Assembly: GCF_022968135.1 (NCBI RefSeq)
Contig: NZ_JALJRA010000005.1
Span: 186,001 to 250,000 of the forward strand
Length of the DNA stretch: 64,000 nucleotides
Reading direction: 5' to 3'
Source of the DNA: Pseudorhizobium tarimense
GTDB taxonomy: Bacteria; Pseudomonadota; Alphaproteobacteria; Rhizobiales; Rhizobiaceae
Positions within the stretch are counted from its first letter, which is position 1. The number at the start of each line of letters is the position of its first letter. Position numbers and translations under genes: made by a program. Below are positions 1 through 64,000 of this stretch, one piece after another. The notes under the pieces were generated by a model, which was not told the origin of the DNA, searched no databases, and worked only from the letters and a program-made list of their open reading frames with translations.

Positions 1-214
1 TATATCCGACGAGTTCGTTGGCCAGAAGATCGATCTGCAAAGGGTCGCGCCCAATTATGCGAGGAGCGACATACTCGTGAATATAGCTCTCGACCGTTTC
101 GGCACCGAAGAAGGTCTCGCCGAGTCCGGTGATGCCCTCGTCGGTATGGACGAGAACCCACAGCAGATTACTACGCTCGGCAACCCGAACGGTTTCCAGT
201 TTTGCGATCTTCAT
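1..214 (-). CDS. Enolase-superfamily (mandelate racemase/muconate lactonizing type) protein, N-terminal part
   Basis: The reading frame begins MKIAKLETVRVAERSNLLWV and runs off the window edge after about 71 residues. It contains the typical N-terminal capping-domain pattern of the mandelate racemase family (V..DEGITGLGE.FFG, then a motif like APRIIGRDP). The catalytic barrel lies outside the window. Members dehydrate sugar acids or racemise acids. Downstream of dgoK, dgoA and a GntR regulator, a sugar-acid dehydratase such as galactonate dehydratase is the likeliest role. The N-terminus is not close enough to E. coli DgoD to name it. Confidence 0.75.
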   Translation of the reverse strand, partial: MKIAKLETVRVAERSNLLWVLVHTDEGITGLGETFFGAETVESYIHEYVAPRIIGRDPLQIDLLANELVGY

Positions 215-229
215 TGAATTCCTCATGGG

Positions 230-937
230 TCAGATTATGCCTGCCGCGACGAGCGCTTTCAGGCTGCTGTCGAAGTGGCGCTCCATCATCGCCGCAGCAG
301 ATTGGGGGTTTCCGGCAGCAATCGCCTCCGCAAGTTCGAGATGCAGGGCGTTCATCGCCTGCCGCTCGGCGTCGCTCGACCGGCTTCTCCAGCCGATCGG
401 CCAGGTCTCGCGGGTCACGTTCTGAAAGGCGCCGAGGATCAGGGCAAAGAGCGGATTGCGGGATGCCCGTGCGACGGCGAGATGAAAGGCGATGTCATGC
501 TCCATCACCTTGTCGGGGACCAGGAGATCTTGGGCCATGGCGGTTGCGTGGGCAATAATCTGTATTGCTTCCGCATCCGTCCGCCGAAGCGCCGCCAGCG
601 CCGCTGTGCGCACCTCAATGGTTCGGCGTGCATCGTAGATTTGCTGGATGTCGATCTGATCGATCATAACGCCGTGGTCGATCATCAGGCAAAGGGCCTC
701 GTCGTCCAGCTTGGCTACCGTCGGACGCTTGCCTGCACCGAGCTCTAACAGACTGAGTGCCGCAAGTGAGCGCAGGGCTTCCCGCACCACCGTCCGCGAC
801 ACCTGCAATTGGCTCGATAGAACCGTCTCCGCTGGCAGGCGGTCACCCGGCTTCAGATCCTGCTCTCGTATGAGGCGCGCGATGGCTGCGACAGCATGGC
901 CGACGTAATCCGATGACTTAGCAAATGCTGCATTCAT
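230..937 (-). CDS. FadR/GntR-family transcriptional regulator (FCD domain), probable dgo-locus repressor
   Basis: The 235-residue protein has an N-terminal winged helix (roughly residues 10-80; LKPGDRLPAETVLSSQLQVS then RTVVREALRSL) and a C-terminal all-helical FCD ligand domain. The FCD domain shows the metal/ligand residues of the family (D..FH near residue 149, H near 198 and H near 221). It lies between dgoA and the enolase-superfamily gene on the same strand, so it probably senses a sugar acid and controls the cluster, like DgoR. A perfect inverted repeat sits just upstream of its start. Confidence 0.88.
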   Translation of the reverse strand: MNAAFAKSSDYVGHAVAAIARLIREQDLKPGDRLPAETVLSSQLQVSRTVVREALRSLAALSLLELGAGKRPTVAKLDDEALCLMIDHGVMIDQIDIQQIYDARRTIEVRTAALAALRRTDAEAIQIIAHATAMAQDLLVPDKVMEHDIAFHLAVARASRNPLFALILGAFQNVTRETWPIGWRSRSSDAERQAMNALHLELAEAIAAGNPQSAAAMMERHFDSSLKALVAAGII

Positions 938-956
938 ATCCTATCGCCTTCCGCAA

Positions 957-971
957 ACCTGTCCTACAGGT
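957..971. promoter_or_regulatory. Perfect inverted repeat upstream of the GntR gene (candidate operator)
   Basis: ACCTGT-CCT-ACAGGT, two 6-bp arms with a 3-bp spacer, lies 20 bp before the GntR start codon in the 77-bp gap after dgoA. Short interrupted palindromes of this size are typical FadR-subfamily operators. Binding is inferred, not shown. Confidence 0.45.
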
Positions 972-1014
972 CTAGGAAAGGCGGCGCGCTGATACAAGTG
1001 GTTTTGCGGATTGG

Positions 1015-1647
1015 CTAACGGCCGACGGCCACGTCGTAGGCCGCCAATGTTGTCTTTGCCCGTTCAGCCACTTCGGCTGAATTCATGCCAGGCTTGTAGA
1101 GGCTGGATCCGAGGCCGAAGGCCGTGATGCCAGCGTTGACGTAGTCCGCGAAATTGGTTTCCGAAACGCCGCCGACCGCAGCGATTACCAGTTCCTTCGG
1201 CAGAACAGCGCGGATGGCATTGATGCCGGACGGGCCGAGCACGCTTGCCGGGAAGAACTTGAGCCCGGTCGCGCCAGCACGGGCGGCGGCCAGCGCTTCC
1301 GTTGGGGTAAAGACCCCCGGGAGCGTTACCATGCCCCGCGATACCGCTGCGGCAATCACGGCCGGTTCCACGTTGGGGCTCACCATGAGCCGGCCTCCGG
1401 CCGACGCCAAGCGATCCACGTCTTCAACTGTGAGCACCGTACCTGCGCCAAGCAGGCAGCCGTTGGGCGCCATCTTGGCGGCGATCTCGATCGAGCGGAA
1501 AGGGTCGGGCGAGTTCAGCGGGATTTCGATTGCGGTGAACCCGGCTTCAATAAGGCCGCCAACCACGCTCTCCGTTTCTTCCGGTCGAACGCCGCGCAAA
1601 ATTGCCACAAGGGGGTAATGCATGTCGGGAAAGAGAATGCGGTTCAT
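1015..1647 (-). CDS. dgoA: 2-dehydro-3-deoxy-6-phosphogalactonate aldolase
   Basis: This 210-residue class I aldolase belongs to the KDPG/KDPGal family. It cleaves KDPGal to pyruvate and glyceraldehyde 3-phosphate in the De Ley-Doudoroff galactose pathway. Visible motifs are AILRGVRPEE near the N-terminus, LLGAGTVLT, MVSPNVEPAVI and the Schiff-base lysine in TGLKFFPA (about residue 129), followed by AVGGV. Length fits the family (about 205). It starts 9 bp after the dgoK stop, so the two are one transcript. KDPG aldolase of the Entner-Doudoroff pathway is a close relative, and the adjoining dgoK favours KDPGal. Confidence 0.9.
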   Translation of the reverse strand: MNRILFPDMHYPLVAILRGVRPEETESVVGGLIEAGFTAIEIPLNSPDPFRSIEIAAKMAPNGCLLGAGTVLTVEDVDRLASAGGRLMVSPNVEPAVIAAAVSRGMVTLPGVFTPTEALAAARAGATGLKFFPASVLGPSGINAIRAVLPKELVIAAVGGVSETNFADYVNAGITAFGLGSSLYKPGMNSAEVAERAKTTLAAYDVAVGR

Positions 1648-1656
1648 AAGTTACCT

Positions 1657-2580
1657 TTACGGCTGGATGGACAGAATGCGATGGGCGGCAGCGGCGAGCC
1701 CCTCACGCACAGCCTCATCGGCGTCGATTGTTTCATAGGGAAGCTGCAGGATCGAGAAGGCCGCTTCGTAAAGGCTGAGCAGCCGCCCAGCCGCAACGAG
1801 AGTTGTCTTCGGCCGGTCTGCCGATGAAGTCAGCGCCCCTGCCAGTTCGAGGCCGATCAGAGTGCCCGACAGGCGGGCGGCCGCTTCAGCGGGCGCCAGG
1901 TTCTGCAGAAGAGCAGCAGATCTCACCGTAAAAAGGAGAGTGGAGACCCGCTGCGGCGCGCCGAAAGCGGCCTTCAAGGCCTTGGCATATTCTGGCTGAT
2001 CCGCATCAAATGATGGGGATCCGGCAAGGGAATGCGAAAGGACCGACTGTTTCGAAAGAAGGTCGAAAAGCTCACCCGTCATGAAGGTGCTGAATTCTGT
2101 GACGGTTCCGTCAGTGGCCGCCACCCATTTCGAGTGGGTTCCTGGCATGCAAACGACGTGCTTGCCGCTGGCATCGTACCGTAGAGCGCCGAGAAGCTGA
2201 GTTTCCTCGCCGCGCATCACGTCTGGTGCCTCTTGCCGGCGTTGCGCGAAGCCTGGGAGAATCCAGATCTCGCGCTCAACGGACGGAATGCGCGTGGCAG
2301 CGGAAAGGACGGCAGGTAAGGGGGCCGGGGCGTCAACATAGCCCGCTTCCACCCATCCTTGCCGAGCGCCTGCCATTCCGCAGATGATAACCGGGAGGCC
2401 AACCGGCGCTTCGAGTGCCTCCAGGTGCGATTCAAGAATCTGCGAAAAACCGACTTTTGCCGCCGTTGTCATGCCTTCGCCACTGCGCCGCTCGGCGATC
2501 ACCCGATCGTCGGCGGTCATGAGCCAGATCCGGAAGCTGCTCGTCCCCCAGTCAACCGCGGCGTAGGCAGGTTTGTTCAA
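1657..2580 (-). CDS. dgoK: 2-dehydro-3-deoxygalactonokinase
   Basis: The enzyme phosphorylates KDGal to the DgoA substrate. The N-terminal AAVDWGTSSFRIWLM is the phosphate-binding motif of the DgoK family, and later blocks such as IICGMAGARQGW, MPGTHSKWV and FMTGELFDLL are characteristic. A TTG at 2580 is chosen as start. It is preceded by GGAGGA at 5-nt spacing and overlaps the TGA of the upstream SDR (TTGA), giving 307 residues. A longer in-frame reading to 2652 would lie inside the SDR gene and adds non-conserved sequence. Confidence 0.9.
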   Translation of the reverse strand: MNKPAYAAVDWGTSSFRIWLMTADDRVIAERRSGEGMTTAAKVGFSQILESHLEALEAPVGLPVIICGMAGARQGWVEAGYVDAPAPLPAVLSAATRIPSVEREIWILPGFAQRRQEAPDVMRGEETQLLGALRYDASGKHVVCMPGTHSKWVAATDGTVTEFSTFMTGELFDLLSKQSVLSHSLAGSPSFDADQPEYAKALKAAFGAPQRVSTLLFTVRSAALLQNLAPAEAAARLSGTLIGLELAGALTSSADRPKTTLVAAGRLLSLYEAAFSILQLPYETIDADEAVREGLAAAAHRILSIQP

Positions 2581-3347
2581 AGCAATCCTCCATCGATGAT
2601 CATGGTTTGGGCGGTCATGCCGGCGGATGCCGCCGAGGCGAGGAACAGGCATGGCCCAACGAGGTCAGCAGGCACCAATGGTCGCTTCAGGCACTGACGA
2701 GCAACCGTGGATGCGATAGCCTCCTCCGTCAGCCAAAGGCGCTTTTGACGCTCCGTCACTATCATGCCAGGCAGAATGGCGTTGACGCGGATGCCTTCGC
2801 CTCCGAGGCGTCCAGCAAGGCTCTTGGTCAGCCCGACGATACCAGCCTTGGCTGCGGCATAGGAGGGGAGATCGCCCATGTTGAGCAGGTAGGCAATCGA
2901 CGAGAAGTTGACGATGGCGCCACTGCCGGCTTGTTGCAAATGCGGCAATGCCGCCTGGCAGCAGAAGAAGACCTGCTTGAGGTTCACCGATTGAGCCTCG
3001 TCCCAGTAGGCTTCGCTGACGGTTGCGAGATCGTGGCGGTCGTCCCAGGCGGCGTTGTTCACCAGGACGGATAGCTCTCCAACCGCACGCCCTGCCTCAT
3101 CGACCGCAGCCCTTGTTTCAGCGACCTGTCGCAAGTCGGCGCCTACATAGGTGACCGGATGGCGGGAGGTATTCGTGAGCTTGTCTGCCAGCAGTGGGCC
3201 GTTGTAGCGATCGATGTCGATGAAGGCCACGCGAGCACCCTGGGCTGCGAAGGCTGCCGTCAGTGCAGCGCCAATCCCGGTTGCGCCGCCGGTGATCAAG
3301 ACGCCCTTGTCGGCCAGGTCTGGGTGATGGACGACGCGATGATCCAG
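2577..3347 (-). CDS. SDR-family sugar dehydrogenase with an apparent CTG start
   Basis: Classical short-chain dehydrogenase: VLITGGATGIG cofactor motif, NNAAWDDR, catalytic Ser (VNFSSIAYL), YAAAKAG (Tyr/Lys) and C-terminal IDGGLL. It lies first in the dgo operon and overlaps dgoK, so oxidation of galactose or a related aldose to the lactone is a reasonable role. The only ATG/GTG/TTG in frame upstream of the motif is a TTG at 3299 in the middle of the first beta strand, which would remove the N-terminus. The frame stays open back to a TAG near 3390. A CTG at 3347 preceded by AAGGGA at good spacing restores about 16 residues (MDHRVVHHPDLADKGV). The start may be a true CTG or a mutated ATG. Confidence 0.8.
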   Translation of the reverse strand: MDHRVVHHPDLADKGVLITGGATGIGAALTAAFAAQGARVAFIDIDRYNGPLLADKLTNTSRHPVTYVGADLRQVAETRAAVDEAGRAVGELSVLVNNAAWDDRHDLATVSEAYWDEAQSVNLKQVFFCCQAALPHLQQAGSGAIVNFSSIAYLLNMGDLPSYAAAKAGIVGLTKSLAGRLGGEGIRVNAILPGMIVTERQKRLWLTEEAIASTVARQCLKRPLVPADLVGPCLFLASAASAGMTAQTMIIDGGLL

Positions 3348-3467
3348 GAGCTTCCCTTTCGGCGATCGGCTATGAACTTGCCCGACGTTCTAAGCAGGCG
3401 AGAGCACAAAGACAAGCGACCCGGCATGCGACGCAAGCCGGGTCTGAGGGGGCTGAAAGACTATACG

Positions 3468-4970
3468 CTAGGCAGCGTTTCGCCGGCGCATTGTCGGAGC
3501 CTGTTGCTCCGTGCCGCCGGTGCGGAAGCGGGCAATAAGAGACGCCAAGCGCCCGCTGATCTGCGAAAGGCTCTGGGCCGAGGCGTTGGTTTCCTCCATC
3601 AGTGCTGTATTCTGCTGCATGATCTGGTCCATGCTGCGGACCGCGGAGTTGATCTCGTCGATACCGGAAGCCTGCTCCTGCGCTGATTGCGTGATTGAAG
3701 TTGATGTTTTCGCTTATCGAACTAACGCGACGGCCGATTGTCGCCAGCGATTCACCGGTCCGGTTTACGAGATCGACGCCGCGGCGAACGTCGGCAGACG
3801 AGCGGTCGATGAGCCCCTTGATCTCCTTCGCAGCGGCGGCCGAGCGCTGCGCCAGTTCGCGCACCTCCTGGGCAACGACGGCGAAACCCTTGCCCTGTTC
3901 TCCAGCGCGGGCAGCCTCTACGCCCGCATTCAGTGCGAGGAGGTTTGTCTGGAACGCGATCTCATCAATGACCCCGATGATCTGCGTCATCTTCTGCGAG
4001 GAATTCTCAATGGCTCCCATGGCTGCGATCGCTTGCTCTACGACCTGGCCCGACTTCTCCGTTTCCTTGGCTGACTCCTGAACAACGTTCTGAACTTCCC
4101 GGGCGCGGTGCGCGGATTGGCTGGAGATCGTGGTGATCTGCTCGAGAGCGGCGGCGCTTTCCTCCAAGGCAGAAGCTTGATGCTCCGTCCGCTTTGCCAT
4201 GTTGTCGGCTGCCGAGGCGATACCGTCTACCTCTGCACGAACCTGAGAGACCGACTGATGAATTTCGGCCATCGCAGCTTCAAGTGCCTGAACCGACGAG
4301 TTGAAGTTCTGCTTCAGCCCATCGAAGCTGGGCGCCAGCTTCTGGTGGAGTTCCGAGGTCAGGTCGCCACCGGCGAGATCGCTGAGGGCGTTTTCGAGAG
4401 CTGCAAGGGCAGCATTCTGCCCGGCCTGCTCGCTCTGCCGCTGTGCCTCGACGCGAGTGCGCTCTTCAGCCAGTGATTCAAGATAGACCGAAATGGCGTA
4501 ATCCATGTCCACCAACGCGGCCTTGACTACAGCGGTCACATCCTGTGTCAGTTTCTCGGCTTTGCGACCGTGCAGGATGCCTTTCAGTTCTTCCTTGATG
4601 ATGGCTCGGACAATGCCGTCTAGGATCATGGCATAGCCGCCAATATACCAGCGGGGCTCCAGACCAATTCGTGCGTGAACGCGGCCGACAGTCGTCACGC
4701 CATCGACGTAGTCGTCCTGATACTTGCCAGAGGCGATGATTTCCCAATGGGAGACCTGCCGGCCTTTTGCATGGGCTATGTGTGCCTGGTTGGAGAAGAA
4801 CTTCGAGGTATGTGGTGACGGGAGGCCTTGTTGTAAAAAACATCCAGCGCGGCGTCGATCGATTCAGCAATAACGGGTTGAAGAGCGGCAAGGCGTCTCC
4901 TTTGTTCCGCATCCAGACCTACGAAATCCAGTCGGTCGCGCAGGTCGGATCTTTTCATCTGGTCGTTCAT
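3468..4970 (-). pseudogene. Globin-coupled methyl-accepting chemotaxis protein, broken by two frameshifts
   Basis: Three frames together encode one globin-coupled chemoreceptor of about 500 residues. The first starts at ATG 4970 (MNDQMKRSDLRDRLDFVGLD, after AGGAG) and holds the first protoglobin helices up to VFYNKA. It is lost near 4820-4830 (one base missing). The second frame continues with [39 protein letters not shown] (proximal-histidine region) and the signalling hairpin tip [21 protein letters not shown]. At 3698-3699 one extra base (minus-strand TT) throws it out of frame at ISENIN. The third frame then encodes [18 protein letters not shown] through MRRRNAA and stops at 3468. It would have been a soluble oxygen-sensing receptor. 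Sequencing error is possible. Confidence 0.85.
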
Positions 4971-5245
4971 GGGAGCTCCTGGAGGCGCCGGTCGAGGCGG
5001 CGAATGCATGTTTTGCCCAAGAACTAGCGGTCGGTGATTAGTCACGCATTAGCACTGACTTTAGTTTAAGCCGTGCATAAACTAGCCGCCGCCGTTAGCC
5101 TCTGCGCAAGCATTTTCCAGCACGCGAGCAGTTCAGATGGTTTCCAGCGATGCCAGCCAAGCCGATCTCTCCGGCTTAGCACTTTGTGAAGGTCATGGCG
5201 GGAGACTGAGCACACCAGTTTGATTCGTCCGACCAGTGAGTTCTT

Positions 5246-5488
5246 ATGACGCTCGTTCAGTTTCCCCATCACCGCCGCATCGCCGACATCAGACGCTGTG
5301 CACTCGCATTGCGTGACCTAAACGGCAAAGAAGCCAATCAATTCTGGCGCCATGAAATGGCAAGCTTCGCTGCCGCTCTTCAGCGGATCGGAGCAGATGA
5401 ACAGGAGATCGGGCGACAGGCTCGGCTGTTCATGGACTCGGTTCAGATCGAGTTGCAGTCCTTTTACGCCAGCGAGTCGACAGGCTAA
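5246..5488 (+). CDS. Small DUF6074-like protein
   Basis: An 80-residue acidic/basic helical protein (VQFPHHRRIADIRRCALAL near the N-terminus, then a helix rich in Q, E and R ending RLFMDSVQIELQSFY). The arrangement of an N-terminal arginine-rich segment and a C-terminal amphipathic helix resembles the short DUF6074 proteins common in Rhizobiales. No strong ribosome-binding site is visible and there is no close partner gene. Function unknown; the call rests on overall pattern only. Confidence 0.5.
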   Translation: MTLVQFPHHRRIADIRRCALALRDLNGKEANQFWRHEMASFAAALQRIGADEQEIGRQARLFMDSVQIELQSFYASESTG

Positions 5489-5703
5489 CGGGTTGCAGTT
5501 CGCGCGTACAATTGGCTGACGCTGCAAGTTCAACCGGGTAGTTGTCGCTGGTATCTCTGGTGTGCAACCTCCAGCCTAACAGGCTGATCGTTCTTTTCGA
5601 TATATGTCGTGCAACCACGTTCAAAGCCTTGGGAGCTCAATAGAGGCATCCAGAAGGCTGCCGCTTCGGCAGTTGGCGATCGCATGCTCAGCAATGTTAC
5701 CTG

Positions 5704-5946
5704 TCAATCGGGACTGCCCATAGGCGGGGTTCCTAGCGTTACGGTCTCGTCGAGCGGGCGCTTCTCCTCATCACTGTTGAAGCGTTCCGAGGCCTGCTCG
5801 TTCACCTCCTCGACCGATCCACCGTCGAGTTCCTGGCGCGCCCGGTGCCAATGCGCCATGTGGTCGCCTTCCCGCCTGCCTTCGCTCTCCCAGATCTCAT
5901 AGGCACGCTTGCGGATACGCTCATCTCGTTCATCCATCTTCTGCAT
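5704..5946 (-). CDS. DUF2934-domain small protein
   Basis: The first 40 residues carry the DUF2934 signature (DERIRKRAYEIWESEGRREG followed by DHMAHWHRARQEL). The tail is acidic and probably disordered. Proteins of this family are small, soluble and frequent in Rhizobiales, often several per genome, with no known activity. It is 42 bp downstream of the 87-residue gene on the same strand, so it may be co-transcribed from the GGAAC-type promoter at 6286-6310. Confidence 0.75.
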   Translation of the reverse strand: MQKMDERDERIRKRAYEIWESEGRREGDHMAHWHRARQELDGGSVEEVNEQASERFNSDEEKRPLDETVTLGTPPMGSPD

Positions 5947-5988
5947 CTCCGTTTAGGGCAAGCGCCTTAGGGGCGCCGCGGAAGGGTC

Positions 5989-6252
5989 TCAGTCACGGTC
6001 AAGGGTAACGTTGGGCGGTATCCGGCCTGAATGATGCGTTGGATTACTGTCATCCCCTGCCGCAGCCGGTTCTTCCGGAGCCTGTGCCGCGGGCCCCGTC
6101 CTCGCAGGTGGCTTTGTGTTGATGTTCGACGCCGTCTCGGGTGCCCGATCAGGCATGAGCTGCCGCTCGACGTCGACTGCCGGCGGTTCCGTCGGGTTGG
6201 AATTGCCAAACCCGGCACGGCTGCTGAGTTCGGAGTTTTTTGCGTCTGCCAT
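5989..6252 (-). CDS. Hypothetical 87-residue hydrophilic protein
   Basis: Starts MADAKNSELSSRAGFGNSNP and ends NVTLDRD. It is rich in P, A, N and E with no hydrophobic segment, so probably soluble and disordered. ATG 6252 has GAGGAA upstream. The coding region overlaps the 3' end of the SDR gene upstream by 104 bp in another frame. A GGAAC-N17-GTT promoter (6286-6310) ends 34 bp before its start, which supports this frame as a real gene. Function not recognised. Confidence 0.6.
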   Translation of the reverse strand: MADAKNSELSSRAGFGNSNPTEPPAVDVERQLMPDRAPETASNINTKPPARTGPAAQAPEEPAAAGDDSNPTHHSGRIPPNVTLDRD

Positions 6253-7318
6253 GTCCGTTCCTCGTCTGGTCTGTTTTTTTGACCGAACCGAGAGCGGCGA
6301 AGAACGTTCCGGCAGGCAATGGACCGCAAGGAGATCCTGGCTTTGACCGTTGGCGGCTACGCGATGCCGCGGCGGCCCCCAGTCCCATGGCCGCAACCGC
6401 AGCAAGGGCAAGAAGCACGGGTTTGCCGTAGTGGCCCCCGTGGCCAAAGCCTCCATCGATGCCGCCCGGTGGATCTGCGGGATGAAAGACGTTTCCATCG
6501 CTTCTCGGCACCCGCGAGGCACGCCTGAAGTACGAGTTCATCAGAAGAGCCAGCATCCTCGCTGACAGATTGGGAGCTAGTAGGTGTGCCAACCTGGTGG
6601 CTGGGGTGACGACGCCAACCATGGTTGACGGCTTGGGTTCCTTGGCCACTCGCACGATCGCATCAGCGACCGTCCGTGGATCAAGGAGGGGTGGCGGCGC
6701 TGAAATCTCACGGCCGACATAGTTTGCACCATGGCGAAGTCCGGGCGTATCCACGAAGGCTGGATAGATATCGCAGACATGAATCCCAGGCGCATCGGCA
6801 AGCTCGGCACGAAGCGCTTCCGAGAAACCCCGCAGGCCGAACTTGCTCGCGCTGTAGGCGGCGGCAAAAGGCGCGGCGGCAAAACCGCCGAGCGATATCA
6901 TGTTGATAAAGACGCCGTCCCCCTGCTGGAGGAAGACAGGTACAACCGCATGAGCTTCATTCACGTGGCCAATCAGATTGGCGCGAATGATCTTTTCATG
7001 AAGGTCCATCGGTGTTTCGTGGAACCTACCAACGGCACCTACGCCGACATTGCTCACCCACACGTCGATATGACCGAGGTTTTTCGCTTCACCAACAAGC
7101 CTCGTCACGGCCTCGTAATCGGTCACGTCGGTCGGGACGATAAAGACCTTCGTGCGCAAGGCCCTGCAGGCTTTCGCAACCGACTGCAGAGCCTCGGCAT
7201 CCCGCGCGGCCAGCACAAGCCGCGCCCCTTGGCGGGCGAAGGCGTGGGCGGCAGCCTCGCCGATGCCGCTCGACGCTCCAGCAATAACAACGAGTGCATT
7301 CTTGAGATTGCTGGGCAT
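6149..7318 (-). CDS. SDR-family oxidoreductase with C-terminal membrane segment and atypical tail
   Basis: Rossmann cofactor motif IAGASSGIG (about residue 14), SNVGVGAVG, catalytic block INMISLGG and YSASKFGLRGF are present, so this is a classical SDR. Around residue 295 a hydrophobic stretch (VLLALAAVAAMGLGAAAAS) follows, as in the SDR at 19803-20810. The last 60 residues look unlike a folded domain and overlap the next gene, so the natural stop may have been lost by an indel or point change. ATG 7318 with TTGGAG upstream is preferred over the TTG at 7330. It follows the 68-residue gene by 12 bp. Substrate unknown. Confidence 0.8.
   Translation of the reverse strand: MPSNLKNALVVIAGASSGIGEAAAHAFARQGARLVLAARDAEALQSVAKACRALRTKVFIVPTDVTDYEAVTRLVGEAKNLGHIDVWVSNVGVGAVGRFHETPMDLHEKIIRANLIGHVNEAHAVVPVFLQQGDGVFINMISLGGFAAAPFAAAYSASKFGLRGFSEALRAELADAPGIHVCDIYPAFVDTPGLRHGANYVGREISAPPPLLDPRTVADAIVRVAKEPKPSTMVGVVTPATRLAHLLAPNLSARMLALLMNSYFRRASRVPRSDGNVFHPADPPGGIDGGFGHGGHYGKPVLLALAAVAAMGLGAAAASRSRQRSKPGSPCGPLPAGTFFAALGSVKKTDQTRNGHGRRKKLRTQQPCRVWQFQPDGTAGSRRRAAAHA
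6286..6310 (-). promoter_or_regulatory. EcfG/RpoE2-type promoter (GGAAC-N17-GTT)
   Basis: On the minus strand GGAAC (6310-6306) is followed after exactly 17 bases by GTT (6288-6286), with the ATG of the 87-residue gene 34 bp downstream. This is the -35/-10 pattern of the alphaproteobacterial general stress sigma factor. It lies inside the 3' coding end of the preceding SDR gene. Confidence 0.6.
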
Positions 7319-7330
7319 GTCTGGCTCCAA

Positions 7331-7537
7331 CTAGATGGGGCTGATGCTGGGAAGAAAGAGGATCACCTGAGCGCGCTCCTCGTCGCCGAGCCGTTCGATA
7401 TGATCCTGCCAGAAACGTTCGGCCTCATCAGGCTCATCGTCCCACTGGCGGACGTTGACAATGTTGTCGTCGACCTTGGACTTTCGGGTTCCGCCCAGCC
7501 GGAGATATTCCTCCGCGAGTCTTCGAGGTTCGGTCAT
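7331..7537 (-). CDS. Hypothetical 68-residue protein
   Basis: Starts MTEPRRLAEEYLRLGGTRKS and contains DEPDEAERFWQDHIERLGDE, a charged helical segment. ATG 7537 has a strong AGGAGG 5 nt upstream, which decides the start over the TTG at 7585. It lies immediately before the SDR at 7318 and is probably co-transcribed with it. No family recognised. Confidence 0.6.
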   Translation of the reverse strand: MTEPRRLAEEYLRLGGTRKSKVDDNIVNVRQWDDEPDEAERFWQDHIERLGDEERAQVILFLPSISPI

Positions 7538-7584
7538 CTCGTCCTCCTGGCGGAGCCGATAGTGCTTCGACCACGCCGCTTGCA

Positions 7585-7749
7585 TCAGCTCTTGTTGCCT
7601 GGTTCGTGATATCGGGTATCGAACGTGTCGTTGCCGCAGTTGGGGCAGAGGGGAATCTTGTCGCCCTTGGTCACGTGCGTCTGCTGGTGACAGTTCTCGT
7701 AGCGGAAGTCGCCGGTCTCACGCGCGGTCTCGCCTGCTTTGGCAGCCAT
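7585..7749 (-). CDS. Zinc-ribbon small protein (54 aa)
   Basis: Translated directly from the sequence: MAAKAGETARETGDFRYENC, then a C-x2-C type knuckle (CPNCGND) near residue 36 and a tail ending GNKS. The first knuckle reads YENCHQQ, where relatives carry a C-x2-C pair, so one zinc ligand may be replaced (His in CH). ATG 7749 has AGGAGG 7 nt upstream. Such 50-60 residue zinc-ribbon proteins recur in rhizobia and have no known role. A near-consensus GGAAC-type promoter lies 35 bp upstream. Confidence 0.7.
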   Translation of the reverse strand: MAAKAGETARETGDFRYENCHQQTHVTKGDKIPLCPNCGNDTFDTRYHEPGNKS

Positions 7750-7784
7750 GAGAAAGCCTCCTGTTCATGCTTTTCCAGCTGCCG

Positions 7785-7809
7785 AACCACGACCGTTCAC
7801 CAAGGTTGC
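7785..7809 (-). promoter_or_regulatory. Near-consensus EcfG/RpoE2-type promoter (GCAAC-N17-GTT)
   Basis: Minus-strand GCAAC (7809-7805), 17 bases, GTT (7787-7785), 35 bp before the zinc-ribbon start. One mismatch in the -35 box (GCAAC instead of GGAAC). The spacing and the distance to the start match the exact sites nearby. Confidence 0.4.
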
Positions 7810-7852
7810 AGGCGCCGGTAACTTTATCAGCAGCCGGCACCTCGCGGCAAAG

Positions 7853-8317
7853 TCACGCCACCTCGTAGGTTCCGGTCAGCGAGGCTTCTGCAAGGCAATG
7901 CTTGCGAGCCTCGTTCCACATCGGCTCGATGCCGGCGACGTCAGGAATGGCCAGGCTCGGGACGTCCAGTGCCGCAAGGCGGAAGTGGTAGTGGTGGACC
8001 CCATGACCCTGCGGTGGCTGGGGACCATCATACCTGCCGTTGCCGAAGTCGTTTCTGGAAAAACGAGGAGCGCCCCCTGGAGCGGTGTCGGCGCTTTCCG
8101 GCAGTCCCTCCCAACTGGCGGCGATATTGAATGCTCCGCAGTGCCGGAATGTGCCGCTTGGCGCGTCCGGGTCTTCGACGATCAGAACGAAGCTTCTCGT
8201 GCCCGCCGGTGCGCCGGCCCATTTCAGGGGAGGCATCAGGTTTTCTCCCAGCCGCGTGTGCTTGTCGGGCAACCGTTCGCCTTCTGCGAAAGCCGGGCTT
8301 ATCAGCGTCATCGCCAT
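7853..8317 (-). CDS. YbhB/YbcL-type phosphatidylethanolamine-binding (PEBP, Raf kinase inhibitor-like) protein
   Basis: A 154-residue protein of normal family length with the PEBP signature: ENLMPPLKWAGAPAGTRSFV, VEDPDAPSGTFRHCG (ligand-pocket DPDAP) and GVHHYHFRLAALD. No signal peptide, so cytosolic. Bacterial members bind small anionic ligands, but the physiological role is unclear. ATG 8317 follows GAGGAGG at 5-nt spacing. An exact GGAAC-N17-GTT promoter lies 40 bp upstream, pointing to general-stress control. Confidence 0.9.
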   Translation of the reverse strand: MAMTLISPAFAEGERLPDKHTRLGENLMPPLKWAGAPAGTRSFVLIVEDPDAPSGTFRHCGAFNIAASWEGLPESADTAPGGAPRFSRNDFGNGRYDGPQPPQGHGVHHYHFRLAALDVPSLAIPDVAGIEPMWNEARKHCLAEASLTGTYEVA

Positions 8318-8356
8318 TTCAACCTCCTCTTCGGTGATCCGTGCTTGCCCGCACCG

Positions 8357-8381
8357 AACACTATCTGGATGGCTCGGTTCC
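8357..8381 (-). promoter_or_regulatory. EcfG/RpoE2-type promoter (GGAAC-N17-GTT) for the PEBP gene
   Basis: Minus-strand GGAAC (8381-8377) and GTT (8359-8357) with a 17-base spacer, 40 bp before ATG 8317, in the short gap after the AI-2E-type transporter gene. Confidence 0.6.
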
Positions 8382-8387
8382 CAAGAA

Positions 8388-9455
8388 CTATGGTTGCTTG
8401 GAGGCGCGGGCGGGGGCGCCCTGCCTCTCTTCGGTGAAGATGCCCCAGGCGGAGATGAACAGGGCGGCGACCAGGGGCCCCAGAACGAACCCGTTGATGC
8501 CGATAAGCGATATGCCGCCGATCGTCGAAATCAGGACGATGTAATCGGGGAGTTTCACTTCCTTGCCAACCAAAGGCGGGCGCAGGAGGTTGTCGACCAG
8601 GCCGATTCCGAACGCCCCGATCATCACGAGGATCACCGCCTTGATCCAGTAACCGGCCAGGGCGAGATAGATGGCGGTCGGCACCCATACCAGGGCGGCT
8701 CCAACGGCGGGCAGAAGCGAAAGGAAGCTCATCACCACACCCCATAGAAGGGCGGGCTGGACACCGAGCGCCCAGAAGGTGACGCCGCCGATCGCACCCT
8801 GGATGATGGCGATGATGACGTTGCCGCGGACGGTCGCACGGACAACGGAGGTGAACTTGGCGGTGAACTTGCTCGTATGTCCGTCGCTCAACGGCATCGA
8901 GCGCCTGATGGTGCGCGCGAGCGCGCGACCGTCACGAAACAGGAAGAACAGCAGGTAGAGCATGATCCCGAAGGCAATGATGAACTGGACCGTGTTCTGA
9001 CCGACGGTGAGGGCGCGACCAGCGAAGAAGCTGCCACCGCGCATCAGCACGCTTGAGATGCGTTCCTGCATCTCCGCAAAACCATCGAGCTCCAGTGTCT
9101 CCAGACGCTCTTGAACAAAAAGCGGAAGCGACTGCTGGGCTTGGGTGAGCAATTGGCGCAGGTCGATCTCGCCGCTGTTGATCCGCTGGTAGAGCTCGTT
9201 TCCTTGTTGAACGAGTGAGGCCAGAATGATCAAGCCCGGCACGATGACCAGGCAGAGGCAGATCAGGACGGATAAGGCGGCGGCCGCATTGTACCGCCCA
9301 CTCAGCGCGCGTTCAATCCGCATATGCAGCGGGTAGAAGATGATCGCGAAGACAAGTGCCCAGAAGATCGCGGAATAAAACGGCAAGATGACCGCTATGA
9401 AGGCGAGCGTGACAAGCACCAGGAGAACATAGAAGCCGACCCGCTCGGTACCCAT
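8388..9455 (-). CDS. AI-2E family transporter (PerM/YdiK type)
   Basis: About 355 residues with roughly seven or eight membrane segments. It starts with MGTERVGFYVLLVLVTLAFI and has the family's central coiled periplasmic region and C-terminal blocks (IPTAIYLALAGYW-like region, DNLLRPPLVG, GISLIGINGFVLGPLVAALF). Members are exporters or Na+/H+ antiporters; AI-2 transport is not general. ATG 9455 with GGAG 5 nt upstream is chosen. An ORF start at 9566 would place the promoter site at 9483-9507 inside the gene. Confidence 0.88.
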   Translation of the reverse strand: MGTERVGFYVLLVLVTLAFIAVILPFYSAIFWALVFAIIFYPLHMRIERALSGRYNAAAALSVLICLCLVIVPGLIILASLVQQGNELYQRINSGEIDLRQLLTQAQQSLPLFVQERLETLELDGFAEMQERISSVLMRGGSFFAGRALTVGQNTVQFIIAFGIMLYLLFFLFRDGRALARTIRRSMPLSDGHTSKFTAKFTSVVRATVRGNVIIAIIQGAIGGVTFWALGVQPALLWGVVMSFLSLLPAVGAALVWVPTAIYLALAGYWIKAVILVMIGAFGIGLVDNLLRPPLVGKEVKLPDYIVLISTIGGISLIGINGFVLGPLVAALFISAWGIFTEERQGAPARASKQP

Positions 9456-9482
9456 TCCAACTCCATCCGCTCCAAAGCCGCC

Positions 9483-9507
9483 GGAACAAGCCCCGAAGAT
9501 ATCTGTT
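9483..9507. promoter_or_regulatory. Two-way EcfG/RpoE2-type promoter site
   Basis: Plus strand: GGAAC (9483-9487)-N17-GTT (9505-9507), reading toward the FUSC pseudogene. The same bases read on the minus strand as CGAAC-N17-GTT, whose -10 lies 30 bp before the transporter start at 9455. One near-palindromic element could therefore serve both divergent genes; the minus reading has one -35 mismatch. Confidence 0.5.
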
Positions 9508-9638
9508 CGATCCCTGTCAGAAATCAAGCTTTCAAAGCGAAATTCAACCTCGGCCGGAAGGGGCACGGGCCGCGCTGGCCATAGGCTGTGCGCTCTGTCT
9601 TTACCGCAGGGCTGCTATCCATGTGGAGGATATCAACG

Positions 9639-10806
9639 GTGTCCATCGTCACCGGCGAGCGCCGCCATCAAACGAAAGAAGGGAAATGTGGGTGGAAGCT
9701 CTTTGCGAGCCTCCGGCGCAACAACTGGCAAAAAAATGTCAGGGTCGCCTTGCAATCCGCCGGTTCGCCGTTGTCGCCTATGTTTCGGCTCGGGCAGTGG
9801 GACTGCCGGAGGCATCCTGGGCGGTCTTTTCTGCCTTGTTCGTGGTCCACTCGAACATTGGCGGTACGGTGCATAACGCGACCAGCGCCTGCTGGGCGGG
9901 GCCATAGGCCTTGCTCTTGGTCTTGCGGCAGTCAGTCTGTTCGGTCGGGACCCATGGGCCACGGTTGTGGCGCTCGTTGCGGGAACAAGCTGTATGACGC
10001 TGATATCGAGCATGAGCGCCTGCCTGAGCTATGGTCTGCTGGCCGTGACAATGCTGATCCTGGCGCCGGGAAGTGAACCTTATGAAGGGGCGTTGCTGAA
10101 GGCCGTGGAGATCGGCGTTGGCTGCTTGAGTGGCGTCGCCGTCACAGCGCTCCTGTTCCCCAGGCGGGCGCATCGGGAGGCGGATCATCATCTGGCGAAA
10201 GTTGCCAGATCCTGTGCCCCAATCCTCGAGGAATCGCTGAAGTCGATCGAAACGCAGGAGCTGAAGGACTTGCAGAGTGCCCATGACCATGTGGAGCAGC
10301 AGTTGCAGCTTGCGCGCGCCTCCTCGCTTCAGTCTCGGCCTCACTTGCGCTCGCCGTCCAATGTCCATCGACTGCGCGACGAGCTTCGCAGGAAGCTCGA
10401 ACGGCTTTGGTATACCTTGGCCCTCGTCGATCGGCTGAGGGATGCTTTTGCCTCGTCGCCCCCTCCACCGGAGGTGAAGCAGGCAAGCGAGGCAGCACGG
10501 CGAGCGATGACCGAAAGGCTGAATCGCATCGCAGATTTGCTTGAAGGCCAGCAGGTGAAGAAGAAGAATTTGGCGGAGCGAGATCGGGTAGAGCCGGGTG
10601 TGAGCGGCAGACGGAACGACTCGGGATCGTTCCTTTTCAGCTTCGCCTGCGGCGAGATCGAAGCAGCCATCGACGATGTGGTCGAGACGGGCCCAGGATC
10701 TTCCACGACCGATGATCGGTCAGTGAGTTTAGCCAAGATGACGAAGTCACCTCCGGCGAGGCAGTCGCTCAAGTGGAAGAGCCGCCTTGGCAAGGCGGCT
10801 CTTTAA
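9639..10806 (+). pseudogene. FUSC/aromatic acid exporter-type membrane protein, two frameshifts
   Basis: Three frames in order rebuild one FUSC protein: LFASLRRNNWQKNVRVALQS, then AVVAYVSARAVGLPEASWAV and FSALFVVHSNIGGTVHNAT, then RLLGGAIGLALGLAAVSLFG through CMTLISSMSACLSYGLLAV and a cytosolic helical tail. Single missing bases near 9765 and near 9882 (ACC-AGC where ACC CAG is expected) break it. It begins with GTG 9639 after GGAGG, or ATG 9621. The last frame runs into the terminator hairpin and stops at 10806. The 279-residue C-terminal part starting at 9967 could be translated alone but lacks the first membrane segments. Confidence 0.78.
10777..10803. terminator. 12-bp perfect hairpin between FUSC pseudogene and minE (bidirectional terminator)
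   Basis: AAGAGCCGCCTT (10777-10788), loop GGC, then its exact complement (10792-10803). It lies between convergent genes and probably ends minCDE transcription on the minus strand. No long T run follows on either strand. Confidence 0.65.
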
Positions 10807-10825
10807 ATTGAGAGGAGGGTGGCGC

Positions 10826-11086
10826 TCAAGCTGCCTTCATCGCGCTTGGCAGGGGGATCTCGACTTCGATCTCGAGCACCGAAACATGCTCATCGCGATC
10901 CATGGTCACCTGAACGCGATCGGCATCGACCTGAACATGCTTGGCGATCACTGCGAGGATCTCCTCACGCAAGACGGCGACCAGGTCCGAGCCCGCGGAT
11001 GCGCGTTCGTGAGCGAGAAGGACCTGCAGCCGCTCACGCGCCAGAGGTGCGGATGTTTTTTTACGAAAAAGGCTGAAGATGCTCAT
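10826..11086 (-). CDS. minE: Cell division topological specificity factor MinE
   Basis: 86 residues: an N-terminal membrane/MinD-binding helix region ([20 protein letters not shown]), then [10 protein letters not shown] and the beta-rich dimer domain with [20 protein letters not shown]. MinE drives the MinCD oscillation by stimulating MinD ATPase. The start overlaps the minD stop by 4 bp (ATGA). Length is typical. Confidence 0.97.
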
Positions 11087-11898
11087 GCGGCCTTCCTTCC
11101 GAAGATTTTGCCCAGGAAGCCTCGCTTGTCACCAGGGATGGTGATCGGCAGCGTCTCCCCGGCCAAGCGGCGGGCTGCGTCAAAATAGGCCATGGCCGGA
11201 GCGCTGCGCGCATCCGCCAGGGTAACGGGGGCGCCCACGTTAGATGCCTTGAGAACATCCATGCTCTCGGGGATGATGCCGATAAGCGGAATGGACAGGA
11301 TCTCGAGGACGTCGTCGACCTTCAGCATGTCGCCGCGTTCGGCGCGGTTCGCATCGTAACGGGTGAGGAGGAGGTGCTTTTCCATCCGCTCGCCACGCTC
11401 GGCCTTCAGCGTCTTTGCGTCGAGCAGGCCAATGATGCGATCGGAGTCGCGAACGGAAGAGACTTCCGGATTGGTGACGACAACCGCCATGTCGGCATGA
11501 CGCATGGCAAGCGTGGCGCCCCGTTCGATGCCGGCCGGGCTGTCGCAGATGATCCAGTCGAAGTATTTCTTCAACTCGTTGATGATGCGCTCGACGCCCT
11601 CAGCCGTCAGGTGATCCTTGTCGCGGGTCTGCGACGCAGGCAGGAGGAAGAGCGTCTCCAGGCGCTTGTCGCGGATCAGGGCCTGGGGCAACTTGGCGTC
11701 GCCCTGGATGACGTTGACCATGTCGTAGACGACGCGTCGTTCTGCGCCCATCACGAGGTCGAGGTTGCGCAGCCCGACGTCGAAGTCGACGACGACGACC
11801 TTTTCATTCCTCTGCGCAAGCGCTGCACCCAATGCAGCCGTCGACGTGGTCTTGCCGACGCCGCCCTTGCCGGAGGTGACTACAATGACCTTCCCCAT
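11083..11898 (-). CDS. minD: Septum site-determining ATPase MinD
   Basis: 271 residues starting [20 protein letters not shown], the deviant Walker A motif of ParA/MinD ATPases. [20 protein letters not shown] and [18 protein letters not shown] are MinD hallmarks. The C-terminus ([12 protein letters not shown]) is the amphipathic membrane-targeting helix. The start at 11898 is chosen by homology over upstream codons. Middle gene of minCDE. Confidence 0.97.
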
Positions 11899-11930
11899 AC
11901 TGCTCTCCTGTTTACGCTGGCCGCCCCGGC

Positions 11931-12662
11931 TCAGCTGAGTGTTTCTGCCATGATAACGTCGCCTTCGAGCCAAAGCTGGACAGGTTGTCCGCGAAGGCTG
12001 GGCGCCATGTCCTCGGCCATCTGGTAGATGCCGTCGATTGCCAGCAGCTCCGCCTCAAGTTTGCGGCAGAAGATGCGGGCCGATGAATTGCCAACGGAAC
12101 CCGCCATCACTCGTCCGCGGAGCGCGCCGTAGATGTGCACGGAACCGCCTGCAATGATCTCCGCGCCGGATGCGACCGAACCCACCACCGTCACGTCACC
12201 TTCCGGGAAGATGACGGACTGCCCCGATCTCACCGGCTCATGGATAACGATCGACTGCGTTTGTCCCCGTGGTTCCTTGGTCGCTGGCTTCGCGGGTTGG
12301 ACCGGCTCCGCCGCCGCCGATTCAGCCGAAGGTTGCTCGAAGTCGGCAACTGGGCGCCCGCCTTTCAGGAGCGGCGGCATACCGGGGCCGAGCATCGATG
12401 GGCGCGCGCCCTCAATACCCATGATGCTGACATTGCGCTGCCCAAGCCCAGAGATCAGCTCCGTCAGCTGTGTGCGGTCGATTGCCAGATCGGTGACATC
12501 GAGCACGACAGGACGACCCAGGAAGAACCCTGCCGAGCGAGCGGCAAGATCGTCCAGTCGAAGCAGCCACTCGTCGAGGGGCAGATCAGGGGAAAGGACG
12601 ACTGCCAGGAAGGAGCGGCCTTTGATGCGGATCGAGCGGGAATCGGTTAGCACTTTGGTCAT
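11931..12662 (-). CDS. minC: Septum site-determining protein MinC
   Basis: 243 residues starting MTKVLTDSRSIRIKGRSFLA. It has an N-terminal FtsZ-inhibiting domain, a proline/alanine-rich linker (about residues 115-150), and a C-terminal right-handed beta-helix domain (VVGSVASGAEIIAGGSVHIY, GALRGRVMAG) that binds MinD and dimerises. ATG 12662 is chosen. A TTG at 12710 is in frame but falls in the CtrA-type box, so it is unlikely to be translated. First gene of the minCDE operon. Confidence 0.95.
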   Translation of the reverse strand: MTKVLTDSRSIRIKGRSFLAVVLSPDLPLDEWLLRLDDLAARSAGFFLGRPVVLDVTDLAIDRTQLTELISGLGQRNVSIMGIEGARPSMLGPGMPPLLKGGRPVADFEQPSAESAAAEPVQPAKPATKEPRGQTQSIVIHEPVRSGQSVIFPEGDVTVVGSVASGAEIIAGGSVHIYGALRGRVMAGSVGNSSARIFCRKLEAELLAIDGIYQMAEDMAPSLRGQPVQLWLEGDVIMAETLS

Positions 12663-12703
12663 CTTGGTGAATAATGTGTGACCAATGTGTACCGGCGATA
12701 TGG

Positions 12704-12719
12704 TTAACAAATAGTTAAC
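12704..12719 (-). promoter_or_regulatory. CtrA-type box upstream of minC (TTAA-N7-TTAA)
   Basis: Minus strand reads GTTAACTATTTGTTAACC, two TTAA half-sites with a 7-bp spacer, matching the CtrA consensus TTAA-N7-TTAA(C). It ends 41 bp before the minC ATG. In Sinorhizobium meliloti CtrA is reported to repress the Min system, so this site fits that circuit. Binding here is inferred. Confidence 0.65.
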
Positions 12720-12808
12720 GCGACTGCCGGAGATTAAGAATCACCAGCCTCACCCCGCCGTTTCAGCCTGTGCCCCAGGTGAGCGCGACCCGCTGCGGTT
12801 ACGTTCGC

Positions 12809-13333
12809 TTATCCTGGACGACAGGCGATCTCCAGAGCCGGATCAGCTGGATGCAGATCCGCCCACTGTGCACCCGTGATCGCGCCGTCTTCCGCCACCG
12901 AAATGTCGTTGCCGAGGAGGTCGGCGCGTCGGGCGTTGTTGCAGTCGAAGACGACCTTCACCCGAGCCGAAGGCTGCCACCGGGCCGCAAGAAGCAGGTC
13001 GACCATCACCTGCCCGGGCTGACCTGGATGGCGCTGCGCCGTCCTCAGATCGACTGCGGTGAAGCGGTTGACCACAGGGGCGTAATAGGTCCACGGACGC
13101 CACGCTGCGCGGTCTTCATTCGTCCAGGCGACCTCGACACCATCAGGCATTGCGAACTCGGCCCGCGAAAACCAGCTGTATTCGCTCCAGAGCGCATATG
13201 AGAGCATGCCGAGGCCCGCCGCAGCAGGAATGATCCACTTCGGCAAGCTGCCGCGGCTTAACCAGCGAACCGCCATCGCCACCCCGGCGATCGCAAGACC
13301 GGCTACGACAGCAGCGATCAGTTCGAACAGCAT
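12809..13333 (-). CDS. Conserved hypothetical membrane-anchored protein
   Basis: 174 residues with two N-terminal membrane segments (LIAAVVAGLAIAGVAMAV and IIPAAAGLGMLSYALW), then a soluble, probably periplasmic domain. The soluble domain contains AWRPWTYYAPVVNRFTAVDL and a Cys near the end (IACRPG). It starts 13 bp after the DUF294 gene stop and is likely co-transcribed. No enzymatic motif recognised. Confidence 0.7.
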   Translation of the reverse strand: MLFELIAAVVAGLAIAGVAMAVRWLSRGSLPKWIIPAAAGLGMLSYALWSEYSWFSRAEFAMPDGVEVAWTNEDRAAWRPWTYYAPVVNRFTAVDLRTAQRHPGQPGQVMVDLLLAARWQPSARVKVVFDCNNARRADLLGNDISVAEDGAITGAQWADLHPADPALEIACRPG

Positions 13334-13346
13334 CTAGGGGGTCCTC

Positions 13347-15173
13347 TCAAGATCTGGCCGCGCGACCGTTGGCCAACGCAGATTGCATGGTTCGCACGAC
13401 GACGAAAGCGTCACGAAGGTGAGACCGCTCGAAATCACCAAGGTCATACGGGCCGAGATAATTATCTGGACGATTAGCCGCCTTCACCTGCGCCGCTTGG
13501 TTTCGCAGCCGCAGCTCGGCGATCAGGTCATAGGCTGCGATCAAGTCCCGAGCGCCGCTTTCGGAGATGACCGCCGCTTCCTCCGCCGTCAGAAGCCGAG
13601 CACGGGTGTTAACCGCCGTCAGGCGCCCCATCAAGGCGTAGACGCGGCCGACGTCCACCACGGGAACGACCCCGTTGTGCTTCATATCGATCTGGTTGCG
13701 ACGATCGCCCGCGCGCATCGTGGCGAAGCCGCGGAGCAACCCAAGTGGCGGGGCATGCTTCAGGGAGTTGCCGATCATATGCGCGACGAAGATGGAGTTC
13801 TGGCTTGCGTGCTCCAGTGTCTCCGCCTGAAGTTCTTCGAACAGCCTGGCCTCGCCGGCGATGGGGCGCAAGTCGAACATCACGCTCGCCAGCATCTGCG
13901 CCATCGGCTCGGGGGTTTCGATCCATTGCCGGAAATACTCGCGCCAAACCCTCACCGGCTGGCACCAGCGCCGGTTGGTGGCCATCATGTCGCCCGGGCA
14001 GTAAACGTAGCCGCAGGTGTCGAGGCCATCACTGACGAAGCGGGCGAGATGTTCAAACCAGCCGCGGTGACTTTCGTTGAAGCTGTCGTCGATGAAGATG
14101 CAGTTGTCCTGATCGCTCACGCTCGTCTGTTCCTGTCGTCCCTGGCTGCCGCAGGCGAGCCAGAGGTAGGGGAGAGGCGGAGGGCCGAATTCCTCCTCAG
14201 CGAGAGAAATTAGACGCCGGGTCGCCGCATCCGCTATGTCGGTTATGAGACGCGTCACCACCTCATGTGCATGGTTGCCCCCCACCAGTTGTACCAGCAG
14301 TTGCGGGATGCGAGCGGTTATCTTCGAGAGCTCCGTGGCGCTTGTGGCGCGGGCCACTTCGCCCACCATGGAGGCCGATGAGATGGCCTGGTAGCGGGTG
14401 AGGTCGGTTTGCGTGACCATGCCGATGACGCGCTCACCGTCCATGATCGGCATATGCGCGATCCGGCGCTCAAGCATGATGTTGAGAACATCGGACACCA
14501 ACGCCCCTTCTTCGAGGCCCACGGGCGCAGATGTCATGACTGCTAAGACGGGCGTCGCTGCAGGCTCAAGGCCCTCCGCCAGAACGCGCGCGGTAAGATC
14601 CCCGGTCGTGATGATGCCGACAAGACGTTTGTCATCGACGACACAGAGGCTGGAGACGCGCCGATCGCGCATCAGCGCCGCTGCAGCCTGTACCGTATCG
14701 GTCGGCATACAGGCGATTGGTGGCGAGGACATGAGGTCTGCGACCTTGCGGAAGGCTAGGTCGCTGCGCCGGTTGTCGCTCGCTTTGCCGCGGGTGAAGA
14801 AGCGGCTGTAGACGGGATGCTCGTTCGTCAGCCGCCGGAACTCGGCAGCAGGCAACACGAGCAGTAACGCGTCGGTCAGGGCGCTGGCATTGGTCGCCGC
14901 TCGGCCATCGGCGAGAAGTCCTCGCTCCCCGAGCGTGTTGCGTGGGAATAGTTGTGAAATGAGGCTGCCGGACGAGTCCCTGACCTCAACGCTTCCGTCC
15001 ATGATGAGGAAGAGCCCAGGGAGCTGCTCGTTGAGGGCATAGATCTTGCTGCCGGCTTTGAGGTGGAGAGGCTGAAAGCGGCGGATTACGCGCTGCAGTT
15101 CATCCCGCGGCAGACTGTCATACGGATGGACCGTCTCAACGAAGGTGGCGATGTCCGAGGCGGCATCTGCCAT
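13347..15173 (-). CDS. cNMP-binding / CBS / DUF294 nucleotidyltransferase-like signalling protein
   Basis: 608 residues with, in order: a cyclic-nucleotide-binding fold (about 20-130; GLFLIMDGSVEVRD), a CBS pair (about 155-275; VVDDKRLVGIITTGDLTARV and MPIMDGERVIGMVTQTDLT), and a GlnD-like DUF294 nucleotidyltransferase domain. The last shows the ACGSQGRQEQ and SDQDNCIFID motifs, near residues 340-360. The C-terminal helical DUF294_C domain follows. Proteins of this type accompany solute:sodium symporters plus DUF4212 subunits, exactly as here, and are thought to regulate them. A hairpin lies between it and the symporter gene. Confidence 0.9.
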   Translation of the reverse strand: MADAASDIATFVETVHPYDSLPRDELQRVIRRFQPLHLKAGSKIYALNEQLPGLFLIMDGSVEVRDSSGSLISQLFPRNTLGERGLLADGRAATNASALTDALLLVLPAAEFRRLTNEHPVYSRFFTRGKASDNRRSDLAFRKVADLMSSPPIACMPTDTVQAAAALMRDRRVSSLCVVDDKRLVGIITTGDLTARVLAEGLEPAATPVLAVMTSAPVGLEEGALVSDVLNIMLERRIAHMPIMDGERVIGMVTQTDLTRYQAISSASMVGEVARATSATELSKITARIPQLLVQLVGGNHAHEVVTRLITDIADAATRRLISLAEEEFGPPPLPYLWLACGSQGRQEQTSVSDQDNCIFIDDSFNESHRGWFEHLARFVSDGLDTCGYVYCPGDMMATNRRWCQPVRVWREYFRQWIETPEPMAQMLASVMFDLRPIAGEARLFEELQAETLEHASQNSIFVAHMIGNSLKHAPPLGLLRGFATMRAGDRRNQIDMKHNGVVPVVDVGRVYALMGRLTAVNTRARLLTAEEAAVISESGARDLIAAYDLIAELRLRNQAAQVKAANRPDNYLGPYDLGDFERSHLRDAFVVVRTMQSALANGRAARS

Positions 15174-15221
15174 TACAAGCCTCTCTCATTTGGCCAACAT
15201 CGGGCGAGCGGCCTGCAGGAA

Positions 15222-15251
15222 AAGAACGGGCGGCTTTCGCCGCCCGTTCTT
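15222..15251 (-). terminator. 12-bp hairpin after the symporter gene
   Basis: AAGAACGGGCGG (15222-15233), loop CTTTCG, exact complement 15240-15251; on the minus strand it is followed by TTTTCC. It sits between the symporter stop and the DUF294 start and probably terminates or attenuates transcription before the DUF294 gene. Confidence 0.75.
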
Positions 15252-15265
15252 CGCTCTCGTGGTGA

Positions 15266-17032
15266 TCAGTGTCCGGTCGCCGCACCTGCGCCACGTGGGA
15301 CGCGGATCGACTCTACCAAATCCTGAACATGACGTGGCGGCTCCTGGGTCATTGCCGACAGGCCGAAGGCAACGGCGAAGTTGAGCAGCGCGCCGATCGG
15401 GCCGAATGCTGTCGGCGGGATGCCGAACAGGTAGTTCGCAGGAACGTTCTCCAGCATGTTCGTTCCAGGGATGAAGAACCAGCCCAGGTAGGTGAAAAGG
15501 TAGAGGCAGGTGACGATCAAGCCCACCAGCATGCCTGCCGTCGCGCCGATCGAATTCACGCGCTTGGAGAAGATGCCCATCATCAGGACAGGGAAGATAC
15601 TTGCTGCGGCCAGGCCGAATGCAAGTGCGACCGTCTGTGCCGCAAAGCCCGGAGGGTTGAGACCCAAGAGCGTTGCAACGAAGATTGCGCCCGCCATCGC
15701 GATACGAGCGACCATCAGTTCGCCCTTTTCGGAGATGTTGGGAACAAGCCAGTCCTTCACCAGGTCATGGCTGATTGCCGACGAAATAGCGAGCAGAAGG
15801 CCGGCAGCTGTGGACAACGCGGCGGCAAGACCGCCGGCGGCGATGAGGCCGATGACCCAGCCCGGAAGCTGCGCGATTTCTGGGTTTGCAAGAACCAGGA
15901 TATCGTTGTTGATCGTCAGCTCATTGCCGGACCAGCCACGCTGCGTTGCCGTTTCGTTGAAGCCGGCTGCTGCGTCGTTGTAGTACTGGATGCGGCCGTC
16001 GTTGTTCTTGTCCTCGAACTTCAACAGGCCGGTAACTTCCCAGTTGCGCATCCAGTCGGGGCGCTGTTCATATTCGACAGCCGGCTGTTCGACGCCATTC
16101 GGGAAGATCGTGTCGATGATGTTGAGGCGAGCCATCGCACCAACAGCCGGAGCCGTAAGATAGAGAAGCGCGATGAAGACGAGTGCCCAACCAGCCGACC
16201 AGCGTGCATCAGCCACCCGCGGAACCGTGAAGAAGCGGATGATGACGTGCGGCAGACCGGCCGTACCGATCATCAGCGACAACGTGAACAGCGTCATGTT
16301 CAAGAGCGAGCCCTGGCCGGTATAGGCGTTGAAGCCCAGATCCGTCACCACCTGGTCCAGCTTCTGCAGCAACGGAACGCCTGCTTCCGTATGGGTGGAG
16401 AAGAGGCCGAGCGGCGGAATCGGATTACCGGTGAGCTGGATCGAGATGAAGATCGCCGGAATCGTGTAGGCGATAATCAGAACGACATACTGGGCCACCT
16501 GCGTATAGGTGATGCCCTTCATGCCGCCTAGAACCGCATAGACGAACACGACGGCCGAAGCGATCCACAGACCGGTCGAGACTTCCACTTCGAGGAAGCG
16601 GGAGAAGGCAACGCCAGCGCCGGTCATCTGGCCGATGACGTAGGTCACCGAGATGATGATCAGGCAGATCACGGCAACAAGGCGTGCACCCTGGCTGTAG
16701 AAGCGGTCCCCGATGAACTGCGGAACGGTGTACTTGCCGAACTTGCGCAGGTAGGGAGCCAGAAGCAGGGCGAGCAGCACGTAGCCGCCGGTCCAGCCCA
16801 TGAGATAGGTGGAGTTGATATAGCCAACGCCGGCGATGAGGCCGGCCATGGAGATGAAGGAGGCGGCCGACATCCAGTCTGCAGCCGTCGCCATGCCGTT
16901 CATGACGGGGTGAACGCCGCGGTTAGCGGCGTAGAATTCTGCCGTGGAGCCGGCACGGCTCCAGATGGCGATGCCGATGTAGAGAGCGAAGGACGCCCCT
17001 ACGATCAGCAGATTGAGCGTATATTGATCCAT
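15266..17032 (-). CDS. Solute:sodium symporter (ActP/acetate-permease-like, DUF4212-associated subfamily)
   Basis: 588 residues with about 13 membrane segments of the SSS family. The N-terminus MDQYTLNLLIVGASFALYIG lacks a cleavable signal. Core motifs include ADWMSAASFISMAGLIAG, YTVPQFIGDRFYSQGARL, QMTGAGVAF and GLPHVIIRFFTVP. A long hydrophilic insert (about 325-370, VEYEQRPDWMRNWEV) is typical of the subfamily paired with DUF4212. Substrate likely acetate or another short organic acid, not shown. It follows the DUF4212 gene by 13 bp. Confidence 0.93.
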   Translation of the reverse strand: MDQYTLNLLIVGASFALYIGIAIWSRAGSTAEFYAANRGVHPVMNGMATAADWMSAASFISMAGLIAGVGYINSTYLMGWTGGYVLLALLLAPYLRKFGKYTVPQFIGDRFYSQGARLVAVICLIIISVTYVIGQMTGAGVAFSRFLEVEVSTGLWIASAVVFVYAVLGGMKGITYTQVAQYVVLIIAYTIPAIFISIQLTGNPIPPLGLFSTHTEAGVPLLQKLDQVVTDLGFNAYTGQGSLLNMTLFTLSLMIGTAGLPHVIIRFFTVPRVADARWSAGWALVFIALLYLTAPAVGAMARLNIIDTIFPNGVEQPAVEYEQRPDWMRNWEVTGLLKFEDKNNDGRIQYYNDAAAGFNETATQRGWSGNELTINNDILVLANPEIAQLPGWVIGLIAAGGLAAALSTAAGLLLAISSAISHDLVKDWLVPNISEKGELMVARIAMAGAIFVATLLGLNPPGFAAQTVALAFGLAAASIFPVLMMGIFSKRVNSIGATAGMLVGLIVTCLYLFTYLGWFFIPGTNMLENVPANYLFGIPPTAFGPIGALLNFAVAFGLSAMTQEPPRHVQDLVESIRVPRGAGAATGH

Positions 17033-17045
17033 AATGAGCTCCGCC

Positions 17046-17306
17046 TTACTGTTCGTCGACGCCGTATTCGCGATCGATCCGGTTCATGTACCAAGCGTAA
17101 TAGAAAATCAGCGCGATGAAGACGAGGATCGACCCTTGCTGGGCGAACCAGAAGCCGAGGTCAGTCCCGCCAACGGGGATGACCGACAGCAACGGCCGCA
17201 GCAGAATGCCGAACCCGTAAGAAACGACCGCCCAGATGACCAGGCAGATGGTGATGATGCGAATGTTTGCGGCCCAATAGGCATTGGACGAAGAATTGTC
17301 CGCCAC
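17046..17306 (-). CDS. DUF4212 small membrane subunit of the sodium:solute symporter
   Basis: 86 residues with two membrane segments (ITICLVIWAVVSYGFGILL and GSILVFIALIFYYAWYMNRI) and the DUF4212 ending RIDREYGVDEQ. The family is the small partner encoded directly before ActP-like symporters. It is the first gene of the operon; its promoter must lie in the long gap upstream. Confidence 0.92.
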   Translation of the reverse strand: MADNSSSNAYWAANIRIITICLVIWAVVSYGFGILLRPLLSVIPVGGTDLGFWFAQQGSILVFIALIFYYAWYMNRIDREYGVDEQ

Positions 17307-17683
17307 GTTTGCTCCTCCCTTTCCTCAGATAGCGCCTTAGCGCTGACCCCTCCTTGCCCACGCCGCTCCCGAATCCCAAAGCGGATAGACAAGTATCAAG
17401 GACTAACCAAACCCGGTCTTTCCGTACATCCTCCGTTAGTCGTACTTCCACAGAAGTTCCTTCCGCAGGTGCTATCTAAGTTCTGATTTTTTGCTGCAAT
17501 GCGGTATGAAATACTTGCCTAGCTCGCGAATCTGCTCCCGCAAAACAACTGACCTGTGCAGGTGGCATAGGAGTAAGAGATGGTTTGGATGCCTCATGAG
17601 ACATCTCGACGACCGTCCGCCCGCAGCGCCGTCCGCTGCTGAGCCTTTTCGAGCTAGGTCTCGGGCAACTTTTCCAAATGGCT
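17307..17683. other. Intergenic region between DUF4212 and sodC
   Basis: Divergent non-coding stretch. It should hold the promoter of the symporter operon (minus strand), but no clear -35/-10 pair is seen. An AT-rich patch lies near 17478-17520. Small reading frames here show no coding signal. The sodC promoter element follows at 17684. Confidence 0.5.
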
Positions 17684-17708
17684 GGAACTCGTGGGAGCGA
17701 GGTCGGTT
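17684..17708 (+). promoter_or_regulatory. EcfG/RpoE2-type promoter (GGAAC-N17-GTT) for sodC
   Basis: GGAAC at 17684-17688, 17 bases, GTT at 17706-17708, about 90 bp before the sodC ATG on the same strand. Exact match to the general stress promoter pattern. Confidence 0.6.
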
Positions 17709-17798
17709 AGCCCTGTGTGTCTTTGAGCGCGGCGCAAGTGCGGCGTTTTGAGCCGCAAATGCGGCAGGCACGATGGCAGACACAGACAGGAGAGGCGG

Positions 17799-18332
17799 AT
17801 GAGACGACTAGTCGAAGCCGCAGTCTTATCGGCTGCGATGATTTCCCCGGCCTTGGCGCAAGACGCCACGACGAGCCCGGAGGTTGGGAGGGCAACCTTC
17901 ATTGACCCCGAGGGCAATTCGATCGGGACTGCCACCGTGAAGGCAACGCCCAACGGCCTGTTGATCAAGGCGAAGGTTGCCAACCTGCCGGCCGGGCCGC
18001 ATGGATTCCACATCCACGAGACCGGTGAATGCAATGCCGAGGGCGGTTTCCAGTCTGCGGGCGGCCATTTTGCCCCAGCCGGCAACGAGCACGGCTTCAT
18101 GGTCGACGGTGGACCGCACGCCGGTGACTTCCCGAACCAGACTGTAATGGAAGACGGGACGATGGTGGTCGAAGTCTTCAACAAAGACCTTACCTTGTCC
18201 GAAGGCGAGAATGCCGTGCTGGACGACGACGGCGCAGCGATAGTCATCCACTCGACGGCCGATGACTATCGAACGCAGCCGTCCGGGGCATCGGGCGACA
18301 GGATCGCCTGCGCGGTCATCGAGCAGCGATAG
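17799..18332 (+). CDS. sodC: Periplasmic Cu/Zn superoxide dismutase
   Basis: 177 residues starting MRRLVEAAVLSAAMISPALA, a cleavable signal peptide ending at ALAQD. Copper/zinc ligands are visible in HGFHIHETGEC, GGHFAPAGNEHG, HAGDFPN (zinc Asp) and VIHSTADDY. The disulfide cysteines are in GEC and IACAV. It dismutates superoxide in the periplasm. ATG 17799 follows GGAGAGG; the longer frame from 17748 lacks homology. It is preceded by an exact GGAAC-N17-GTT promoter. Confidence 0.95.
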   Translation: MRRLVEAAVLSAAMISPALAQDATTSPEVGRATFIDPEGNSIGTATVKATPNGLLIKAKVANLPAGPHGFHIHETGECNAEGGFQSAGGHFAPAGNEHGFMVDGGPHAGDFPNQTVMEDGTMVVEVFNKDLTLSEGENAVLDDDGAAIVIHSTADDYRTQPSGASGDRIACAVIEQR

Positions 18333-18447
18333 GTTCTGCGGCTGTCGCGCCGCACTGGATTCGACCAAGATCTGAAGCGGACTTTGGCGAGCGAGAGTTC
18401 GCTGCGCGATGGCGCATGCCCGCTTCCCAACAAGAAGGAGAACGACC

Positions 18448-18719
18448 ATGAGGGAAGTGGATACAGCACTTGCCGTCATTCTGGCCGCATCGGCCTAGCC
18501 GGCGGTGGCCGCCGCACAAGCTGCCGACAACGCCGGCGTCACTGGTGGCGCCGATCAGGTGCAGCAAGCGAGCGACAATGCATTCTCCCACTGGGACATC
18601 AACAGCAACAACGCCTTTAAGGCGACGAATTCACGAACGGGCTGCACAGCCCCTGGAGCGGCTCCGATGGCCAGCTCGACGACCAGGCCTTCAACGTCGA
18701 ATTTGCCCAGCCTCGGTGA
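18448..18719 (+). pseudogene. Secreted EF-hand-like protein, inactivated by an amber codon and a frameshift
   Basis: ATG 18448 follows AAGGAG and opens a signal peptide (MREVDTALAVILAASA) that is cut by TAG at 18496, then resumes in frame as PAVAAAQAADNAGVTGGADQ. The segment FSHWDINSNNAF leads into the next frame near 18618, with one base missing. It continues GDEFTNGLHSPWSGSDGQLD and ends FNVEFAQPR at TGA 18717-18719. The D-x-N-x-N...DEF and D-G-Q-L-D..F patterns look like a pair of calcium-binding EF-hand loops. The original protein would be about 90 residues and exported. Confidence 0.7.
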
Positions 18720-18759
18720 AGCTTCCTCTGGCTTAGAGCGTGGCCGTTGGAGTCAACTC

Positions 18760-18960
18760 ATGACGATCGTCGGCGCATGCGGTGGTTGCGGGAAAGAGCC
18801 CACACGGGGCGATATCCGGGCCTTCATTGCAGATTGGGAGAAGCAGAATACATATCGGAGACAACTGCTGGACGCTGCCGTCTCGCATATTGGATTCGTC
18901 ATTCGAGCCGATGGAGATGGAAAGAAGGTCGCCGCGGCCATATTGGGACAGGCACGCTGA
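18760..18960 (+). CDS. Small ORF of 66 residues, possibly a gene fragment
   Basis: MTIVGACGGCGKEPTRGDIR followed by FIADWEKQNTYRRQLLDAAV and a glycine-rich end (ADGDGKKVAAAILGQAR). GGAG lies 7 nt before ATG 18760. The C-terminal pattern (helix, SHIGFVIR, small glycines) is vaguely like the end of a CAP/SCP domain, but the domain's N-terminal half and histidines are missing. It may be a remnant. Function not recognised. Confidence 0.4.
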   Translation: MTIVGACGGCGKEPTRGDIRAFIADWEKQNTYRRQLLDAAVSHIGFVIRADGDGKKVAAAILGQAR

Positions 18961-18984
18961 CCAACCGTGGTGGTGGGCATGGCC

Positions 18985-19009
18985 GGAACAGTGGCGGCGT
19001 TCAGCGGTT
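18985..19009 (+). promoter_or_regulatory. EcfG/RpoE2-type promoter (GGAAC-N17-GTT) for the secreted protein gene
   Basis: GGAAC 18985-18989, 17 bases, GTT 19007-19009, with ATG 19032 only 22 bp further. Exact match; the short distance implies a very short leader. Confidence 0.6.
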
Positions 19010-19031
19010 AACTCCGAAAATGGAGATCATC

Positions 19032-19706
19032 ATGAGAGAGTTGTTTGCCCTTCCCCTGGTGGCTTCGGTCGCCCTTCTTCCGGGATTTGCCACCGCAGAA
19101 CGCACCTGTGGAGCAGTGGCGTCCGATGCCGGTTCACCTGGTTCCTCTTCCACAACCTGCAAGATGCCGCTCGGAGTACTTCTCGCGCAAACCGACACTC
19201 TCGCTACCGAAAGCGAAACAGTTGATCCGGTGGAGCCCTCCGACGTCGACGCGGGCGGATGGCTCGACCGAGCGAAGCAGGCCGTGCAGGACGCGGGGCG
19301 CGAGATCGGAGAGGCTGCGACGGCAACCGGCCGATCGGCTGCCGAATATCTTTCCGACAATCCCGACCTCAACCGGCAGGTGCTGGAGTTCGGGCAGGAT
19401 CTTGGGGTTCCAGGTTTTGGAGCTGCGCCCGCCAGCGGCGCGCGACTTGATGCAACCTTGGGCTCTGATGGTCAGCTGCATATCGAGGCCGCGGGTCTTC
19501 CGGGAAACCAGGAGGTACACCTGGGCTGGCTGGACCAGGAGCGGTTCGTGGCACTTGAAACATTACGCACCGGCGACAACGGGCGGATCGACACAATGGT
19601 CGCAATGCCCGCAGACCTTACGGTCAATCAGCAGGTGACGCTCGCGGTGGAAACCGCGGATCGACGCCTCCGCCTCGCCTCAGATCCCATCACAGTAGAA
19701 CGTTGA
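19032..19706 (+). CDS. Secreted hypothetical protein (224 aa)
   Basis: A signal peptide (MRELFALPLVASVALLPGFA, cleavage near ATA-ER) is followed by a disulfide-capable segment (two Cys in about 20 residues). Then come an alanine-rich helix (WLDRAKQAVQDAGREIGEAA) and a C-terminal beta-rich domain with repeating hydrophobic strands (LDATLGSDGQLHIEAAGLPG; LRTGDNGRIDTMVAMP; VTLAVETADRRLRLAS). GGAG precedes ATG 19032 at 6 nt. No known family recognised. Exact stress-type promoter immediately upstream, and an SDR gene follows. Confidence 0.65.
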   Translation: MRELFALPLVASVALLPGFATAERTCGAVASDAGSPGSSSTTCKMPLGVLLAQTDTLATESETVDPVEPSDVDAGGWLDRAKQAVQDAGREIGEAATATGRSAAEYLSDNPDLNRQVLEFGQDLGVPGFGAAPASGARLDATLGSDGQLHIEAAGLPGNQEVHLGWLDQERFVALETLRTGDNGRIDTMVAMPADLTVNQQVTLAVETADRRLRLASDPITVER

Positions 19707-19745
19707 TGGACGCGTTCGCTCGCCTTCCATTCGTTGCAGTGTGAC

Positions 19746-19770
19746 TGAACAAAGATGCCTTCAACGCGTT
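19746..19770 (+). promoter_or_regulatory. Near-consensus EcfG/RpoE2-type promoter (TGAAC-N17-GTT)
   Basis: TGAAC 19746-19750, 17 bases, GTT 19768-19770, 32 bp before the SDR GTG start. One mismatch in the -35 element. Confidence 0.4.
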
Positions 19771-19802
19771 GCGTCAGCGACGATTCATCATTGGAGGATG
19801 CT

Positions 19803-20810
19803 GTGGTCGCGGAAGTTCGCAAACCGACGGTTGTCATTACGGGTGCATCGGCGGGCGTAGGCCGAGCTGTCGCGTGCGCCTTCGCCAAAGAAGGTTGGCG
19901 CGTTGCTCTCGTGGCCCGAGGGGTTGCCCGTCTGGAAGCCACCGCCGAAGAGGTGCGCCGATTGGGCGGGGAACCGCTGGTCCTGCCAGCCGACGTCGCT
20001 GATGCGCAAGCTGTTGACACCGTTGCCGCAAGGGTTACGGCAGAATGGGGGGATATCGACGTCTGGATCAACAACGCGATGGTTACCGTGTTCGGACCCG
20101 TCTCCAAGATCACGGCGGATGAGTTCAGACGCGTGACGGAGGTGACATATCTCGGACAGGTTCATGGTACTCAAGCAGCGCTGCGCGAGATGAGCAAGGT
20201 CGGGCGCGGGACAATTGTGTGCATCGGTTCTGCACTCGCTTATCGTTCGATACCTCTTCAGTCAGCCTATTGTGGCGCCAAGGCAGCCATAAGAGGTTTC
20301 ATCGATTCCCTGCGTAGCGAGCTGATACACGACGGCTCTCCGATCCGGTTGACCATGATCCATCTCCCTGCCGTGAACACGCCGCAGTTCGACTGGGCTC
20401 GTTGCAAGATGGACAGGCAGCCTCGTCCGGTGGCGCCGGTATTTCAGCCAGAAGCAGTCGCTGAACAGATCTATGACGGTGCCATGTCGGCGCCCCGTGA
20501 GCTCTGGATCGGAGGTACGACGGTCAAGACGATCATTGGAGGCTTGGCAGTCCCTGCGCTTGCTGACAGGCTTGCCGCCTCGCAGGCCTATGAGGGACAG
20601 ATGGACGAGCTTCCGGTTGATCCTTCCCGCAGGGACAACCTCTTTGATCCAGTCGACATAGATGCGGCGGACAGAGGGAGGTTCGGCAAGGAATCTGCCA
20701 CATCCGTGGGATCCATCTCCGGTTCGGCGGCGCGCGTTCTTTTGGCAGGTGCTGGGGTTGCAGCCTTCTCTTCCTTGGCTTTCGCGCTTCGGCGGGTCTC
20801 CAGGCATTAG
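19803..20810 (+). CDS. SDR-family oxidoreductase with C-terminal hydrophobic tail
   Basis: About 335 residues: VVITGASAGVGRAVA cofactor site, INNAMVTVFG, catalytic IGSALAY and YCGAKAAIRGF, then a C-terminal membrane-like stretch (ARVLLAGAGVAAFSSLAFAL). GTG 19803 is chosen because GGAGG lies 5 nt upstream; the ATG at 19755 has no such site and overlaps the promoter element. It resembles the SDR at 6149-7318 in having a C-terminal hydrophobic tail. Substrate unknown. Confidence 0.85.
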   Translation: MVAEVRKPTVVITGASAGVGRAVACAFAKEGWRVALVARGVARLEATAEEVRRLGGEPLVLPADVADAQAVDTVAARVTAEWGDIDVWINNAMVTVFGPVSKITADEFRRVTEVTYLGQVHGTQAALREMSKVGRGTIVCIGSALAYRSIPLQSAYCGAKAAIRGFIDSLRSELIHDGSPIRLTMIHLPAVNTPQFDWARCKMDRQPRPVAPVFQPEAVAEQIYDGAMSAPRELWIGGTTVKTIIGGLAVPALADRLAASQAYEGQMDELPVDPSRRDNLFDPVDIDAADRGRFGKESATSVGSISGSAARVLLAGAGVAAFSSLAFALRRVSRH

Positions 20811-21161
20811 TTGGGAAGCCGTTGACGCCTTGCGCCGCCCATCGCCGGCAGATAGTTGCGTTGCAGTCACCTGTTTGGTCTCAATTTGAGCAAGCGATTT
20901 TCTTCTTGTTCTTCGCGGAGAACGAATTTTCTATGGACATCGTAGTTCTCCTGCTTTAGGTAATGATCACTCACCTGAGCGACCACCGCGCCGAAGATTT
21001 TCGGCTGCGGTCAATATTCGTGTCGTTCAACAATTTGGTCTCCTGCGGGAATATCCCATGCGGGGTGATCCTGTTATCAGTCTCAGTGCGCCTAAGCGCG
21101 CGTCGTCGCCCGTTGTTCGATCTAATACTGAACCGGGCTTGATGTTAAACGGAGGTTTGCC
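20811..21161. other. Intergenic region before the betaine-type ABC operon
   Basis: About 350 bp of lower GC. It should carry the promoter of the ABC operon downstream. A GGAGG at 21151-21155 is the ribosome-binding site for the ATPase gene. No RNA gene, repeat or clear sigma-factor site was identified. Confidence 0.4.
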
Positions 21162-22421
21162 TTGCCGCGGCGCGAGGCTTGGATTTTTATGGACGCTATT
21201 ACTTCTGCTCCGGAGCCGGCTGTCGAGGCGCGGGTCAAGATCGGCTTGAAGAACGTCTTCAAGATATTCGGCGAACGCCCGGACAAGGCGCTCGCCATGG
21301 TGAAATCGGGCAAGAGCAAGTCAGAGATTCACGCTGCTACAGGCTGTGCCATCGGCGTCAACGACGCCAGCTTCGAGATCAAGGATGGCGAGATATTCGT
21401 CATCATGGGGCTGTCCGGCTCGGGCAAGTCGACACTCCTTCGCCTTCTCAATCGACTAATCGAGCCGACTTCCGGTTCCATCGAGGTGGATGGCCAGGAC
21501 ATCACCAAGATGTCGCGCAAGGAATTGATCGAGATTCGTCGCCGGGACATTAGCATGGTGTTCCAGTCCTTCGCGCTTCTTCCGAACCGGACGGTCCTGA
21601 ACAATGCAGCCTTCGGGCTGGAGGTCGCGGGGGTCGGCGAGGCGGAGCGGAAAGCGAAGGCGATGCATGCGCTGAAAGCCGTCGGGCTGGAGGGCTATGC
21701 AGGCAGCCGACCGAACCAGCTCTCGGGCGGCATGAAACAGCGGGTTGGTCTTGCGCGTGCGCTTGCCAGCGAGCCGACCATCCTCCTGATGGACGAAGCC
21801 TTTTCTGCGCTCGACCCACTGATCCGCACGGAGATGCAGGATGAACTGGTCCGCCTGCAGGCGGAACACAGCCGCACGATCGTGTTTGTCAGCCACGACC
21901 TGGACGAGGCAATGCGTATCGGCGACAGGATCTGCATCATGCAGAACGGCAGCGTTATCCAGGTGGGGACACCGGACGAGATCGTCACTCAGCCCGCCAA
22001 CGACTACGTCCGTTCCTTCTTCCGCAACGTCGATGTGACGCAGGTATTCAAGGCCGGCGATATCGCGCGCAAGACGCAAGTGACGATCATTGACCGGCAG
22101 GGCGTATCGGCGGCGGCTGCACTGGAGCGGATGCAGAACTTCGACCGCGAATACGCAATCATCGTCGGACGCGACAAGAGATACCAGGGCATCGTCAGCC
22201 AGACGTCGCTGGTGGAAAAGGTCAAGTCCAAGGCGGCGGATCCTTATCGAAGCGCGTTTCTGGCCGACATTGAACCGATCGCTGCAGCGGAGCCTTTGTC
22301 GAGCCTCCTTGGAAGAGTGGCAGGCAGCCCCTGGCCGCTCCCGGTGGTCGATGAGTACGGCCGCTACCTTGGCTCCATCAGCAAGTCCATGCTTCTCGAA
22401 ACGCTTGATCGCGCCAGCTGA
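21162..22421 (+). CDS. Quaternary-amine (glycine betaine/proline/choline) ABC transporter ATP-binding protein
   Basis: About 419 residues with the ProV/ChoV layout: an N-terminal extension (FKIFGERPDKALAMVKSGKS), then the ABC domain with Walker A GLSGSGKST, Q-loop FQSFALLPN, signature LSGGMKQR, Walker B ILLMDEAFSALD and SHD. A pair of C-terminal CBS domains (about 300-415) acts as an ionic-strength sensor in relatives. TTG 21162 has GGAGG at 6 nt; ATG 21189 is the alternative. It heads a three-gene importer operon. Confidence 0.92.
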   Translation: MPRREAWIFMDAITSAPEPAVEARVKIGLKNVFKIFGERPDKALAMVKSGKSKSEIHAATGCAIGVNDASFEIKDGEIFVIMGLSGSGKSTLLRLLNRLIEPTSGSIEVDGQDITKMSRKELIEIRRRDISMVFQSFALLPNRTVLNNAAFGLEVAGVGEAERKAKAMHALKAVGLEGYAGSRPNQLSGGMKQRVGLARALASEPTILLMDEAFSALDPLIRTEMQDELVRLQAEHSRTIVFVSHDLDEAMRIGDRICIMQNGSVIQVGTPDEIVTQPANDYVRSFFRNVDVTQVFKAGDIARKTQVTIIDRQGVSAAAALERMQNFDREYAIIVGRDKRYQGIVSQTSLVEKVKSKAADPYRSAFLADIEPIAAAEPLSSLLGRVAGSPWPLPVVDEYGRYLGSISKSMLLETLDRAS

Positions 22422-22445
22422 GCAACTCAGGGATAGGATGCAATC

Positions 22446-23327
22446 ATGAACTTCGACATTGGTGACGGCGTCGATACGATCGTCAACTATATCCTCGACA
22501 ACTTCTCTCCTGCCCTCGATGCGATCGCAGCCGCAATCGGGCTGGTAACTGGCGGCATTCAGGATACGCTGACGGCTCTTCCCATGGTCGTCGGTCTTGC
22601 AATTTTCGTCGCCCTTTCCTTGTGGCGGGTCGGTCTAGGCTTTGCCATCTTCACAGCCATTGCTCTCTGGCTTGTGGACCAGATGGGCCTTTGGCCGGCC
22701 ATGATGGAGACGCTGTCGCTTGTCATCGCCTCGACCATCATCGCCATGCTCTTCGGATTGCCGCTCGGGATTGCCATGGCCGCCAAGGATTCGGTGGCAT
22801 CCGCGGTGCGACCCGTGCTGGACCTGATGCAGACCATGCCGGCCTTCGTCTACCTGATACCTGCCGCCATGTTCTTCGGGCTCGGTGCGGTACCAGGAAC
22901 GATTGCCACCGTCATCTTTTCGATGCCGCCGGTCGTGCGCCTAGCGAACCTCGGCATCCGGCAGGTGGACGTGGAGTTCGTCGAAGCCGGCCAGGCCTTC
23001 GGGTGCACCGGCTCACAGCTGCTCTTCAAGGTGCAGCTGCCGAATGCTCTTCCGTCCATTATGGCCGGCATCAACCAGACGATCATGCTGTCGCTATCGA
23101 TGGTGGTGATCGCCTCCATGATTGGCGCCGGCGGCATTGGCAATACCGTGTTGACAGGGATCCAGCGTCTCGACGTCGGCACGGGCTTCGAAGGCGGCCT
23201 CGCCGTCGTCATCCTCGCCGTGGTGCTCGACCGCATCACGCAGAGCTTCGGGAAGGAGCGGCCAGCCTTCTGGCACACCCTCTTCCCCGTCGGGGCGCGA
23301 CAAGAGACCAAGCAGGCGAACGCCTGA
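22446..23327 (+). CDS. Quaternary-amine ABC transporter permease
   Basis: 293 residues, ProW/OpuAB type, with about six membrane segments and the permease EAA-like loop (VEFVEAGQAFGCTGSQLLFKV). It starts 24 bp after the ATPase gene. A short N-terminal region (MNFDIGDGVDTIVNYILDNF) precedes the first membrane helix, as in choline/betaine permeases. Forms the membrane channel with the ATPase and the binding protein encoded on either side. Confidence 0.92.
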   Translation: MNFDIGDGVDTIVNYILDNFSPALDAIAAAIGLVTGGIQDTLTALPMVVGLAIFVALSLWRVGLGFAIFTAIALWLVDQMGLWPAMMETLSLVIASTIIAMLFGLPLGIAMAAKDSVASAVRPVLDLMQTMPAFVYLIPAAMFFGLGAVPGTIATVIFSMPPVVRLANLGIRQVDVEFVEAGQAFGCTGSQLLFKVQLPNALPSIMAGINQTIMLSLSMVVIASMIGAGGIGNTVLTGIQRLDVGTGFEGGLAVVILAVVLDRITQSFGKERPAFWHTLFPVGARQETKQANA

Positions 23328-23388
23328 ACGTCGCGCAGACCAAAATCGGGCAAACGCCCTTATGCGAACCTTCAAAAAAGGAGCAGAC

Positions 23389-24258
23389 ATGATCAAGAAA
23401 ATCGTTTCGCTAAGCCTTGCAGCCGCAATGGCCAGCAGCGTCGCCACCACCGCTCTTGCGCAGGATGCCGAGCCGGTGAAGATCGGTTGGGCCGCCTGGT
23501 CCGACGCGGAATTCGTCACCAAGCTTGCCGCCAAGCTGATCGAAGACGAACTGGGTCAGGAAGTAGAGCTCGTACAGACCGACGTTGCCCCACTCTACCA
23601 GGGTGTGAGCCGCGGCGATCTGGACGCGATGATGATGGCATGGCTGCCGCAGACGCATGCGGACTACTACGCCAAGATCAAGGACGATGTTGAGACGCTC
23701 GGCACAGTCTACGAGGGTGCGAAGCTCGGTTGGGTCGTCCCGAACTACATCCCGGAAGATGCGATCAGCTCGATCGAAGACCTTTCCAAAGACGAGGTCA
23801 AGGAAAAGCTTGACAACACAGTTCAGGGCATTGATCCGGGCGCCGGCCTGACACGGCTGTCGAAGCAGGCTCTGGAGGACTATGGCCTGGAAGACTACAA
23901 GCTGCAGATCTCCAGCGAAGCGGGCATGCTGACGACCGTCGACCGCGCCATCCGCTCTGAAGACTGGTTCGTCGCCACGTCCTGGAGCCCGCACTGGATG
24001 TTCGGCAAGTACGACATCCGCTACATCGACGATCCGAAGAACTCGCTGGGCGAGGCGGAGCACGTCGACGTTCTTGCGCGCAAGGGCTTCAAGGACGACA
24101 AGCCGGAAGTCGCAGCCTTCCTGTCGCGCATGCAGCTGCCGATCTCCGACCTTGAGGCCGGGATGTTCGATGCACAGGAAACCTCCTATGACGAGGCCAT
24201 CGCAAAGTACATCAAGGATCATCCGGACCAGGTGAAGGCCTGGATCGGCGAAGAGTAA
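23389..24258 (+). CDS. Quaternary-amine ABC transporter substrate-binding protein (OpuAC type)
   Basis: 289 residues with a signal peptide (MIKKIVSLSLAAAMASSVAT, cleavage after ALA). The mature part has KIGWAAWSDAEFVTKLAAKL, DAMMMAWLPQTHADYY and FVATSWSPHWMFGKYD, aromatic residues suited to an ammonium-binding cage. Periplasmic. ATG 23389 follows AGGAG. A strong terminator follows the gene. Choline versus betaine cannot be decided from sequence. Confidence 0.92.
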   Translation: MIKKIVSLSLAAAMASSVATTALAQDAEPVKIGWAAWSDAEFVTKLAAKLIEDELGQEVELVQTDVAPLYQGVSRGDLDAMMMAWLPQTHADYYAKIKDDVETLGTVYEGAKLGWVVPNYIPEDAISSIEDLSKDEVKEKLDNTVQGIDPGAGLTRLSKQALEDYGLEDYKLQISSEAGMLTTVDRAIRSEDWFVATSWSPHWMFGKYDIRYIDDPKNSLGEAEHVDVLARKGFKDDKPEVAAFLSRMQLPISDLEAGMFDAQETSYDEAIAKYIKDHPDQVKAWIGEE

Positions 24259-24265
24259 TCCAAAG

Positions 24266-24296
24266 GTGCCGGCCGGCTTTCGGCCGGCACTTTTCT
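24266..24296 (+). terminator. Rho-independent terminator of the betaine-type ABC operon
   Basis: GTGCCGGCCG, loop GCTTT, exact complement CGGCCGGCAC (to 24290), then TTTTCT. A 10-bp GC stem followed by a T run, 8 bp after the binding-protein stop. Confidence 0.9.
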
Positions 24297-24315
24297 CATC
24301 AGGAGGGAGGCAGTC

Positions 24316-24573
24316 ATGTCAGGTAACGTTGAGATGACCTCGGTCGAGGACGATACGCTCGGCGGCCGTATCTCGCTGGCACGCGATGCGGCGGCTCTGT
24401 CGGTCGAAGAGATGGCATCGATCCTCGGCGTGGAAGAAAGAACCTGGAGCAGCTGGGAGAACGACCGTGCGGCACCGCGCGCCAATCGCCTTGGTATGCT
24501 TGCAGGTGTGCTTCAGGTGAGCATCGGCTGGCTTCTCAGCGGACGAGGAACGGGGCCCGGCTACAGCGTATAG
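24316..24573 (+). CDS. XRE-family small DNA-binding protein
   Basis: 85 residues with a helix-turn-helix of the Cro/CI type (ISLARDAAALSVEEMASILG then VEERTWSSWENDRAAPRANR). A strong purine-rich site (AGGAGGGAGG) precedes ATG 24316. It stands alone between the betaine-type operon's terminator and the peptide ABC operon. It may regulate either neighbour; target unknown. Confidence 0.85.
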   Translation: MSGNVEMTSVEDDTLGGRISLARDAAALSVEEMASILGVEERTWSSWENDRAAPRANRLGMLAGVLQVSIGWLLSGRGTGPGYSV

Positions 24574-24657
24574 GCTTTGACGTGAATGATGCCTTGCCAT
24601 CCAAGATGACAGGGCTACCTTATTTTCGAAACGTGCCAAATCGAAAGGATCTTCCCC

Positions 24658-26211
24658 ATGAAGAGGCTGTTTCAAGGCGCGGCCGTTGCTGCCGCCATCG
24701 CACTCGCCAGCTTTTCGGCGCAGGCGCAGACGCCGCCCAATGTGCTGATCGTCGGGCAGATTGCGGAGCCCAAATCTCTTGATCCACATGCGGTCACCGC
24801 AACCAATGATTTCCGCATCCTAGTCAACCTGTACGACGGTCTCGTCCGGTACAAGGATGGAACGCTCGAGGTCGAACCGTCGCTTGCAGAGACTTGGACG
24901 ATCTCCGACGATGGCAAGACTTACACCTTCAAGCTCCGCGAGGGCGTGAAGTTCCACGACGGGTCCGACTTCAATGCCGAGGCGGTGAAATTCAACTTCG
25001 ACCGCATGCTGAAGGAAGATCATCCCTTCCACGACACCGGGCCGTTCCCGCTCGCCTTCAATTTTTCGGCGGTGGAGGCAGTTAACGTCATCGATGAGAA
25101 CACGGTCGAGTTTAAGCTCAAGGAGCCGTTTGCTCCCTTTCTTTCCAATCTGGCCTATCCGACAGGATTGATCATTTCTCCCGCCGCAGTGGAGGAGTAC
25201 GGCAAGGACTTCGGACGCCATCCATCTGGAACTGGTGCCTTCAAGTTTACCGAGTGGCAGTCCAACCAGTTGGTCGCAGCCGAGCGGAACGAGAACTATT
25301 GGGACGGGGCGCCGAGCCTGGAGGCAGTTGTCTTTCGGCCGATCACCGATTCCAACACCCGCGTTGCGGAGATGCTTGCCGGCGGCATCGACATCATGGT
25401 GGAGGTCCCGCCCGACAATCTGGCTTCGTTCAAATCCGACTCCAACTTCAAGGTAGCGGAACAGGCCGGTCCGCATGTCTGGTTCGGTATTCTCAACACC
25501 AAGGAAGGCCCGTTCGCCGACAAGCGGGTGCGCCAGGCTGCGAATTTTGCGGTCAACAAGGAAACGCTGGTCAACGATGTGCTGCAAGGGACGGCGACCG
25601 TTGCCGCTGGGCCCATTCCACCAGCCTTCAACTGGGTGAACAGCTCAGTGGAGCCCTATCCCTATGATCCGGAGCGAGCAAAGCAGCTTCTGGCGGAGGC
25701 CGGAGTGGAGGATCCTAAGCTCACGTTCTACGTGACCGAAGGTGGCTCCGGCATGCTGAACCCGGTCACAATGGGCGCTGCCATCCAGGCGGATCTGGAG
25801 GCTGCCGGGTTCGCCGTCACGATCGAAAGCTATGAGTGGAACACGTTTCTCGGACGCGTCAACGAAGGGCTCGAAAGCAAGGCAGACATGGCCGAAATGG
25901 CTTGGATGACGAACGATCCCGACACCCTGCCGTATCTGACGCTCAGGACCGAAGCTCTTCCGGCGAACGGCGGCTTCAACTCCGGCTACTACTCGAACCC
26001 AGAACTGGACCAGCTCCTGGAGCGCGCGCGCAGGTCGACGGATCAGTCTGAAAGGGCGGAGCTCTACGCACAGGTTCAAGAGATCGTGCATGACGACGCG
26101 CCTTGGCTGTTCGTTGCGAACTGGAAGCAGAATGCAGTGACCACCGCCGCCGTCGAGGGCTTCGAACTGGAGCCGTCCTTCTTGCTGAATCTGAAAGACG
26201 TGAGCAAGTAA
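24658..26211 (+). CDS. Family 5 (peptide/opine/nickel-class) ABC transporter substrate-binding protein
   Basis: 517 residues with a signal peptide (MKRLFQGAAVAAAIALASFS, cleavage after AQA). The mature SBP_bac_5 fold shows AEPKSLDPHAVTATNDFRIL, the family signature region YTFKLREGVKFHDGSDFNAE, then DKRVRQAANFAVNKE. It delivers short peptides or similar solutes to the permeases downstream. The hairpin after its stop (26222-26244) may give it higher expression than the membrane genes. Confidence 0.93.
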   Translation: MKRLFQGAAVAAAIALASFSAQAQTPPNVLIVGQIAEPKSLDPHAVTATNDFRILVNLYDGLVRYKDGTLEVEPSLAETWTISDDGKTYTFKLREGVKFHDGSDFNAEAVKFNFDRMLKEDHPFHDTGPFPLAFNFSAVEAVNVIDENTVEFKLKEPFAPFLSNLAYPTGLIISPAAVEEYGKDFGRHPSGTGAFKFTEWQSNQLVAAERNENYWDGAPSLEAVVFRPITDSNTRVAEMLAGGIDIMVEVPPDNLASFKSDSNFKVAEQAGPHVWFGILNTKEGPFADKRVRQAANFAVNKETLVNDVLQGTATVAAGPIPPAFNWVNSSVEPYPYDPERAKQLLAEAGVEDPKLTFYVTEGGSGMLNPVTMGAAIQADLEAAGFAVTIESYEWNTFLGRVNEGLESKADMAEMAWMTNDPDTLPYLTLRTEALPANGGFNSGYYSNPELDQLLERARRSTDQSERAELYAQVQEIVHDDAPWLFVANWKQNAVTTAAVEGFELEPSFLLNLKDVSK

Positions 26212-26221
26212 TCAGTCTCGG

Positions 26222-26244
26222 CCTGCCCGGCTTTGTCGGGCGGG
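26222..26244 (+). terminator. Hairpin between binding-protein and permease genes (attenuator-like)
   Basis: CCTGCCCG / CGGGCGGG with one G-T wobble and a 7-base loop, followed by TCCTTT. Its position inside the operon suggests partial termination or mRNA stabilisation of the upstream gene. Confidence 0.5.
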
Positions 26245-26263
26245 TCCTTTACGGAGGCTGGCC

Positions 26264-27211
26264 ATGTCCGCCTACATCCTAAAGCGGCTGCTTTCTATCA
26301 TTCCCGTCCTGTTCGGCCTGTCGATCATCGTCTTCCTGGTGATGTCGATGATCCCGGGCGATCCGGCGATCGCAATCCTTGGCTCCTATGCAACGCCCGA
26401 GAATGTCGAGCGCATCAACAGGGATCTCGGCTTGGACAAGCCGCTCGTGCAGCAATATTTCATCTGGATTGGCAATGTCGTCCAAGGAGACTTCGGCCGA
26501 TCCTTCGCCCTCAACCGTCCGGTGCTCGACGAGGTGCTGGAGCGCTTCCGGGCGACGCTGATCCTGGCCGGCGTTGCTCTCGTTCTGTGCTCGGTGATGG
26601 GCCTTATTGCAGGCGTCATCTCAGCGGTGCGCCAGTTCGGATGGGCGGACAAGGCCATAACCTTCGTCGTACTCGCCGGCATCTCCATGCCATCCTTCTG
26701 GCTGGGCCTGATCCTGATCCTGCTCTTTGCGGTGCGGTGGCGGCTGCTGCCGGCCAGCGGCATGTATGCGATCTATGGTGGCGGCGACCTGAAGGACCTG
26801 CTGCTCCATCTGATCCTTCCGGCATCGACGCTCGCGGTTGTTGCCGCAGGCGTGATCGCAAGGCTGACCCGGGCGGCGATGCTCGAGGTCTTGCGGCAGG
26901 ATTTCGTGCGCACGGCGCGAGCGAAGGGGCTTCCAGAACGGCAGGTTATCTACCGGCACGCCTTTCGCGCGGCTCTTGTTGGGGTCATCCCCGTGATCGG
27001 CATCCAGGCTGGCTTCGTCCTAGGAGGGGCCGTGTATATCGAGACGGTATTCCAGTGGCCGGGAATCGGCGCGATGCTGGTAAAGGCCATTTCGACGCGC
27101 GACATCCTGCTTGTCCAGGGGGGCGTCCTAATCGTCGCGTCAAGTCACGTGCTATTCAATCTCGCTGCAGACGTCGTTCAGACCATGCTTGATCCGAGAA
27201 TTCGCGCATGA
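26264..27211 (+). CDS. Peptide-class ABC transporter permease (DppB type)
   Basis: 315 residues. The start MSAYILKRLLSIIPVLFGLS and LDKPLVQQYFIWIGNVVQGD are hallmarks of DppB/OppB permeases, and the EAA loop appears as RTARAKGLPERQVIYRHAFR. About six membrane segments. It overlaps the following fusion gene by 4 bp (ATGA), indicating coupled translation. Confidence 0.93.
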   Translation: MSAYILKRLLSIIPVLFGLSIIVFLVMSMIPGDPAIAILGSYATPENVERINRDLGLDKPLVQQYFIWIGNVVQGDFGRSFALNRPVLDEVLERFRATLILAGVALVLCSVMGLIAGVISAVRQFGWADKAITFVVLAGISMPSFWLGLILILLFAVRWRLLPASGMYAIYGGGDLKDLLLHLILPASTLAVVAAGVIARLTRAAMLEVLRQDFVRTARAKGLPERQVIYRHAFRAALVGVIPVIGIQAGFVLGGAVYIETVFQWPGIGAMLVKAISTRDILLVQGGVLIVASSHVLFNLAADVVQTMLDPRIRA

Positions 27212-29004
27212 CGGTTGCAACGAGTTCAGGGCCGACGCCAGCGGGATCGCGGAATCAGGTATCCGCATGGCGACTCCTTCTCAACAATCGATTGGCGGCG
27301 GTGGGGCTTGTCCTGCTGTCACTGCTCGTGTTGGTGGCGCTTTTGGCACCCCTCTTGCCGCTTCCGGATCCGGATGCGACTGCGCCGGCAGAACGACTGC
27401 AACCGGTGCTTTCGCAGGGGCACCTGCTTGGCACAGATCAGCTCGGGCGGGATATCCTCAGTCGCCTCACTTGGGGTAGCCGCGTTTCCATGGCCGTCGG
27501 TTTTGCGGCCACGCTGGTCGCTGCGGCGATCGGCTCAACAATCGGTCTAGTGTCCGGTTACGCCGGAGGGCGAACAGACAACCTGATGATGAGAGGCGTC
27601 GACATGCTGATGGCCTTTCCCTACATCCTGCTGGCGCTTGCCATCGTCGCAGCGCTCGGCCCAGGGCTGATGAATGCCCTCTACGCGATCGCCATAGTTA
27701 ACATCCCGTTCTTCGCTCGTAACGTGCGCGGCGTGACCCTGGGGTTGTCGCATGCCGAGTTCGTGGATGCGGCACGTCTCTCCGGCAAAGGGCACCTCTC
27801 GATCATCACCACGGAGGTCTTGCCGAACGTCCTGCCGGTGATCGTAATCACAATGTCGACAACGGCCGGCTGGATGATCTTGGAAACGGCGGGCTTAAGC
27901 TTTCTCGGCCTGGGTGCGCAGCCACCTCAGGCGGATCTTGGGTCTATGCTGGGCGAGGGGCGTGCACAGCTCTTTACCGCGCCGCAGGTCTCCATTGTGC
28001 CTGGCGTCATGATCTTTCTCATCGTGATCAGTCTGAATGTCCTAGGCGACGGCATCCGCGACGTGCTCGACCCGCGTTTACGCTCCGGGGCGCTTCTTCG
28101 GCCCGGCCCACGGACTGAAGTTCACTCTGATCGAGCGCAGCCGGCGAATGGTTTCCCCAGTGCGGTGCTCAATGTCGAGGGGCTCGAAACGGGCTTTGTG
28201 CGCAACGGGCATTATTCCTCTGCCGTCAAAGCGGTGTCTCTTCACCTGCATCCCGGCGAGTGCCTTGGTTTGATCGGCGAAAGCGGCTCCGGCAAGAGTG
28301 TCACGGCTCTTTCGATCATGGGATTGGTTAACTCGCCGCCGGGGGTGATCCGCAACGGAGGCATTTATCTCCACGGCGATGATGTGCATTCAATGCCCGA
28401 CACGCGGCTGATCTCCTGCCGCGGGAGCCGCGTCGCCTATATCTTTCAGGACCCGCTGACGACACTCCACCCGATGCACACGATCGGCCGTCAGGTGGAG
28501 GAGGCGATCTCCGCGCATCAGAGGCTGGATCGGCGTGCGCTTCAGGAGCGTTCGGTCGCACTGCTGGAGCGGGTCGGCATTCGCGACGCAAGGGAGCGGG
28601 CGAAGCACTACCCGCATCAGCTGTCAGGCGGTCAGCGCCAGCGTGTCGGCATTGCGATGGCACTTGCAAACGATCCGGACGTCATCGTCGCCGATGAGCC
28701 GACCACTGCATTGGATGTCACGGTGCAGGCTCAGATCCTTGGTCTGCTCAAGGAGTTACGAAGGGAGCGCGGGATGGCGCTTCTCTTCATTACGCACGAC
28801 TTCGGCGTCGTCGCCGAGATCTGTGACCGCGTCGCCGTCATGAAGGATGGTGTGGTCGTGGAAACGGGGCCGACACAAGAACTGCTGGCTGATCCCCAGC
28901 ACGACTACACGAAGCGCCTAATTGCGTGTGTTCCGGAAATCGGGCGTGGGAGCGACTTCCTGGCGCGGGTGCGGTCAGTCTTCGACGCGGGAAACAAGCC
29001 ATGA
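27208..29004 (+). CDS. Fused peptide-class ABC permease (DppC) and ATP-binding protein (DppD)
   Basis: 598 residues. The first 285 form a DppC permease (LLNNRLAAVGLVLLSLLVLV; EFVDAARLSGKGHLSIITTE; DPRLRS at the end). After a hydrophilic linker (about 295-320) an ABC ATPase begins, with Walker A IGESGSGKSV, signature LSGGQRQRVGIAMA, Walker B VIVADEPTTALD and ITHDFG. The natural stop between the two halves is absent, with no frameshift, so this is a true fusion as known for a subset of these transporters. It starts in the dppB stop and overlaps the second ATPase gene. Confidence 0.92.
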   Translation: MTVATSSGPTPAGSRNQVSAWRLLLNNRLAAVGLVLLSLLVLVALLAPLLPLPDPDATAPAERLQPVLSQGHLLGTDQLGRDILSRLTWGSRVSMAVGFAATLVAAAIGSTIGLVSGYAGGRTDNLMMRGVDMLMAFPYILLALAIVAALGPGLMNALYAIAIVNIPFFARNVRGVTLGLSHAEFVDAARLSGKGHLSIITTEVLPNVLPVIVITMSTTAGWMILETAGLSFLGLGAQPPQADLGSMLGEGRAQLFTAPQVSIVPGVMIFLIVISLNVLGDGIRDVLDPRLRSGALLRPGPRTEVHSDRAQPANGFPSAVLNVEGLETGFVRNGHYSSAVKAVSLHLHPGECLGLIGESGSGKSVTALSIMGLVNSPPGVIRNGGIYLHGDDVHSMPDTRLISCRGSRVAYIFQDPLTTLHPMHTIGRQVEEAISAHQRLDRRALQERSVALLERVGIRDARERAKHYPHQLSGGQRQRVGIAMALANDPDVIVADEPTTALDVTVQAQILGLLKELRRERGMALLFITHDFGVVAEICDRVAVMKDGVVVETGPTQELLADPQHDYTKRLIACVPEIGRGSDFLARVRSVFDAGNKP

Positions 29005-29801
29005 CCGACAATGCGATCCAGGTCAGGGAGCTGACCAAGACCTTTGGCGAGGGCCGTAGCTTTCTTGGCCGGGAACGGCATGTGGTGAGGGCGGTCGACG
29101 GCATTTCTCTTGCTCTTCGAAGTGGTGAGACATTGGCGGTGGTCGGGGAGAGCGGATCGGGAAAGAGCACGCTCGCGCGAATGCTAGTGGGGCTCGAGGA
29201 GCCGACATCGGGCGAGATGTTTATTGCTGGACGGGATGCGGCAGGACTGCGGCGGAGAGGACCACGCGCCTTCGGCAAGATCGTCCAGTACGTCTTCCAG
29301 GATCCCGTCGCTTCCCTCAACCCGAGGAGGACGATCCAAGATATCCTTGAGGTGCCGCTGAAGCTGTTGAATGGATACGACGCAGGTCGAAGACGAGCGC
29401 GAATGACCGAGCTGCTCGATGCAGTGCATATGCCGGCTGACACGCTGAACCGTTATCCCCACGAGTTTTCCGGCGGGCAGGCTCAGCGCATCGCGATCGC
29501 CCGTGCACTCGCGGCGGAAGCACAGATCCTGATCCTCGACGAGCCGGTGAGCGCTCTCGATGTCTCCGTACAGGCACAAGTTCTGTTGCTGCTCCAGGAT
29601 CTCAAGCGGAGGTTTGGGTTGTCCTACCTCCTTATCAGCCACGATCTGGCTGTTGTGGAGGCCATCTCGGATCGCGTTGCGGTAATGCTCCTGGGGAAGG
29701 TCGTCGAGGAAGCGCCGGTGCAGGAGGTATTCGCTCGGCCACAGAACGCCTACACGCGCCAGTTGATCGCCAGCGCGCCAAAGCTTAGGGCGAGCGAATA
29801 G
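29001..29801 (+). CDS. Peptide-class ABC transporter ATP-binding protein (DppF type)
   Basis: 266 residues starting MTDNAIQVRELTKTFGEGRS at the ATGA overlap. Walker A VGESGSGKSTL, Q-loop YVFQDPVASLNPRR, signature FSGGQAQRIAIARA, Walker B ILILDEPVSALD and SHDLAVV are complete. It pairs with the ATPase half of the fusion protein. Upstream in-frame codons back to 28926 lie inside the previous gene. Confidence 0.93.
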   Translation: MTDNAIQVRELTKTFGEGRSFLGRERHVVRAVDGISLALRSGETLAVVGESGSGKSTLARMLVGLEEPTSGEMFIAGRDAAGLRRRGPRAFGKIVQYVFQDPVASLNPRRTIQDILEVPLKLLNGYDAGRRRARMTELLDAVHMPADTLNRYPHEFSGGQAQRIAIARALAAEAQILILDEPVSALDVSVQAQVLLLLQDLKRRFGLSYLLISHDLAVVEAISDRVAVMLLGKVVEEAPVQEVFARPQNAYTRQLIASAPKLRASE

Positions 29802-29971
29802 TCACTGCCCTCCAAACTTGGCTGTTGGATGCGACAGGGTGACAAGCGGCAGTGTATGCTCGCAAACAAAATGCTTGCCACAGGCAGCCGAAGGCCCAAT
29901 TCATTCGCGACAGCAGGAAGCAGAATGCCTTGGTGATTGCTTGCGCAGATGAGACGAGGAGAGTGAACGTC

Positions 29972-32017
29972 GTGAAAGACTTCTATTCGATGTACAGCCA
30001 CGAGTTCCTTCGGGTCGCGACCTGCGTGCCGAGCACGGAGGTGGCTGATCCCGATTTTGCGGTGGAAGAGACGCTCCGCCTGGCAAAGCTCGGAAGCGAC
30101 GACGGATGCGCCGTGATGCTGTTTCCCGAACTGGGTCTCTCGTCCTATGCCATCGACGATCTTTTGCTGCAGGATGCGCTTCTCGATGCAGTCGAGGCAG
30201 CGATCGGTAAGATGATTGAGGCGAGCAAGGATCTCTATCCCGTGTTGGCGATCGGGGCGCCGCTTCGGTGCGAAGGACGGCTCTATAACTCCGCCGTCAT
30301 CATTCACGGCGGCTCTATCCTTGGCGTTGTCCCGAAGTCCTACCTGCCGAATTACCGAGAATTCTATGAACGCCGCTATTTCTCCCCAGGCGCGGGAGTG
30401 TCCGGCGCTTCCATTTCCGTAGCAGGGCAGCGGGCTCCGTACGGGACTGATCTGCTTTTCAGATCGGAAGGCGGCGTCCCCTTCACCTTCCATGTGGAAA
30501 TCTGCGAAGATTTTTGGGTCCCGTTGCCGCCCTCGACACGTGCAGCCATGGCGGGGGCTGAAGTGCTCCTCAATCTTTCGGCGAGCAATATTACGATCGG
30601 CAAGGCAGAGACGCGCCGCATGTTGTGCGCAAGTCAGTCCGCGCGGACCGTCTCGGCCTATGCCTATTCAGCGGCGGGTCCAGGCGAGTCCACCACCGAT
30701 CTGGCTTGGGACGGCCATGCCGCCGTCTTTGAATATGGCGATCTGCTGGCAGAGACGGAGCGGTTCCCGACGAGCGGTACCTTTGCCGCGGCCGATGTCG
30801 ATCTTGGTCGTCTGCGGCAGGAGCGTATGCGTCTCAACAGTTTCGGCGACAACAGCCGCGCGGAGCTTGACCATGCTGATCCGTTCCGGATCTTGACCTT
30901 CAAGCTGGATCAGCCTTCCAGTTCTGTTCCTCTACGCCGCAGGATCGAGCGCTTCCCCTATGTCCCGTCTAATCCGGGCCGGCTCCGCGAAGATTGTTAC
31001 GAGGCCTATAACATCCAGGTCCAGGGTCTTGCGAAACGTCTCCTTGCAACGGGAGTCAGGCATCCGGTCATTGGCGTCTCGGGCGGCCTGGACTCGACGC
31101 AGGCGCTCATCGTTGCCGCCCGAGCGATGGACATGATCGGCCGCGACCGGAAGGACATTCGCGCCTACACCCTGCCTGGCTTTGCCACCTCCGACACGAC
31201 CAAGGGGAATGCCTGGACCCTGATCAGGAGCCTCGGCGTAACAGGCGAGGAAATCGACATTCGGCCCGCCGCGCGCCAGATGCTGGCGGATCTCGGCCAT
31301 CCCTTCGGTGCCGGAGAGCCCGTTTACGATGTGACCTTCGAAAACGTGCAGGCGGGACTGCGGACAGACTACCTCTTCCGCATCGCAAACCAAGTGGGAG
31401 GGCTGGTGGTCGGAACCGGCGATCTGTCGGAACTCGGGCTTGGCTGGTGCACCTATGGCGTTGGCGATCACATGTCGCACTACAACGTCAACGCCTCGGT
31501 GCCGAAGACCCTGATCCAGCATCTGATCCGCTTCGTGGCGCATTCCGGTGACGTTACCCGCGAGACCGCGGAGGTTCTGGAGGCAATCCTCGCGACGGAA
31601 ATCTCGCCCGAACTCGTGCCGCCGGACGAGGAGGGCACCCTGCAGTCAACGCAGGATATCGTAGGCCCCTACGCGTTGCAGGACTTCAATCTCTTTTACC
31701 TCACCCGCTACGGCTATCGCCCGTCGAAGATTGCGTTCCTGTCCTACAGCGCCTGGAGAGACGCAGCAACGGGCGCGTGGCCCGCAGACATTCCCGAAGA
31801 TGAGAAACGCGCGTACTCGCTGGCGGAAATCCGGCACTGGCTGGAGATCTTCCTTCGGCGTTTCTTTGCCAGCCAGTTCAAGCGATCGACGTTGCCGAAC
31901 GGACCGAAGATTTCTTCCGGCGGTTCGCTGTCGCCGCGGGGGGACTGGCGAGCGCCGTCAGACAGCAGCGCCAAGGTCTGGCTGGCGGAACTGCAGGAGA
32001 ATGTGCCGCTCGAATAG
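29972..32017 (+). CDS. nadE: Glutamine-dependent NAD(+) synthetase
   Basis: About 681 residues in two domains. The N-terminal nitrilase-type glutaminase has its Glu in [10 protein letters not shown], Lys in [11 protein letters not shown] and Cys in EICEDFW. The C-terminal synthetase has the ATP-pyrophosphatase loop [10 protein letters not shown] and [16 protein letters not shown]. It amidates deamido-NAD with ammonia channelled from glutamine. GTG 29972 gives the usual start [25 protein letters not shown] lies upstream, and the frame from 29852 adds non-conserved sequence. Confidence 0.93.
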
Positions 32018-32041
32018 GAGCGGCAGGTCACCCAAGGAAGC

Positions 32042-33106
32042 TCAAGCGCCAGGCGAGGCGCCGGTCGACCGCCTCGGTGCTACCGATTGTCGCTCAACGA
32101 TGTAACAGGCAAGCTCGATTCGTCGCGGCAAGGCCGGCAGTCCGGAACATATGTCACGCAGCAGGTCCACGCTCGTGGTGCCGATTTCGCGTGCAGGAAT
32201 GTGGACCGTCGTCAGCGGCGGATTGAGAAACGCTGCCTGTGGAAGGTCATCCATCCCCATGACGGAGACATCGCCCGGAACCGAGTAACCGGCTTGTTGC
32301 AGAGCCGCCATGGTGCCGACTGCGAGGCTCTCGCCTGCCGCGAGAACGGCCGTGAAGTCGAGGCCGCGTTGGCGTATTCGGTGGCCGATCGCCTGCTCGG
32401 CAAGCTCTGGAAGCCAGTCATCCACGGCCATGACGAGATCGTCGGAAGACGCGAGACCCCTTTGTGCAAGTGCATCCTGCCACCCCTCGCGCCGCCTCAC
32501 GATGGTCCTGCGTCCAGGCCGCATCAGGAAGAGGATGCGCTCATGGCCCTGGTCTATCAGATAATCGGTTGCGACCTGCGCCGCTGACCTGTTGCAGGGG
32601 GTCACGCTCGAAAGGCGCATGAATGGGTCGTCGCCGTTGACGAGAACCACCGGCTTGCCGATCCCGCGGGTTGCGGCCAGGGTCCGTTCGTCATCCACGG
32701 TCAGGAAGAGCAGACCTGCGACCTCCGGGTCTTCCCGAGCCTCGTCGAGGACTTCGCGCTCCTCGAGTTCATCGCCGATAGGCCGAGCAATCAGTTCGAT
32801 GCCGAGCGCCTGTGCCCGCTCCCGGATACCCTCCAGTACGTATAGTGTGAACTGGTTTCGCACGTAGTCGATCATGGCGGCACCGGAAGCCGCGAGGATG
32901 ACCTTGGTGCCTGGCGCGGGATTGGGGAGTGCGTAATTGGAAGCCTTGGCTGCGTCCAGGATACGCAGACGGATATCGTCTCTGACGCCCTTCTCTCCCG
33001 ACAGTGCTCTGGAGACGGTGCTGAGGGAAACGCCCACGCGCGCTGCGATGTCCTCAAGCCTCACGCGTCGAGGCTTCTTTCCCCGCTTACCGTGTCCAGT
33101 GTCCAT
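32042..33106 (-). CDS. LacI-family transcriptional regulator
   Basis: 354 residues with an N-terminal LacI helix-turn-helix (VRLEDIAARVGVSLSTVSRA), hinge, and periplasmic-binding-like effector domain (VILAASGAAMIDYVRNQFTL, GFTAVLA-type core, MGMDDLPQAAFLNPPLTTVH). ATG 33106 has GGAGGGG upstream. It is divergent from the uronide catabolic operon and is its probable repressor, with a two-copy repeat in the shared promoter region. Confidence 0.92.
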   Translation of the reverse strand: MDTGHGKRGKKPRRVRLEDIAARVGVSLSTVSRALSGEKGVRDDIRLRILDAAKASNYALPNPAPGTKVILAASGAAMIDYVRNQFTLYVLEGIRERAQALGIELIARPIGDELEEREVLDEAREDPEVAGLLFLTVDDERTLAATRGIGKPVVLVNGDDPFMRLSSVTPCNRSAAQVATDYLIDQGHERILFLMRPGRRTIVRRREGWQDALAQRGLASSDDLVMAVDDWLPELAEQAIGHRIRQRGLDFTAVLAAGESLAVGTMAALQQAGYSVPGDVSVMGMDDLPQAAFLNPPLTTVHIPAREIGTTSVDLLRDICSGLPALPRRIELACYIVERQSVAPRRSTGASPGA

Positions 33107-33127
33107 GACGCCCCTCCAGACTTGATG

Positions 33128-33165
33128 ATTGCAAAAAATTTTCAGATTGCGCAAGAAATTTCAAG
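33128..33165. repeat. Tandem imperfect repeat in the LacI/GH105 promoter region (candidate operators)
   Basis: Copy one 33128-33145 (ATTGCAAAAAATTTTCAG) and copy two 33146-33165 (ATTGCGCAAGAAATTTCAAG) are adjacent. The second contains the palindrome TTGCGCAA. The position, between the divergent LacI gene and its presumed target operon, suggests regulator binding; not proven. Confidence 0.4.
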
Positions 33166-33240
33166 ATGATTACATCCTGCTGCTGCCAGGAGGAGGGGCG
33201 CCGATATTCAGCGCCCTAGTCAGCTAGGAGGAAGTTGCGA

Positions 33241-34341
33241 ATGCAGGATGCGGCGGCCGATCTGCGCCGAAAGCTCGATCTGCTCGTGTCCGGGATGACC
33301 GGGCTGCGACACGATGGCCGCTTCGATGAGCCGAATCTCGACGGTACGGCTGGCGACTATATCTCCTTCGAAAGCTGGGAGTGGCCGCAGGGTGTCGGGC
33401 TTTACGGGCTTATCCGGCTTTGGCAGTTCACCGGCCGGGAGGACCTGAGGCACTTGATTGAAGACTGGTACTCTGCCCATCTTGTTGCCGGCCTTCCTTC
33501 TTTGAACGTCAACACGACCGCGCCCATGTTGGGACTGTCTGTCTTGTGGCAGGAAACGAAGGATCCGCGATGGCAGGGGCCGCTTGACGATTGGGCCAAC
33601 CGGGTCATGCGGGAGTTGGGACGGACGGAAGAGGGGGCCTTTGAGCACCATGTCTCGGACAAGATCAACCACCACGAACTGTGGGACGACACGCTTTACA
33701 TGGTGGCGCTGTTCCTCGCCTCATACGGACAGGCAAGCGGGAGGCAGGAACTGGTCGACGAAGCGGCTCGGCAGTTTCTGGTTCACACCCGCTACCTAGC
33801 GGACAGAAAGACCGGATTGTGGTTTCATGGATGGACCTTCGACGGAAGGCACAATTTTGCCGAGGCCAGGTGGGCACGCGGAAATGCCTGGATCACAGCA
33901 GGCATGCTTGACCTTTTCGATCTGGCCGAGATGCCCGAACCGGTAAAGGCGTTTCTACTCGGCGTGCTTGCTGCACAGGTAGATGCTCTCCTTCCGCTTC
34001 AGGCGCCGTCCGGCGCATGGCGAACTCTGCTCGACGACCCAAGCTCCTATGAGGAGATCTCGGCCACTGCCGGGATAGGGTACGGGCTTCTCAAAGGTTA
34101 CAGGCTCGGCCTTGGAACGCCAGCGTGGCGGACAGCGGGCATGAAGGCAGTCGAGGCCGTGTTGAAGAACATCGACGACACCGGAACCGTGCTCAACGTC
34201 TCCTACGGGACGCGCATGGGCCATGACCTGCAATTCTACAAGGACATCCCGATCCAGCCGACGGGCTACGGGCAGGCACTTTCGATCCTGTGCCTGTCCG
34301 AGGCGCTTCGGCATGTCGATGCGGAAGAACAGGCGGCATGA
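33241..34341 (+). CDS. GH105/GH88-type unsaturated uronyl (rhamnogalacturonyl) hydrolase
   Basis: 366 residues forming an (alpha/alpha)6 barrel. Motifs of unsaturated rhamnogalacturonyl hydrolases are visible: HHELWDDTLYMVALFLASYG (catalytic Asp region), GLWFHGWTFDGRHNFAEARW, ARGNAWITAGM and GIGYGLLKG. It removes 4,5-unsaturated uronic acid from pectin-lyase products. No signal peptide, so it acts on imported oligosaccharides. ATG 33241 is chosen with AGGAGG upstream. First gene of the operon, overlapping kduI. Confidence 0.9.
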   Translation: MQDAAADLRRKLDLLVSGMTGLRHDGRFDEPNLDGTAGDYISFESWEWPQGVGLYGLIRLWQFTGREDLRHLIEDWYSAHLVAGLPSLNVNTTAPMLGLSVLWQETKDPRWQGPLDDWANRVMRELGRTEEGAFEHHVSDKINHHELWDDTLYMVALFLASYGQASGRQELVDEAARQFLVHTRYLADRKTGLWFHGWTFDGRHNFAEARWARGNAWITAGMLDLFDLAEMPEPVKAFLLGVLAAQVDALLPLQAPSGAWRTLLDDPSSYEEISATAGIGYGLLKGYRLGLGTPAWRTAGMKAVEAVLKNIDDTGTVLNVSYGTRMGHDLQFYKDIPIQPTGYGQALSILCLSEALRHVDAEEQAA

Positions 34342-35174
34342 CCATGAAGATCTTGTACGGGGCGGGCCCTCAGGACATCAAGGAATACGACACCGAGCGG
34401 CTGCGCGCGGAATTCCTGATCGAAGATCTCTTTCGGCAGAATGAAGTCCGGTTCACCTATACGCATGTCGATCGGCTGATGCTTGGCGGTGCAGTTCCCT
34501 CTTCAGAGGGGCTGACCTTCGGAAGCGGCGAAGAGATTGGCACGCCGTATCTGCTGTCAGCACGTGAGATGGGAGTCGCCAACCTGGGCGGTGCCGGCAC
34601 GATCATCGTCGACGGGCAAAGCTTCGTGCTCGAGAACCGCGACGTGCTCTATATCGGCCGCGGCGCCCGGAAGATCACGATCTCGAGCGAGACGGCGGAG
34701 ATGCCGGCACGCTTCTACATGAACTCTGTGCCAGCCGGTTCCGATTTCCCGCATCGATTGATCAAACAGGCCGAGTCGAAGCCGCTCGATCTTGGTGAGG
34801 AAAAACGCTCAAACAAGCGCAGGCTGCGGATGTACATCCACCCGGAGGTCTCGCCGTCCTGCTTGCTGCTGATGGGCATTACCGATCTTGCCGAAGGCAG
34901 CATCTGGAACACCATGCCGCCGCATCTGCATGAGCGACGGATGGAGGCTTATTGCTACTTCGACCTCGCGCCGGAAGAGCGGGTCATCCACCTGATGGGC
35001 CGTCCGGAGGAAACCCGGCACCTCATCGTGGCGGATGGCAATTCGGTTCTGTCGCCGGCATGGTCCATCCACATGGGCGCGGGCACCGGCCCTTACGCCT
35101 TCGTCTGGGGCATGACCGGCGAGAACCAGGAATATAACGATGTCGCCCCCGTGGCCCTTTCCGATTTGAAATGA
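34338..35174 (+). CDS. kduI: 5-dehydro-4-deoxy-D-glucuronate isomerase
   Basis: 278 residues, matching KduI length. GGAGTIIVDGQ in the N-terminal cupin and the zinc site in MPPHLHERRMEAYCYFDL (His, His, Glu) with a later IHMGAGTG are family marks, as is FVWGMTGENQ near the end. It isomerises the keto-uronate released by the GH105 enzyme toward KDG. Starts in the GH105 stop codon (ATGA). Confidence 0.95.
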   Translation: MTMKILYGAGPQDIKEYDTERLRAEFLIEDLFRQNEVRFTYTHVDRLMLGGAVPSSEGLTFGSGEEIGTPYLLSAREMGVANLGGAGTIIVDGQSFVLENRDVLYIGRGARKITISSETAEMPARFYMNSVPAGSDFPHRLIKQAESKPLDLGEEKRSNKRRLRMYIHPEVSPSCLLLMGITDLAEGSIWNTMPPHLHERRMEAYCYFDLAPEERVIHLMGRPEETRHLIVADGNSVLSPAWSIHMGAGTGPYAFVWGMTGENQEYNDVAPVALSDLK

Positions 35175-35184
35175 GCGCACTTTG

Positions 35185-37659
35185 ATGAACGCTGAAACAC
35201 ACTGGCTGCAGAAGGCGCTGAACCCTGGAGAAGCCGTCCGGTATTGGCAGGTTGGTGCTATTGCCGAGGAACGCTTCGATGTGCCCGATGCACCGATGAA
35301 GGGTGAAATGGATCCCTTCTTCTTCCTGACCAAGGTGAAGAACTTCATCCCCCACGAATACCCCTGCCGCACGATCTTCGCGGAGACTTATCGCGGCAAG
35401 CGTCCCGATGTGCGTGGGGTGTTCGAGCCCAAGCGATGGTGGCTGCCCTTCGGTTCGCCGCGGCTCGACCTTTCCGGCTTCTGGTTCCGTCCGACGCGGC
35501 TGGCGACCTGGGCTCGTACCTTTATCGACGCCGAGACGGCAGGCAGTGCCATTATCCGCTTGGGCACCTGCGGCGGCGCAGTCGTCTGGCTGAACGGCCA
35601 GGAAGTCGGCTGGATGGCACCCTATAGCCGAAATCTGGAGGCCAAGCAGGAATTCGAGCTGCCGCTGACGCAGGGGATCAACGAACTCACGATCTTCTTC
35701 GAAGATCTTGCCGAACGCGACGCGCGGTATTTCTTCCAGCTTGACTATCTTTCGGGACCGAAGGCCCACCTTTCGCTGCCCGTTCCCGTGCCGGGCTCTG
35801 TTGCGGAAAGCCTAGAGGCGGCACTCGATTGCATGCATTTCGACCGGCCGCATTATTTCGCCGGCGATATCACGTTGCGCCTGGCACAGCCGCTGCCGCT
35901 CGACGTGCAGGTGAACGTCGCGATCGAAGGCGACTTCATGTCGAGGGAGCGCTTCGACTACGACTTTGAGCTTCCTGCAGGGGCGCAGAGTCTTGTTGTC
36001 GGCCCTGCCGAGCAGGCGCCGGCGGACTTCCGGCATTTTCGGATCACGCTGAAGGCGGGGGGCTTCGTGGCGGCACGGTCGCTCGGTGTCGAGATCTGCC
36101 ATGCGGAACGACAAGGCCCGGCGCCGACGTCCCTGCAGCAGCGGATAACGGAGACGCTGGACGAGGTTTCGGAGAACTCGGAGCGGGACACCGTCCGGGC
36201 CTTTGCTCGTCTTGCGAGCGGACGTGCCGGAGCGGAAACCGACGCGATGATCGAGGAGATCCTGCCATCGATCGAGGACTGCCATGACTGCGCCGATTTC
36301 TCGCTGGTGCCGCTGATCTGGTCGCGTACGATGTGGGGCGACGACATCAACGTAAAGACCCGGACTCGTATCGACGCCGCCATTCTCCAATACCGTTATT
36401 GGATGGACGAACCCGGCAATGACGTGCAGTGGTACTTCTCTGAGAACCACGCGCTGCTGTTCCACACCTCCGCCTATCTCGCCGGTCACCTGCTGCCGCA
36501 AGAAACTTTCGTGCGCTCTGGCCGCAAGGGCAGCGAGCAAAGCAAGGTGGGCGCCGAGCGCGTCCGCACCTGGCTCGACCACTTCGAGAAATGGGAAATG
36601 GCGGAGTTCAATTCGGCACCGTACTTTCCGATCGATCTGAAGGGGCTGACGGCGCTTGCGGCGCTTGCGCCGGACACAGATATTGCCGAACGAGCTAAGG
36701 CCGGCATCGTCCGCCTCTGCGAGATCATCGCCCGTTCCGCCCATCACGGCATGGTAACGGCGGCCCAGGGGCGTTCCTACGAGCACACCCTGTGTGCGGG
36801 CCGGTCGCTGGAGCTTTCCGGCGTCGCACGCCTCCTCTGGGGCAAGGGCTGGTATGGCCGGCGTGTCCACGCACTGCCGCAGTTGGCAGTCTGCCTGCGC
36901 GATCACGGGCTGGAGATCCCTGCTGCGCTGGCACCGATCGCCGATCATCGCGACAGGCGGCACCAGGAGTGGCGCTTCGCCCAGGGTGAGAACCGTATTG
37001 CAGCGCTCTACCACTACAAGGGCGAGCAGTTTGCCATAGGCTCCACCGTTCATTACCGCTGGGACGAATGGGGCTATCAGGAGACCGTTCTGCATCTGCG
37101 GATTGGCGAGAAGCCGGAGGCGGCCATCTGGATCAATCATCCCGGCGAGACCATCCAGTTCGGCTATGGCCGCCCGTCCTACTGGGGAGGATGCGGAACC
37201 GTTCCGCGGGTCCAGCAGTATCGGGGCCTGGCGATCCTCGAGTTCGTGCTGAAGCCGGAGCAGCCCGATTTCTCTCATGTGTGGTTTCCGCAGGAAGAGT
37301 TCGATGAGGTTCGCCTGTCCGGTAACATGGCCTACGCCAGAAGCGGAGGTGGGGCAGTCTTTCTAAAGGGAAGCAATGCGCTGACCGCGGTAACCGAGGG
37401 ACCCTCTGCCGGAAACGAACTGCGCCAATACGGAATGACCAGCCGCTGGATCGTGCGTGTCTGTGAGGCAGGCGACCTGACTTTGGTCGAGACGCGATTC
37501 TCTGAACTGGCCGTGGTCGAGGACGCTGACGGCACTCTGGTGGTCAGCGATCCTGAATATGGAGACGTTCGCTTTCATGCCGATGGATCGGTGGATGGCG
37601 AGGGTCGCCGGCTTCAGCGAAGTGATTATACGGTCGCGGGCGATGCAATTATGCTCTAG
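35185..37659 (+). CDS. Unassigned 824-residue cytoplasmic protein, candidate carbohydrate-active enzyme
   Basis: No family recognised with certainty. Residues about 100-200 read like a beta-sandwich with IRLGTCGGAVVWLNGQEVGW, similar in pattern to galactose-binding-like domains. Residues about 370-610 are helix-rich with conserved-looking aromatic and acidic clusters (ENHALLFHTSAYLAGHL, EFNSAPYFPIDLKGL, QGRSYEHTLC), as in an (alpha/alpha) toroid. The rest is a beta-rich C-terminus (AIWINHPGETIQFGYGRPSY, WGGCGTVPRVQQY). This order recalls toroid hydrolases and lyases. No signal peptide. ATG 35185 starts 10 bp after kduI, inside the uronide operon, so a cytosolic step on imported oligosaccharides is likely. 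Confidence 0.8.
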   Translation: MNAETHWLQKALNPGEAVRYWQVGAIAEERFDVPDAPMKGEMDPFFFLTKVKNFIPHEYPCRTIFAETYRGKRPDVRGVFEPKRWWLPFGSPRLDLSGFWFRPTRLATWARTFIDAETAGSAIIRLGTCGGAVVWLNGQEVGWMAPYSRNLEAKQEFELPLTQGINELTIFFEDLAERDARYFFQLDYLSGPKAHLSLPVPVPGSVAESLEAALDCMHFDRPHYFAGDITLRLAQPLPLDVQVNVAIEGDFMSRERFDYDFELPAGAQSLVVGPAEQAPADFRHFRITLKAGGFVAARSLGVEICHAERQGPAPTSLQQRITETLDEVSENSERDTVRAFARLASGRAGAETDAMIEEILPSIEDCHDCADFSLVPLIWSRTMWGDDINVKTRTRIDAAILQYRYWMDEPGNDVQWYFSENHALLFHTSAYLAGHLLPQETFVRSGRKGSEQSKVGAERVRTWLDHFEKWEMAEFNSAPYFPIDLKGLTALAALAPDTDIAERAKAGIVRLCEIIARSAHHGMVTAAQGRSYEHTLCAGRSLELSGVARLLWGKGWYGRRVHALPQLAVCLRDHGLEIPAALAPIADHRDRRHQEWRFAQGENRIAALYHYKGEQFAIGSTVHYRWDEWGYQETVLHLRIGEKPEAAIWINHPGETIQFGYGRPSYWGGCGTVPRVQQYRGLAILEFVLKPEQPDFSHVWFPQEEFDEVRLSGNMAYARSGGGAVFLKGSNALTAVTEGPSAGNELRQYGMTSRWIVRVCEAGDLTLVETRFSELAVVEDADGTLVVSDPEYGDVRFHADGSVDGEGRRLQRSDYTVAGDAIML

Positions 37660-37711
37660 CTCGTAGCAATCGGACGGGAGGAGGCCCCGTTCATCAAAGG
37701 GAGGAAGTAGC

Positions 37712-38980
37712 ATGAACAAGAAATCGATCCTGGCGGGTCTCGCGCTCGCACTGCTCACCGGCACCGCTGCCAATGCCGGCGATGTTCGCGTGATGTGGTA
37801 TTCCGACGGCGTGGAGGGCGAGGTGATGAAGGACCTCGTCAACCGCTTCATGGAGGAAAACCCGGGCATCAACGTTATCCTCGACAACGTCGCCTATAGC
37901 GTCATCAAGGAGCAACTGCCGGTCCAGCTGGAAGCAGGCAACGGTCCCGATGTCGCCCGCGTCACTGCCATCAAGGACCTGGCGAAGCACTGGCTCGACC
38001 TTCGTCCGCTCGTCAAGGATCCGGCCTACTGGGACGAGAACTTCGGCGACAAGGCGGACTGGATGCGGCCGGATGGCTCCGACCAGATTTCCGGCTTCAT
38101 GACGCAGCTGACGCTGACTGGCGGTTTCGCCAATAAGACGCTGTTCGATCAGGCTGGCGTCGAGATGCCGGGGCCGAAGGCGACCTGGGAAGAGTGGGCT
38201 GCTGCCGCCAAGAAAGTCGCAGACAGTCAGCAGGTGCCGTATCCGATGGCGATCGACCGCTCGGGGCATCGCATCACCGCACCGATGCTGTCCTATGGCG
38301 CCAATTATATCGGTGAAGACGGCAAGCCGGCACCACTGGATCAGGGCGCGAAGGACTTCCTGACGAAGTTCGTCAACTGGACGGAAGAGGGCGTGTTCGC
38401 CAAGGACGTCTGGGTGTCTGCCGCAGGCAACACCTATCGGGCTGCTGCGGATGATTTCATCAATGGGCAGCTCGCCTTCTATTATTCCGGCTCCTGGCAG
38501 GTCGCAAACCTTGCGACCAAGATCGGCAACAACTTCGACTGGGTGGCGACCGGCAGCCCCTGCGGCCCGGCTGCCTGCACCGGCATGCCTGGCGGCGCAG
38601 CCCTCGTCGCTGTCAAGTACACGAAGAACCCGAAGGACGTTGCGACCTTCATGGACTGGATGGCGCAGGAGGATATCGTTCGCGAATTCTCAGAACGCAC
38701 TCTCTTCCTGCCGGCGCACAAGGGTGTTGTCGAGAAGGGCGGGCTGAACTTCGAGACCGAGAACGAACAGGCCAAGGCGGCGCTCGGCACCTTCGTCGAG
38801 GCGTCGAAGTCCACCTCCGAGACGGCGCTGAAGCTTCCGGCGTGGCGCTGGGCGGATACGGTCTATGCGGCGATCGTGACGCGCATCGGCCAGACTCTTG
38901 CGGGCGAGCTCCCGCTGGAGGACGCATTCGCACGCATCGACGCGGATATCGCACAGAAGGTCAAGGATACCGGCCTTTGA
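37712..38980 (+). CDS. Sugar ABC transporter substrate-binding protein (family 1)
   Basis: 422 residues with signal peptide MNKKSILAGLALALLTGTAA (cleavage near ANA-GD). The SBP_bac_1 pattern is seen in VRVMWYSDGVEGEVMKDLVN, QLEAGNGPDVARVTAIKDLA and FINGQLAFYYSGSWQVANL. It lies 53 bp after the 824-aa gene and before two permeases and an ATPase. The operon context suggests pectin-derived oligosaccharides as ligand, but sulfoquinovosides are possible given the neighbouring smo-like genes. Confidence 0.92.
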   Translation: MNKKSILAGLALALLTGTAANAGDVRVMWYSDGVEGEVMKDLVNRFMEENPGINVILDNVAYSVIKEQLPVQLEAGNGPDVARVTAIKDLAKHWLDLRPLVKDPAYWDENFGDKADWMRPDGSDQISGFMTQLTLTGGFANKTLFDQAGVEMPGPKATWEEWAAAAKKVADSQQVPYPMAIDRSGHRITAPMLSYGANYIGEDGKPAPLDQGAKDFLTKFVNWTEEGVFAKDVWVSAAGNTYRAAADDFINGQLAFYYSGSWQVANLATKIGNNFDWVATGSPCGPAACTGMPGGAALVAVKYTKNPKDVATFMDWMAQEDIVREFSERTLFLPAHKGVVEKGGLNFETENEQAKAALGTFVEASKSTSETALKLPAWRWADTVYAAIVTRIGQTLAGELPLEDAFARIDADIAQKVKDTGL

Positions 38981-39006
38981 TCAAGCCGCATCCTGAACTT
39001 GCACAG

Positions 39007-39032
39007 GAGGCTTCCCCATCCGGGGGAGCCTC
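39007..39032 (+). terminator. Hairpin between sugar binding-protein and permease genes
   Basis: GAGGCTTCCCC and GGGGGAGCCTC form an 11-bp stem with one G-T pair and a 4-base loop. No T run. Intra-operon position suggests mRNA stabilisation or attenuation that favours the binding protein. Confidence 0.5.
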
Positions 39033-39068
39033 TCGATATGCCCTTTGCTGTTTCGCCTGGAGGAGTTG

Positions 39069-40100
39069 ATGACACCGATTGCGTCGTCAAGCCCCGCGTC
39101 CAACCGACGCCTCGGCTCCATTCTGTTTGTGCCCGTTCAGTTCGTGATGACGCTGATCGACGCGCCCTTGCGGGCTTTGCAGAAGCTCACCGGCATCTCG
39201 GGCATGGCGATGTTCTTCCTGGCACCGAACATGCTGATCTTCGGCATTTTCGTGCTGCTGCCGCTCGCCATCAACTTCGTTTATTCGATGACAGGCGGAA
39301 CCGCATTTTTTCTCGCGGATCGCACCTTCATCGGCTTTGACCAGTATTCGCGCCTCTTCGAGTGCGGCAATTACCTGGACCCGCTGTCGTGCCAGGAGGA
39401 TGCTTTCTGGACCGCGGTTGGCAACACCGCCTGGTTCGTCGTGCTGCAGGTCACGCTGATGATCCTGATGGCGCTTGGCACGGCCCTCATTCTCAATCGC
39501 GATCTCCGCGCCCGCTCCTTCTGGCGCGCCGTCTTCTTCTTTCCGGTCCTCCTGTCACCAGTCGTCGTCGGCCTGATCTGGAAATGGATCCTGCAGCGCC
39601 AGGGCCTGTTGAACTTCGCGTTGTTCGAGATGGGGCTGGAGCCGCACAACTGGCTGACCGATCGGACCTGGGCGTTCGCTGCGGCAGTCGCAGTCTCGAT
39701 CTGGGCGCATATGGGCTTCTATGCCCTGATCCTGCTTGCGGGGCTGCAGGCGATTCCGAAGGATCTTTACGAAGCGGCGGAGATGGACGGCACCAAGGCG
39801 GCACGGGTCTTCTGGCGGATCACCCTGCCTCTGCTCGCGCCGAACCTGTTGGTAGTTGTCGTTCTTGCCTTGATTAAAGCGGTGCAAGTGTTCGATGAAG
39901 TCTACGTCCTCACCGGCGGTGGTCCCGGCACGAGCACGATGTTCCTCACCCAATATATCTACGAGACCGGCTTTGCCTCCCAGCTGCGCAATCCTGGCCT
40001 TGCGGCCGCAGCCTCCATTCTCATGGGGCTCGTTCTTGTCGTCCTCACACTGTTCCAGCTTGGCATTGGGCGGCGAACCGAAGGCAAGAGGAAGCGCTGA
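39069..40100 (+). CDS. Sugar ABC transporter permease (MalF/UgpA type)
   Basis: 343 residues with six or more membrane segments; EAA loop LYEAAEMDGTKAARVFWRIT and C-terminal family motif VFDEVYVLTGGGPGTSTMFL. A periplasmic loop contains two Cys (ECGNYLDPLSCQEDAF), as in a subset of rhizobial importers. ATG 39069 has GGAGG at short distance. It overlaps the second permease gene (TGATG). Confidence 0.92.
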   Translation: MTPIASSSPASNRRLGSILFVPVQFVMTLIDAPLRALQKLTGISGMAMFFLAPNMLIFGIFVLLPLAINFVYSMTGGTAFFLADRTFIGFDQYSRLFECGNYLDPLSCQEDAFWTAVGNTAWFVVLQVTLMILMALGTALILNRDLRARSFWRAVFFFPVLLSPVVVGLIWKWILQRQGLLNFALFEMGLEPHNWLTDRTWAFAAAVAVSIWAHMGFYALILLAGLQAIPKDLYEAAEMDGTKAARVFWRITLPLLAPNLLVVVVLALIKAVQVFDEVYVLTGGGPGTSTMFLTQYIYETGFASQLRNPGLAAAASILMGLVLVVLTLFQLGIGRRTEGKRKR

Positions 40101-41164
40101 TGGGAGCGGCTGCACGTTTCATCTTCCGCCGTCGTGGCAGCAATGGCCGAGGAAAGGGCTGGCACTGGACCGATATCGTTACCTGGGTGTGGCTGGTTTG
40201 CGGATTGCTGATCATGTTCGGCCCTGCCGTCTGGCTTGGGTTCTCCTCGTTCAAGACCCCGGCCGCGCTTGCCGAGTTTCCACCAACGATCCTTCCCTAC
40301 GTGACGCAGGAGGTAAGGGTCGAAGGCTATGACAAGCCGCTCGCCCTTTATGAAGCAACGCTAGAGGGCGGAGGCACGCGGGTGCTGGCGGAGGTACGCC
40401 GTATTGGCATCGTCAGCCAGATGGTCGATCCCAATGCGCCTGGCGAAATCATCAAGGTCAACATTGCCGATCGTGCGCCCGTTCGCACGATGTCGTTTGC
40501 GACCGAGAATTACACGCAGCCATTCGTCCAGTTCGACTTCGTCCAGTACCTGTGGAATTCCGTCTTCGTGACCGTCATGGCGACGCTCATTACGCTGGTG
40601 GTGAATTCGATGGCAGCGTTCGCACTGTCGAAATACGAGTTTCGCGGTCGGTCAGTGGCAATGCTCATCATCCTGGCGACGCTGATGGTGCCGCTATCGG
40701 TGATCATGGTGCCGCTCTATTCGATCATCTCGACGATCGGCCTGTTCAACAACCTCTGGGGCGTCATCCTGCCGACAGTTGCGACGCCGACGGGGGTCTT
40801 CATCCTGCGCCAGTATATGCTGACCATCCCGGATGAACTGATCGATGCGGCACGCATGGACAAGGCGTCGGAATGGCAGATCTACTGGCGCATCGTGCTG
40901 CCACTTGCTGCCCCAGCGCTTGCGGTACTGGCAATCTTTTCCGTCGTCTGGCGCTGGAACGACTTCCTCTGGCCGCTCATCGTGCTGTCGCGCAGAGAGC
41001 TCTACACGCTGCAGGTGGGCCTCAGCATCTATGCCGGGGAGCTGAACGTGCAGTGGCACTTCATCCTCGCGATGACGGTGGTTACGATGATCCCGGTCGT
41101 GCTGGTGTTCATCTTCCTGCAGCGCTTCATCACCACCGGCATTGCCGGTGCAGGACTCAAGTAA
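40100..41164 (+). CDS. Sugar ABC transporter permease (MalG/UgpE type) with enlarged periplasmic loop
   Basis: 354 residues, longer than the usual 280. An insertion of about 80 residues after the first membrane helix (VTQEVRVEGYDKPLALYEAT onward to NYTQPFVQFDF) is probably periplasmic and may contact the binding protein. EAA loop IDAARMDKASEWQIYWRIVL and C-terminal RFITTGIAGAGLK are typical. Starts in the stop of the first permease gene. Confidence 0.92.
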   Translation: MGAAARFIFRRRGSNGRGKGWHWTDIVTWVWLVCGLLIMFGPAVWLGFSSFKTPAALAEFPPTILPYVTQEVRVEGYDKPLALYEATLEGGGTRVLAEVRRIGIVSQMVDPNAPGEIIKVNIADRAPVRTMSFATENYTQPFVQFDFVQYLWNSVFVTVMATLITLVVNSMAAFALSKYEFRGRSVAMLIILATLMVPLSVIMVPLYSIISTIGLFNNLWGVILPTVATPTGVFILRQYMLTIPDELIDAARMDKASEWQIYWRIVLPLAAPALAVLAIFSVVWRWNDFLWPLIVLSRRELYTLQVGLSIYAGELNVQWHFILAMTVVTMIPVVLVFIFLQRFITTGIAGAGLK

Positions 41165-41174
41165 GGATCCGCAA

Positions 41175-42284
41175 ATGGGCCAGATCAAGCTCACCAACGT
41201 CAAGAAGTCCTTTGGCGCCGTCGACGTTCTGCACGACATCAATCTGCACATCGATGATGGAGAACTGGTGGTGTTCGTCGGGCCTTCCGGATGCGGAAAG
41301 TCGACTCTGTTGCGCGTCATCGCCGGTCTTGAGAAGGTGACCGGAGGTAGCCTTGAGATCGATGGCCGTCGCGTCAACGATGTGACGGCGGCGGAGAGAG
41401 GCCTTGCCATGGTGTTCCAGTCCTACGCGCTCTATCCCCACATGACGGTGCGGCAGAACCTGGCTTTTGGCCTCGAGAATTCGAAGATGCCGAAGGCGGA
41501 AATCGCCGAGCGCGTTGGCGAGGCAGCTCGGATGCTGGAGATCGAGCCTTACATGGACCGGCGGCCCGGCCAGTTGTCCGGCGGCCAGCGCCAGCGTGTC
41601 GCAATTGGCCGTGCTATCGTCCGCCGCCCGGTCGCCTTCCTGCTCGACGAGCCCCTGTCCAACCTCGATGCGGAGTTGCGCGTCTCCACGCGCGCAGAAT
41701 TGGCGGCTCTCCACGCCCGTCTTTCCTCAACGATGATCTATGTGACCCACGACCAGGTGGAGGCGATGACGCTTGCCGACCGCATTGTCGTAATGCGTGC
41801 AGGACGCATAGAGCAGGTCGGGACACCGCTCGAACTCTACAACATGCCCGCCAACCGCTTTGTCGCTGGCTTCATCGGGGCGCCGCACATGAATTTCCTG
41901 CGCGGCGATATCGTTGAGCATACCCCTGGCACAGCCATTCTGTCGCTTGCAGGCGGCTACCGTATTGCGGTGGACCCCGGCACGGCACCGGTCACGGACG
42001 GTCAGAAGGTCACTGTCGGGGTGCGGCCGCAGCATCTCACTGTCAGTCGGGATACGGCAAGCCCGAAAGTCAGGCTCGGGCTGGTCGAGGCATTAGGCGC
42101 CGAGACGGTGGTTCACGGGGAGATCTACGGCGAGCGGCTGATGGCGGTACTGCCAGGCCAGCAGGGATATCGGCCCGGCGATGAGATACATCTCGATCTC
42201 CAGGCTGCCCCGCTGCATGTTTTCGACGAGCAGGATCTGCGGCTGTTCTCAACAGCGGGTGCGAAGGCGAAGGCGCCCGTCTGA
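41175..42284 (+). CDS. Sugar ABC transporter ATP-binding protein (UgpC/MsmK type)
   Basis: 369 residues: Walker A GPSGCGKSTLL, Q-loop FQSYALYPH, signature LSGGQRQRVAIGRA, Walker B AFLLDEPLSNLDAELR and THDQVEAMTLADRI. A C-terminal TOBE/OB regulatory domain follows (VGVRPQHLTV, GAETVVHGEIYG). ATG 41175 with AAGGAT upstream; the frame from 41142 overlaps the permease gene. Last gene of the uronide/sugar operon. Confidence 0.94.
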   Translation: MGQIKLTNVKKSFGAVDVLHDINLHIDDGELVVFVGPSGCGKSTLLRVIAGLEKVTGGSLEIDGRRVNDVTAAERGLAMVFQSYALYPHMTVRQNLAFGLENSKMPKAEIAERVGEAARMLEIEPYMDRRPGQLSGGQRQRVAIGRAIVRRPVAFLLDEPLSNLDAELRVSTRAELAALHARLSSTMIYVTHDQVEAMTLADRIVVMRAGRIEQVGTPLELYNMPANRFVAGFIGAPHMNFLRGDIVEHTPGTAILSLAGGYRIAVDPGTAPVTDGQKVTVGVRPQHLTVSRDTASPKVRLGLVEALGAETVVHGEIYGERLMAVLPGQQGYRPGDEIHLDLQAAPLHVFDEQDLRLFSTAGAKAKAPV

Positions 42285-42327
42285 GGGAGAGACGGACAGG
42301 ATATGCGCCCTGCTTGTGACGCGGGTG

Positions 42328-42346
42328 TCGCAGCAGGCTGCTGCGA
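42328..42346. terminator. Short palindromic hairpin between convergent operons
   Basis: TCGCAGCA-GGC-TGCTGCGA, an 8-bp stem in the 100-bp gap between the sugar ABC operon and the smo-like operon, followed on the plus strand by AAAATATT. Weak as a terminator, but placed where one is expected. Confidence 0.35.
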
Positions 42347-42384
42347 AAATATTCAGGGTGCTCGGGAGACCAGGTTTCGCGCGC

Positions 42385-42909
42385 TCAGTTATTGCCTGCG
42401 AAACGCCCAAGCGCTCCGCGCGAGAAGCAGAGGGGGTCGCCATCCCGCAGGGCGACCCTCAAGACCCTGCCAAGCAGGATCGTATGGTCTCCGGCATCAT
42501 GTGCCGAGGCGCGCTGGCATTCGAACCGTGTCAGAGTATCCGGCAGTGTCGGAACCCCTTCTTCGTTCAGCGACCACGGCAGCCCTGCGAAGGCAGAGCC
42601 ACCTTTTGAGAAGGCTCGGCACAAGTGGTCTTGCTCGGCGCCAAGAACGTGGATGGCGAAATGTTCTGCTTGCGTGAAGAGACCGTGCTTCGAGGACGTC
42701 TTGGAGGGAGACCACAGGACAAGCGGCGGCTCGAGTGAAACCGACGCGAAGCTGTTGACGGTCATCCCGATCGGGCCATGTTCTGCCATGGCCGTCACCA
42801 CGGTCACGCCGGTCGTGAAACTTCCCAGCGCGTTTCGATAATCCCGCTGGTTCTGCCGCTCGGGGACGAAGATGAGTTCGCGTGAGGTGGGTGCGGTGGT
42901 GACATCCAT
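42385..42909 (-). CDS. smoA: Flavin reductase (SmoA-like)
   Basis: 174 residues of the flavin-reductase-like domain family: YRNALGSFTTGVTVVTAMAE, IGMTVNSFASVSLEPPLVLW and FAIHVLGAEQDHLCRAFSKG. It would supply reduced FMN to the LLM monooxygenase two genes upstream. ATG 42909 overlaps the aldo-keto reductase stop (TGATG). The symbol rests on the smoC-smoB-smoA gene set rather than on sequence search; a generic HpaC/RutF-type reductase is the fallback. Confidence 0.82.
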   Translation of the reverse strand: MDVTTAPTSRELIFVPERQNQRDYRNALGSFTTGVTVVTAMAEHGPIGMTVNSFASVSLEPPLVLWSPSKTSSKHGLFTQAEHFAIHVLGAEQDHLCRAFSKGGSAFAGLPWSLNEEGVPTLPDTLTRFECQRASAHDAGDHTILLGRVLRVALRDGDPLCFSRGALGRFAGNN

Positions 42910-43802
42910 CAGGGAACCTCTCTTGCCATGGCCAAGGTGTAAAGCTCGAACCATGTTTGGCGGTCAAGCGTCACCTTGGTGGCTTCAGCAAGCTGCGAGA
43001 TCCGCTGCAGGTTGTTGGTCCCAAGCACCGGCAGAATATTGGCCGGGTGGCGGAGAAGCCAAGCGACCGCGACAGCGCTTGGCTCCACCTCTTGCTGAGA
43101 GGCTATCCGTTCGAGTGCCGCGAGCAAGCCGGCTGGGCCTCCAGTGAAGAGTGCCCCGCCGCCGAGGGGCGACCATGCCATCGGCGCGATCATCCGCTCT
43201 TGCAGGTAGGCGAGGTCACCATTGGTGAAGGCCTCCGTTGCCATCAGGCTCATCTCGACCTGGTTCGTGACCAACGTCGTTTCCATCGATGACTGAAGCA
43301 GCGAGAAGTCCCACGGGCGGAAGTTGGAAACGCCGACTGCGCGCACCTTACCGGACTCAACGAGAGCATCCAGCGCCGCACCTGTTTCGTCAGGGTCGAT
43401 CAGCGGATCGGGACGGTGGATCAGCAAGAGATCAAGGTAATCCGTGGCCATGTCGCGGAGAGATGCTTCGACAGAGGTGGTAAGGTGTTCCGCGCTAGTG
43501 TCGTAGTGCTTCAACCGGGCCGAGGAATGACGACCGGCGGGGGCAACGATCCCGCACTTCGTGATGATCTCTAGTTTCTCCCGCAGATGGGGGGCGGCTT
43601 TCAAAGCGGCACCGAAGACGGCCTCGGCGGTGTAGCCGCCGTAGATGTCCGCCTGATCGATGGTCGTGATTCCTTGAGAAAGGCAGGCTTCCACCTTGGC
43701 CTGGACATGGGCAGGGGAGGTGTCCGGATCATCGGCGACCCGCCACATTCCGTAGACGATGCGGCTGAGGGTGAGCTCCGGTGAAAGGGAGATGCGATCC
43801 AT
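42909..43802 (-). CDS. smoB: Aldo/keto reductase (SmoB-like 6-oxo-glucose reductase)
   Basis: 297 residues, (beta/alpha)8 barrel AKR. Catalytic residues are visible: Asp and Tyr in TIDQADIYGGYTAEAVFG, Lys in IITKCGIV and His in LLIHRPDPL. The C-terminal cofactor region carries PVLGTNNLQRISQLAEAT. In the sulfo-SMO pathway SmoB reduces 6-dehydroglucose, formed by desulfonation of sulfoquinovose, to glucose. It overlaps both neighbours by 1 bp, showing one operon. Confidence 0.85.
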   Translation of the reverse strand: MDRISLSPELTLSRIVYGMWRVADDPDTSPAHVQAKVEACLSQGITTIDQADIYGGYTAEAVFGAALKAAPHLREKLEIITKCGIVAPAGRHSSARLKHYDTSAEHLTTSVEASLRDMATDYLDLLLIHRPDPLIDPDETGAALDALVESGKVRAVGVSNFRPWDFSLLQSSMETTLVTNQVEMSLMATEAFTNGDLAYLQERMIAPMAWSPLGGGALFTGGPAGLLAALERIASQQEVEPSAVAVAWLLRHPANILPVLGTNNLQRISQLAEATKVTLDRQTWFELYTLAMAREVP

Positions 43803-44959
43803 TAGCGACGTACTCCATTGCCCAGCGGTGTCGCCGGGGTTTCGCTAGGGACGCGACCGTAGGCATGCGGCAGCGAACAGGTTTTCAGGTGCGGCAGTAG
43901 CTTGCTGCCGAAGTGATCCGCCTCGTCGAGATGCGGATAGCCGGAGAAGATGAAGGCGCGGATGCCCATCTTTTGGTAGGCGTCGATCTCTGAGAGCACT
44001 TGGTCGGTGGAGCCGACGAGAGCGGCACCGCAGCCTGAACGGGCGCGCCCGATGCCAGTCCACAGATGGGGTTCCACATAGCCGAACTGATCTGCGAGTT
44101 CGCGGGCACGCGCCTGATGCTCCACCCCGAGCGAGATGCTGTCATGGGCACGGGAGCGGATCAGCTTGCCGTATTCGTCGTCCAGCTTCGAAACGAGATG
44201 CTCGGCGTAGTCTCGCGCTTCCTGTTCCGTGTCGCGGACGATGACATGCACGCGCAGGCCGTAATCGAGCACGCGTCCGTGCGCCTGGGCTCGTTCATGG
44301 ACGGCACGCATACGCTCGGCCAGTTGTTCCTTCGGTTCGGGCCACATGAGATAGACGTCGCATTGCGCGCCGCAAAGTTCTAGGGCGTCGGGAGAGTAGC
44401 CGCCGAAATAGAGAAGGGGACCGCCGTTTTGCTGGTAGGGCTTGGCCGGATCTGTAGGCACTCCTTTGAAGTGATAAACCTCGCCGTCGTGGTCGATGGT
44501 GTCTCGCGTCCAGGCTTGGCGGAGGATCTGCACCACCTCGTGACTGCGCTTGTAGCGATACGCGCTGTCGGCGACTTCGCCCGGGAAATCCGAACTGATG
44601 ACGTTGAGTGTCAGGCGTCCTTTCAGCATGTGGTCAAGCGTCGCCACCGTTCGGGCCAGCATGATGGGTTGCATTTCGCCACAGCGGATTGCCGCAAGCA
44701 TGTTGATCTGGCTTGTGATCGGCGCACATCCTGCGACAAAGCTCAGTGTGTCCTGGCCGACCTGATAGGAGGAGGGGCAGAGGATGTTCCTGAAGCCGAG
44801 CCTCTCTGCGCTCTGGACTATATCCGAACAGTGCTCCCAGCTGGAGCGAAGCCCTCCATCCGGCACACCAAGATATCGGTAGTCATCGGAGCAGAGCGCG
44901 GCGAACCAGGAGACTTCGGCGGCATCCAAGTCAGCGGAACGTACCGGAACGGCAGTCAT
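43802..44959 (-). CDS. smoC: LLM-class flavin-dependent sulfonate monooxygenase (SmoC-like sulfoquinovose monooxygenase)
   Basis: 385 residues of the SsuD-like luciferase family: EVSWFAALCSDDYRYLGVPD, LAAIRCGEMQPIMLARTVAT, GRLTLNVISSDFPGE, AYRYKRSHEVVQILRQAWT and LLYFGGYSPDALELCG. With FMNH2 and oxygen such enzymes cleave C-SO3. The partnership with an AKR and a flavin reductase in one operon is that of sulfoquinovose oxidation in Agrobacterium rather than ssu alkanesulfonate use, which has ABC genes and no AKR. First gene of the operon, with operators upstream. Confidence 0.85.
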   Translation of the reverse strand: MTAVPVRSADLDAAEVSWFAALCSDDYRYLGVPDGGLRSSWEHCSDIVQSAERLGFRNILCPSSYQVGQDTLSFVAGCAPITSQINMLAAIRCGEMQPIMLARTVATLDHMLKGRLTLNVISSDFPGEVADSAYRYKRSHEVVQILRQAWTRDTIDHDGEVYHFKGVPTDPAKPYQQNGGPLLYFGGYSPDALELCGAQCDVYLMWPEPKEQLAERMRAVHERAQAHGRVLDYGLRVHVIVRDTEQEARDYAEHLVSKLDDEYGKLIRSRAHDSISLGVEHQARARELADQFGYVEPHLWTGIGRARSGCGAALVGSTDQVLSEIDAYQKMGIRAFIFSGYPHLDEADHFGSKLLPHLKTCSLPHAYGRVPSETPATPLGNGVRR

Positions 44960-45004
44960 GGAAATCTCTCCCGAACTCGATTTTCCACTTGCGTAACATC
45001 CGCC

Positions 45005-45036
45005 TTGATGTAAATCAATAGTGTATCAATTTGATA
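45005..45036. promoter_or_regulatory. Clustered TTGAT/ATCAA palindromes between the smo-like operon and gntR
   Basis: Two palindromes lie side by side: TTGAT-GTAA-ATCAA (45005-45018) and TATCAA-T-TTGATA (45024-45036). The shared half-site, ATCAA/TTGAT, occurs four times in 32 bp in the 111-bp divergent promoter region. Size and symmetry fit operators of the adjacent HutC-type GntR regulator controlling both directions. Confidence 0.6.
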
Positions 45037-45070
45037 TGCCCTGTTCCGCAATCTCCGCCACCGAAAGCCG

Positions 45071-45775
45071 ATGAACCAACCCGCTGGCAGCCTTCCCATC
45101 TATCTGCAGATCACGGAGCTGTTGATCCGCGACATTGCGGCGGGGCGTCTGATCGACGGCGAGAAGCTGCCGCCGGAACGGGAGATGGCGGAGCGGCTGG
45201 GGATTGCCATCGGCACCCTGAGGAAGTCGCTTGCCGAGTTGCAGGTGCGCGGCATGCTGGAGCGGGTCCAGGGCTCGGGCAATTATATCCGTGCCGTCAG
45301 CGATCCCAAGAGCGTCTATGCCATGTTCCGACTGGAGCTGCTGCACGGGGGTGGGCTTCCTACGGCTGAAGTGCTTTCGGTCGAACGGCTTGCAAAGCCT
45401 GAGGACCTTCCGGACTTCGGGACGAGCCGAGATGGCCACCGCATTCGCCGTGTCCGGCGCCTGTCCGGCCAGGTCGCGGCTATTGAAGAGATCTGGCTCG
45501 ACGGGGCCTATGCGGAGCGAATTCAGCCTCAGGATCTCTCGGAATCGCTCTACCTCTACTACCGGACGCAGATAGGACTCTGGATTGTCCGCGCGGAGGA
45601 CCGGATTGGCCTGGACGTGGTGCCGGACTGGGCGCCTTCCCTGTTTCAGCCGGCGGTTGGCACCCCGGTCGTCCATATCCTCAGAACAAGCGATGCTCAG
45701 GACGGGAAGCGCGCCGAAGTGTCCCGCACCTGGCTTGATCACGCGGTTGCCCGATACGTCTCGCGGCTCAAATAG
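45071..45775 (+). CDS. GntR-family regulator with UTRA domain (HutC subfamily)
   Basis: 234 residues: N-terminal winged helix (LPIYLQITELLIRDIAAGRL, EKLPPEREMAERLGIAIGTL) followed by a UTRA effector domain (VRRLSGQVAAIEEIWLDGAY, YYRTQIGLWIVRAEDRIGLD). UTRA domains often bind sugars or sugar phosphates. Divergent from smoCBA and directly before a Gfo/Idh/MocA gene, so it probably controls both in response to the catabolic substrate. Confidence 0.9.
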   Translation: MNQPAGSLPIYLQITELLIRDIAAGRLIDGEKLPPEREMAERLGIAIGTLRKSLAELQVRGMLERVQGSGNYIRAVSDPKSVYAMFRLELLHGGGLPTAEVLSVERLAKPEDLPDFGTSRDGHRIRRVRRLSGQVAAIEEIWLDGAYAERIQPQDLSESLYLYYRTQIGLWIVRAEDRIGLDVVPDWAPSLFQPAVGTPVVHILRTSDAQDGKRAEVSRTWLDHAVARYVSRLK

Positions 45776-45785
45776 GAATGCACAG

Positions 45786-46922
45786 ATGATGTTGAACTAC
45801 GGTGTGATCGGATGCGGAATGATGGGGCAGGAGCACCTCCGCAATATCGCGCTTCTCTCGAACGCGCAGGTCGGGGCGATTTTCGAGCCTGACCCTGTTA
45901 TGCGGCAGCGAGCGGCCGAGCTCGCGCCAGAGGCTGAATTTGTCAATTCAATCGATGACCTGCTTTCCTTCGAGGCGATCAACTGCCTGCTGATCGCCAG
46001 CCCTAACCATTTGCATCTGAAGCAGTTGGAGCAGGTCGCGGCTGTCAGGCCTCTCCCCGTGCTTGTGGAGAAGCCGCTTTTCACAGTCCTGGACGAAATG
46101 CGCCGCATCGAGGCGCTACGCCAATCTTATCCCGCACCGATCTGGGTGGCGATGGAATACCGCTACATGCCGCCGGTGGCGCGCCTGATCAACGAGGTGG
46201 ATGAGGCGACCGGTGGTGTCAGGATGCTGACCATCCGAGAGCACCGCTTCCCATTTCTGCAGAAGGTCGGCCACTGGAATCGCTTCAACCATCAGACCGG
46301 CGGCACCCTCGTGGAGAAGTGCTGTCACTTCTTCGACCTAATGCGCCATATCCTGAAATCGGATCCGGTTCGAGTGATGGCGTCAGGCGGGCAGGCAGTC
46401 AATCATCTCGACGAGGTTTATGAGGGTCGAAGGCCTGACATTTGGGACAATGCCTATGTTCTTGTCGATTTTGCTTCTGGGGCGAGGGCCATGCTCGAGC
46501 TCTGCATGTTTGCGGAGGGTGCGCGCTACCAGGAAGAAATTTCGGCGATCGGAGCGAAGGGCAAGATTGAATGCAAGGTTCCGGGACCCGGCCGTTTCTG
46601 GCCTGAACATCTTGGCGAGCCCCCGGTTGCGCAAGTCATCGTATCACCGCGCGATCCTAAGGGGCCAAGAAGGATCGATATCCCTGTCGATCCTCAGCTT
46701 CTTGAGGCGGGGGACCACAACGGCTCTACCTTCTACCAACACCAGCGATTCATGAAGGCGGTGTTGGGCCAGGGGCAGACAGAAGTGACCGTCAGCGACG
46801 GCAGCTGGGCAGTCCTGATGGGATTGGCCGCACAGCATTCAGCGATAACCGGCCAGGCGGTCGACATCTCGCCTGCCGGTTTTGCTGCCTTCGAGAATAC
46901 GTCATGCGTAGCAGTCGGGTAG
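45786..46922 (+). CDS. Gfo/Idh/MocA-family oxidoreductase
   Basis: About 378 residues: NAD(P)-binding Rossmann motif YGVIGCGMMGQEHLRNIALL, VLVEKPLFT (the EKP lysine), and substrate-side residues in WNRFNHQTGGTLVEKCCHFF. Members oxidise or reduce sugars and inositols. It starts 10 bp after the GntR gene, so it is in the same transcript. It may act on a sugar or sugar acid linked to the smo-like pathway; it is not part of the described smo core. Confidence 0.88.
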   Translation: MMLNYGVIGCGMMGQEHLRNIALLSNAQVGAIFEPDPVMRQRAAELAPEAEFVNSIDDLLSFEAINCLLIASPNHLHLKQLEQVAAVRPLPVLVEKPLFTVLDEMRRIEALRQSYPAPIWVAMEYRYMPPVARLINEVDEATGGVRMLTIREHRFPFLQKVGHWNRFNHQTGGTLVEKCCHFFDLMRHILKSDPVRVMASGGQAVNHLDEVYEGRRPDIWDNAYVLVDFASGARAMLELCMFAEGARYQEEISAIGAKGKIECKVPGPGRFWPEHLGEPPVAQVIVSPRDPKGPRRIDIPVDPQLLEAGDHNGSTFYQHQRFMKAVLGQGQTEVTVSDGSWAVLMGLAAQHSAITGQAVDISPAGFAAFENTSCVAVG

Positions 46923-46931
46923 CCGGAACCC

Positions 46932-47477
46932 CTACGGAAGGGACGTTAAAGGCTGCTCGCCAGCGAAATGTGCGAATTCCGAGATCACCTGGTCGTAGAC
47001 GGCGCGCTTGAAGCGTACGATCAGGCCTGGAAGCTCGGTCATGGGCTTCCAATCCCATGCGTCGAATTCGGCGTAGTGACCTCCCGGCGGCGGATTGATC
47101 TCTATTTCCTTTTCATCACCGTCGAAGCGGAAGGCAAACCATTTTTGGGTCTGGCCTCTATATTTGCCCTTCAGGCCGATGCCGATCAGATGTGACGGAA
47201 GATCGTAGTTGATCCAACCCTTGGACTGGCCGAGCAGCGTGACCGAGCGGATGCCGGTTTCTTCGTAGAGCTCGCGGTAGGCGGCGGCGAGCGGATCTTC
47301 TCCCTTGTCGATCCCGCCTTGCGGCATCTGCCAGAGTTGGGGAGAGCCGTCGGATTCGCTGTTTCCTTCAGGGATCCGGCGGCCGGCCCAGACCAGGCCC
47401 TGATGATTGAGAACCATAACGCCGACACATGGGCGATAGGGAAGGTCTTCCGGCTTCAGGGCTGTCTTCTTGCTCAT
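46932..47477 (-). CDS. rppH: RNA pyrophosphohydrolase
   Basis: 181 residues with a complete Nudix box, [20 protein letters not shown] followed by TGI, and RppH blocks [12 protein letters not shown] and LWQMPQGG. It removes pyrophosphate from mRNA 5' ends and starts 5'-end-dependent decay. It follows the deacetylase-like gene by 11 bp, as is usual in rhizobia. Confidence 0.94.
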
Positions 47478-47488
47478 CCGTCACTCGG

Positions 47489-48673
47489 TCAGTTCTTTTG
47501 GGGATCGTCAACCACGGCAGAAACGCCGACGATCTCGATGCCGCGGCTGCTTGCTTCTTCCACCCATTGTTCGATTGCGTCAACGGACTCGTCGAAGGCG
47601 GATGCAAAGCCGACTGCGCTGCCCTTGCGCAAGGCCAGGCGCTCCAGGTCGTCGAGCTTCTGCACAATCGCATTCTTGTCCAGTTGAACGTCGAGTGTCA
47701 TGTCGGCGAAGCCGTGCGGCAGGTCTATCGCTTTCGATATCGTGCCGCTCACCGACTGGGCGGAGCTACCATCGTCGAGGAAGAGCAGGCCGCGCGACGA
47801 GATGTCTCGCAGCAAGGGCTCAAGCGCGTCAGGATCCGACAGCAGCCGCGCACCTTGATAATTGATAATGCCTGTAAAGCCGGTGATCTTTCCCATAGCC
47901 TCGTGCAGTCTTGCGATATTCTCTTCTGGGGGAAGGCGGGTCAGAAGCGTGGTTGCGCCAGAGTCGGAAGCTGAGAAGCCGAAGGGCTCCATCGGCACCT
48001 GGATGAGGATCTCGTGGCCTTGACGGCGGGATGTCTGCATCCAGCGCTGGAGGCTGTTGCCGCTCGACGCGAACGCAAGAGTGATCTCCGGGGGCAGCTT
48101 CTCGATTGCCCGCTGCGTGCCGGTCTGACTAAGCCCCAGGCCACCGACGACGATTGCGATCCTAGTGCCGCGGGTGCCGGACCAGGGACGGGCGTACTGA
48201 TCCATGGGCCGCAGTCCATCCTGTCCCCGAACGGGAAGAGGGCCATAGGGTGAATCTTCAAGAAGGTCTTCGTTCGGGGTGCCTGCGAGCCGAGGATCCT
48301 GACCAATGCGAGGCGTCTCCACAAGCACAGGGCCTGAGCCATCGCGCTGCCGGGGAGAGTATTTAGTGACGACACTGCCGTCGTCGGTCAAAACGCGCTC
48401 GACGTTGGCGCCCGACCCGGGATCAGTGCGAGCGACACTTGCCGGTGCGATATCCTTGTCGGCGAGCAATTTTTCCTTCGTGGCAGCTTCTGCCGGGAGG
48501 GCGGCGACCTCGTTCTGTTGTAGCGCACTCTCACCTCGCATTGCGTAAAGCGAGAGGCCTACGACAACAGCCGCCGCGGCAAACCCGAAGAGAGAAATGA
48601 GAGAGGGGCGCACACGCCGACGCCTTCCGGTCGGTTTGTCCTGTCCGAGCGGTTTATGAAGGTCGCTGCTCAA
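47489..48673 (-). CDS. Divergent polysaccharide deacetylase family (DUF610/YibQ-like) protein
   Basis: About 394 residues. A basic N-terminus and one membrane anchor (LISLFGFAAAAVVVGLSLYA) are followed by a low-complexity linker, then a periplasmic deacetylase-like domain. That domain holds IAIVVGGLGLSQTGTQRAIE, LPPEITLAFASSGNSLQRWM and GIINYQGARLLSDPDALEPL. Catalytic metal residues of true deacetylases are altered in this family. A TTG at 48673 (SSDLHKPLGQ) is the best start by pattern, but no strong ribosome site is present. Lies between ctpA and rppH in a conserved order. Confidence 0.85.
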   Translation of the reverse strand: MSSDLHKPLGQDKPTGRRRRVRPSLISLFGFAAAAVVVGLSLYAMRGESALQQNEVAALPAEAATKEKLLADKDIAPASVARTDPGSGANVERVLTDDGSVVTKYSPRQRDGSGPVLVETPRIGQDPRLAGTPNEDLLEDSPYGPLPVRGQDGLRPMDQYARPWSGTRGTRIAIVVGGLGLSQTGTQRAIEKLPPEITLAFASSGNSLQRWMQTSRRQGHEILIQVPMEPFGFSASDSGATTLLTRLPPEENIARLHEAMGKITGFTGIINYQGARLLSDPDALEPLLRDISSRGLLFLDDGSSAQSVSGTISKAIDLPHGFADMTLDVQLDKNAIVQKLDDLERLALRKGSAVGFASAFDESVDAIEQWVEEASSRGIEIVGVSAVVDDPQKN

Positions 48674-48740
48674 GAAGTTCGCCCGCGGTCGGATGCAAAA
48701 GAGGAGAGGGAGCAACCCGGTGCTCCCTCTCCTATACTCG

Positions 48741-50066
48741 TTACTGCTTTGCAGCAGCAGCCTTGTCCGGGCTCGGCGGGAAGCTCGGATCCGTCTTGTT
48801 GCCGCGCAGGAGATCCAGAGCGTAGTTCAGCTGGATGTCGTCCTTTGCTTCCGGCGGCACATAGGCGACGGAGCCGGAGCCCTCTTCGGTCTCGTTCTGG
48901 CCGGTGATGTGACCGCGCAGGCTGGACTCACCCTCTGCACGCACCTTGCCCTGCAGCTCCTCAGGCAGAGGCTGCTCGACGATGATGTCCGGCTTGATGC
49001 CCGTGCCCTGAATGGAGGTGCCAGACGGCGTGTAGTAGAGAGCCGTGGTCAGCCGCAGTGCACCACTTTCGCCAAGCGGGATGATCGTCTGAACCGAGCC
49101 CTTGCCGAAGGAACGCGTGCCGAGGACCGTCGCACGCTTCAGGTCCTGAAGGGCGCCAGCGACAATTTCCGAAGCAGAAGCCGAGCCGCCATTGATCATT
49201 ACCACAACCGGCTTGCCATCGGTCAGGTCGCCCGGACCAGCGTTGAACCGACGGGTCTCGTCAGCGTTACGGCCACGGGTGGACACGACTTCGCCGCGCT
49301 CCAGGAAGGCATCGGAGACGTTAATGGCCTGGTCGAGCAGGCCGCCCGGGTTCAAGCGCAAGTCGAGGACGTAACCCTTCAGCTTGTCGGCCGGAACTTC
49401 AGCCTTGATCTTCTGGATCGCCTTTTCGAGGTCGTCGTAGGTCTTTTCGGTAAAAGAGATCACGCGCAGATAACCAACGTCGCCTTCGACGCGCGACTTC
49501 ACTGCCCGTACGGCGATGATGTCGCGCACCACCGTGATCTCCAGGGGCTTGTCGGCGCCCTCGCGGATGACTGTCAGCTTGATCGGTGTGTTGACCGCGC
49601 CCCGCATCTTTTCGACGGCATCTTCAAGCTTCAGCCCACGCACTGCGGTGCCATCGATTTCCGTGATCAGGTCACCTGCGAGGATACCTGCGCGAGAAGC
49701 AGGCGTATCGTCGATCGGCGCGATGACTTTCACCAGCTCGTCTTCCATGGTGACTTCGATACCAAGGCCGCCGAACTCGCCCCGCGTCTGGGTGCGCATA
49801 TCCTCGGCGTCCTTGGCATTGAGGAAGCTCGAATGCGGATCGAGCGAGGTGAGCATGCCGTTAATGGCGTTCTCGACCAGCTTTTCCTCGTCCGGCGGCG
49901 TGACGTACTGCGCACGAACCCGTTCAAAGACGTCGCCGAAGATCGACAACTCCTTGTAGGTTGAAGGGCCCGCAGCCTGTGCCGGAACTCCTGCCGAATA
50001 GAGAACGCTCATGGCCGTCGCACCCATGAGCGCACCGACGATCACAAGAGAAGCCTTACGAATCAT
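48741..50066 (-). CDS. ctpA: C-terminal processing peptidase (S41 family)
   Basis: 441 residues: signal/anchor MIRKASLVIVGALMGATAMS, PDZ domain (about 85-165; GLGIEVTMEDELVKVIAPID) and the catalytic Ser/Lys dyad in GGSASASEIVAGAL and TRSFGKGSVQ. It processes periplasmic or cell-wall enzymes from the C-terminus. ATG 50066 with GGAAGGG upstream; overlaps the envC-like gene by 11 bp, suggesting coordinated cell-wall function. Confidence 0.94.
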   Translation of the reverse strand: MIRKASLVIVGALMGATAMSVLYSAGVPAQAAGPSTYKELSIFGDVFERVRAQYVTPPDEEKLVENAINGMLTSLDPHSSFLNAKDAEDMRTQTRGEFGGLGIEVTMEDELVKVIAPIDDTPASRAGILAGDLITEIDGTAVRGLKLEDAVEKMRGAVNTPIKLTVIREGADKPLEITVVRDIIAVRAVKSRVEGDVGYLRVISFTEKTYDDLEKAIQKIKAEVPADKLKGYVLDLRLNPGGLLDQAINVSDAFLERGEVVSTRGRNADETRRFNAGPGDLTDGKPVVVMINGGSASASEIVAGALQDLKRATVLGTRSFGKGSVQTIIPLGESGALRLTTALYYTPSGTSIQGTGIKPDIIVEQPLPEELQGKVRAEGESSLRGHITGQNETEEGSGSVAYVPPEAKDDIQLNYALDLLRGNKTDPSFPPSPDKAAAAKQ

Positions 50067-51453
50067 TTCGTGCCCTTCCGCTTTCCTTAGCGGCCCACCA
50101 TGGTTCCGAATCCACCGGGGAGCCGTCCTTCCTGAACTCAATGTAAAGGGTTGGGCGATCCGTTTCCAGCGTCAATGCTGTAGCGCTCGCCACCTTTTTA
50201 TCACCCATCACCGCAATAGGTTCGCCGGACAGGACGAACTTGCCTTGCCGTGTTCTCACCTCGTCCATGCCGGCAAGCACAAGGTGGTATCCGTCTCCCG
50301 CGTTCAGAATGATCATCTGCCCGTAACTTCGGAATGCACCTGCAAACACGACGACCCCGTCAGCCGGCGCCGTCACGATCGCACCGGGGCTCGAAGCCAC
50401 CGTCATGCCCAAGGCAGTGTGTCCCGTCCCGTCTGACTCGCCGTAGTTGCGCAAGATGTCGCCAGCCACGGGGAGCTCAAGTGCCTGCTTAAGACTTGCG
50501 AACGCATATGCGGGTGCAATGCGGTTTTTGTCAGGCAGCGAATTCTCGGCTCGCTCTTTTGCTTTTTCCCGCTCAGCCTGCGACAGTTCACGTTGACGTT
50601 CCTCCTCTAGGCGCGCCTGCTCCATGGCTTCCCGTACCGAGGCAATCTCCTCCTCCAGCGATCCAATCAAGCCTTCAAGGCTGGTCGCCTGAGCTGCAAG
50701 CTGCTCAGCATGCCGGCGTTCAGCCTCCAGCTGAGCCATGTTCTGCTGGCTCAGCTTCTCCTTTTCGGCCAGCAGCGTGTCCATGCGCTTTTCTTCGGCG
50801 AGGCGATCGGCAATGGTGGCCGAGACCTGATCCTTCTCCGCGATGGCCTCTCCCTTGAGCTGGGCAAGCGCTTCAAGGTCGGCGATCAGTCGGTCGGCTT
50901 GGTCGCGCATGCCTGGTACGACTGCGCCAAGTAAGATGGCGCTTCGAACGGAAGCCAGGGCGTCTTCCGGTGTCACAAGAAGCGCAGGGGGAGGGTTTCG
51001 GCCCATCCGCTGCAGTGCGGCGAGAACTTCTGCGAGGACCTCGCGCCTGCCCTGGAGCGAGGTGCGGATCTCCGCTTCTCTCAGACGAAGCCGTGCGAGC
51101 CTTTCCTCGGCATTGCCGATCTTCTGCTCGAGCTCCTTGCGACGAGCGGCAGAAGCGATTAGCGCCTGACGAAGATTTTCCGTCGTCTTCTCAAGCTCCG
51201 CTATGTCTTGCTCGATAGCCTCAGCCTTCTCGACGGAGAGCGTTATCGTGCTGCTCAGCTGTTCGAGTTCCTCGCGTGCCTCGTCGCGCTTTTGTTCTAG
51301 ATCAAGTGCCGGGTTGGCGGGGCCGGCCAGCTGTTCGACCACCTGTGCCTGACCTCGCTCTACAGGTGTCACTGCCGCCAGCGTGGCAAGCGCCAAGGCG
51401 ACCGCGATCACACGCGGCCTTTGAAGGCGAGGGCGCTTTGAACTCTGGGTCAT
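50056..51453 (-). CDS. envC: EnvC-like murein hydrolase activator (degenerate M23)
   Basis: 465 residues: signal peptide (VIAVALALATLAAVTPVERG region), long coiled coil (about 45-330; EKLSQQNMAQLEAERRHAEQ, EIASVREAMEQARLEEERQR), and a C-terminal LytM fold (GHTALGMTVASSPGAIVTAP, GDGYHLVLAG). The zinc-binding His of active M23 peptidases is not seen, as in EnvC, which activates amidases rather than cutting. ATG 51453 has GGAAG at 4 nt. Confidence 0.88.
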   Translation of the reverse strand: MTQSSKRPRLQRPRVIAVALALATLAAVTPVERGQAQVVEQLAGPANPALDLEQKRDEAREELEQLSSTITLSVEKAEAIEQDIAELEKTTENLRQALIASAARRKELEQKIGNAEERLARLRLREAEIRTSLQGRREVLAEVLAALQRMGRNPPPALLVTPEDALASVRSAILLGAVVPGMRDQADRLIADLEALAQLKGEAIAEKDQVSATIADRLAEEKRMDTLLAEKEKLSQQNMAQLEAERRHAEQLAAQATSLEGLIGSLEEEIASVREAMEQARLEEERQRELSQAEREKAKERAENSLPDKNRIAPAYAFASLKQALELPVAGDILRNYGESDGTGHTALGMTVASSPGAIVTAPADGVVVFAGAFRSYGQMIILNAGDGYHLVLAGMDEVRTRQGKFVLSGEPIAVMGDKKVASATALTLETDRPTLYIEFRKDGSPVDSEPWWAAKESGRARNDS

Positions 51454-51531
51454 GGATCTTCCGATTGCCACGCTGCAGCGTAGAGTGATTTGCCTAGTTA
51501 GCCAACAGAGAGTTGACGTTCGCCGAGGAGC

Positions 51532-52014
51532 TCAGGCCCGGTGGTAGGGATGACCCGACAGGATCGTCACTGCTCGGTATAGCTGTTCCGCAATCAGGAT
51601 CCTGACCAGCTGGTGCGGCCAGGTCATGTTGCCGAGATTCAGAACGGCGGACGCTTTCGACTGCAGAGCAGGATCAAGGCCGTCAGCTCCGCCGATGGCG
51701 ATCATCAGGTCGCGCTTCCCAGAATCACGGAACCTGCTGATGGTTTCGGCAAAGGCCTCGCTGTCGAGCGATTTTCCCCGTTCGTCGAGTAGCACGAGCA
51801 AAGCGCCTTCAGGCAGTGCCTTCTCCAAGGCTGCAGCCTCTTCGCGTTTACGCGTATCGGCATTGGAGGCTTTGCTTTCCGTGACTTCCGTCAGACGGAC
51901 GAATTCAAGCCCTACTGCCGGGCCGGTCTTCTCAAACCGCTCCAGATAACGTGAGGCAAGTTCCTTCTCCGGTCCGGCCTTAAGCCGTCCCACAGCAAAG
52001 AGGCTAATCCGCAT
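51532..52014 (-). CDS. rlmH: 23S rRNA (pseudouridine1915-N3)-methyltransferase RlmH
   Basis: 160 residues, the usual length. SPOUT motifs: LLVLLDERGKSLDSEAFAET, IAIGGADGLD (SAM knot) and the C-terminal TWPHQLVRILIAEQLYRAVT ending HPYHRA. It methylates pseudouridine 1915 in mature 70S ribosomes. Start MRISLFAVGRLKAGPEKEL at 52014 is by homology. It lies between rsfS and envC. Confidence 0.96.
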   Translation of the reverse strand: MRISLFAVGRLKAGPEKELASRYLERFEKTGPAVGLEFVRLTEVTESKASNADTRKREEAAALEKALPEGALLVLLDERGKSLDSEAFAETISRFRDSGKRDLMIAIGGADGLDPALQSKASAVLNLGNMTWPHQLVRILIAEQLYRAVTILSGHPYHRA

Positions 52015-52113
52015 GTGGCGCGCCGCTCTCCGACCAATAACAAAGGTGCCGCTCGTTTTTCCACCGAGCTGCTCTACCCGTCTCAATCGCAGCCGGACCC
52101 GGCCCGCCGCAGA

Positions 52114-52545
52114 TTAATGAAGTGTCTCGTCTTCGAGCTCCGGAGCCGCCCACATCTTCTCGATGTTGTAGAACTCCCGCACCTCAGGCCGGAACACATG
52201 GATGATGATGTCACCAGTGTCAATCAACACCCAGTCCCCTGTCTCAAGGCCCTCGACCCGAGCGGTGCCCAAGCCTTCGTCCTTCAGGTCCGAGATCAGA
52301 TGATCGGAAATTGCGGTGACATGCCTGTTCGATCGCCCGGACACTACGACCATGTAGTCTCCCAGGGCAGACTTCCCGGCAATATCGATGGTGACGATGT
52401 CTTCTGCTTTGGAGTCCTCAAGGCTTGCGAGGACCAGTTCGAGAGCTCGGGCAGCGGCATCGGCGCCACGTTCCATGCTCTTCGGGAGGATGACTGGCAT
52501 CTTTCCCTTGGTGTGTACTGTCGTCAGGGTTCGTCCTTTCTTCAA
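52114..52545 (-). CDS. rsfS: Ribosome silencing factor RsfS
   Basis: Up to 143 residues of the RsfS/Iojap family: LASLEDSKAEDIVTIDIAGK, DYMVVVSGRSNRHVTAISDH, VEGLETGDWVLIDTGDIIIH and FRPEVREFYNIEKMW. It blocks subunit joining by binding L14. The start is unsure. TTG 52545 has no ribosome site; a CTG at 52527 follows AAAGGA at 6 nt; ATG 52500 has AAGGG close by. The conserved part begins about residue 24. Confidence 0.92.
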   Translation of the reverse strand: MKKGRTLTTVHTKGKMPVILPKSMERGADAAARALELVLASLEDSKAEDIVTIDIAGKSALGDYMVVVSGRSNRHVTAISDHLISDLKDEGLGTARVEGLETGDWVLIDTGDIIIHVFRPEVREFYNIEKMWAAPELEDETLH

Positions 52546-52644
52546 GTAACAGCTACAGCACTGCCAGCGAATCCGAATTCCTTCGGTCGCTAATGAAAGG
52601 TGGCATCGAAGCGTTGATCTTTCAAGACGCAGGAAAAAACGTGA

Positions 52645-53283
52645 TCAGCAATCGGGAAGTGATCCAGGGCGAGCCTGTCGCAGGCTCGTGGAGCTGAGCG
52701 CTGAGCGGGGGCCGTGGACAAAGGTCCAAGCGGGCGCGGGTTTCCGCCATAGGATCCCTGCGTCGTCTTCATCCACCCGGGCCCATTCGAAGCTCCGGGT
52801 CATCTTTGAGGACAGGAAGGAAAGGGTGGAGCCGGGGCGGTCGATCACCGCAATGGGAAACGTGCTGACGATGGAGCGCCACCGCTGCCACCGATGGAAG
52901 GTCCTGAGGCCATCGGCCCCCATGATCCAGATGAAATGAACCCCCGGGTTGCGGCTCTTCACATGCGCCAGGGTCAAGGCAGTGTAAGGGCTCCCCAATG
53001 TCTTCTCGAATGCTGTGACTTTGATGCGTGGATTGCGTGCGAGTTGTTCGCTCATCGCAATGCGACTGGATAAGGGTGCCAGGTCCATCGGGTTCTTCAG
53101 CGGGTTACCTGGCGTCACCATCCACCAGAGCTGGTCAAGCCCAAGGCGGCGCAAGGCAATTTCCGCCACCAGCAGATGCCCCTCATGCGGTGGGTTGAAT
53201 GACCCTCCGAAGAGACCGACGATCATGCGCCGCTCCACCCGAGGCATGGCGAGATATCTTCGGTTTTCCGGATCCTGCGTCAC
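52645..53283 (-). CDS. nadD: Nicotinate-nucleotide adenylyltransferase
   Basis: 212 residues. GLFGGSFNPPHEGHLLVAEI is the nucleotidyl-transferase (H-x-G-H) motif, WWMVTPGNPLK and FIWIMGADGLRTFHRWQRW are NadD blocks, and the C-terminus has SSTSLRQ (I/S-S-T-x-x-R). It forms deamido-NAD for NadE. It lies 7 bp after proA in the rhizobial proB-proA-nadD order. Confidence 0.95.
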   Translation of the reverse strand: MTQDPENRRYLAMPRVERRMIVGLFGGSFNPPHEGHLLVAEIALRRLGLDQLWWMVTPGNPLKNPMDLAPLSSRIAMSEQLARNPRIKVTAFEKTLGSPYTALTLAHVKSRNPGVHFIWIMGADGLRTFHRWQRWRSIVSTFPIAVIDRPGSTLSFLSSKMTRSFEWARVDEDDAGILWRKPAPAWTFVHGPRSALSSTSLRQARPGSLPDC

Positions 53284-53289
53284 CGTTTC

Positions 53290-54568
53290 CTACGGCCTGA
53301 CTTGGCCGGTGCCATGCACGCGGTACTTGAAGGACGTCAGTTGCTCAGCGCTAACCGGGCCACGGGCATGCATCTTGCCGGTCGCAATGCCGATCTCGCC
53401 GCCCATCCCGAACTCCCCTCCGTCTGCGAACTGGGTCGAAGCGTTGTGCAGCAAGATGGCAGAGTCGATCTCGTTGAAGAAACGCTGAACCACCAGCGGA
53501 TCTTCGGCCACGATGGCTTCCGTGTGATTGGAGGAGTAGGTGTTGATGTGAGCGATCGCGCCGGAAATGCCATCGACGATGCCGACGGAAATGGTCGCAT
53601 CGAGATATTCCGTCCGCCAGTCTTCCTCTGTGGCGGGCTTAAAGCCCGGAAAGACTTTCAGAACCGCCGCAGAGGCGCGGATCTCGCATCCGACTTCGGT
53701 CAATGCTTCTAAAATCGGCATAAGGTGAGTTCCGATCGCTGCACTGTCGACCAGCAGCGTTTCTGCTGCCCCGCAGATCCCGGTCCGCCGCATCTTTGCG
53801 TTGACGACGATGCGCTTCGCCATCTCGATATCTGCCGATGCATCGACGTAGATGTGGCAAAGCCCCTCGAGGTGCGCGAAGACCGGCACCCGTGCCTCGC
53901 TTTGCACCCGCGCGACCAGGCTCTTTCCGCCGCGGGGCACGATCACGTCGATGGCGCCGTTCAAGCCGGTCAGCATGGCACCTACCGCCGCACGGTCCGT
54001 GGTCGGAACAATCTGGATCGCATGCTGGGGAAGGCCCGCCGCCTTCAATCCTGCGAAGAGGCACTGATGGATGGCGTGCGAAGAATGTCGCGAGTCTGAT
54101 CCGCCGCGCAGGATTACGGCGTTCCCGGCCTTCAGGCACAGTGCACCAGCATCGGCGGTCACGTTCGGGCGGCTCTCGTAGATGACACCGATGACGCCAA
54201 GTGGTGTCCGCACCCGCTCGATTTTCAACCCATTGGGCCGATCCCATGCGGCGATAACGCCGCCGACCGGATCAGGAAGCCCGGCAATTTCCCGCAGCGC
54301 CTGCGCCATTCCGTCAATCGATTTCTCGGTCAGCGTAAGCCGGTCGATGAAGGAGGGCTGGAGTCCTTTCCCTTCAACCTGCTTCAGGTCCTCGGCGTTG
54401 GCGGCGAGAATGTCACCTTTGGAGGCGACAAGAGCATCGGCCATGGCGTGCAGCGCTGCGTTCTTCGTTTCGGTCGACGCGGTCGCGAGAACACGCGCAG
54501 CCAGCTTCGCCTGACGGCCGAGGCCGTCCATCAAACCTTCGACATCCTCTGTGCTGGTGGTCACCAGA

Positions 54569-54576
<8 letters not shown>
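53290..54576 (-). CDS. proA: Gamma-glutamyl phosphate reductase
   Basis: 428 residues of the aldehyde-dehydrogenase fold: [55 protein letters not shown] and the catalytic Cys in [19 protein letters not shown]. Reduces glutamyl-5-phosphate in proline synthesis. ATG 54576 overlaps the proB end by 8 bp, with GGAAGAGGAAG as ribosome site. Confidence 0.97.
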
Positions 54577-56832
<2,256 letters not shown>

Positions 56833-56956
56833 TTAGCGGACGCGCATTGCTGAAAACACGTCGTCCTCGTTCGATATAGGCGGTGCAGTCGCAGGTCAAA
56901 GATAATCATATGGTGCACTGGCCGGTGGTCGAGAGTCGTCCCACAACTTCATATGG

Positions 56957-56982
56957 AGTGCCGGCGGATCTCCGCCGGCACT
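56957..56982 (-). terminator. 11-bp hairpin after the first GNAT gene
   Basis: AGTGCCGGCGG, loop ATCT, exact complement. It lies directly after the stop of the GNAT gene at 56990 and before obgE. No T run follows, so it may attenuate rather than fully stop transcription. Confidence 0.6.
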
Positions 56983-56989
56983 CGCCAAA

Positions 56990-57568
56990 CTAAGGTCGAC
57001 GAAAATCTGCTGACGTTAGTCTGGTCTCGATATGCGTCACCATCGCGTTGCGAGACAGGTTGAACAGCTCGCCGCATCCGATGATCCGGAAGCCGAGCTT
57101 CTGCTGGATCGTCAGCGATGCCGGATTATCCGCAAAAACGCCTGAGTGGATCTCGACGTCCGGCATACGGCGCAATGCGCGGTCCAGGATCGCTGCTACG
57201 GCTTCCGTCATTAAGCCCTTTCCCCAATAGAACCGGTTCAACCAGTAGCCAAGGTGCCAGTGCGGCCCGCGCAGCTCCAGACCGACGACTCCGATGTGAA
57301 CGTCATCGCCGGTCGTGATTGCGAGGTTCCAGCCCGGCAACGTCCCGGAAAGCTGCATCTGCAGCCAGTCCAGGCCGTCCTGTCGATCATAGGGTTGTGG
57401 TATCCGCGCAAGCATCCTCGCCACCGCAAAGTCCGAAAGGGACTGGGCAATTGCGTCCGCATCCGTCAGCCGGTGTGGGCGCAGTACCACTCGAGCGGTC
57501 GAAATAACCGGGCAGGAGCGCAAAGACCGCATAGTAGTACGTTCGTCCTGGAGGATTGCCTCAGTCAT
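56990..57568 (-). CDS. GNAT-family N-acetyltransferase (RimJ/RimL type)
   Basis: 192 residues starting MTEAILQDERTTMRSLRSCP. Acetyl-CoA-site motifs: HLGYWLNRFYWGKGLMTEAV and HSGVFADNPASLTIQQKLGF. It overlaps the preceding GNAT gene by 4 bp (ATGA), giving a tandem pair of relatives. Substrate could be a protein N-terminus or small molecule; not assignable. Confidence 0.9.
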   Translation of the reverse strand: MTEAILQDERTTMRSLRSCPVISTARVVLRPHRLTDADAIAQSLSDFAVARMLARIPQPYDRQDGLDWLQMQLSGTLPGWNLAITTGDDVHIGVVGLELRGPHWHLGYWLNRFYWGKGLMTEAVAAILDRALRRMPDVEIHSGVFADNPASLTIQQKLGFRIIGCGELFNLSRNAMVTHIETRLTSADFRRP

Positions 57569-58197
57569 CGCAGTTCTCCCCAACTGCGCAGCGACATCCA
57601 GGTCTTCCGGTCCAGCCGGAACCATTCCACTGGAACCATGCCGCCCATGGCGAGCGATCCGAACATGCCGGAGCCCTGGAATTGGAAGCCGCACTTTTGG
57701 ATCACGCGCCGCGATGCGACGTTCGTCACCCGGCAACGGGCGTCGATGTGGTCGATGTCGCGCGTCCGGAACGCCATGTCGATCAGGACATGCGCGGCTT
57801 CGGTTGCAAATCCCTGGTTCCAGTAGGGTTCGCCCAGCCAGTAGCCGATCTCGACCACCCGGCTGTCCTCCTGAGGCTCTAGGCCGCAGCAGCCAAGGAA
57901 TGCACCGTTGTCGCCTCGGGTAATGGCGTAGACGCACTTGCCAATATCGCCCGTATTCGCGCGTCGTACGAAATCGGCGGCGTCTTTCGCAGTATAAGGA
58001 TGCGGCATACGCGACACCATAGTGGCGATGTTCGCGTTATTGGCGAGATGGGCAAGAGCGTCGGTGTCTTCTTCGTGCGGAGCGCGCAGAACCAGTCTCT
58101 GCGACAGTAAGACAGGGCAATCGCTTCTTGACCGCTCGGGCCTCAGCCGTTCCTCGGGCGGCCGCGATTGGCTCGCCCTTATCAATTCGCCTTGCAT
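57565..58197 (-). CDS. GNAT-family N-acetyltransferase (RimJ/RimL type)
   Basis: 210 residues: VLLSQRLVLRAPHEEDTDAL start pattern, EIGYWLGEPYWNQGFATEAA (acetyl-CoA P-loop) and RCRVTNVASRRVIQKCGFQF. Shares the domain layout of the next gene, so the two probably arose by duplication. Located between rpmA and obgE, the order common in rhizobia. Confidence 0.9.
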   Translation of the reverse strand: MQGELIRASQSRPPEERLRPERSRSDCPVLLSQRLVLRAPHEEDTDALAHLANNANIATMVSRMPHPYTAKDAADFVRRANTGDIGKCVYAITRGDNGAFLGCCGLEPQEDSRVVEIGYWLGEPYWNQGFATEAAHVLIDMAFRTRDIDHIDARCRVTNVASRRVIQKCGFQFQGSGMFGSLAMGGMVPVEWFRLDRKTWMSLRSWGELR

Positions 58198-58225
58198 GGT
58201 TCAGTCCTCCTTGTGGAACAAAAGA

Positions 58226-58261
58226 AAAAGGGAAGGTGGGTGGCGCCCCATCTTCCCTTTT
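58226..58261. terminator. 15-bp terminator hairpin downstream of rpmA
   Basis: AAAAGGGAAGGTGGG (58226-58240), loop TGGCGC, and complementary right arm to 58261 with one G-T pair. On the minus strand the stem ends in TTTTTCTTTT, a proper terminator for rplU-rpmA. The A-rich left arm makes it work on both strands. Confidence 0.85.
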
Positions 58262-58328
58262 CTTTGGACTGAACCTGGTGGTGCCAGCCGGGTCGATGAG
58301 ACGCCGGCTGTTTTTGAGCGCTACCGGC

Positions 58329-58598
58329 TTATTCCGCTGCTTCCGCTTTCGGCATGACGGACACGAATACGCGACCGTTGGCCTTTGTACGGTAGTTCAC
58401 ATTGCCGGCGGTAAGCGCAAAAATGGTGTGGTCCTTGCCGAGGCCGACATTGGCGCCCGGATGCCACTGCGTACCGCGCTGGCGCACGATAATGTTGCCC
58501 GGAATGACGGCTTCGCCGCCGAACTTCTTCACGCCAAGGCGCTTGGATTCAGAATCGCGACCGTTACGCGACGAACCGCCAGCTTTTTTGTGTGCCAT
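58329..58598 (-). CDS. rpmA: 50S ribosomal protein L27
   Basis: 89 residues starting [20 protein letters not shown], the L27 signature start, with [20 protein letters not shown] and [11 protein letters not shown]. Co-transcribed with rplU 36 bp upstream. Confidence 0.98.
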
Positions 58599-58634
58599 TG
58601 GTGTTCTCCTTAAACCTTAGAAACCCTGATCGAC

Positions 58635-58946
58635 TTAAGCGGTGATGTCCGTGATGCGGACAACCGTGTGGTGCTGGCGATGTCCGCGAATCCGCTTGGA
58701 ATTCTGACGGCGACGCTTCTTGAAGGAGATGACCTTCTTGCCACGGTTGTGTTCGACCACTTCAGCCTTGACCGTCGCGCCCGAAACAAACGGGGCGCCG
58801 AACTTGGCATCTGCACCTTCACCGATAACCAGGATCTCGTTGAATTCGATCGTAGAACCGGCCTCTGCGTCGAGCTTCTCGATGGTAACCACATCGTTGG
58901 CCGCAACGCGGTACTGCTTACCGCCGGTCTTGATGACTGCGAACAT
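58635..58946 (-). CDS. rplU: 50S ribosomal protein L21
   Basis: 103 residues: MFAVIKTGGKQYRVAANDVV, FNEILVIGEGADAKFGAPFV and the basic KVISFKKRRRQNSKRIRGHR with QHHTVVRIT. Normal length. A promoter candidate and a leader of about 160 bp precede it. Confidence 0.98.
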   Translation of the reverse strand: MFAVIKTGGKQYRVAANDVVTIEKLDAEAGSTIEFNEILVIGEGADAKFGAPFVSGATVKAEVVEHNRGKKVISFKKRRRQNSKRIRGHRQHHTVVRITDITA

Positions 58947-59112
58947 TTTTTATCCTTTCATGTTCGTTCCGGCTCTACCCGAGAGTGGCCGTCTTTTTGT
59001 CAGTCGTTGAGCGGATCGGTCGTTGGACCAACACCCGCCGGTGGGCTTGCCGGATACAGTTACCCATGCAAGAAGAACAGGCATGGATCTTCTCCACGCC
59101 TAATCTCAGGCG

Positions 59113-59141
59113 CAGATACGCGAGCAGTCAAAGACTGTCAA
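59113..59141 (-). promoter_or_regulatory. Sigma-70-type promoter for rplU-rpmA
   Basis: Minus strand TTGACA (59141-59136), 17-base spacer, TATCTG (59118-59113). Perfect -35 and optimal spacing, four of six -10 matches. The rest of the 58947-59259 gap is a roughly 160-base leader containing a CATGC..GCATG inverted repeat near 59066-59085. Confidence 0.6.
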
Positions 59142-59259
59142 GGCAATAGTACTTCAAGAACGAGGAAACCCACCGGCAGCTTTAGGTGGATGTGGCTTCC
59201 GTCTCACTGAACGTAGTCTGCAATGCCAAAGCTTAAGATTAGGGCGCCAGCTGAACTCG

Positions 59260-60573
59260 CTAGTTTCTTGCGATTGCGTGGAAGAAGCTGCCGCTGACAT
59301 GACCGCGGCGGCCACCTGAGGGGCCGATTGGCTTACCAGCGCCATCCGTAATGATTGCCAAAGGCTCGTCGCACCCTGCGGCGACCACGCGGGCATAGTG
59401 GAATTCATGGCCACGAATGATGTCACCCGCCGTACCGATCGCGCTGTCGGCTTGCAAGGTGGCTTGTCTATAGCCGAGGTTCATCTTGCGTTCGGCAAAG
59501 CTCGTCCGATGGGAAAGGAGCGAGGTCATCCGATGCGTCATGCCTTCGGCATCCTCCAGCGTTTCCCCCAGCACCATGTAGCCACCGCATTCGCCATGGA
59601 TCGGGCGGCGTTCGGCAAATCGGGCAAGGCTGTTTCTGAAATTATCTGCTGCGGCAAGGCGACCGGCATGCAGTTCAGGATACCCGCCGGGAAGCCAGCA
59701 GACGTCGCAATGTTCTGGGGGCGTTTGATCGGCGAGAGGCGAGAAGGGCACCAGCTCCGCACCTTGCGCCCGCCAATGCGCGGCAACGTGCGGATAGAGA
59801 AAGGTGAAAGCCTCATCTTGGGCAAGAGCGATTCTCTGACCCGGCGGCGCAAGAGCTCGCTCTGAAGAACCGGCCGGCGGCTGGAAGCGGACGGCCGCCG
59901 CGAACACGGCGTCCAGATCAATGGAGGCTTCCATGACGTCGGCCAGGCGATTGATGTGTGCGTCCATGGCAGGGTGTTCGCTCGCCTGCACAAGCCCCAG
60001 ATGCCGCTCCGGCAGCGCGAGAGTTGGATCGCGAAGAACGGAGCCCAATACGTTCAAGCCAATGCTGCCGATCGCGTCGGAGCAGAGCGTGCGATGCCGT
60101 TCGCTACCGACGCGATTGAGTATACATCCGGCCATCCGGACCTGCGGATCATAGCCGGCAAAGCCATGAGCAATCGCGGCGGCTGTCTGCGATTGCCCGG
60201 ACACGTCGAGCACCAGCAAGACCGGAATGCCGAACATGCGGGCAAGGTCGGACGCTGCTCCTGATCGATTTGGATCGCTCCGTATGCCGTCGAAAAGGCC
60301 CATGGCGCTTTCGATGATCAGGAGCTCCGTCTCCGAGGCCTGCCCGTGTGCGAGGTGGCACAGAAGCGAGGGATGCATTGCCCAGCTATCGAGATTGATA
60401 CCCGGCAAACCAGTGGCGGCCTCGTGGAACCCTGGGTCGATATAGTCCGGGCCGGTCTTTGCCCCGCGCACCTTGACCCGGCGGCGGGCGAACGCCCGCA
60501 GGAGGCCGATGGTGACGCTGGTCTTGCCAGAACCTGACCGAGGCGCTCCGATGATGATCGCGCGCGGCGTCAT
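59260..60573 (-). CDS. cobB: Cobyrinate/hydrogenobyrinate a,c-diamide synthase
   Basis: 437 residues: ATP-binding start IIIGAPRSGSGKTSVTIGLL, VKVRGAKTGPDYIDPGFHEA, SAMGLFDGI, and a C-terminal GATase domain with FPLADQTPP-type region, WLPGGYPELHAGRLA and Cys in IHGECGGYMVLGE. Amidates the corrin ring with glutamine. ATGA overlap with cobA. Confidence 0.95.
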   Translation of the reverse strand: MTPRAIIIGAPRSGSGKTSVTIGLLRAFARRRVKVRGAKTGPDYIDPGFHEAATGLPGINLDSWAMHPSLLCHLAHGQASETELLIIESAMGLFDGIRSDPNRSGAASDLARMFGIPVLLVLDVSGQSQTAAAIAHGFAGYDPQVRMAGCILNRVGSERHRTLCSDAIGSIGLNVLGSVLRDPTLALPERHLGLVQASEHPAMDAHINRLADVMEASIDLDAVFAAAVRFQPPAGSSERALAPPGQRIALAQDEAFTFLYPHVAAHWRAQGAELVPFSPLADQTPPEHCDVCWLPGGYPELHAGRLAAADNFRNSLARFAERRPIHGECGGYMVLGETLEDAEGMTHRMTSLLSHRTSFAERKMNLGYRQATLQADSAIGTAGDIIRGHEFHYARVVAAGCDEPLAIITDGAGKPIGPSGGRRGHVSGSFFHAIARN

Positions 60574-61364
60574 GGTCTTCCTTCGCCGGTGAGATGGGCG
60601 CGCATCGATACGATCTCGCCAATGATGATCAGGGAGGGGGCCACGAATCCCTGCCTCTGCACCTCGGCCTCTACGGTCGCGAGAGTCGCCGTCAGGAGCC
60701 GTTCGTCGGGTGTGGTCGCCGCCATCACGACCGCAGTCGGGGTGTCTGGTGACATGCCGCCATCGATCAGGAGCCGACTGATTTCGCCGATCATCTTGAG
60801 GCCCATATAAACGACGATGGGTTCGCCCACTTTGGCAAGCGCCCGCCAGTCCAAGTCACCTTCCTCGCCTGCCGCATGACCTGTGGCCAGCGTGATCGAG
60901 CGACTGATGCCCCTCATGGTCGCCGGAATGCGTGCAGAGGCAAGCCCAGCGATGGCGGAGGTCATCCCGGGAAGGATGCGGAACGGGATGCCGGCGTTCA
61001 GGAGTGCCTCCGCCTCCTCGCCACCACGGCCGAAGATGAAGGGGTCGCCGCCCTTCAGGCGCAGCACCTTGCGGCCTAAACGGGCGAGATCGATCAGCGT
61101 GGCCGTGATGTTCTCCTGCGTCTCAGATGGTTTACCACCCCTCTTGCCGGCAAAGTGCAGCTGTGCGGCATCGGACGCGAACGAAAGAACCTCGGCCGAC
61201 ACGAGAGCATCGTAAACAATGCTGTCTGCCTTGGTCAGCGCATCCGCCACTTCTAGGGTGAGGTAGCGGGGGTGACCGGGCCCCGCGCCGGCGAGCCATA
61301 CATGACCCGGCTCAAAGCTGGGGCAGCTGGCGCAGGCCTTAGTAAGTGTTTCGTGCAAGCTCAT
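60570..61364 (-). CDS. cobA: Uroporphyrinogen-III C-methyltransferase
   Basis: 264 residues: VWLAGAGPGHPRYLTLEVAD, YDALVS, LRLKGGDPFIFGRGGEEAEA and GMTSAIAGLASARIP, standard SUMT blocks. Makes precorrin-2, the branch point to cobalamin. Divergent from the cbiD-type gene with about 50 bp between the two starts. Confidence 0.95.
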   Translation of the reverse strand: MSLHETLTKACASCPSFEPGHVWLAGAGPGHPRYLTLEVADALTKADSIVYDALVSAEVLSFASDAAQLHFAGKRGGKPSETQENITATLIDLARLGRKVLRLKGGDPFIFGRGGEEAEALLNAGIPFRILPGMTSAIAGLASARIPATMRGISRSITLATGHAAGEEGDLDWRALAKVGEPIVVYMGLKMIGEISRLLIDGGMSPDTPTAVVMAATTPDERLLTATLATVEAEVQRQGFVAPSLIIIGEIVSMRAHLTGEGRP

Positions 61365-61417
61365 GGATCGACCTTTTGCCGATGACTGCGGTCGACGGCG
61401 GGGATATAGACGGTTTC

Positions 61418-62527
61418 ATGGAAAGCGAAGGCAAGAACCTCCGGCGTGGCTGGACCACGGGAACCTGTGCGGCAGCGGCCAGCAAGGCGGCGTGTCAAGC
61501 CTTGCTCAGCGGCGCCTTCCCGGCCACGGTCGAGGTTAGCCTGCCTGGCGGCCAACGGCCAAGCTTCGTGCTGGCTCAGGAGGCGAAAGGCGATAACTTC
61601 GCGACCGCGGGTATCATCAAGGACGCGGGGGACGATCCGGATGTGACGCACGGGGCGCTGATCGTCAGCACGGTGCGGCGCGGGAGATCGCGTACCGGCA
61701 TCACCTTCCGCGCCGGCACTGGAGTGGGCATGATCACACGGCCGGGCTTGCCGTTGCCGCCGGGGGAGCCCGCCATCAATCCGGTGCCGAGAAAGATGAT
61801 TTCGGCCGCCATTGCTGAGGTTGCTGGGCCAGACGCCGACCTTGAGGTCGAGATCTCGGTTCCGAACGGGGAGCGACTGGCCGAGAAGACGCTCAATCCG
61901 CGGCTCGGCATCGTCGGCGGGATCTCGATCCTCGGCACGACGGGCATCGTTATCCCGTTTTCCTGCTCGGCCTGGATCCATTCGATCTGGCGCGGCATCG
62001 ATGTTGCGCGCGCCGCCGGCCTCACGCATATCGCCGGGTCGACAGGCAGTGCCTCCGAGCAGGCCGTTGCCGAGCATCACTCTCTGCCTGAGATCGCGTT
62101 GATCGACATGGGAGATTTCGTGGGAGGAATGCTGAAGTATCTCCGCGACAATCCCGTGCCGCAGATCACGATCGCCGGTGGAGTCGCTAAGATGACCAAG
62201 CTCGCGCAGGGTATGCTGGACGTTCACTCCAAGCGAGGGTTGGCGGACATGGAGGCGCTTGCGCAGATCGCTGCGGAATGCGGAGCCTCCGACGAGCTTG
62301 CGGAGCGTATCAGCGGTTCCAACACCGTCGCCGGTGCCTTCAACCTCGCCTCGGAAGCCGGGATAGAACTGGGCGATCGCGTCGCGTCTCGTGCGTGGAG
62401 TACTGCCGCGAAAGTGTTGAACAGCCCGGAGATGGCGCTCGAGATCCTGGTGTTCGACCGTGACGGCGGTCTCCGTGGATGCGCTCCCTTCACGCCGACC
62501 AGTCATTCGTCCGACCCAGCATCTTGA
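61418..62527 (+). CDS. cbiD: Cobalt-precorrin-5B (C1)-methyltransferase, CbiD type
   Basis: 369 residues with [20 protein letters not shown], the CbiD signature, [27 protein letters not shown] and [20 protein letters not shown]. In aerobic producers a CbiD homologue sits in the cob cluster alongside CobF-type functions. ATG 61418 begins the conserved part; ATG 61382 is possible. Its 3' end overlaps convergent cobM by 25 bp. Confidence 0.9.
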
Positions 62528-63285
62528 GGCCAACCGGGGCGGAAGCGCCGAACATAGTCGGCATTGTATAGCTGGCTTTCCACGAACTGGGAGGCGCCGA
62601 GGCTGCGGCCCACGAAGATCAGCGCCGTGCGCTCGACGGGCTCGGCTGCGAGTTTCTCTTCTATGTCCGCCAAAGTGCCGACGATTGTGCGCTCCTCCGG
62701 CCAGCTTGCCTTCACCACGATCGCTACGGGGCAGTCCGCGCCGTAAAACGGCGTGAGCTCCGAGACGACGCGATCCAGCGCATGGATCGCAAGGTGGATC
62801 GCGAGCGTTGAACCCGTCGCCGCAAAGCCAGCAAGGGTTTCCCCTTCAGGCATTTTCGATGCGCGTCCGGAGATGCGCGTCAGGACCAGGCTCTGCGCCA
62901 CTTCAGGAATGGTCAGTTCGCGTTTGAGAGCTGCGGCGGCCGCTGCGAACGATGGGACGCCCGGCGTCAGCGTATAGTCGATGCCATGCTTTTCCAACCG
63001 GCGGATCTGCTCGGCGACGGCGCTCCAGACGGAGAGGTCGCCGGAATGCAGACGGGCCACATCCTTGCCGTCGCGGTAAGCAGCCAGGTACTCGGCTTCA
63101 ATATCGTCGAGCGACAATGACCCAGTGTCGACTATGCGAGCGTTTTTCGGGCAGTAGTCGAGCAGCTCGCGTGGCATGATGGAGCCGGCGTAGAGGCAGA
63201 CGGGGGAGCGAGCGATGATATCTCTCCCGCGAACCGTGATGAGATCGGCTGCTCCGGGCCCCGCTCCAATGAAGTGGACGGTCAT
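62503..63285 (-). CDS. cobM: Precorrin-4 C11-methyltransferase
   Basis: 260 residues: [60 protein letters not shown] and [20 protein letters not shown], standard CobM/CbiF. Starts in the cobE stop (ATGA). Confidence 0.96.
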
Positions 63286-63668
63286 CGAACCTCCTCCGAT
63301 TGCGCCAGCGCACAGGTGGCGCCCTCTGCGACAACCCTCGCGACGATCAGCTGGGCATCGGCGCCTGCCGCTGCGAGTGCTGCGGCTTCCGAAAGGCTTG
63401 GTGACGAGGTCTGGGCGAGGCTGTGGCGCGAGACCGTTTGCGTCAACCCTTCGACAGCCTTCAGTGCTTCATCGTCTATTATGCGGAGCGGGACCGCTAG
63501 ACGGTCGCGCAAGTCAATCATGCCCGGCTCGAATTCCTTGATGATGCCCGTTGCAAGAGCATCGATGGCGGATAGATCTAACCCTGCCTGTTCGCACGCC
63601 TGCCTCAGTGCCGCCGCCAATCCGTCCGCCGACGTGCCCTTTCGGCATCCCAAACCTGCGACGATCAT
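63282..63668 (-). CDS. cobE: Cobalamin biosynthesis protein CobE (CbiG C-terminal-like)
   Basis: 128 residues: [40 protein letters not shown] and a C-terminal alanine-rich region, matching the CobE/CbiG_C family. Its exact role is unsettled; it is needed for cobalamin synthesis in relatives. ATG 63668 overlaps the cobL TGA (ATGA), preferred over 63698, which lies inside cobL. Confidence 0.85.
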
Positions 63669-64000
63669 CGAACCATTCTGTCCTTGTGCCATGTCCACTG
63701 CGTCACCGGCATTGCCGGTCTCCAGCCCTGCATCGACCCTACAGGCTCTGCACGGCTCAGCTGCAGGCGGACGAGACGCCCGCCAAACTGTGCACGAGCC
63801 TCCAGCAGAACCTTTTCCGTCTCGAGTGTCACCGCATTGGCAACCAACCGGCCTCTAGGCTTCAGCCTGTCCATAGCAGTCTCCAGGACGCCATCGTCGC
63901 TGCCGCCGCCGCCGATGAAGATGGCATCGGGTGCTTCCAGATCAGCAAGCGCTGTTGGCGCCGTCCCCTCCACAAGCTGCAGCCCCGGAACGCCGAGAGA
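63665..64000 (-). CDS. cobL: Precorrin-6Y C5,15-methyltransferase (decarboxylating), C-terminal part
   Basis: The CbiT-like C-terminal domain is visible: LADLEAPDAIFIGGGGSDDG (SAM-binding), VANAVTLETEKVLLEARAQF and [11 protein letters not shown] at the end. The frame continues past the window edge (SLGVPGLQLVEGTAPTALA at the limit). Catalyses two methylations and a decarboxylation late in corrin ring formation. Confidence 0.9.
   Translation of the reverse strand, partial: SLGVPGLQLVEGTAPTALADLEAPDAIFIGGGGSDDGVLETAMDRLKPRGRLVANAVTLETEKVLLEARAQFGGRLVRLQLSRAEPVGSMQGWRPAMPVTQWTWHKDRMVR

Follow-up and report, generated by a model that had tools for sequence, protein, structure and literature searches.

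The window analysed here, a 64,000-nucleotide stretch of Pseudorhizobium tarimense contig NZ_JALJRA010000005.1, carries at 42385-44959 three genes which, together with a neighbouring GH188 gene, we read with high confidence as an oxidative (sulfo-SMO) sulfoquinovose (SQ) operon with a GH188 gateway enzyme. Clusters of this kind have already been published and the pathway is known; what is less ordinary is the context, in that no close counterpart of the usual importers was found and a second, sugar-acid module adjoins the locus. With the annotation settled, release of both sulfite and glucose from sulfoquinovosyl glycerol is very probable for this strain and, given its GH188 gene, it would not need to wait for free SQ. 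The activities that we infer for the enzymes would combine as follows: imported sulfoquinovosyl glycerol would be converted to SQ by the NAD-dependent SqgA; SmoA would supply FMNH2 to SmoC, which with O2 would cut the C-S bond of SQ, yielding sulfite and 6-oxo-glucose; and the latter would be converted to glucose by SmoB.

The three-gene operon proposed in the first-pass annotation is indeed there, as three minus-strand open reading frames with matching Pfam assignments: smoC (43802-44959, 385 aa, Bac_luciferase), coding for a putative FMNH2-dependent sulfoquinovose monooxygenase; smoB (42909-43802, 297 aa, Aldo_ket_red), coding for an aldo-keto reductase and putative 6-oxo-glucose reductase; and smoA (42385-42954, Flavin_Reduct, PF01613), coding for a flavin reductase of 189 aa, or of 174 aa when started at an internal ATG at 42909. 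The single-base overlap that had been given for both junctions is correct for smoC and smoB; for smoB and smoA it applies only with the internal start, the longest smoA frame overlapping by 46 bases. The C-B-A order with all three genes recurs in 69 of 80 named relatives (the best 80 among the matches listed), so the array is not due to chance. A whole-genome search with SmoC found a single copy.

The identification as a sulfoquinovose monooxygenase core, also made beforehand, is supported. SmoC is 87.5% identical to PDB chain 7olf and 86.7% to 7oh2, and SmoB is 75% identical to 7bby; we take the former two to be SmoC and the latter SmoB, as reportedly described by Sharma et al. 2022, the PDB entries themselves carrying generic names. 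Neither of the refuting conditions set beforehand holds. The nearest solved relatives of SmoC are 7olf and 7oh2 (793 and 786 bits) and not SsuD or MsuD (220 and 209 bits). Residues W206, R236, H238, R307, Y341 and H343 of SmoC align with W196, R226, H228, R297, Y331 and H333 of SsuD, the sulfonate/active-site positions; all six are present, with identical letters in 95 of 95 relatives. Although SmoC falls in the SsuD-like LLM family (TIGR03565) and the sulfonate-site residues are common to SsuD, MsuD and SmoC, it is highly implausible that the operon serves general alkanesulfonate (SsuD/MsuD-like) sulfur scavenging with an incidental reductase, given the bit scores above, a family score of 252 bits that lies far below the SsuD equivalog cut-off of 518, the GH188 and aldo-keto reductase partners and an adjoining transporter of the sugar type. 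SmoB contains the motifs DQADIYGGY, TKCG and LIHRPDP, all of which presumably belong to the AKR tetrad. SmoA has FerA as its top NCBIfam match (211.9 bits, cut-off 260), stays below each NCBIfam cut-off listed and reaches no equivalog level; it is 60-66% identical to the SmoA of loci titled Agrobacterium, e.g. L028, L030 and L031. A passage of PMC9594981 describes the flavin reductase gene as absent from some sulfo-SMO clusters. Of what defines sulfo-SMO membership, we found SmoC with its sulfonate-site residues, SmoB, a flavin reductase partner and an SQase; an importer of the types present beside the smo operon in relatives (TRAP or SmoF-type ABC), which is not a defining pathway enzyme, has no close match in this genome.

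The neighbouring GH188 gene and a GntR regulator further support the SQ reading, beyond the basis that the first-pass annotation had. The gene sqgA (45786-46922, plus strand, 378 aa) encodes a predicted GH188-type NAD-dependent sulfoquinovosidase, 63.6% identical to 8zn9 (525 bits) and 51.2% to 8qc3, which is ArSqgA (389 bits); 8qc2 scores 386 bits and the next match 55. All eight residues compared with ArSqgA are conserved: K95, Y124, R153, L157, K159, E176, H180 and H310 (numbered from the ATG at 45789) correspond to K107, Y136, R166, L170 (backbone), K172, E189, H193 and H321 there, the sulfonate triad R166, L170 (backbone) and K172 being matched by R153, L157 and K159. GH31 gave no match in the genome, the same search being positive in 6 of 14 control genomes, and GH188 is thus the sole SQase found. 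Across 99 smoC loci, counted within the fetched flanks and with some loci being copies of one another, the lyase module described below is absent from 35 with GH188 and from 33 with GH31; 27 combine it with GH188, 4 have neither SQase and none has both. Two of the loci with neither (L006, L050) stop less than 1 kb upstream of smoC; the other two (L174, L175) do not.

The GntR/UTRA transcription regulator (45071-45775, plus strand; PF00392, PF07702) is encoded divergently from smoCBA and shares 69% identity with its counterpart in the smo cluster of L028, a locus titled Agrobacterium. The divergent smoC/GntR promoter holds a candidate GntR operator of 23 bp (45008-45030, minus strand), in which ATTGAT occurs twice as a direct repeat with a distance of 11 bp; the element is unique in the 4.86-Mb genome with up to 3 mismatches allowed. 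Of 95 stretches upstream of smoC, 86 contain its core, AATTGATA, against a mean of 0.34 in shuffles. The GntR protein probably pairs with this element, through which it would control the two divergent operons smoCBA and GntR-sqgA. A palindrome at 45024-45036 was discarded as a candidate: relatives retain only one half of it, and the direct repeat is the conserved element. A simple promoter and terminator scan gave nothing notable above shuffles.

The gene names used here follow those of Agrobacterium tumefaciens (SmoABC, SmoF, SmoI). In loci titled Agrobacterium the smoC-smoB-smoA order and overlap, the divergent GntR gene and the promoter element are all as here, whereas the regulator there is followed by GH31 and by an ABC transporter of SmoF type; here GH188 replaces GH31 and no close SmoF was found. 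The sulfo-SMO (sulfo-ASMO) pathway of A. tumefaciens is the known route, as the consulted sections of PMC9594981 and PMC12890257 present it. In the GH188 sulfo-SMO clusters of Kaur et al. 2023 (PMC10755693, in the sections consulted) sqgA lies in a sulfolytic cluster without GH31, as here, and the legend of Fig. 5 lists Mesorhizobium sp. SCN 65-20 among GH188 carriers; those same sections make no mention of a lyase-like module adjoining such a locus. TRAP genes are near smoC in 26 of the 99 loci of relatives, in contrast to none here.

The claim that no ssu transporter genes lie alongside also stands, the local ABC transporter being of the sugar type. It consists of a binding protein (37712-38980, PF01547), two permeases (39072-40100 and 40100-41164, both PF00528) and a UgpC/MalK-type ATPase (41175-42284; NF008653, 476 bits, cut-off 432), all on the plus strand, and this set at 37712-42284 is convergent with smoCBA and part of the lyase-module operon. 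The search for a close SmoF or DctP/TRAP importer gave best matches in the genome of 26% to SmoF and 32% to DctP. Over 290 aa the local binding protein and its SmoF-type counterpart in L028 are 20.7% identical; homologues of the local protein beside smo genes reach 42-46% in L057 and L080 and 37% in L171, three loci where a wSBP-type transporter adjoins the smo genes without a lyase module. A wSBP-type ABC transporter lies within 12 kb in 27 of 27 loci with the module, and no SmoF (at least 45% identity) or TRAP (at least 60%) genes occur within that distance in the same 27 loci. These comparisons favour our reading that the SQ and lyase modules may share the ABC importer, with its binding protein as a candidate part of a shared SQ/SQGro importer: the transporter, which belongs to a module with a LacI-type site of its own, would also import SQ or its glycerol glycoside. 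The predicted fold of the binding protein resembles a generic oligosaccharide binder, SmoF entries ranking 12 and below, and a ligand assignment from so generic a fold was dropped.

The adjoining module includes a LacI-family regulator (32042-33106, minus strand; PF00356 with 44.8 bits against a cut-off of 27, and PF13377), its start being set at an internal ATG while the longest frame extends to 33154. A candidate LacI operator, CAGATTGCGCAA (33143-33154, plus strand; one match in the window, by itself within chance), lies upstream of a GH88-type gene (33235-34341, plus; PF07470, 284 bits) for a putative unsaturated uronyl hydrolase, which also scores 542.7 bits against NCBIfam NF051900 'beta-galactosidase BglB' (cut-off 420). 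There follow on the same strand kduI (34341-35174; NF002091, 374.8 bits, cut-off 250), for 5-dehydro-4-deoxy-D-glucuronate isomerase, and LYA (35185-37659, 824 aa), for a putative oligosaccharide lyase that neither Pfam nor NCBIfam assigns to a family at E 0.001, nor NCBIfam at 0.1. In the predicted LYA model (pLDDT 87.9), residues 314-814 resemble toroid lyases with Z 10-11.6 over about 370-450 residues and rmsd 5.4-7.6, middling Z values of this order being common; the top Foldseek matches, among the families listed, are GH2 enzymes at low TM-score, and the N-terminal addition appears to be a GH2-like sugar-binding domain. N421, H422 and Y532 are invariant in 36 aligned sequences and make a candidate catalytic Asn/His/Tyr set. 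Intracellular uronate-oligosaccharide routes combine a toroid lyase, GH88/GH105 and KduI. The module resembles these and the ulvan routes in having a putative lyase-like fold, a GH88-type hydrolase and KduI adjacent, but differs in that LYA is without a family and bears the added N-terminal domain; the comparison route is the ulvan oligosaccharide dehydratase pathway, as outlined in part of PMC8511951.

The two modules lie within about 10 kb of each other in 17 of the 19 genomes carrying both (one family sample), in three arrangements with junctions in different clades; the tree is compatible with gain as well as with loss. At joined loci smoB is frequently missing: it is absent from 14 of 25 of them vs 2 of 70 elsewhere, which amounts to few independent events, independent-pair tests on the SmoC tree leaving only 2 and 4 pairs on starred branches for this link. 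Loci L157-L168 were fetched because they carry both modules, and the module frequency in the 99-locus and tree counts is therefore no prevalence; the 95-row tree leaves out four identical copies and a further two loci with too little downstream sequence. In the set of 80 named loci, which was not picked for the module, 14 have it and 8 of these 14 lack smoB, the module possibly going undetected in the 12 of 80 with less than 8 kb of flank on one side; none of the other 66 lacks smoB among those with 2.5 kb downstream. Gene mapping in relatives was reference-driven; greedy gene calling often chose antisense frames. Rhizobium wenxiniae is one of the relatives lacking smoB. Most checked genomes with a joined module and without smoB at the locus have no close smoB elsewhere, which would fit SQ being mainly a sulfur source, with carbon recovery through SmoB secondary; for this strain such a role is quite unlikely, as smoB is intact and close to 7bby, and the dedicated SQase and GntR regulator fit catabolism.

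There is a nearly even chance that the lyase/GH88/KduI/ABC module is functionally unrelated to SQ, the linkage stemming from a common niche or from an ancient joined block, and that SQ enters by another importer. The promoter motifs are separate: of 40 module loci, 38 have TTGCGCAA ahead of the GH88 gene, compared with 0 of 95 smoC upstreams. For AATTGATA the count is 1 among 40 lyase-module promoters in relatives and 0 among the 44 intervals that separate LYA from the binding-protein gene. The transporter sits in the lyase-module operon without the GntR element. Modules with the same transporter type are present in many genomes without smoC, 17 of 99 loci have none of the three importer types near smoC, and inversions of one joined block could yield the three arrangements. 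Against this stand the close linkage through three junctions and the wSBP-type transporters that adjoin smo genes without the lyase module. That the modules instead cooperate, with a third importer type for SQ glycosides, neither SmoF nor TRAP, and 6-oxo-glucose handled without SmoB, is rather unlikely as a whole; such handling would account for the absence of smoB mostly at joined modules. Among the papers listed for SQ with KduI, or for SQ with polysaccharide lyase and gene cluster, no title or abstract opening deals with a linkage of this kind. A further possibility is a substrate in which SQ and uronic acid occur together. As one example of how cooperation could work, 6-oxo-glucose might be oxidised to a uronate and then follow the KduI route.

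As judged from its sequence, the locus holds the full set of sulfo-SMO enzymes, with GH188 as the gateway enzyme, a combination of a kind already published. On the minus strand within 42385-44959 lie smoC (luciferase-like monooxygenase, 385 aa), smoB (aldo-keto reductase, 297 aa) and smoA (flavin reductase), which the first-pass annotation had recognized as the sulfoquinovose (SQ) monooxygenase trio; this identification is borne out but was understated, a GH188 gene and a regulator having been overlooked. The 1-bp overlap claimed for each junction holds for smoC/smoB, and for smoB/smoA only if smoA starts at an internal ATG, the longest smoA frame giving an overlap of 46 bases. A genome-wide SmoC search returned a single smoC copy in this 4.86 Mb genome of 50 contigs, of which the window takes up positions 186001-250000 of contig C46. 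SmoC is identical to PDB chains 7olf and 7oh2 at 336 and 333 of 384 positions, and SmoB to 7bby at 222 of 296; the PDB's own labels are generic, and we take these chains to be the SmoC and SmoB structures of Sharma et al. (2022). That the closest relatives of SmoC might be other LLM monooxygenases, a possible refutation raised at the outset, is contradicted by bit scores of 793 for 7olf versus 220 for an SsuD chain and 209 for an MsuD chain. The sulfonate site is likewise kept: the residues aligned with SsuD W196, R226, H228, R297, Y331 and H333, presumably the functional ones, are all present in SmoC and in 95 of 95 relatives. A table in one review (PMC12890257) names SquD/SmoC, SsuE/SmoA and SquF/SmoB as the key enzymes.

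The two overlooked genes run divergently from smoC and comprise a GntR/UTRA regulator (45071-45775) and the Gfo/Idh/MocA-fold gene sqgA (45786-46922), whose product matches PDB entries 8zn9 (525 bits), 8qc3 (389) and 8qc2 (386), the next match scoring 55 bits. According to Kaur et al. (2023, PMC10755693), 8QC2 is FlSqgA and 8QC3 is ArSqgA; in the latter they point to K107, Y136, E189, H193 and H321, and to R166, L170 (through its backbone) and K172 as ligands of the sulfonate. Chain numbering and that of the article differ by an offset of 13; allowing for this, all eight residues checked are found in the window's SqgA, as K95, Y124, E176, H180, H310, R153, L157 and K159; ArSqgA Glu163 (article numbering) corresponds at that offset to a valine, a glutamate lying one position further. 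The sulfoquinovosidase family GH31 had no match in the window's genome in a search that was positive in 6 of 14 control genomes, and GH188 had one close match. The two families co-occur in none of 99 loci, in agreement with what Kaur et al. relate of their own clusters (PMC10755693).

In the 150 bases preceding smoC, 86 of 95 relatives carry the core AATTGATA (shuffle mean 0.34), which is part of a direct repeat of 11-bp period whose consensus is aAAAATTGATACActATTGATtTACAT. The element is common to GH188-type loci and to GH31-type loci such as L028, in which a SmoF-type ABC importer and the GH31 gene are sited behind the regulator. Its sole copy in the window's genome, with up to three mismatches allowed, lies at 45008-45030 and is a candidate operator for the GntR protein, whose controlled set would comprise smoCBA and GntR-sqgA only.

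Neither SmoF-type nor TRAP genes adjoin the smo operon in the window, and genome-wide no close SmoF or DctP was found (best matches 26% and 32%); of 99 loci, 26 have TRAP genes, defined by at least 60% identity to either of two references, in the vicinity of smoC. The convergent neighbor, at 37712-42284, codes for an ABC transporter; its binding protein (37712-38980, plus strand) shares 21% identity over 290 residues with the SmoF-type protein of L028. Since homologues of this binding protein adjoin smo genes without the lyase module in relatives L057 (42%), L080 (46%) and L171 (37%), and since no close SmoF or TRAP system was found here, our reading is that this transporter may also serve SQ. 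Counting against such a role are a separate motif, TTGCGCAA, present in 38 of 40 module promoters versus 0 of 95 smoC upstreams, and the near-absence of the GntR core from the transporter operon (1 of 40 promoters and 0 of 44 gaps separating LYA from the binding-protein gene).

The transporter belongs to a module (32042-42284) that also comprises genes for a LacI regulator, a GH88-type hydrolase labelled beta-galactosidase BglB by NCBIfam, a KduI scoring above its NCBIfam cut-off, and LYA, an 824-aa lyase-like protein (35185-37659, plus strand) to which no Pfam or NCBIfam family matched. In a structure model of LYA (36 sequences, pLDDT 87.9), residues 13-191 form a GH2-like N-terminal domain, and the stretch 314-814 aligns with lyases of chondroitin, hyaluronan, alginate and heparin, as well as with a dermatan sulfate epimerase, at Z 10-11.6 and rmsd 5.4-7.6, a Z range that can reflect a common arrangement; the top Foldseek rows are GH2 enzymes with low TM-score. 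The predicted architecture comprises a GH2-like sugar-binding domain, a lyase-like toroid and a beta-sandwich. We infer that LYA may be an intracellular uronate-oligosaccharide lyase, possibly of an unclassified family. Distant LYA paralogues (32-34%) lie a few hundred bases from paralogues of the binding protein (35-39%) in the sampled genomes G194, G138, G120, G190, G140 and G202, and equally in G250, G029, G047, G289 and G107, so that the pairing is a family trait. Loci L151 and L152 have LYA-GH88-KduI modules with distant DctM/DctP-like genes close by and no adjoining ABC transporter of the window's type.

In a family sample of 297 genomes, SmoC (E 1e-100) and LYA (E 1e-20) each matched in 46, the stricter sets comprising 44 genomes for SmoC (at least 70% identity) and 39 for LYA (at least 50%). 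By the stricter sets both are present in 19 genomes, the window's among them, and in 17 of these they lie about 10 kb apart or less, those of G047 and G140 being on separate contigs. In a first junction type the smoA end faces the ATPase end (window, L002, L003 and others), in a second the LacI end adjoins the sqgA end (L016, L161 and others), and in a third the smoA end adjoins the LacI end (L158-L160, L162-L164, L166-L168). A LYA tree built by a quick method (47 rows: 44 plus 3 outgroup rows) places the second and third types in one group each and the first in a third part, alongside unlinked rows; the module lacks a nearby smoC in 19 of the 44. This pattern fits a repeated joining of operon and module, with at least four linked/unlinked state changes needed on the tree; since this count is blind to gain versus loss, and since inverting the module would turn the first type into the third, there may instead have been a single old joining that was rearranged later. 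A literature search that covered its sources in part, the main Agrobacterium paper not among them, found no published account of the transporter gap, of the linkage to the lyase module or of the conserved element upstream of smoC.

The window has an intact smoB. Across 95 distinct SmoC loci the gene is missing beside smoC in 14 of the 25 that carry the module and in 2 of the 70 that do not (Fisher p 2e-8, kinship ignored). At 92% SmoC identity these form 31 clusters: with the module, four lack smoB, four have it and one is mixed; without the module, two lack it and 19 have it; one further cluster mixes all kinds, and pairs were too few for independent-pair tests. At E 1e-20, five of the eight genomes of L003, L010, L012, L013, L018, L020, L022 and L062 have no SmoB match and the other three only partial ones of 35-37%, the completeness of the eight not being given. 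A second check covered nine genomes with a smoC that has no smoB next to it, and six controls with smoB in the locus, the gene being recovered in all six controls; G030, G086, G195, G226 and G264 had no genome-wide match at E 1e-20, G059 and G206 (apparently L062's genome again) only matches of 36-37%, G051 a 51% homologue elsewhere, and G115 a match beside a second smoC copy. The two smoC copies of G115 lie at C1:1249512 and C1:1898431, with smoB beside one. It may be speculated that relatives without smoB convert 6-oxo-glucose towards a uronate. In L003, L010, L012, L018, L020 and L022, smoC and sqgA are retained, smoB and smoA are both absent from the locus, and smoC adjoins the ATPase gene. 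A gene for a PF03601 (YeiH-like) membrane protein, perhaps a sulfite exporter, is found close to smoC in 17 of 99 loci (e.g. L009, 15733-16863), 14 of them with TRAP genes; the window's genome has one member of this family, on contig C50.
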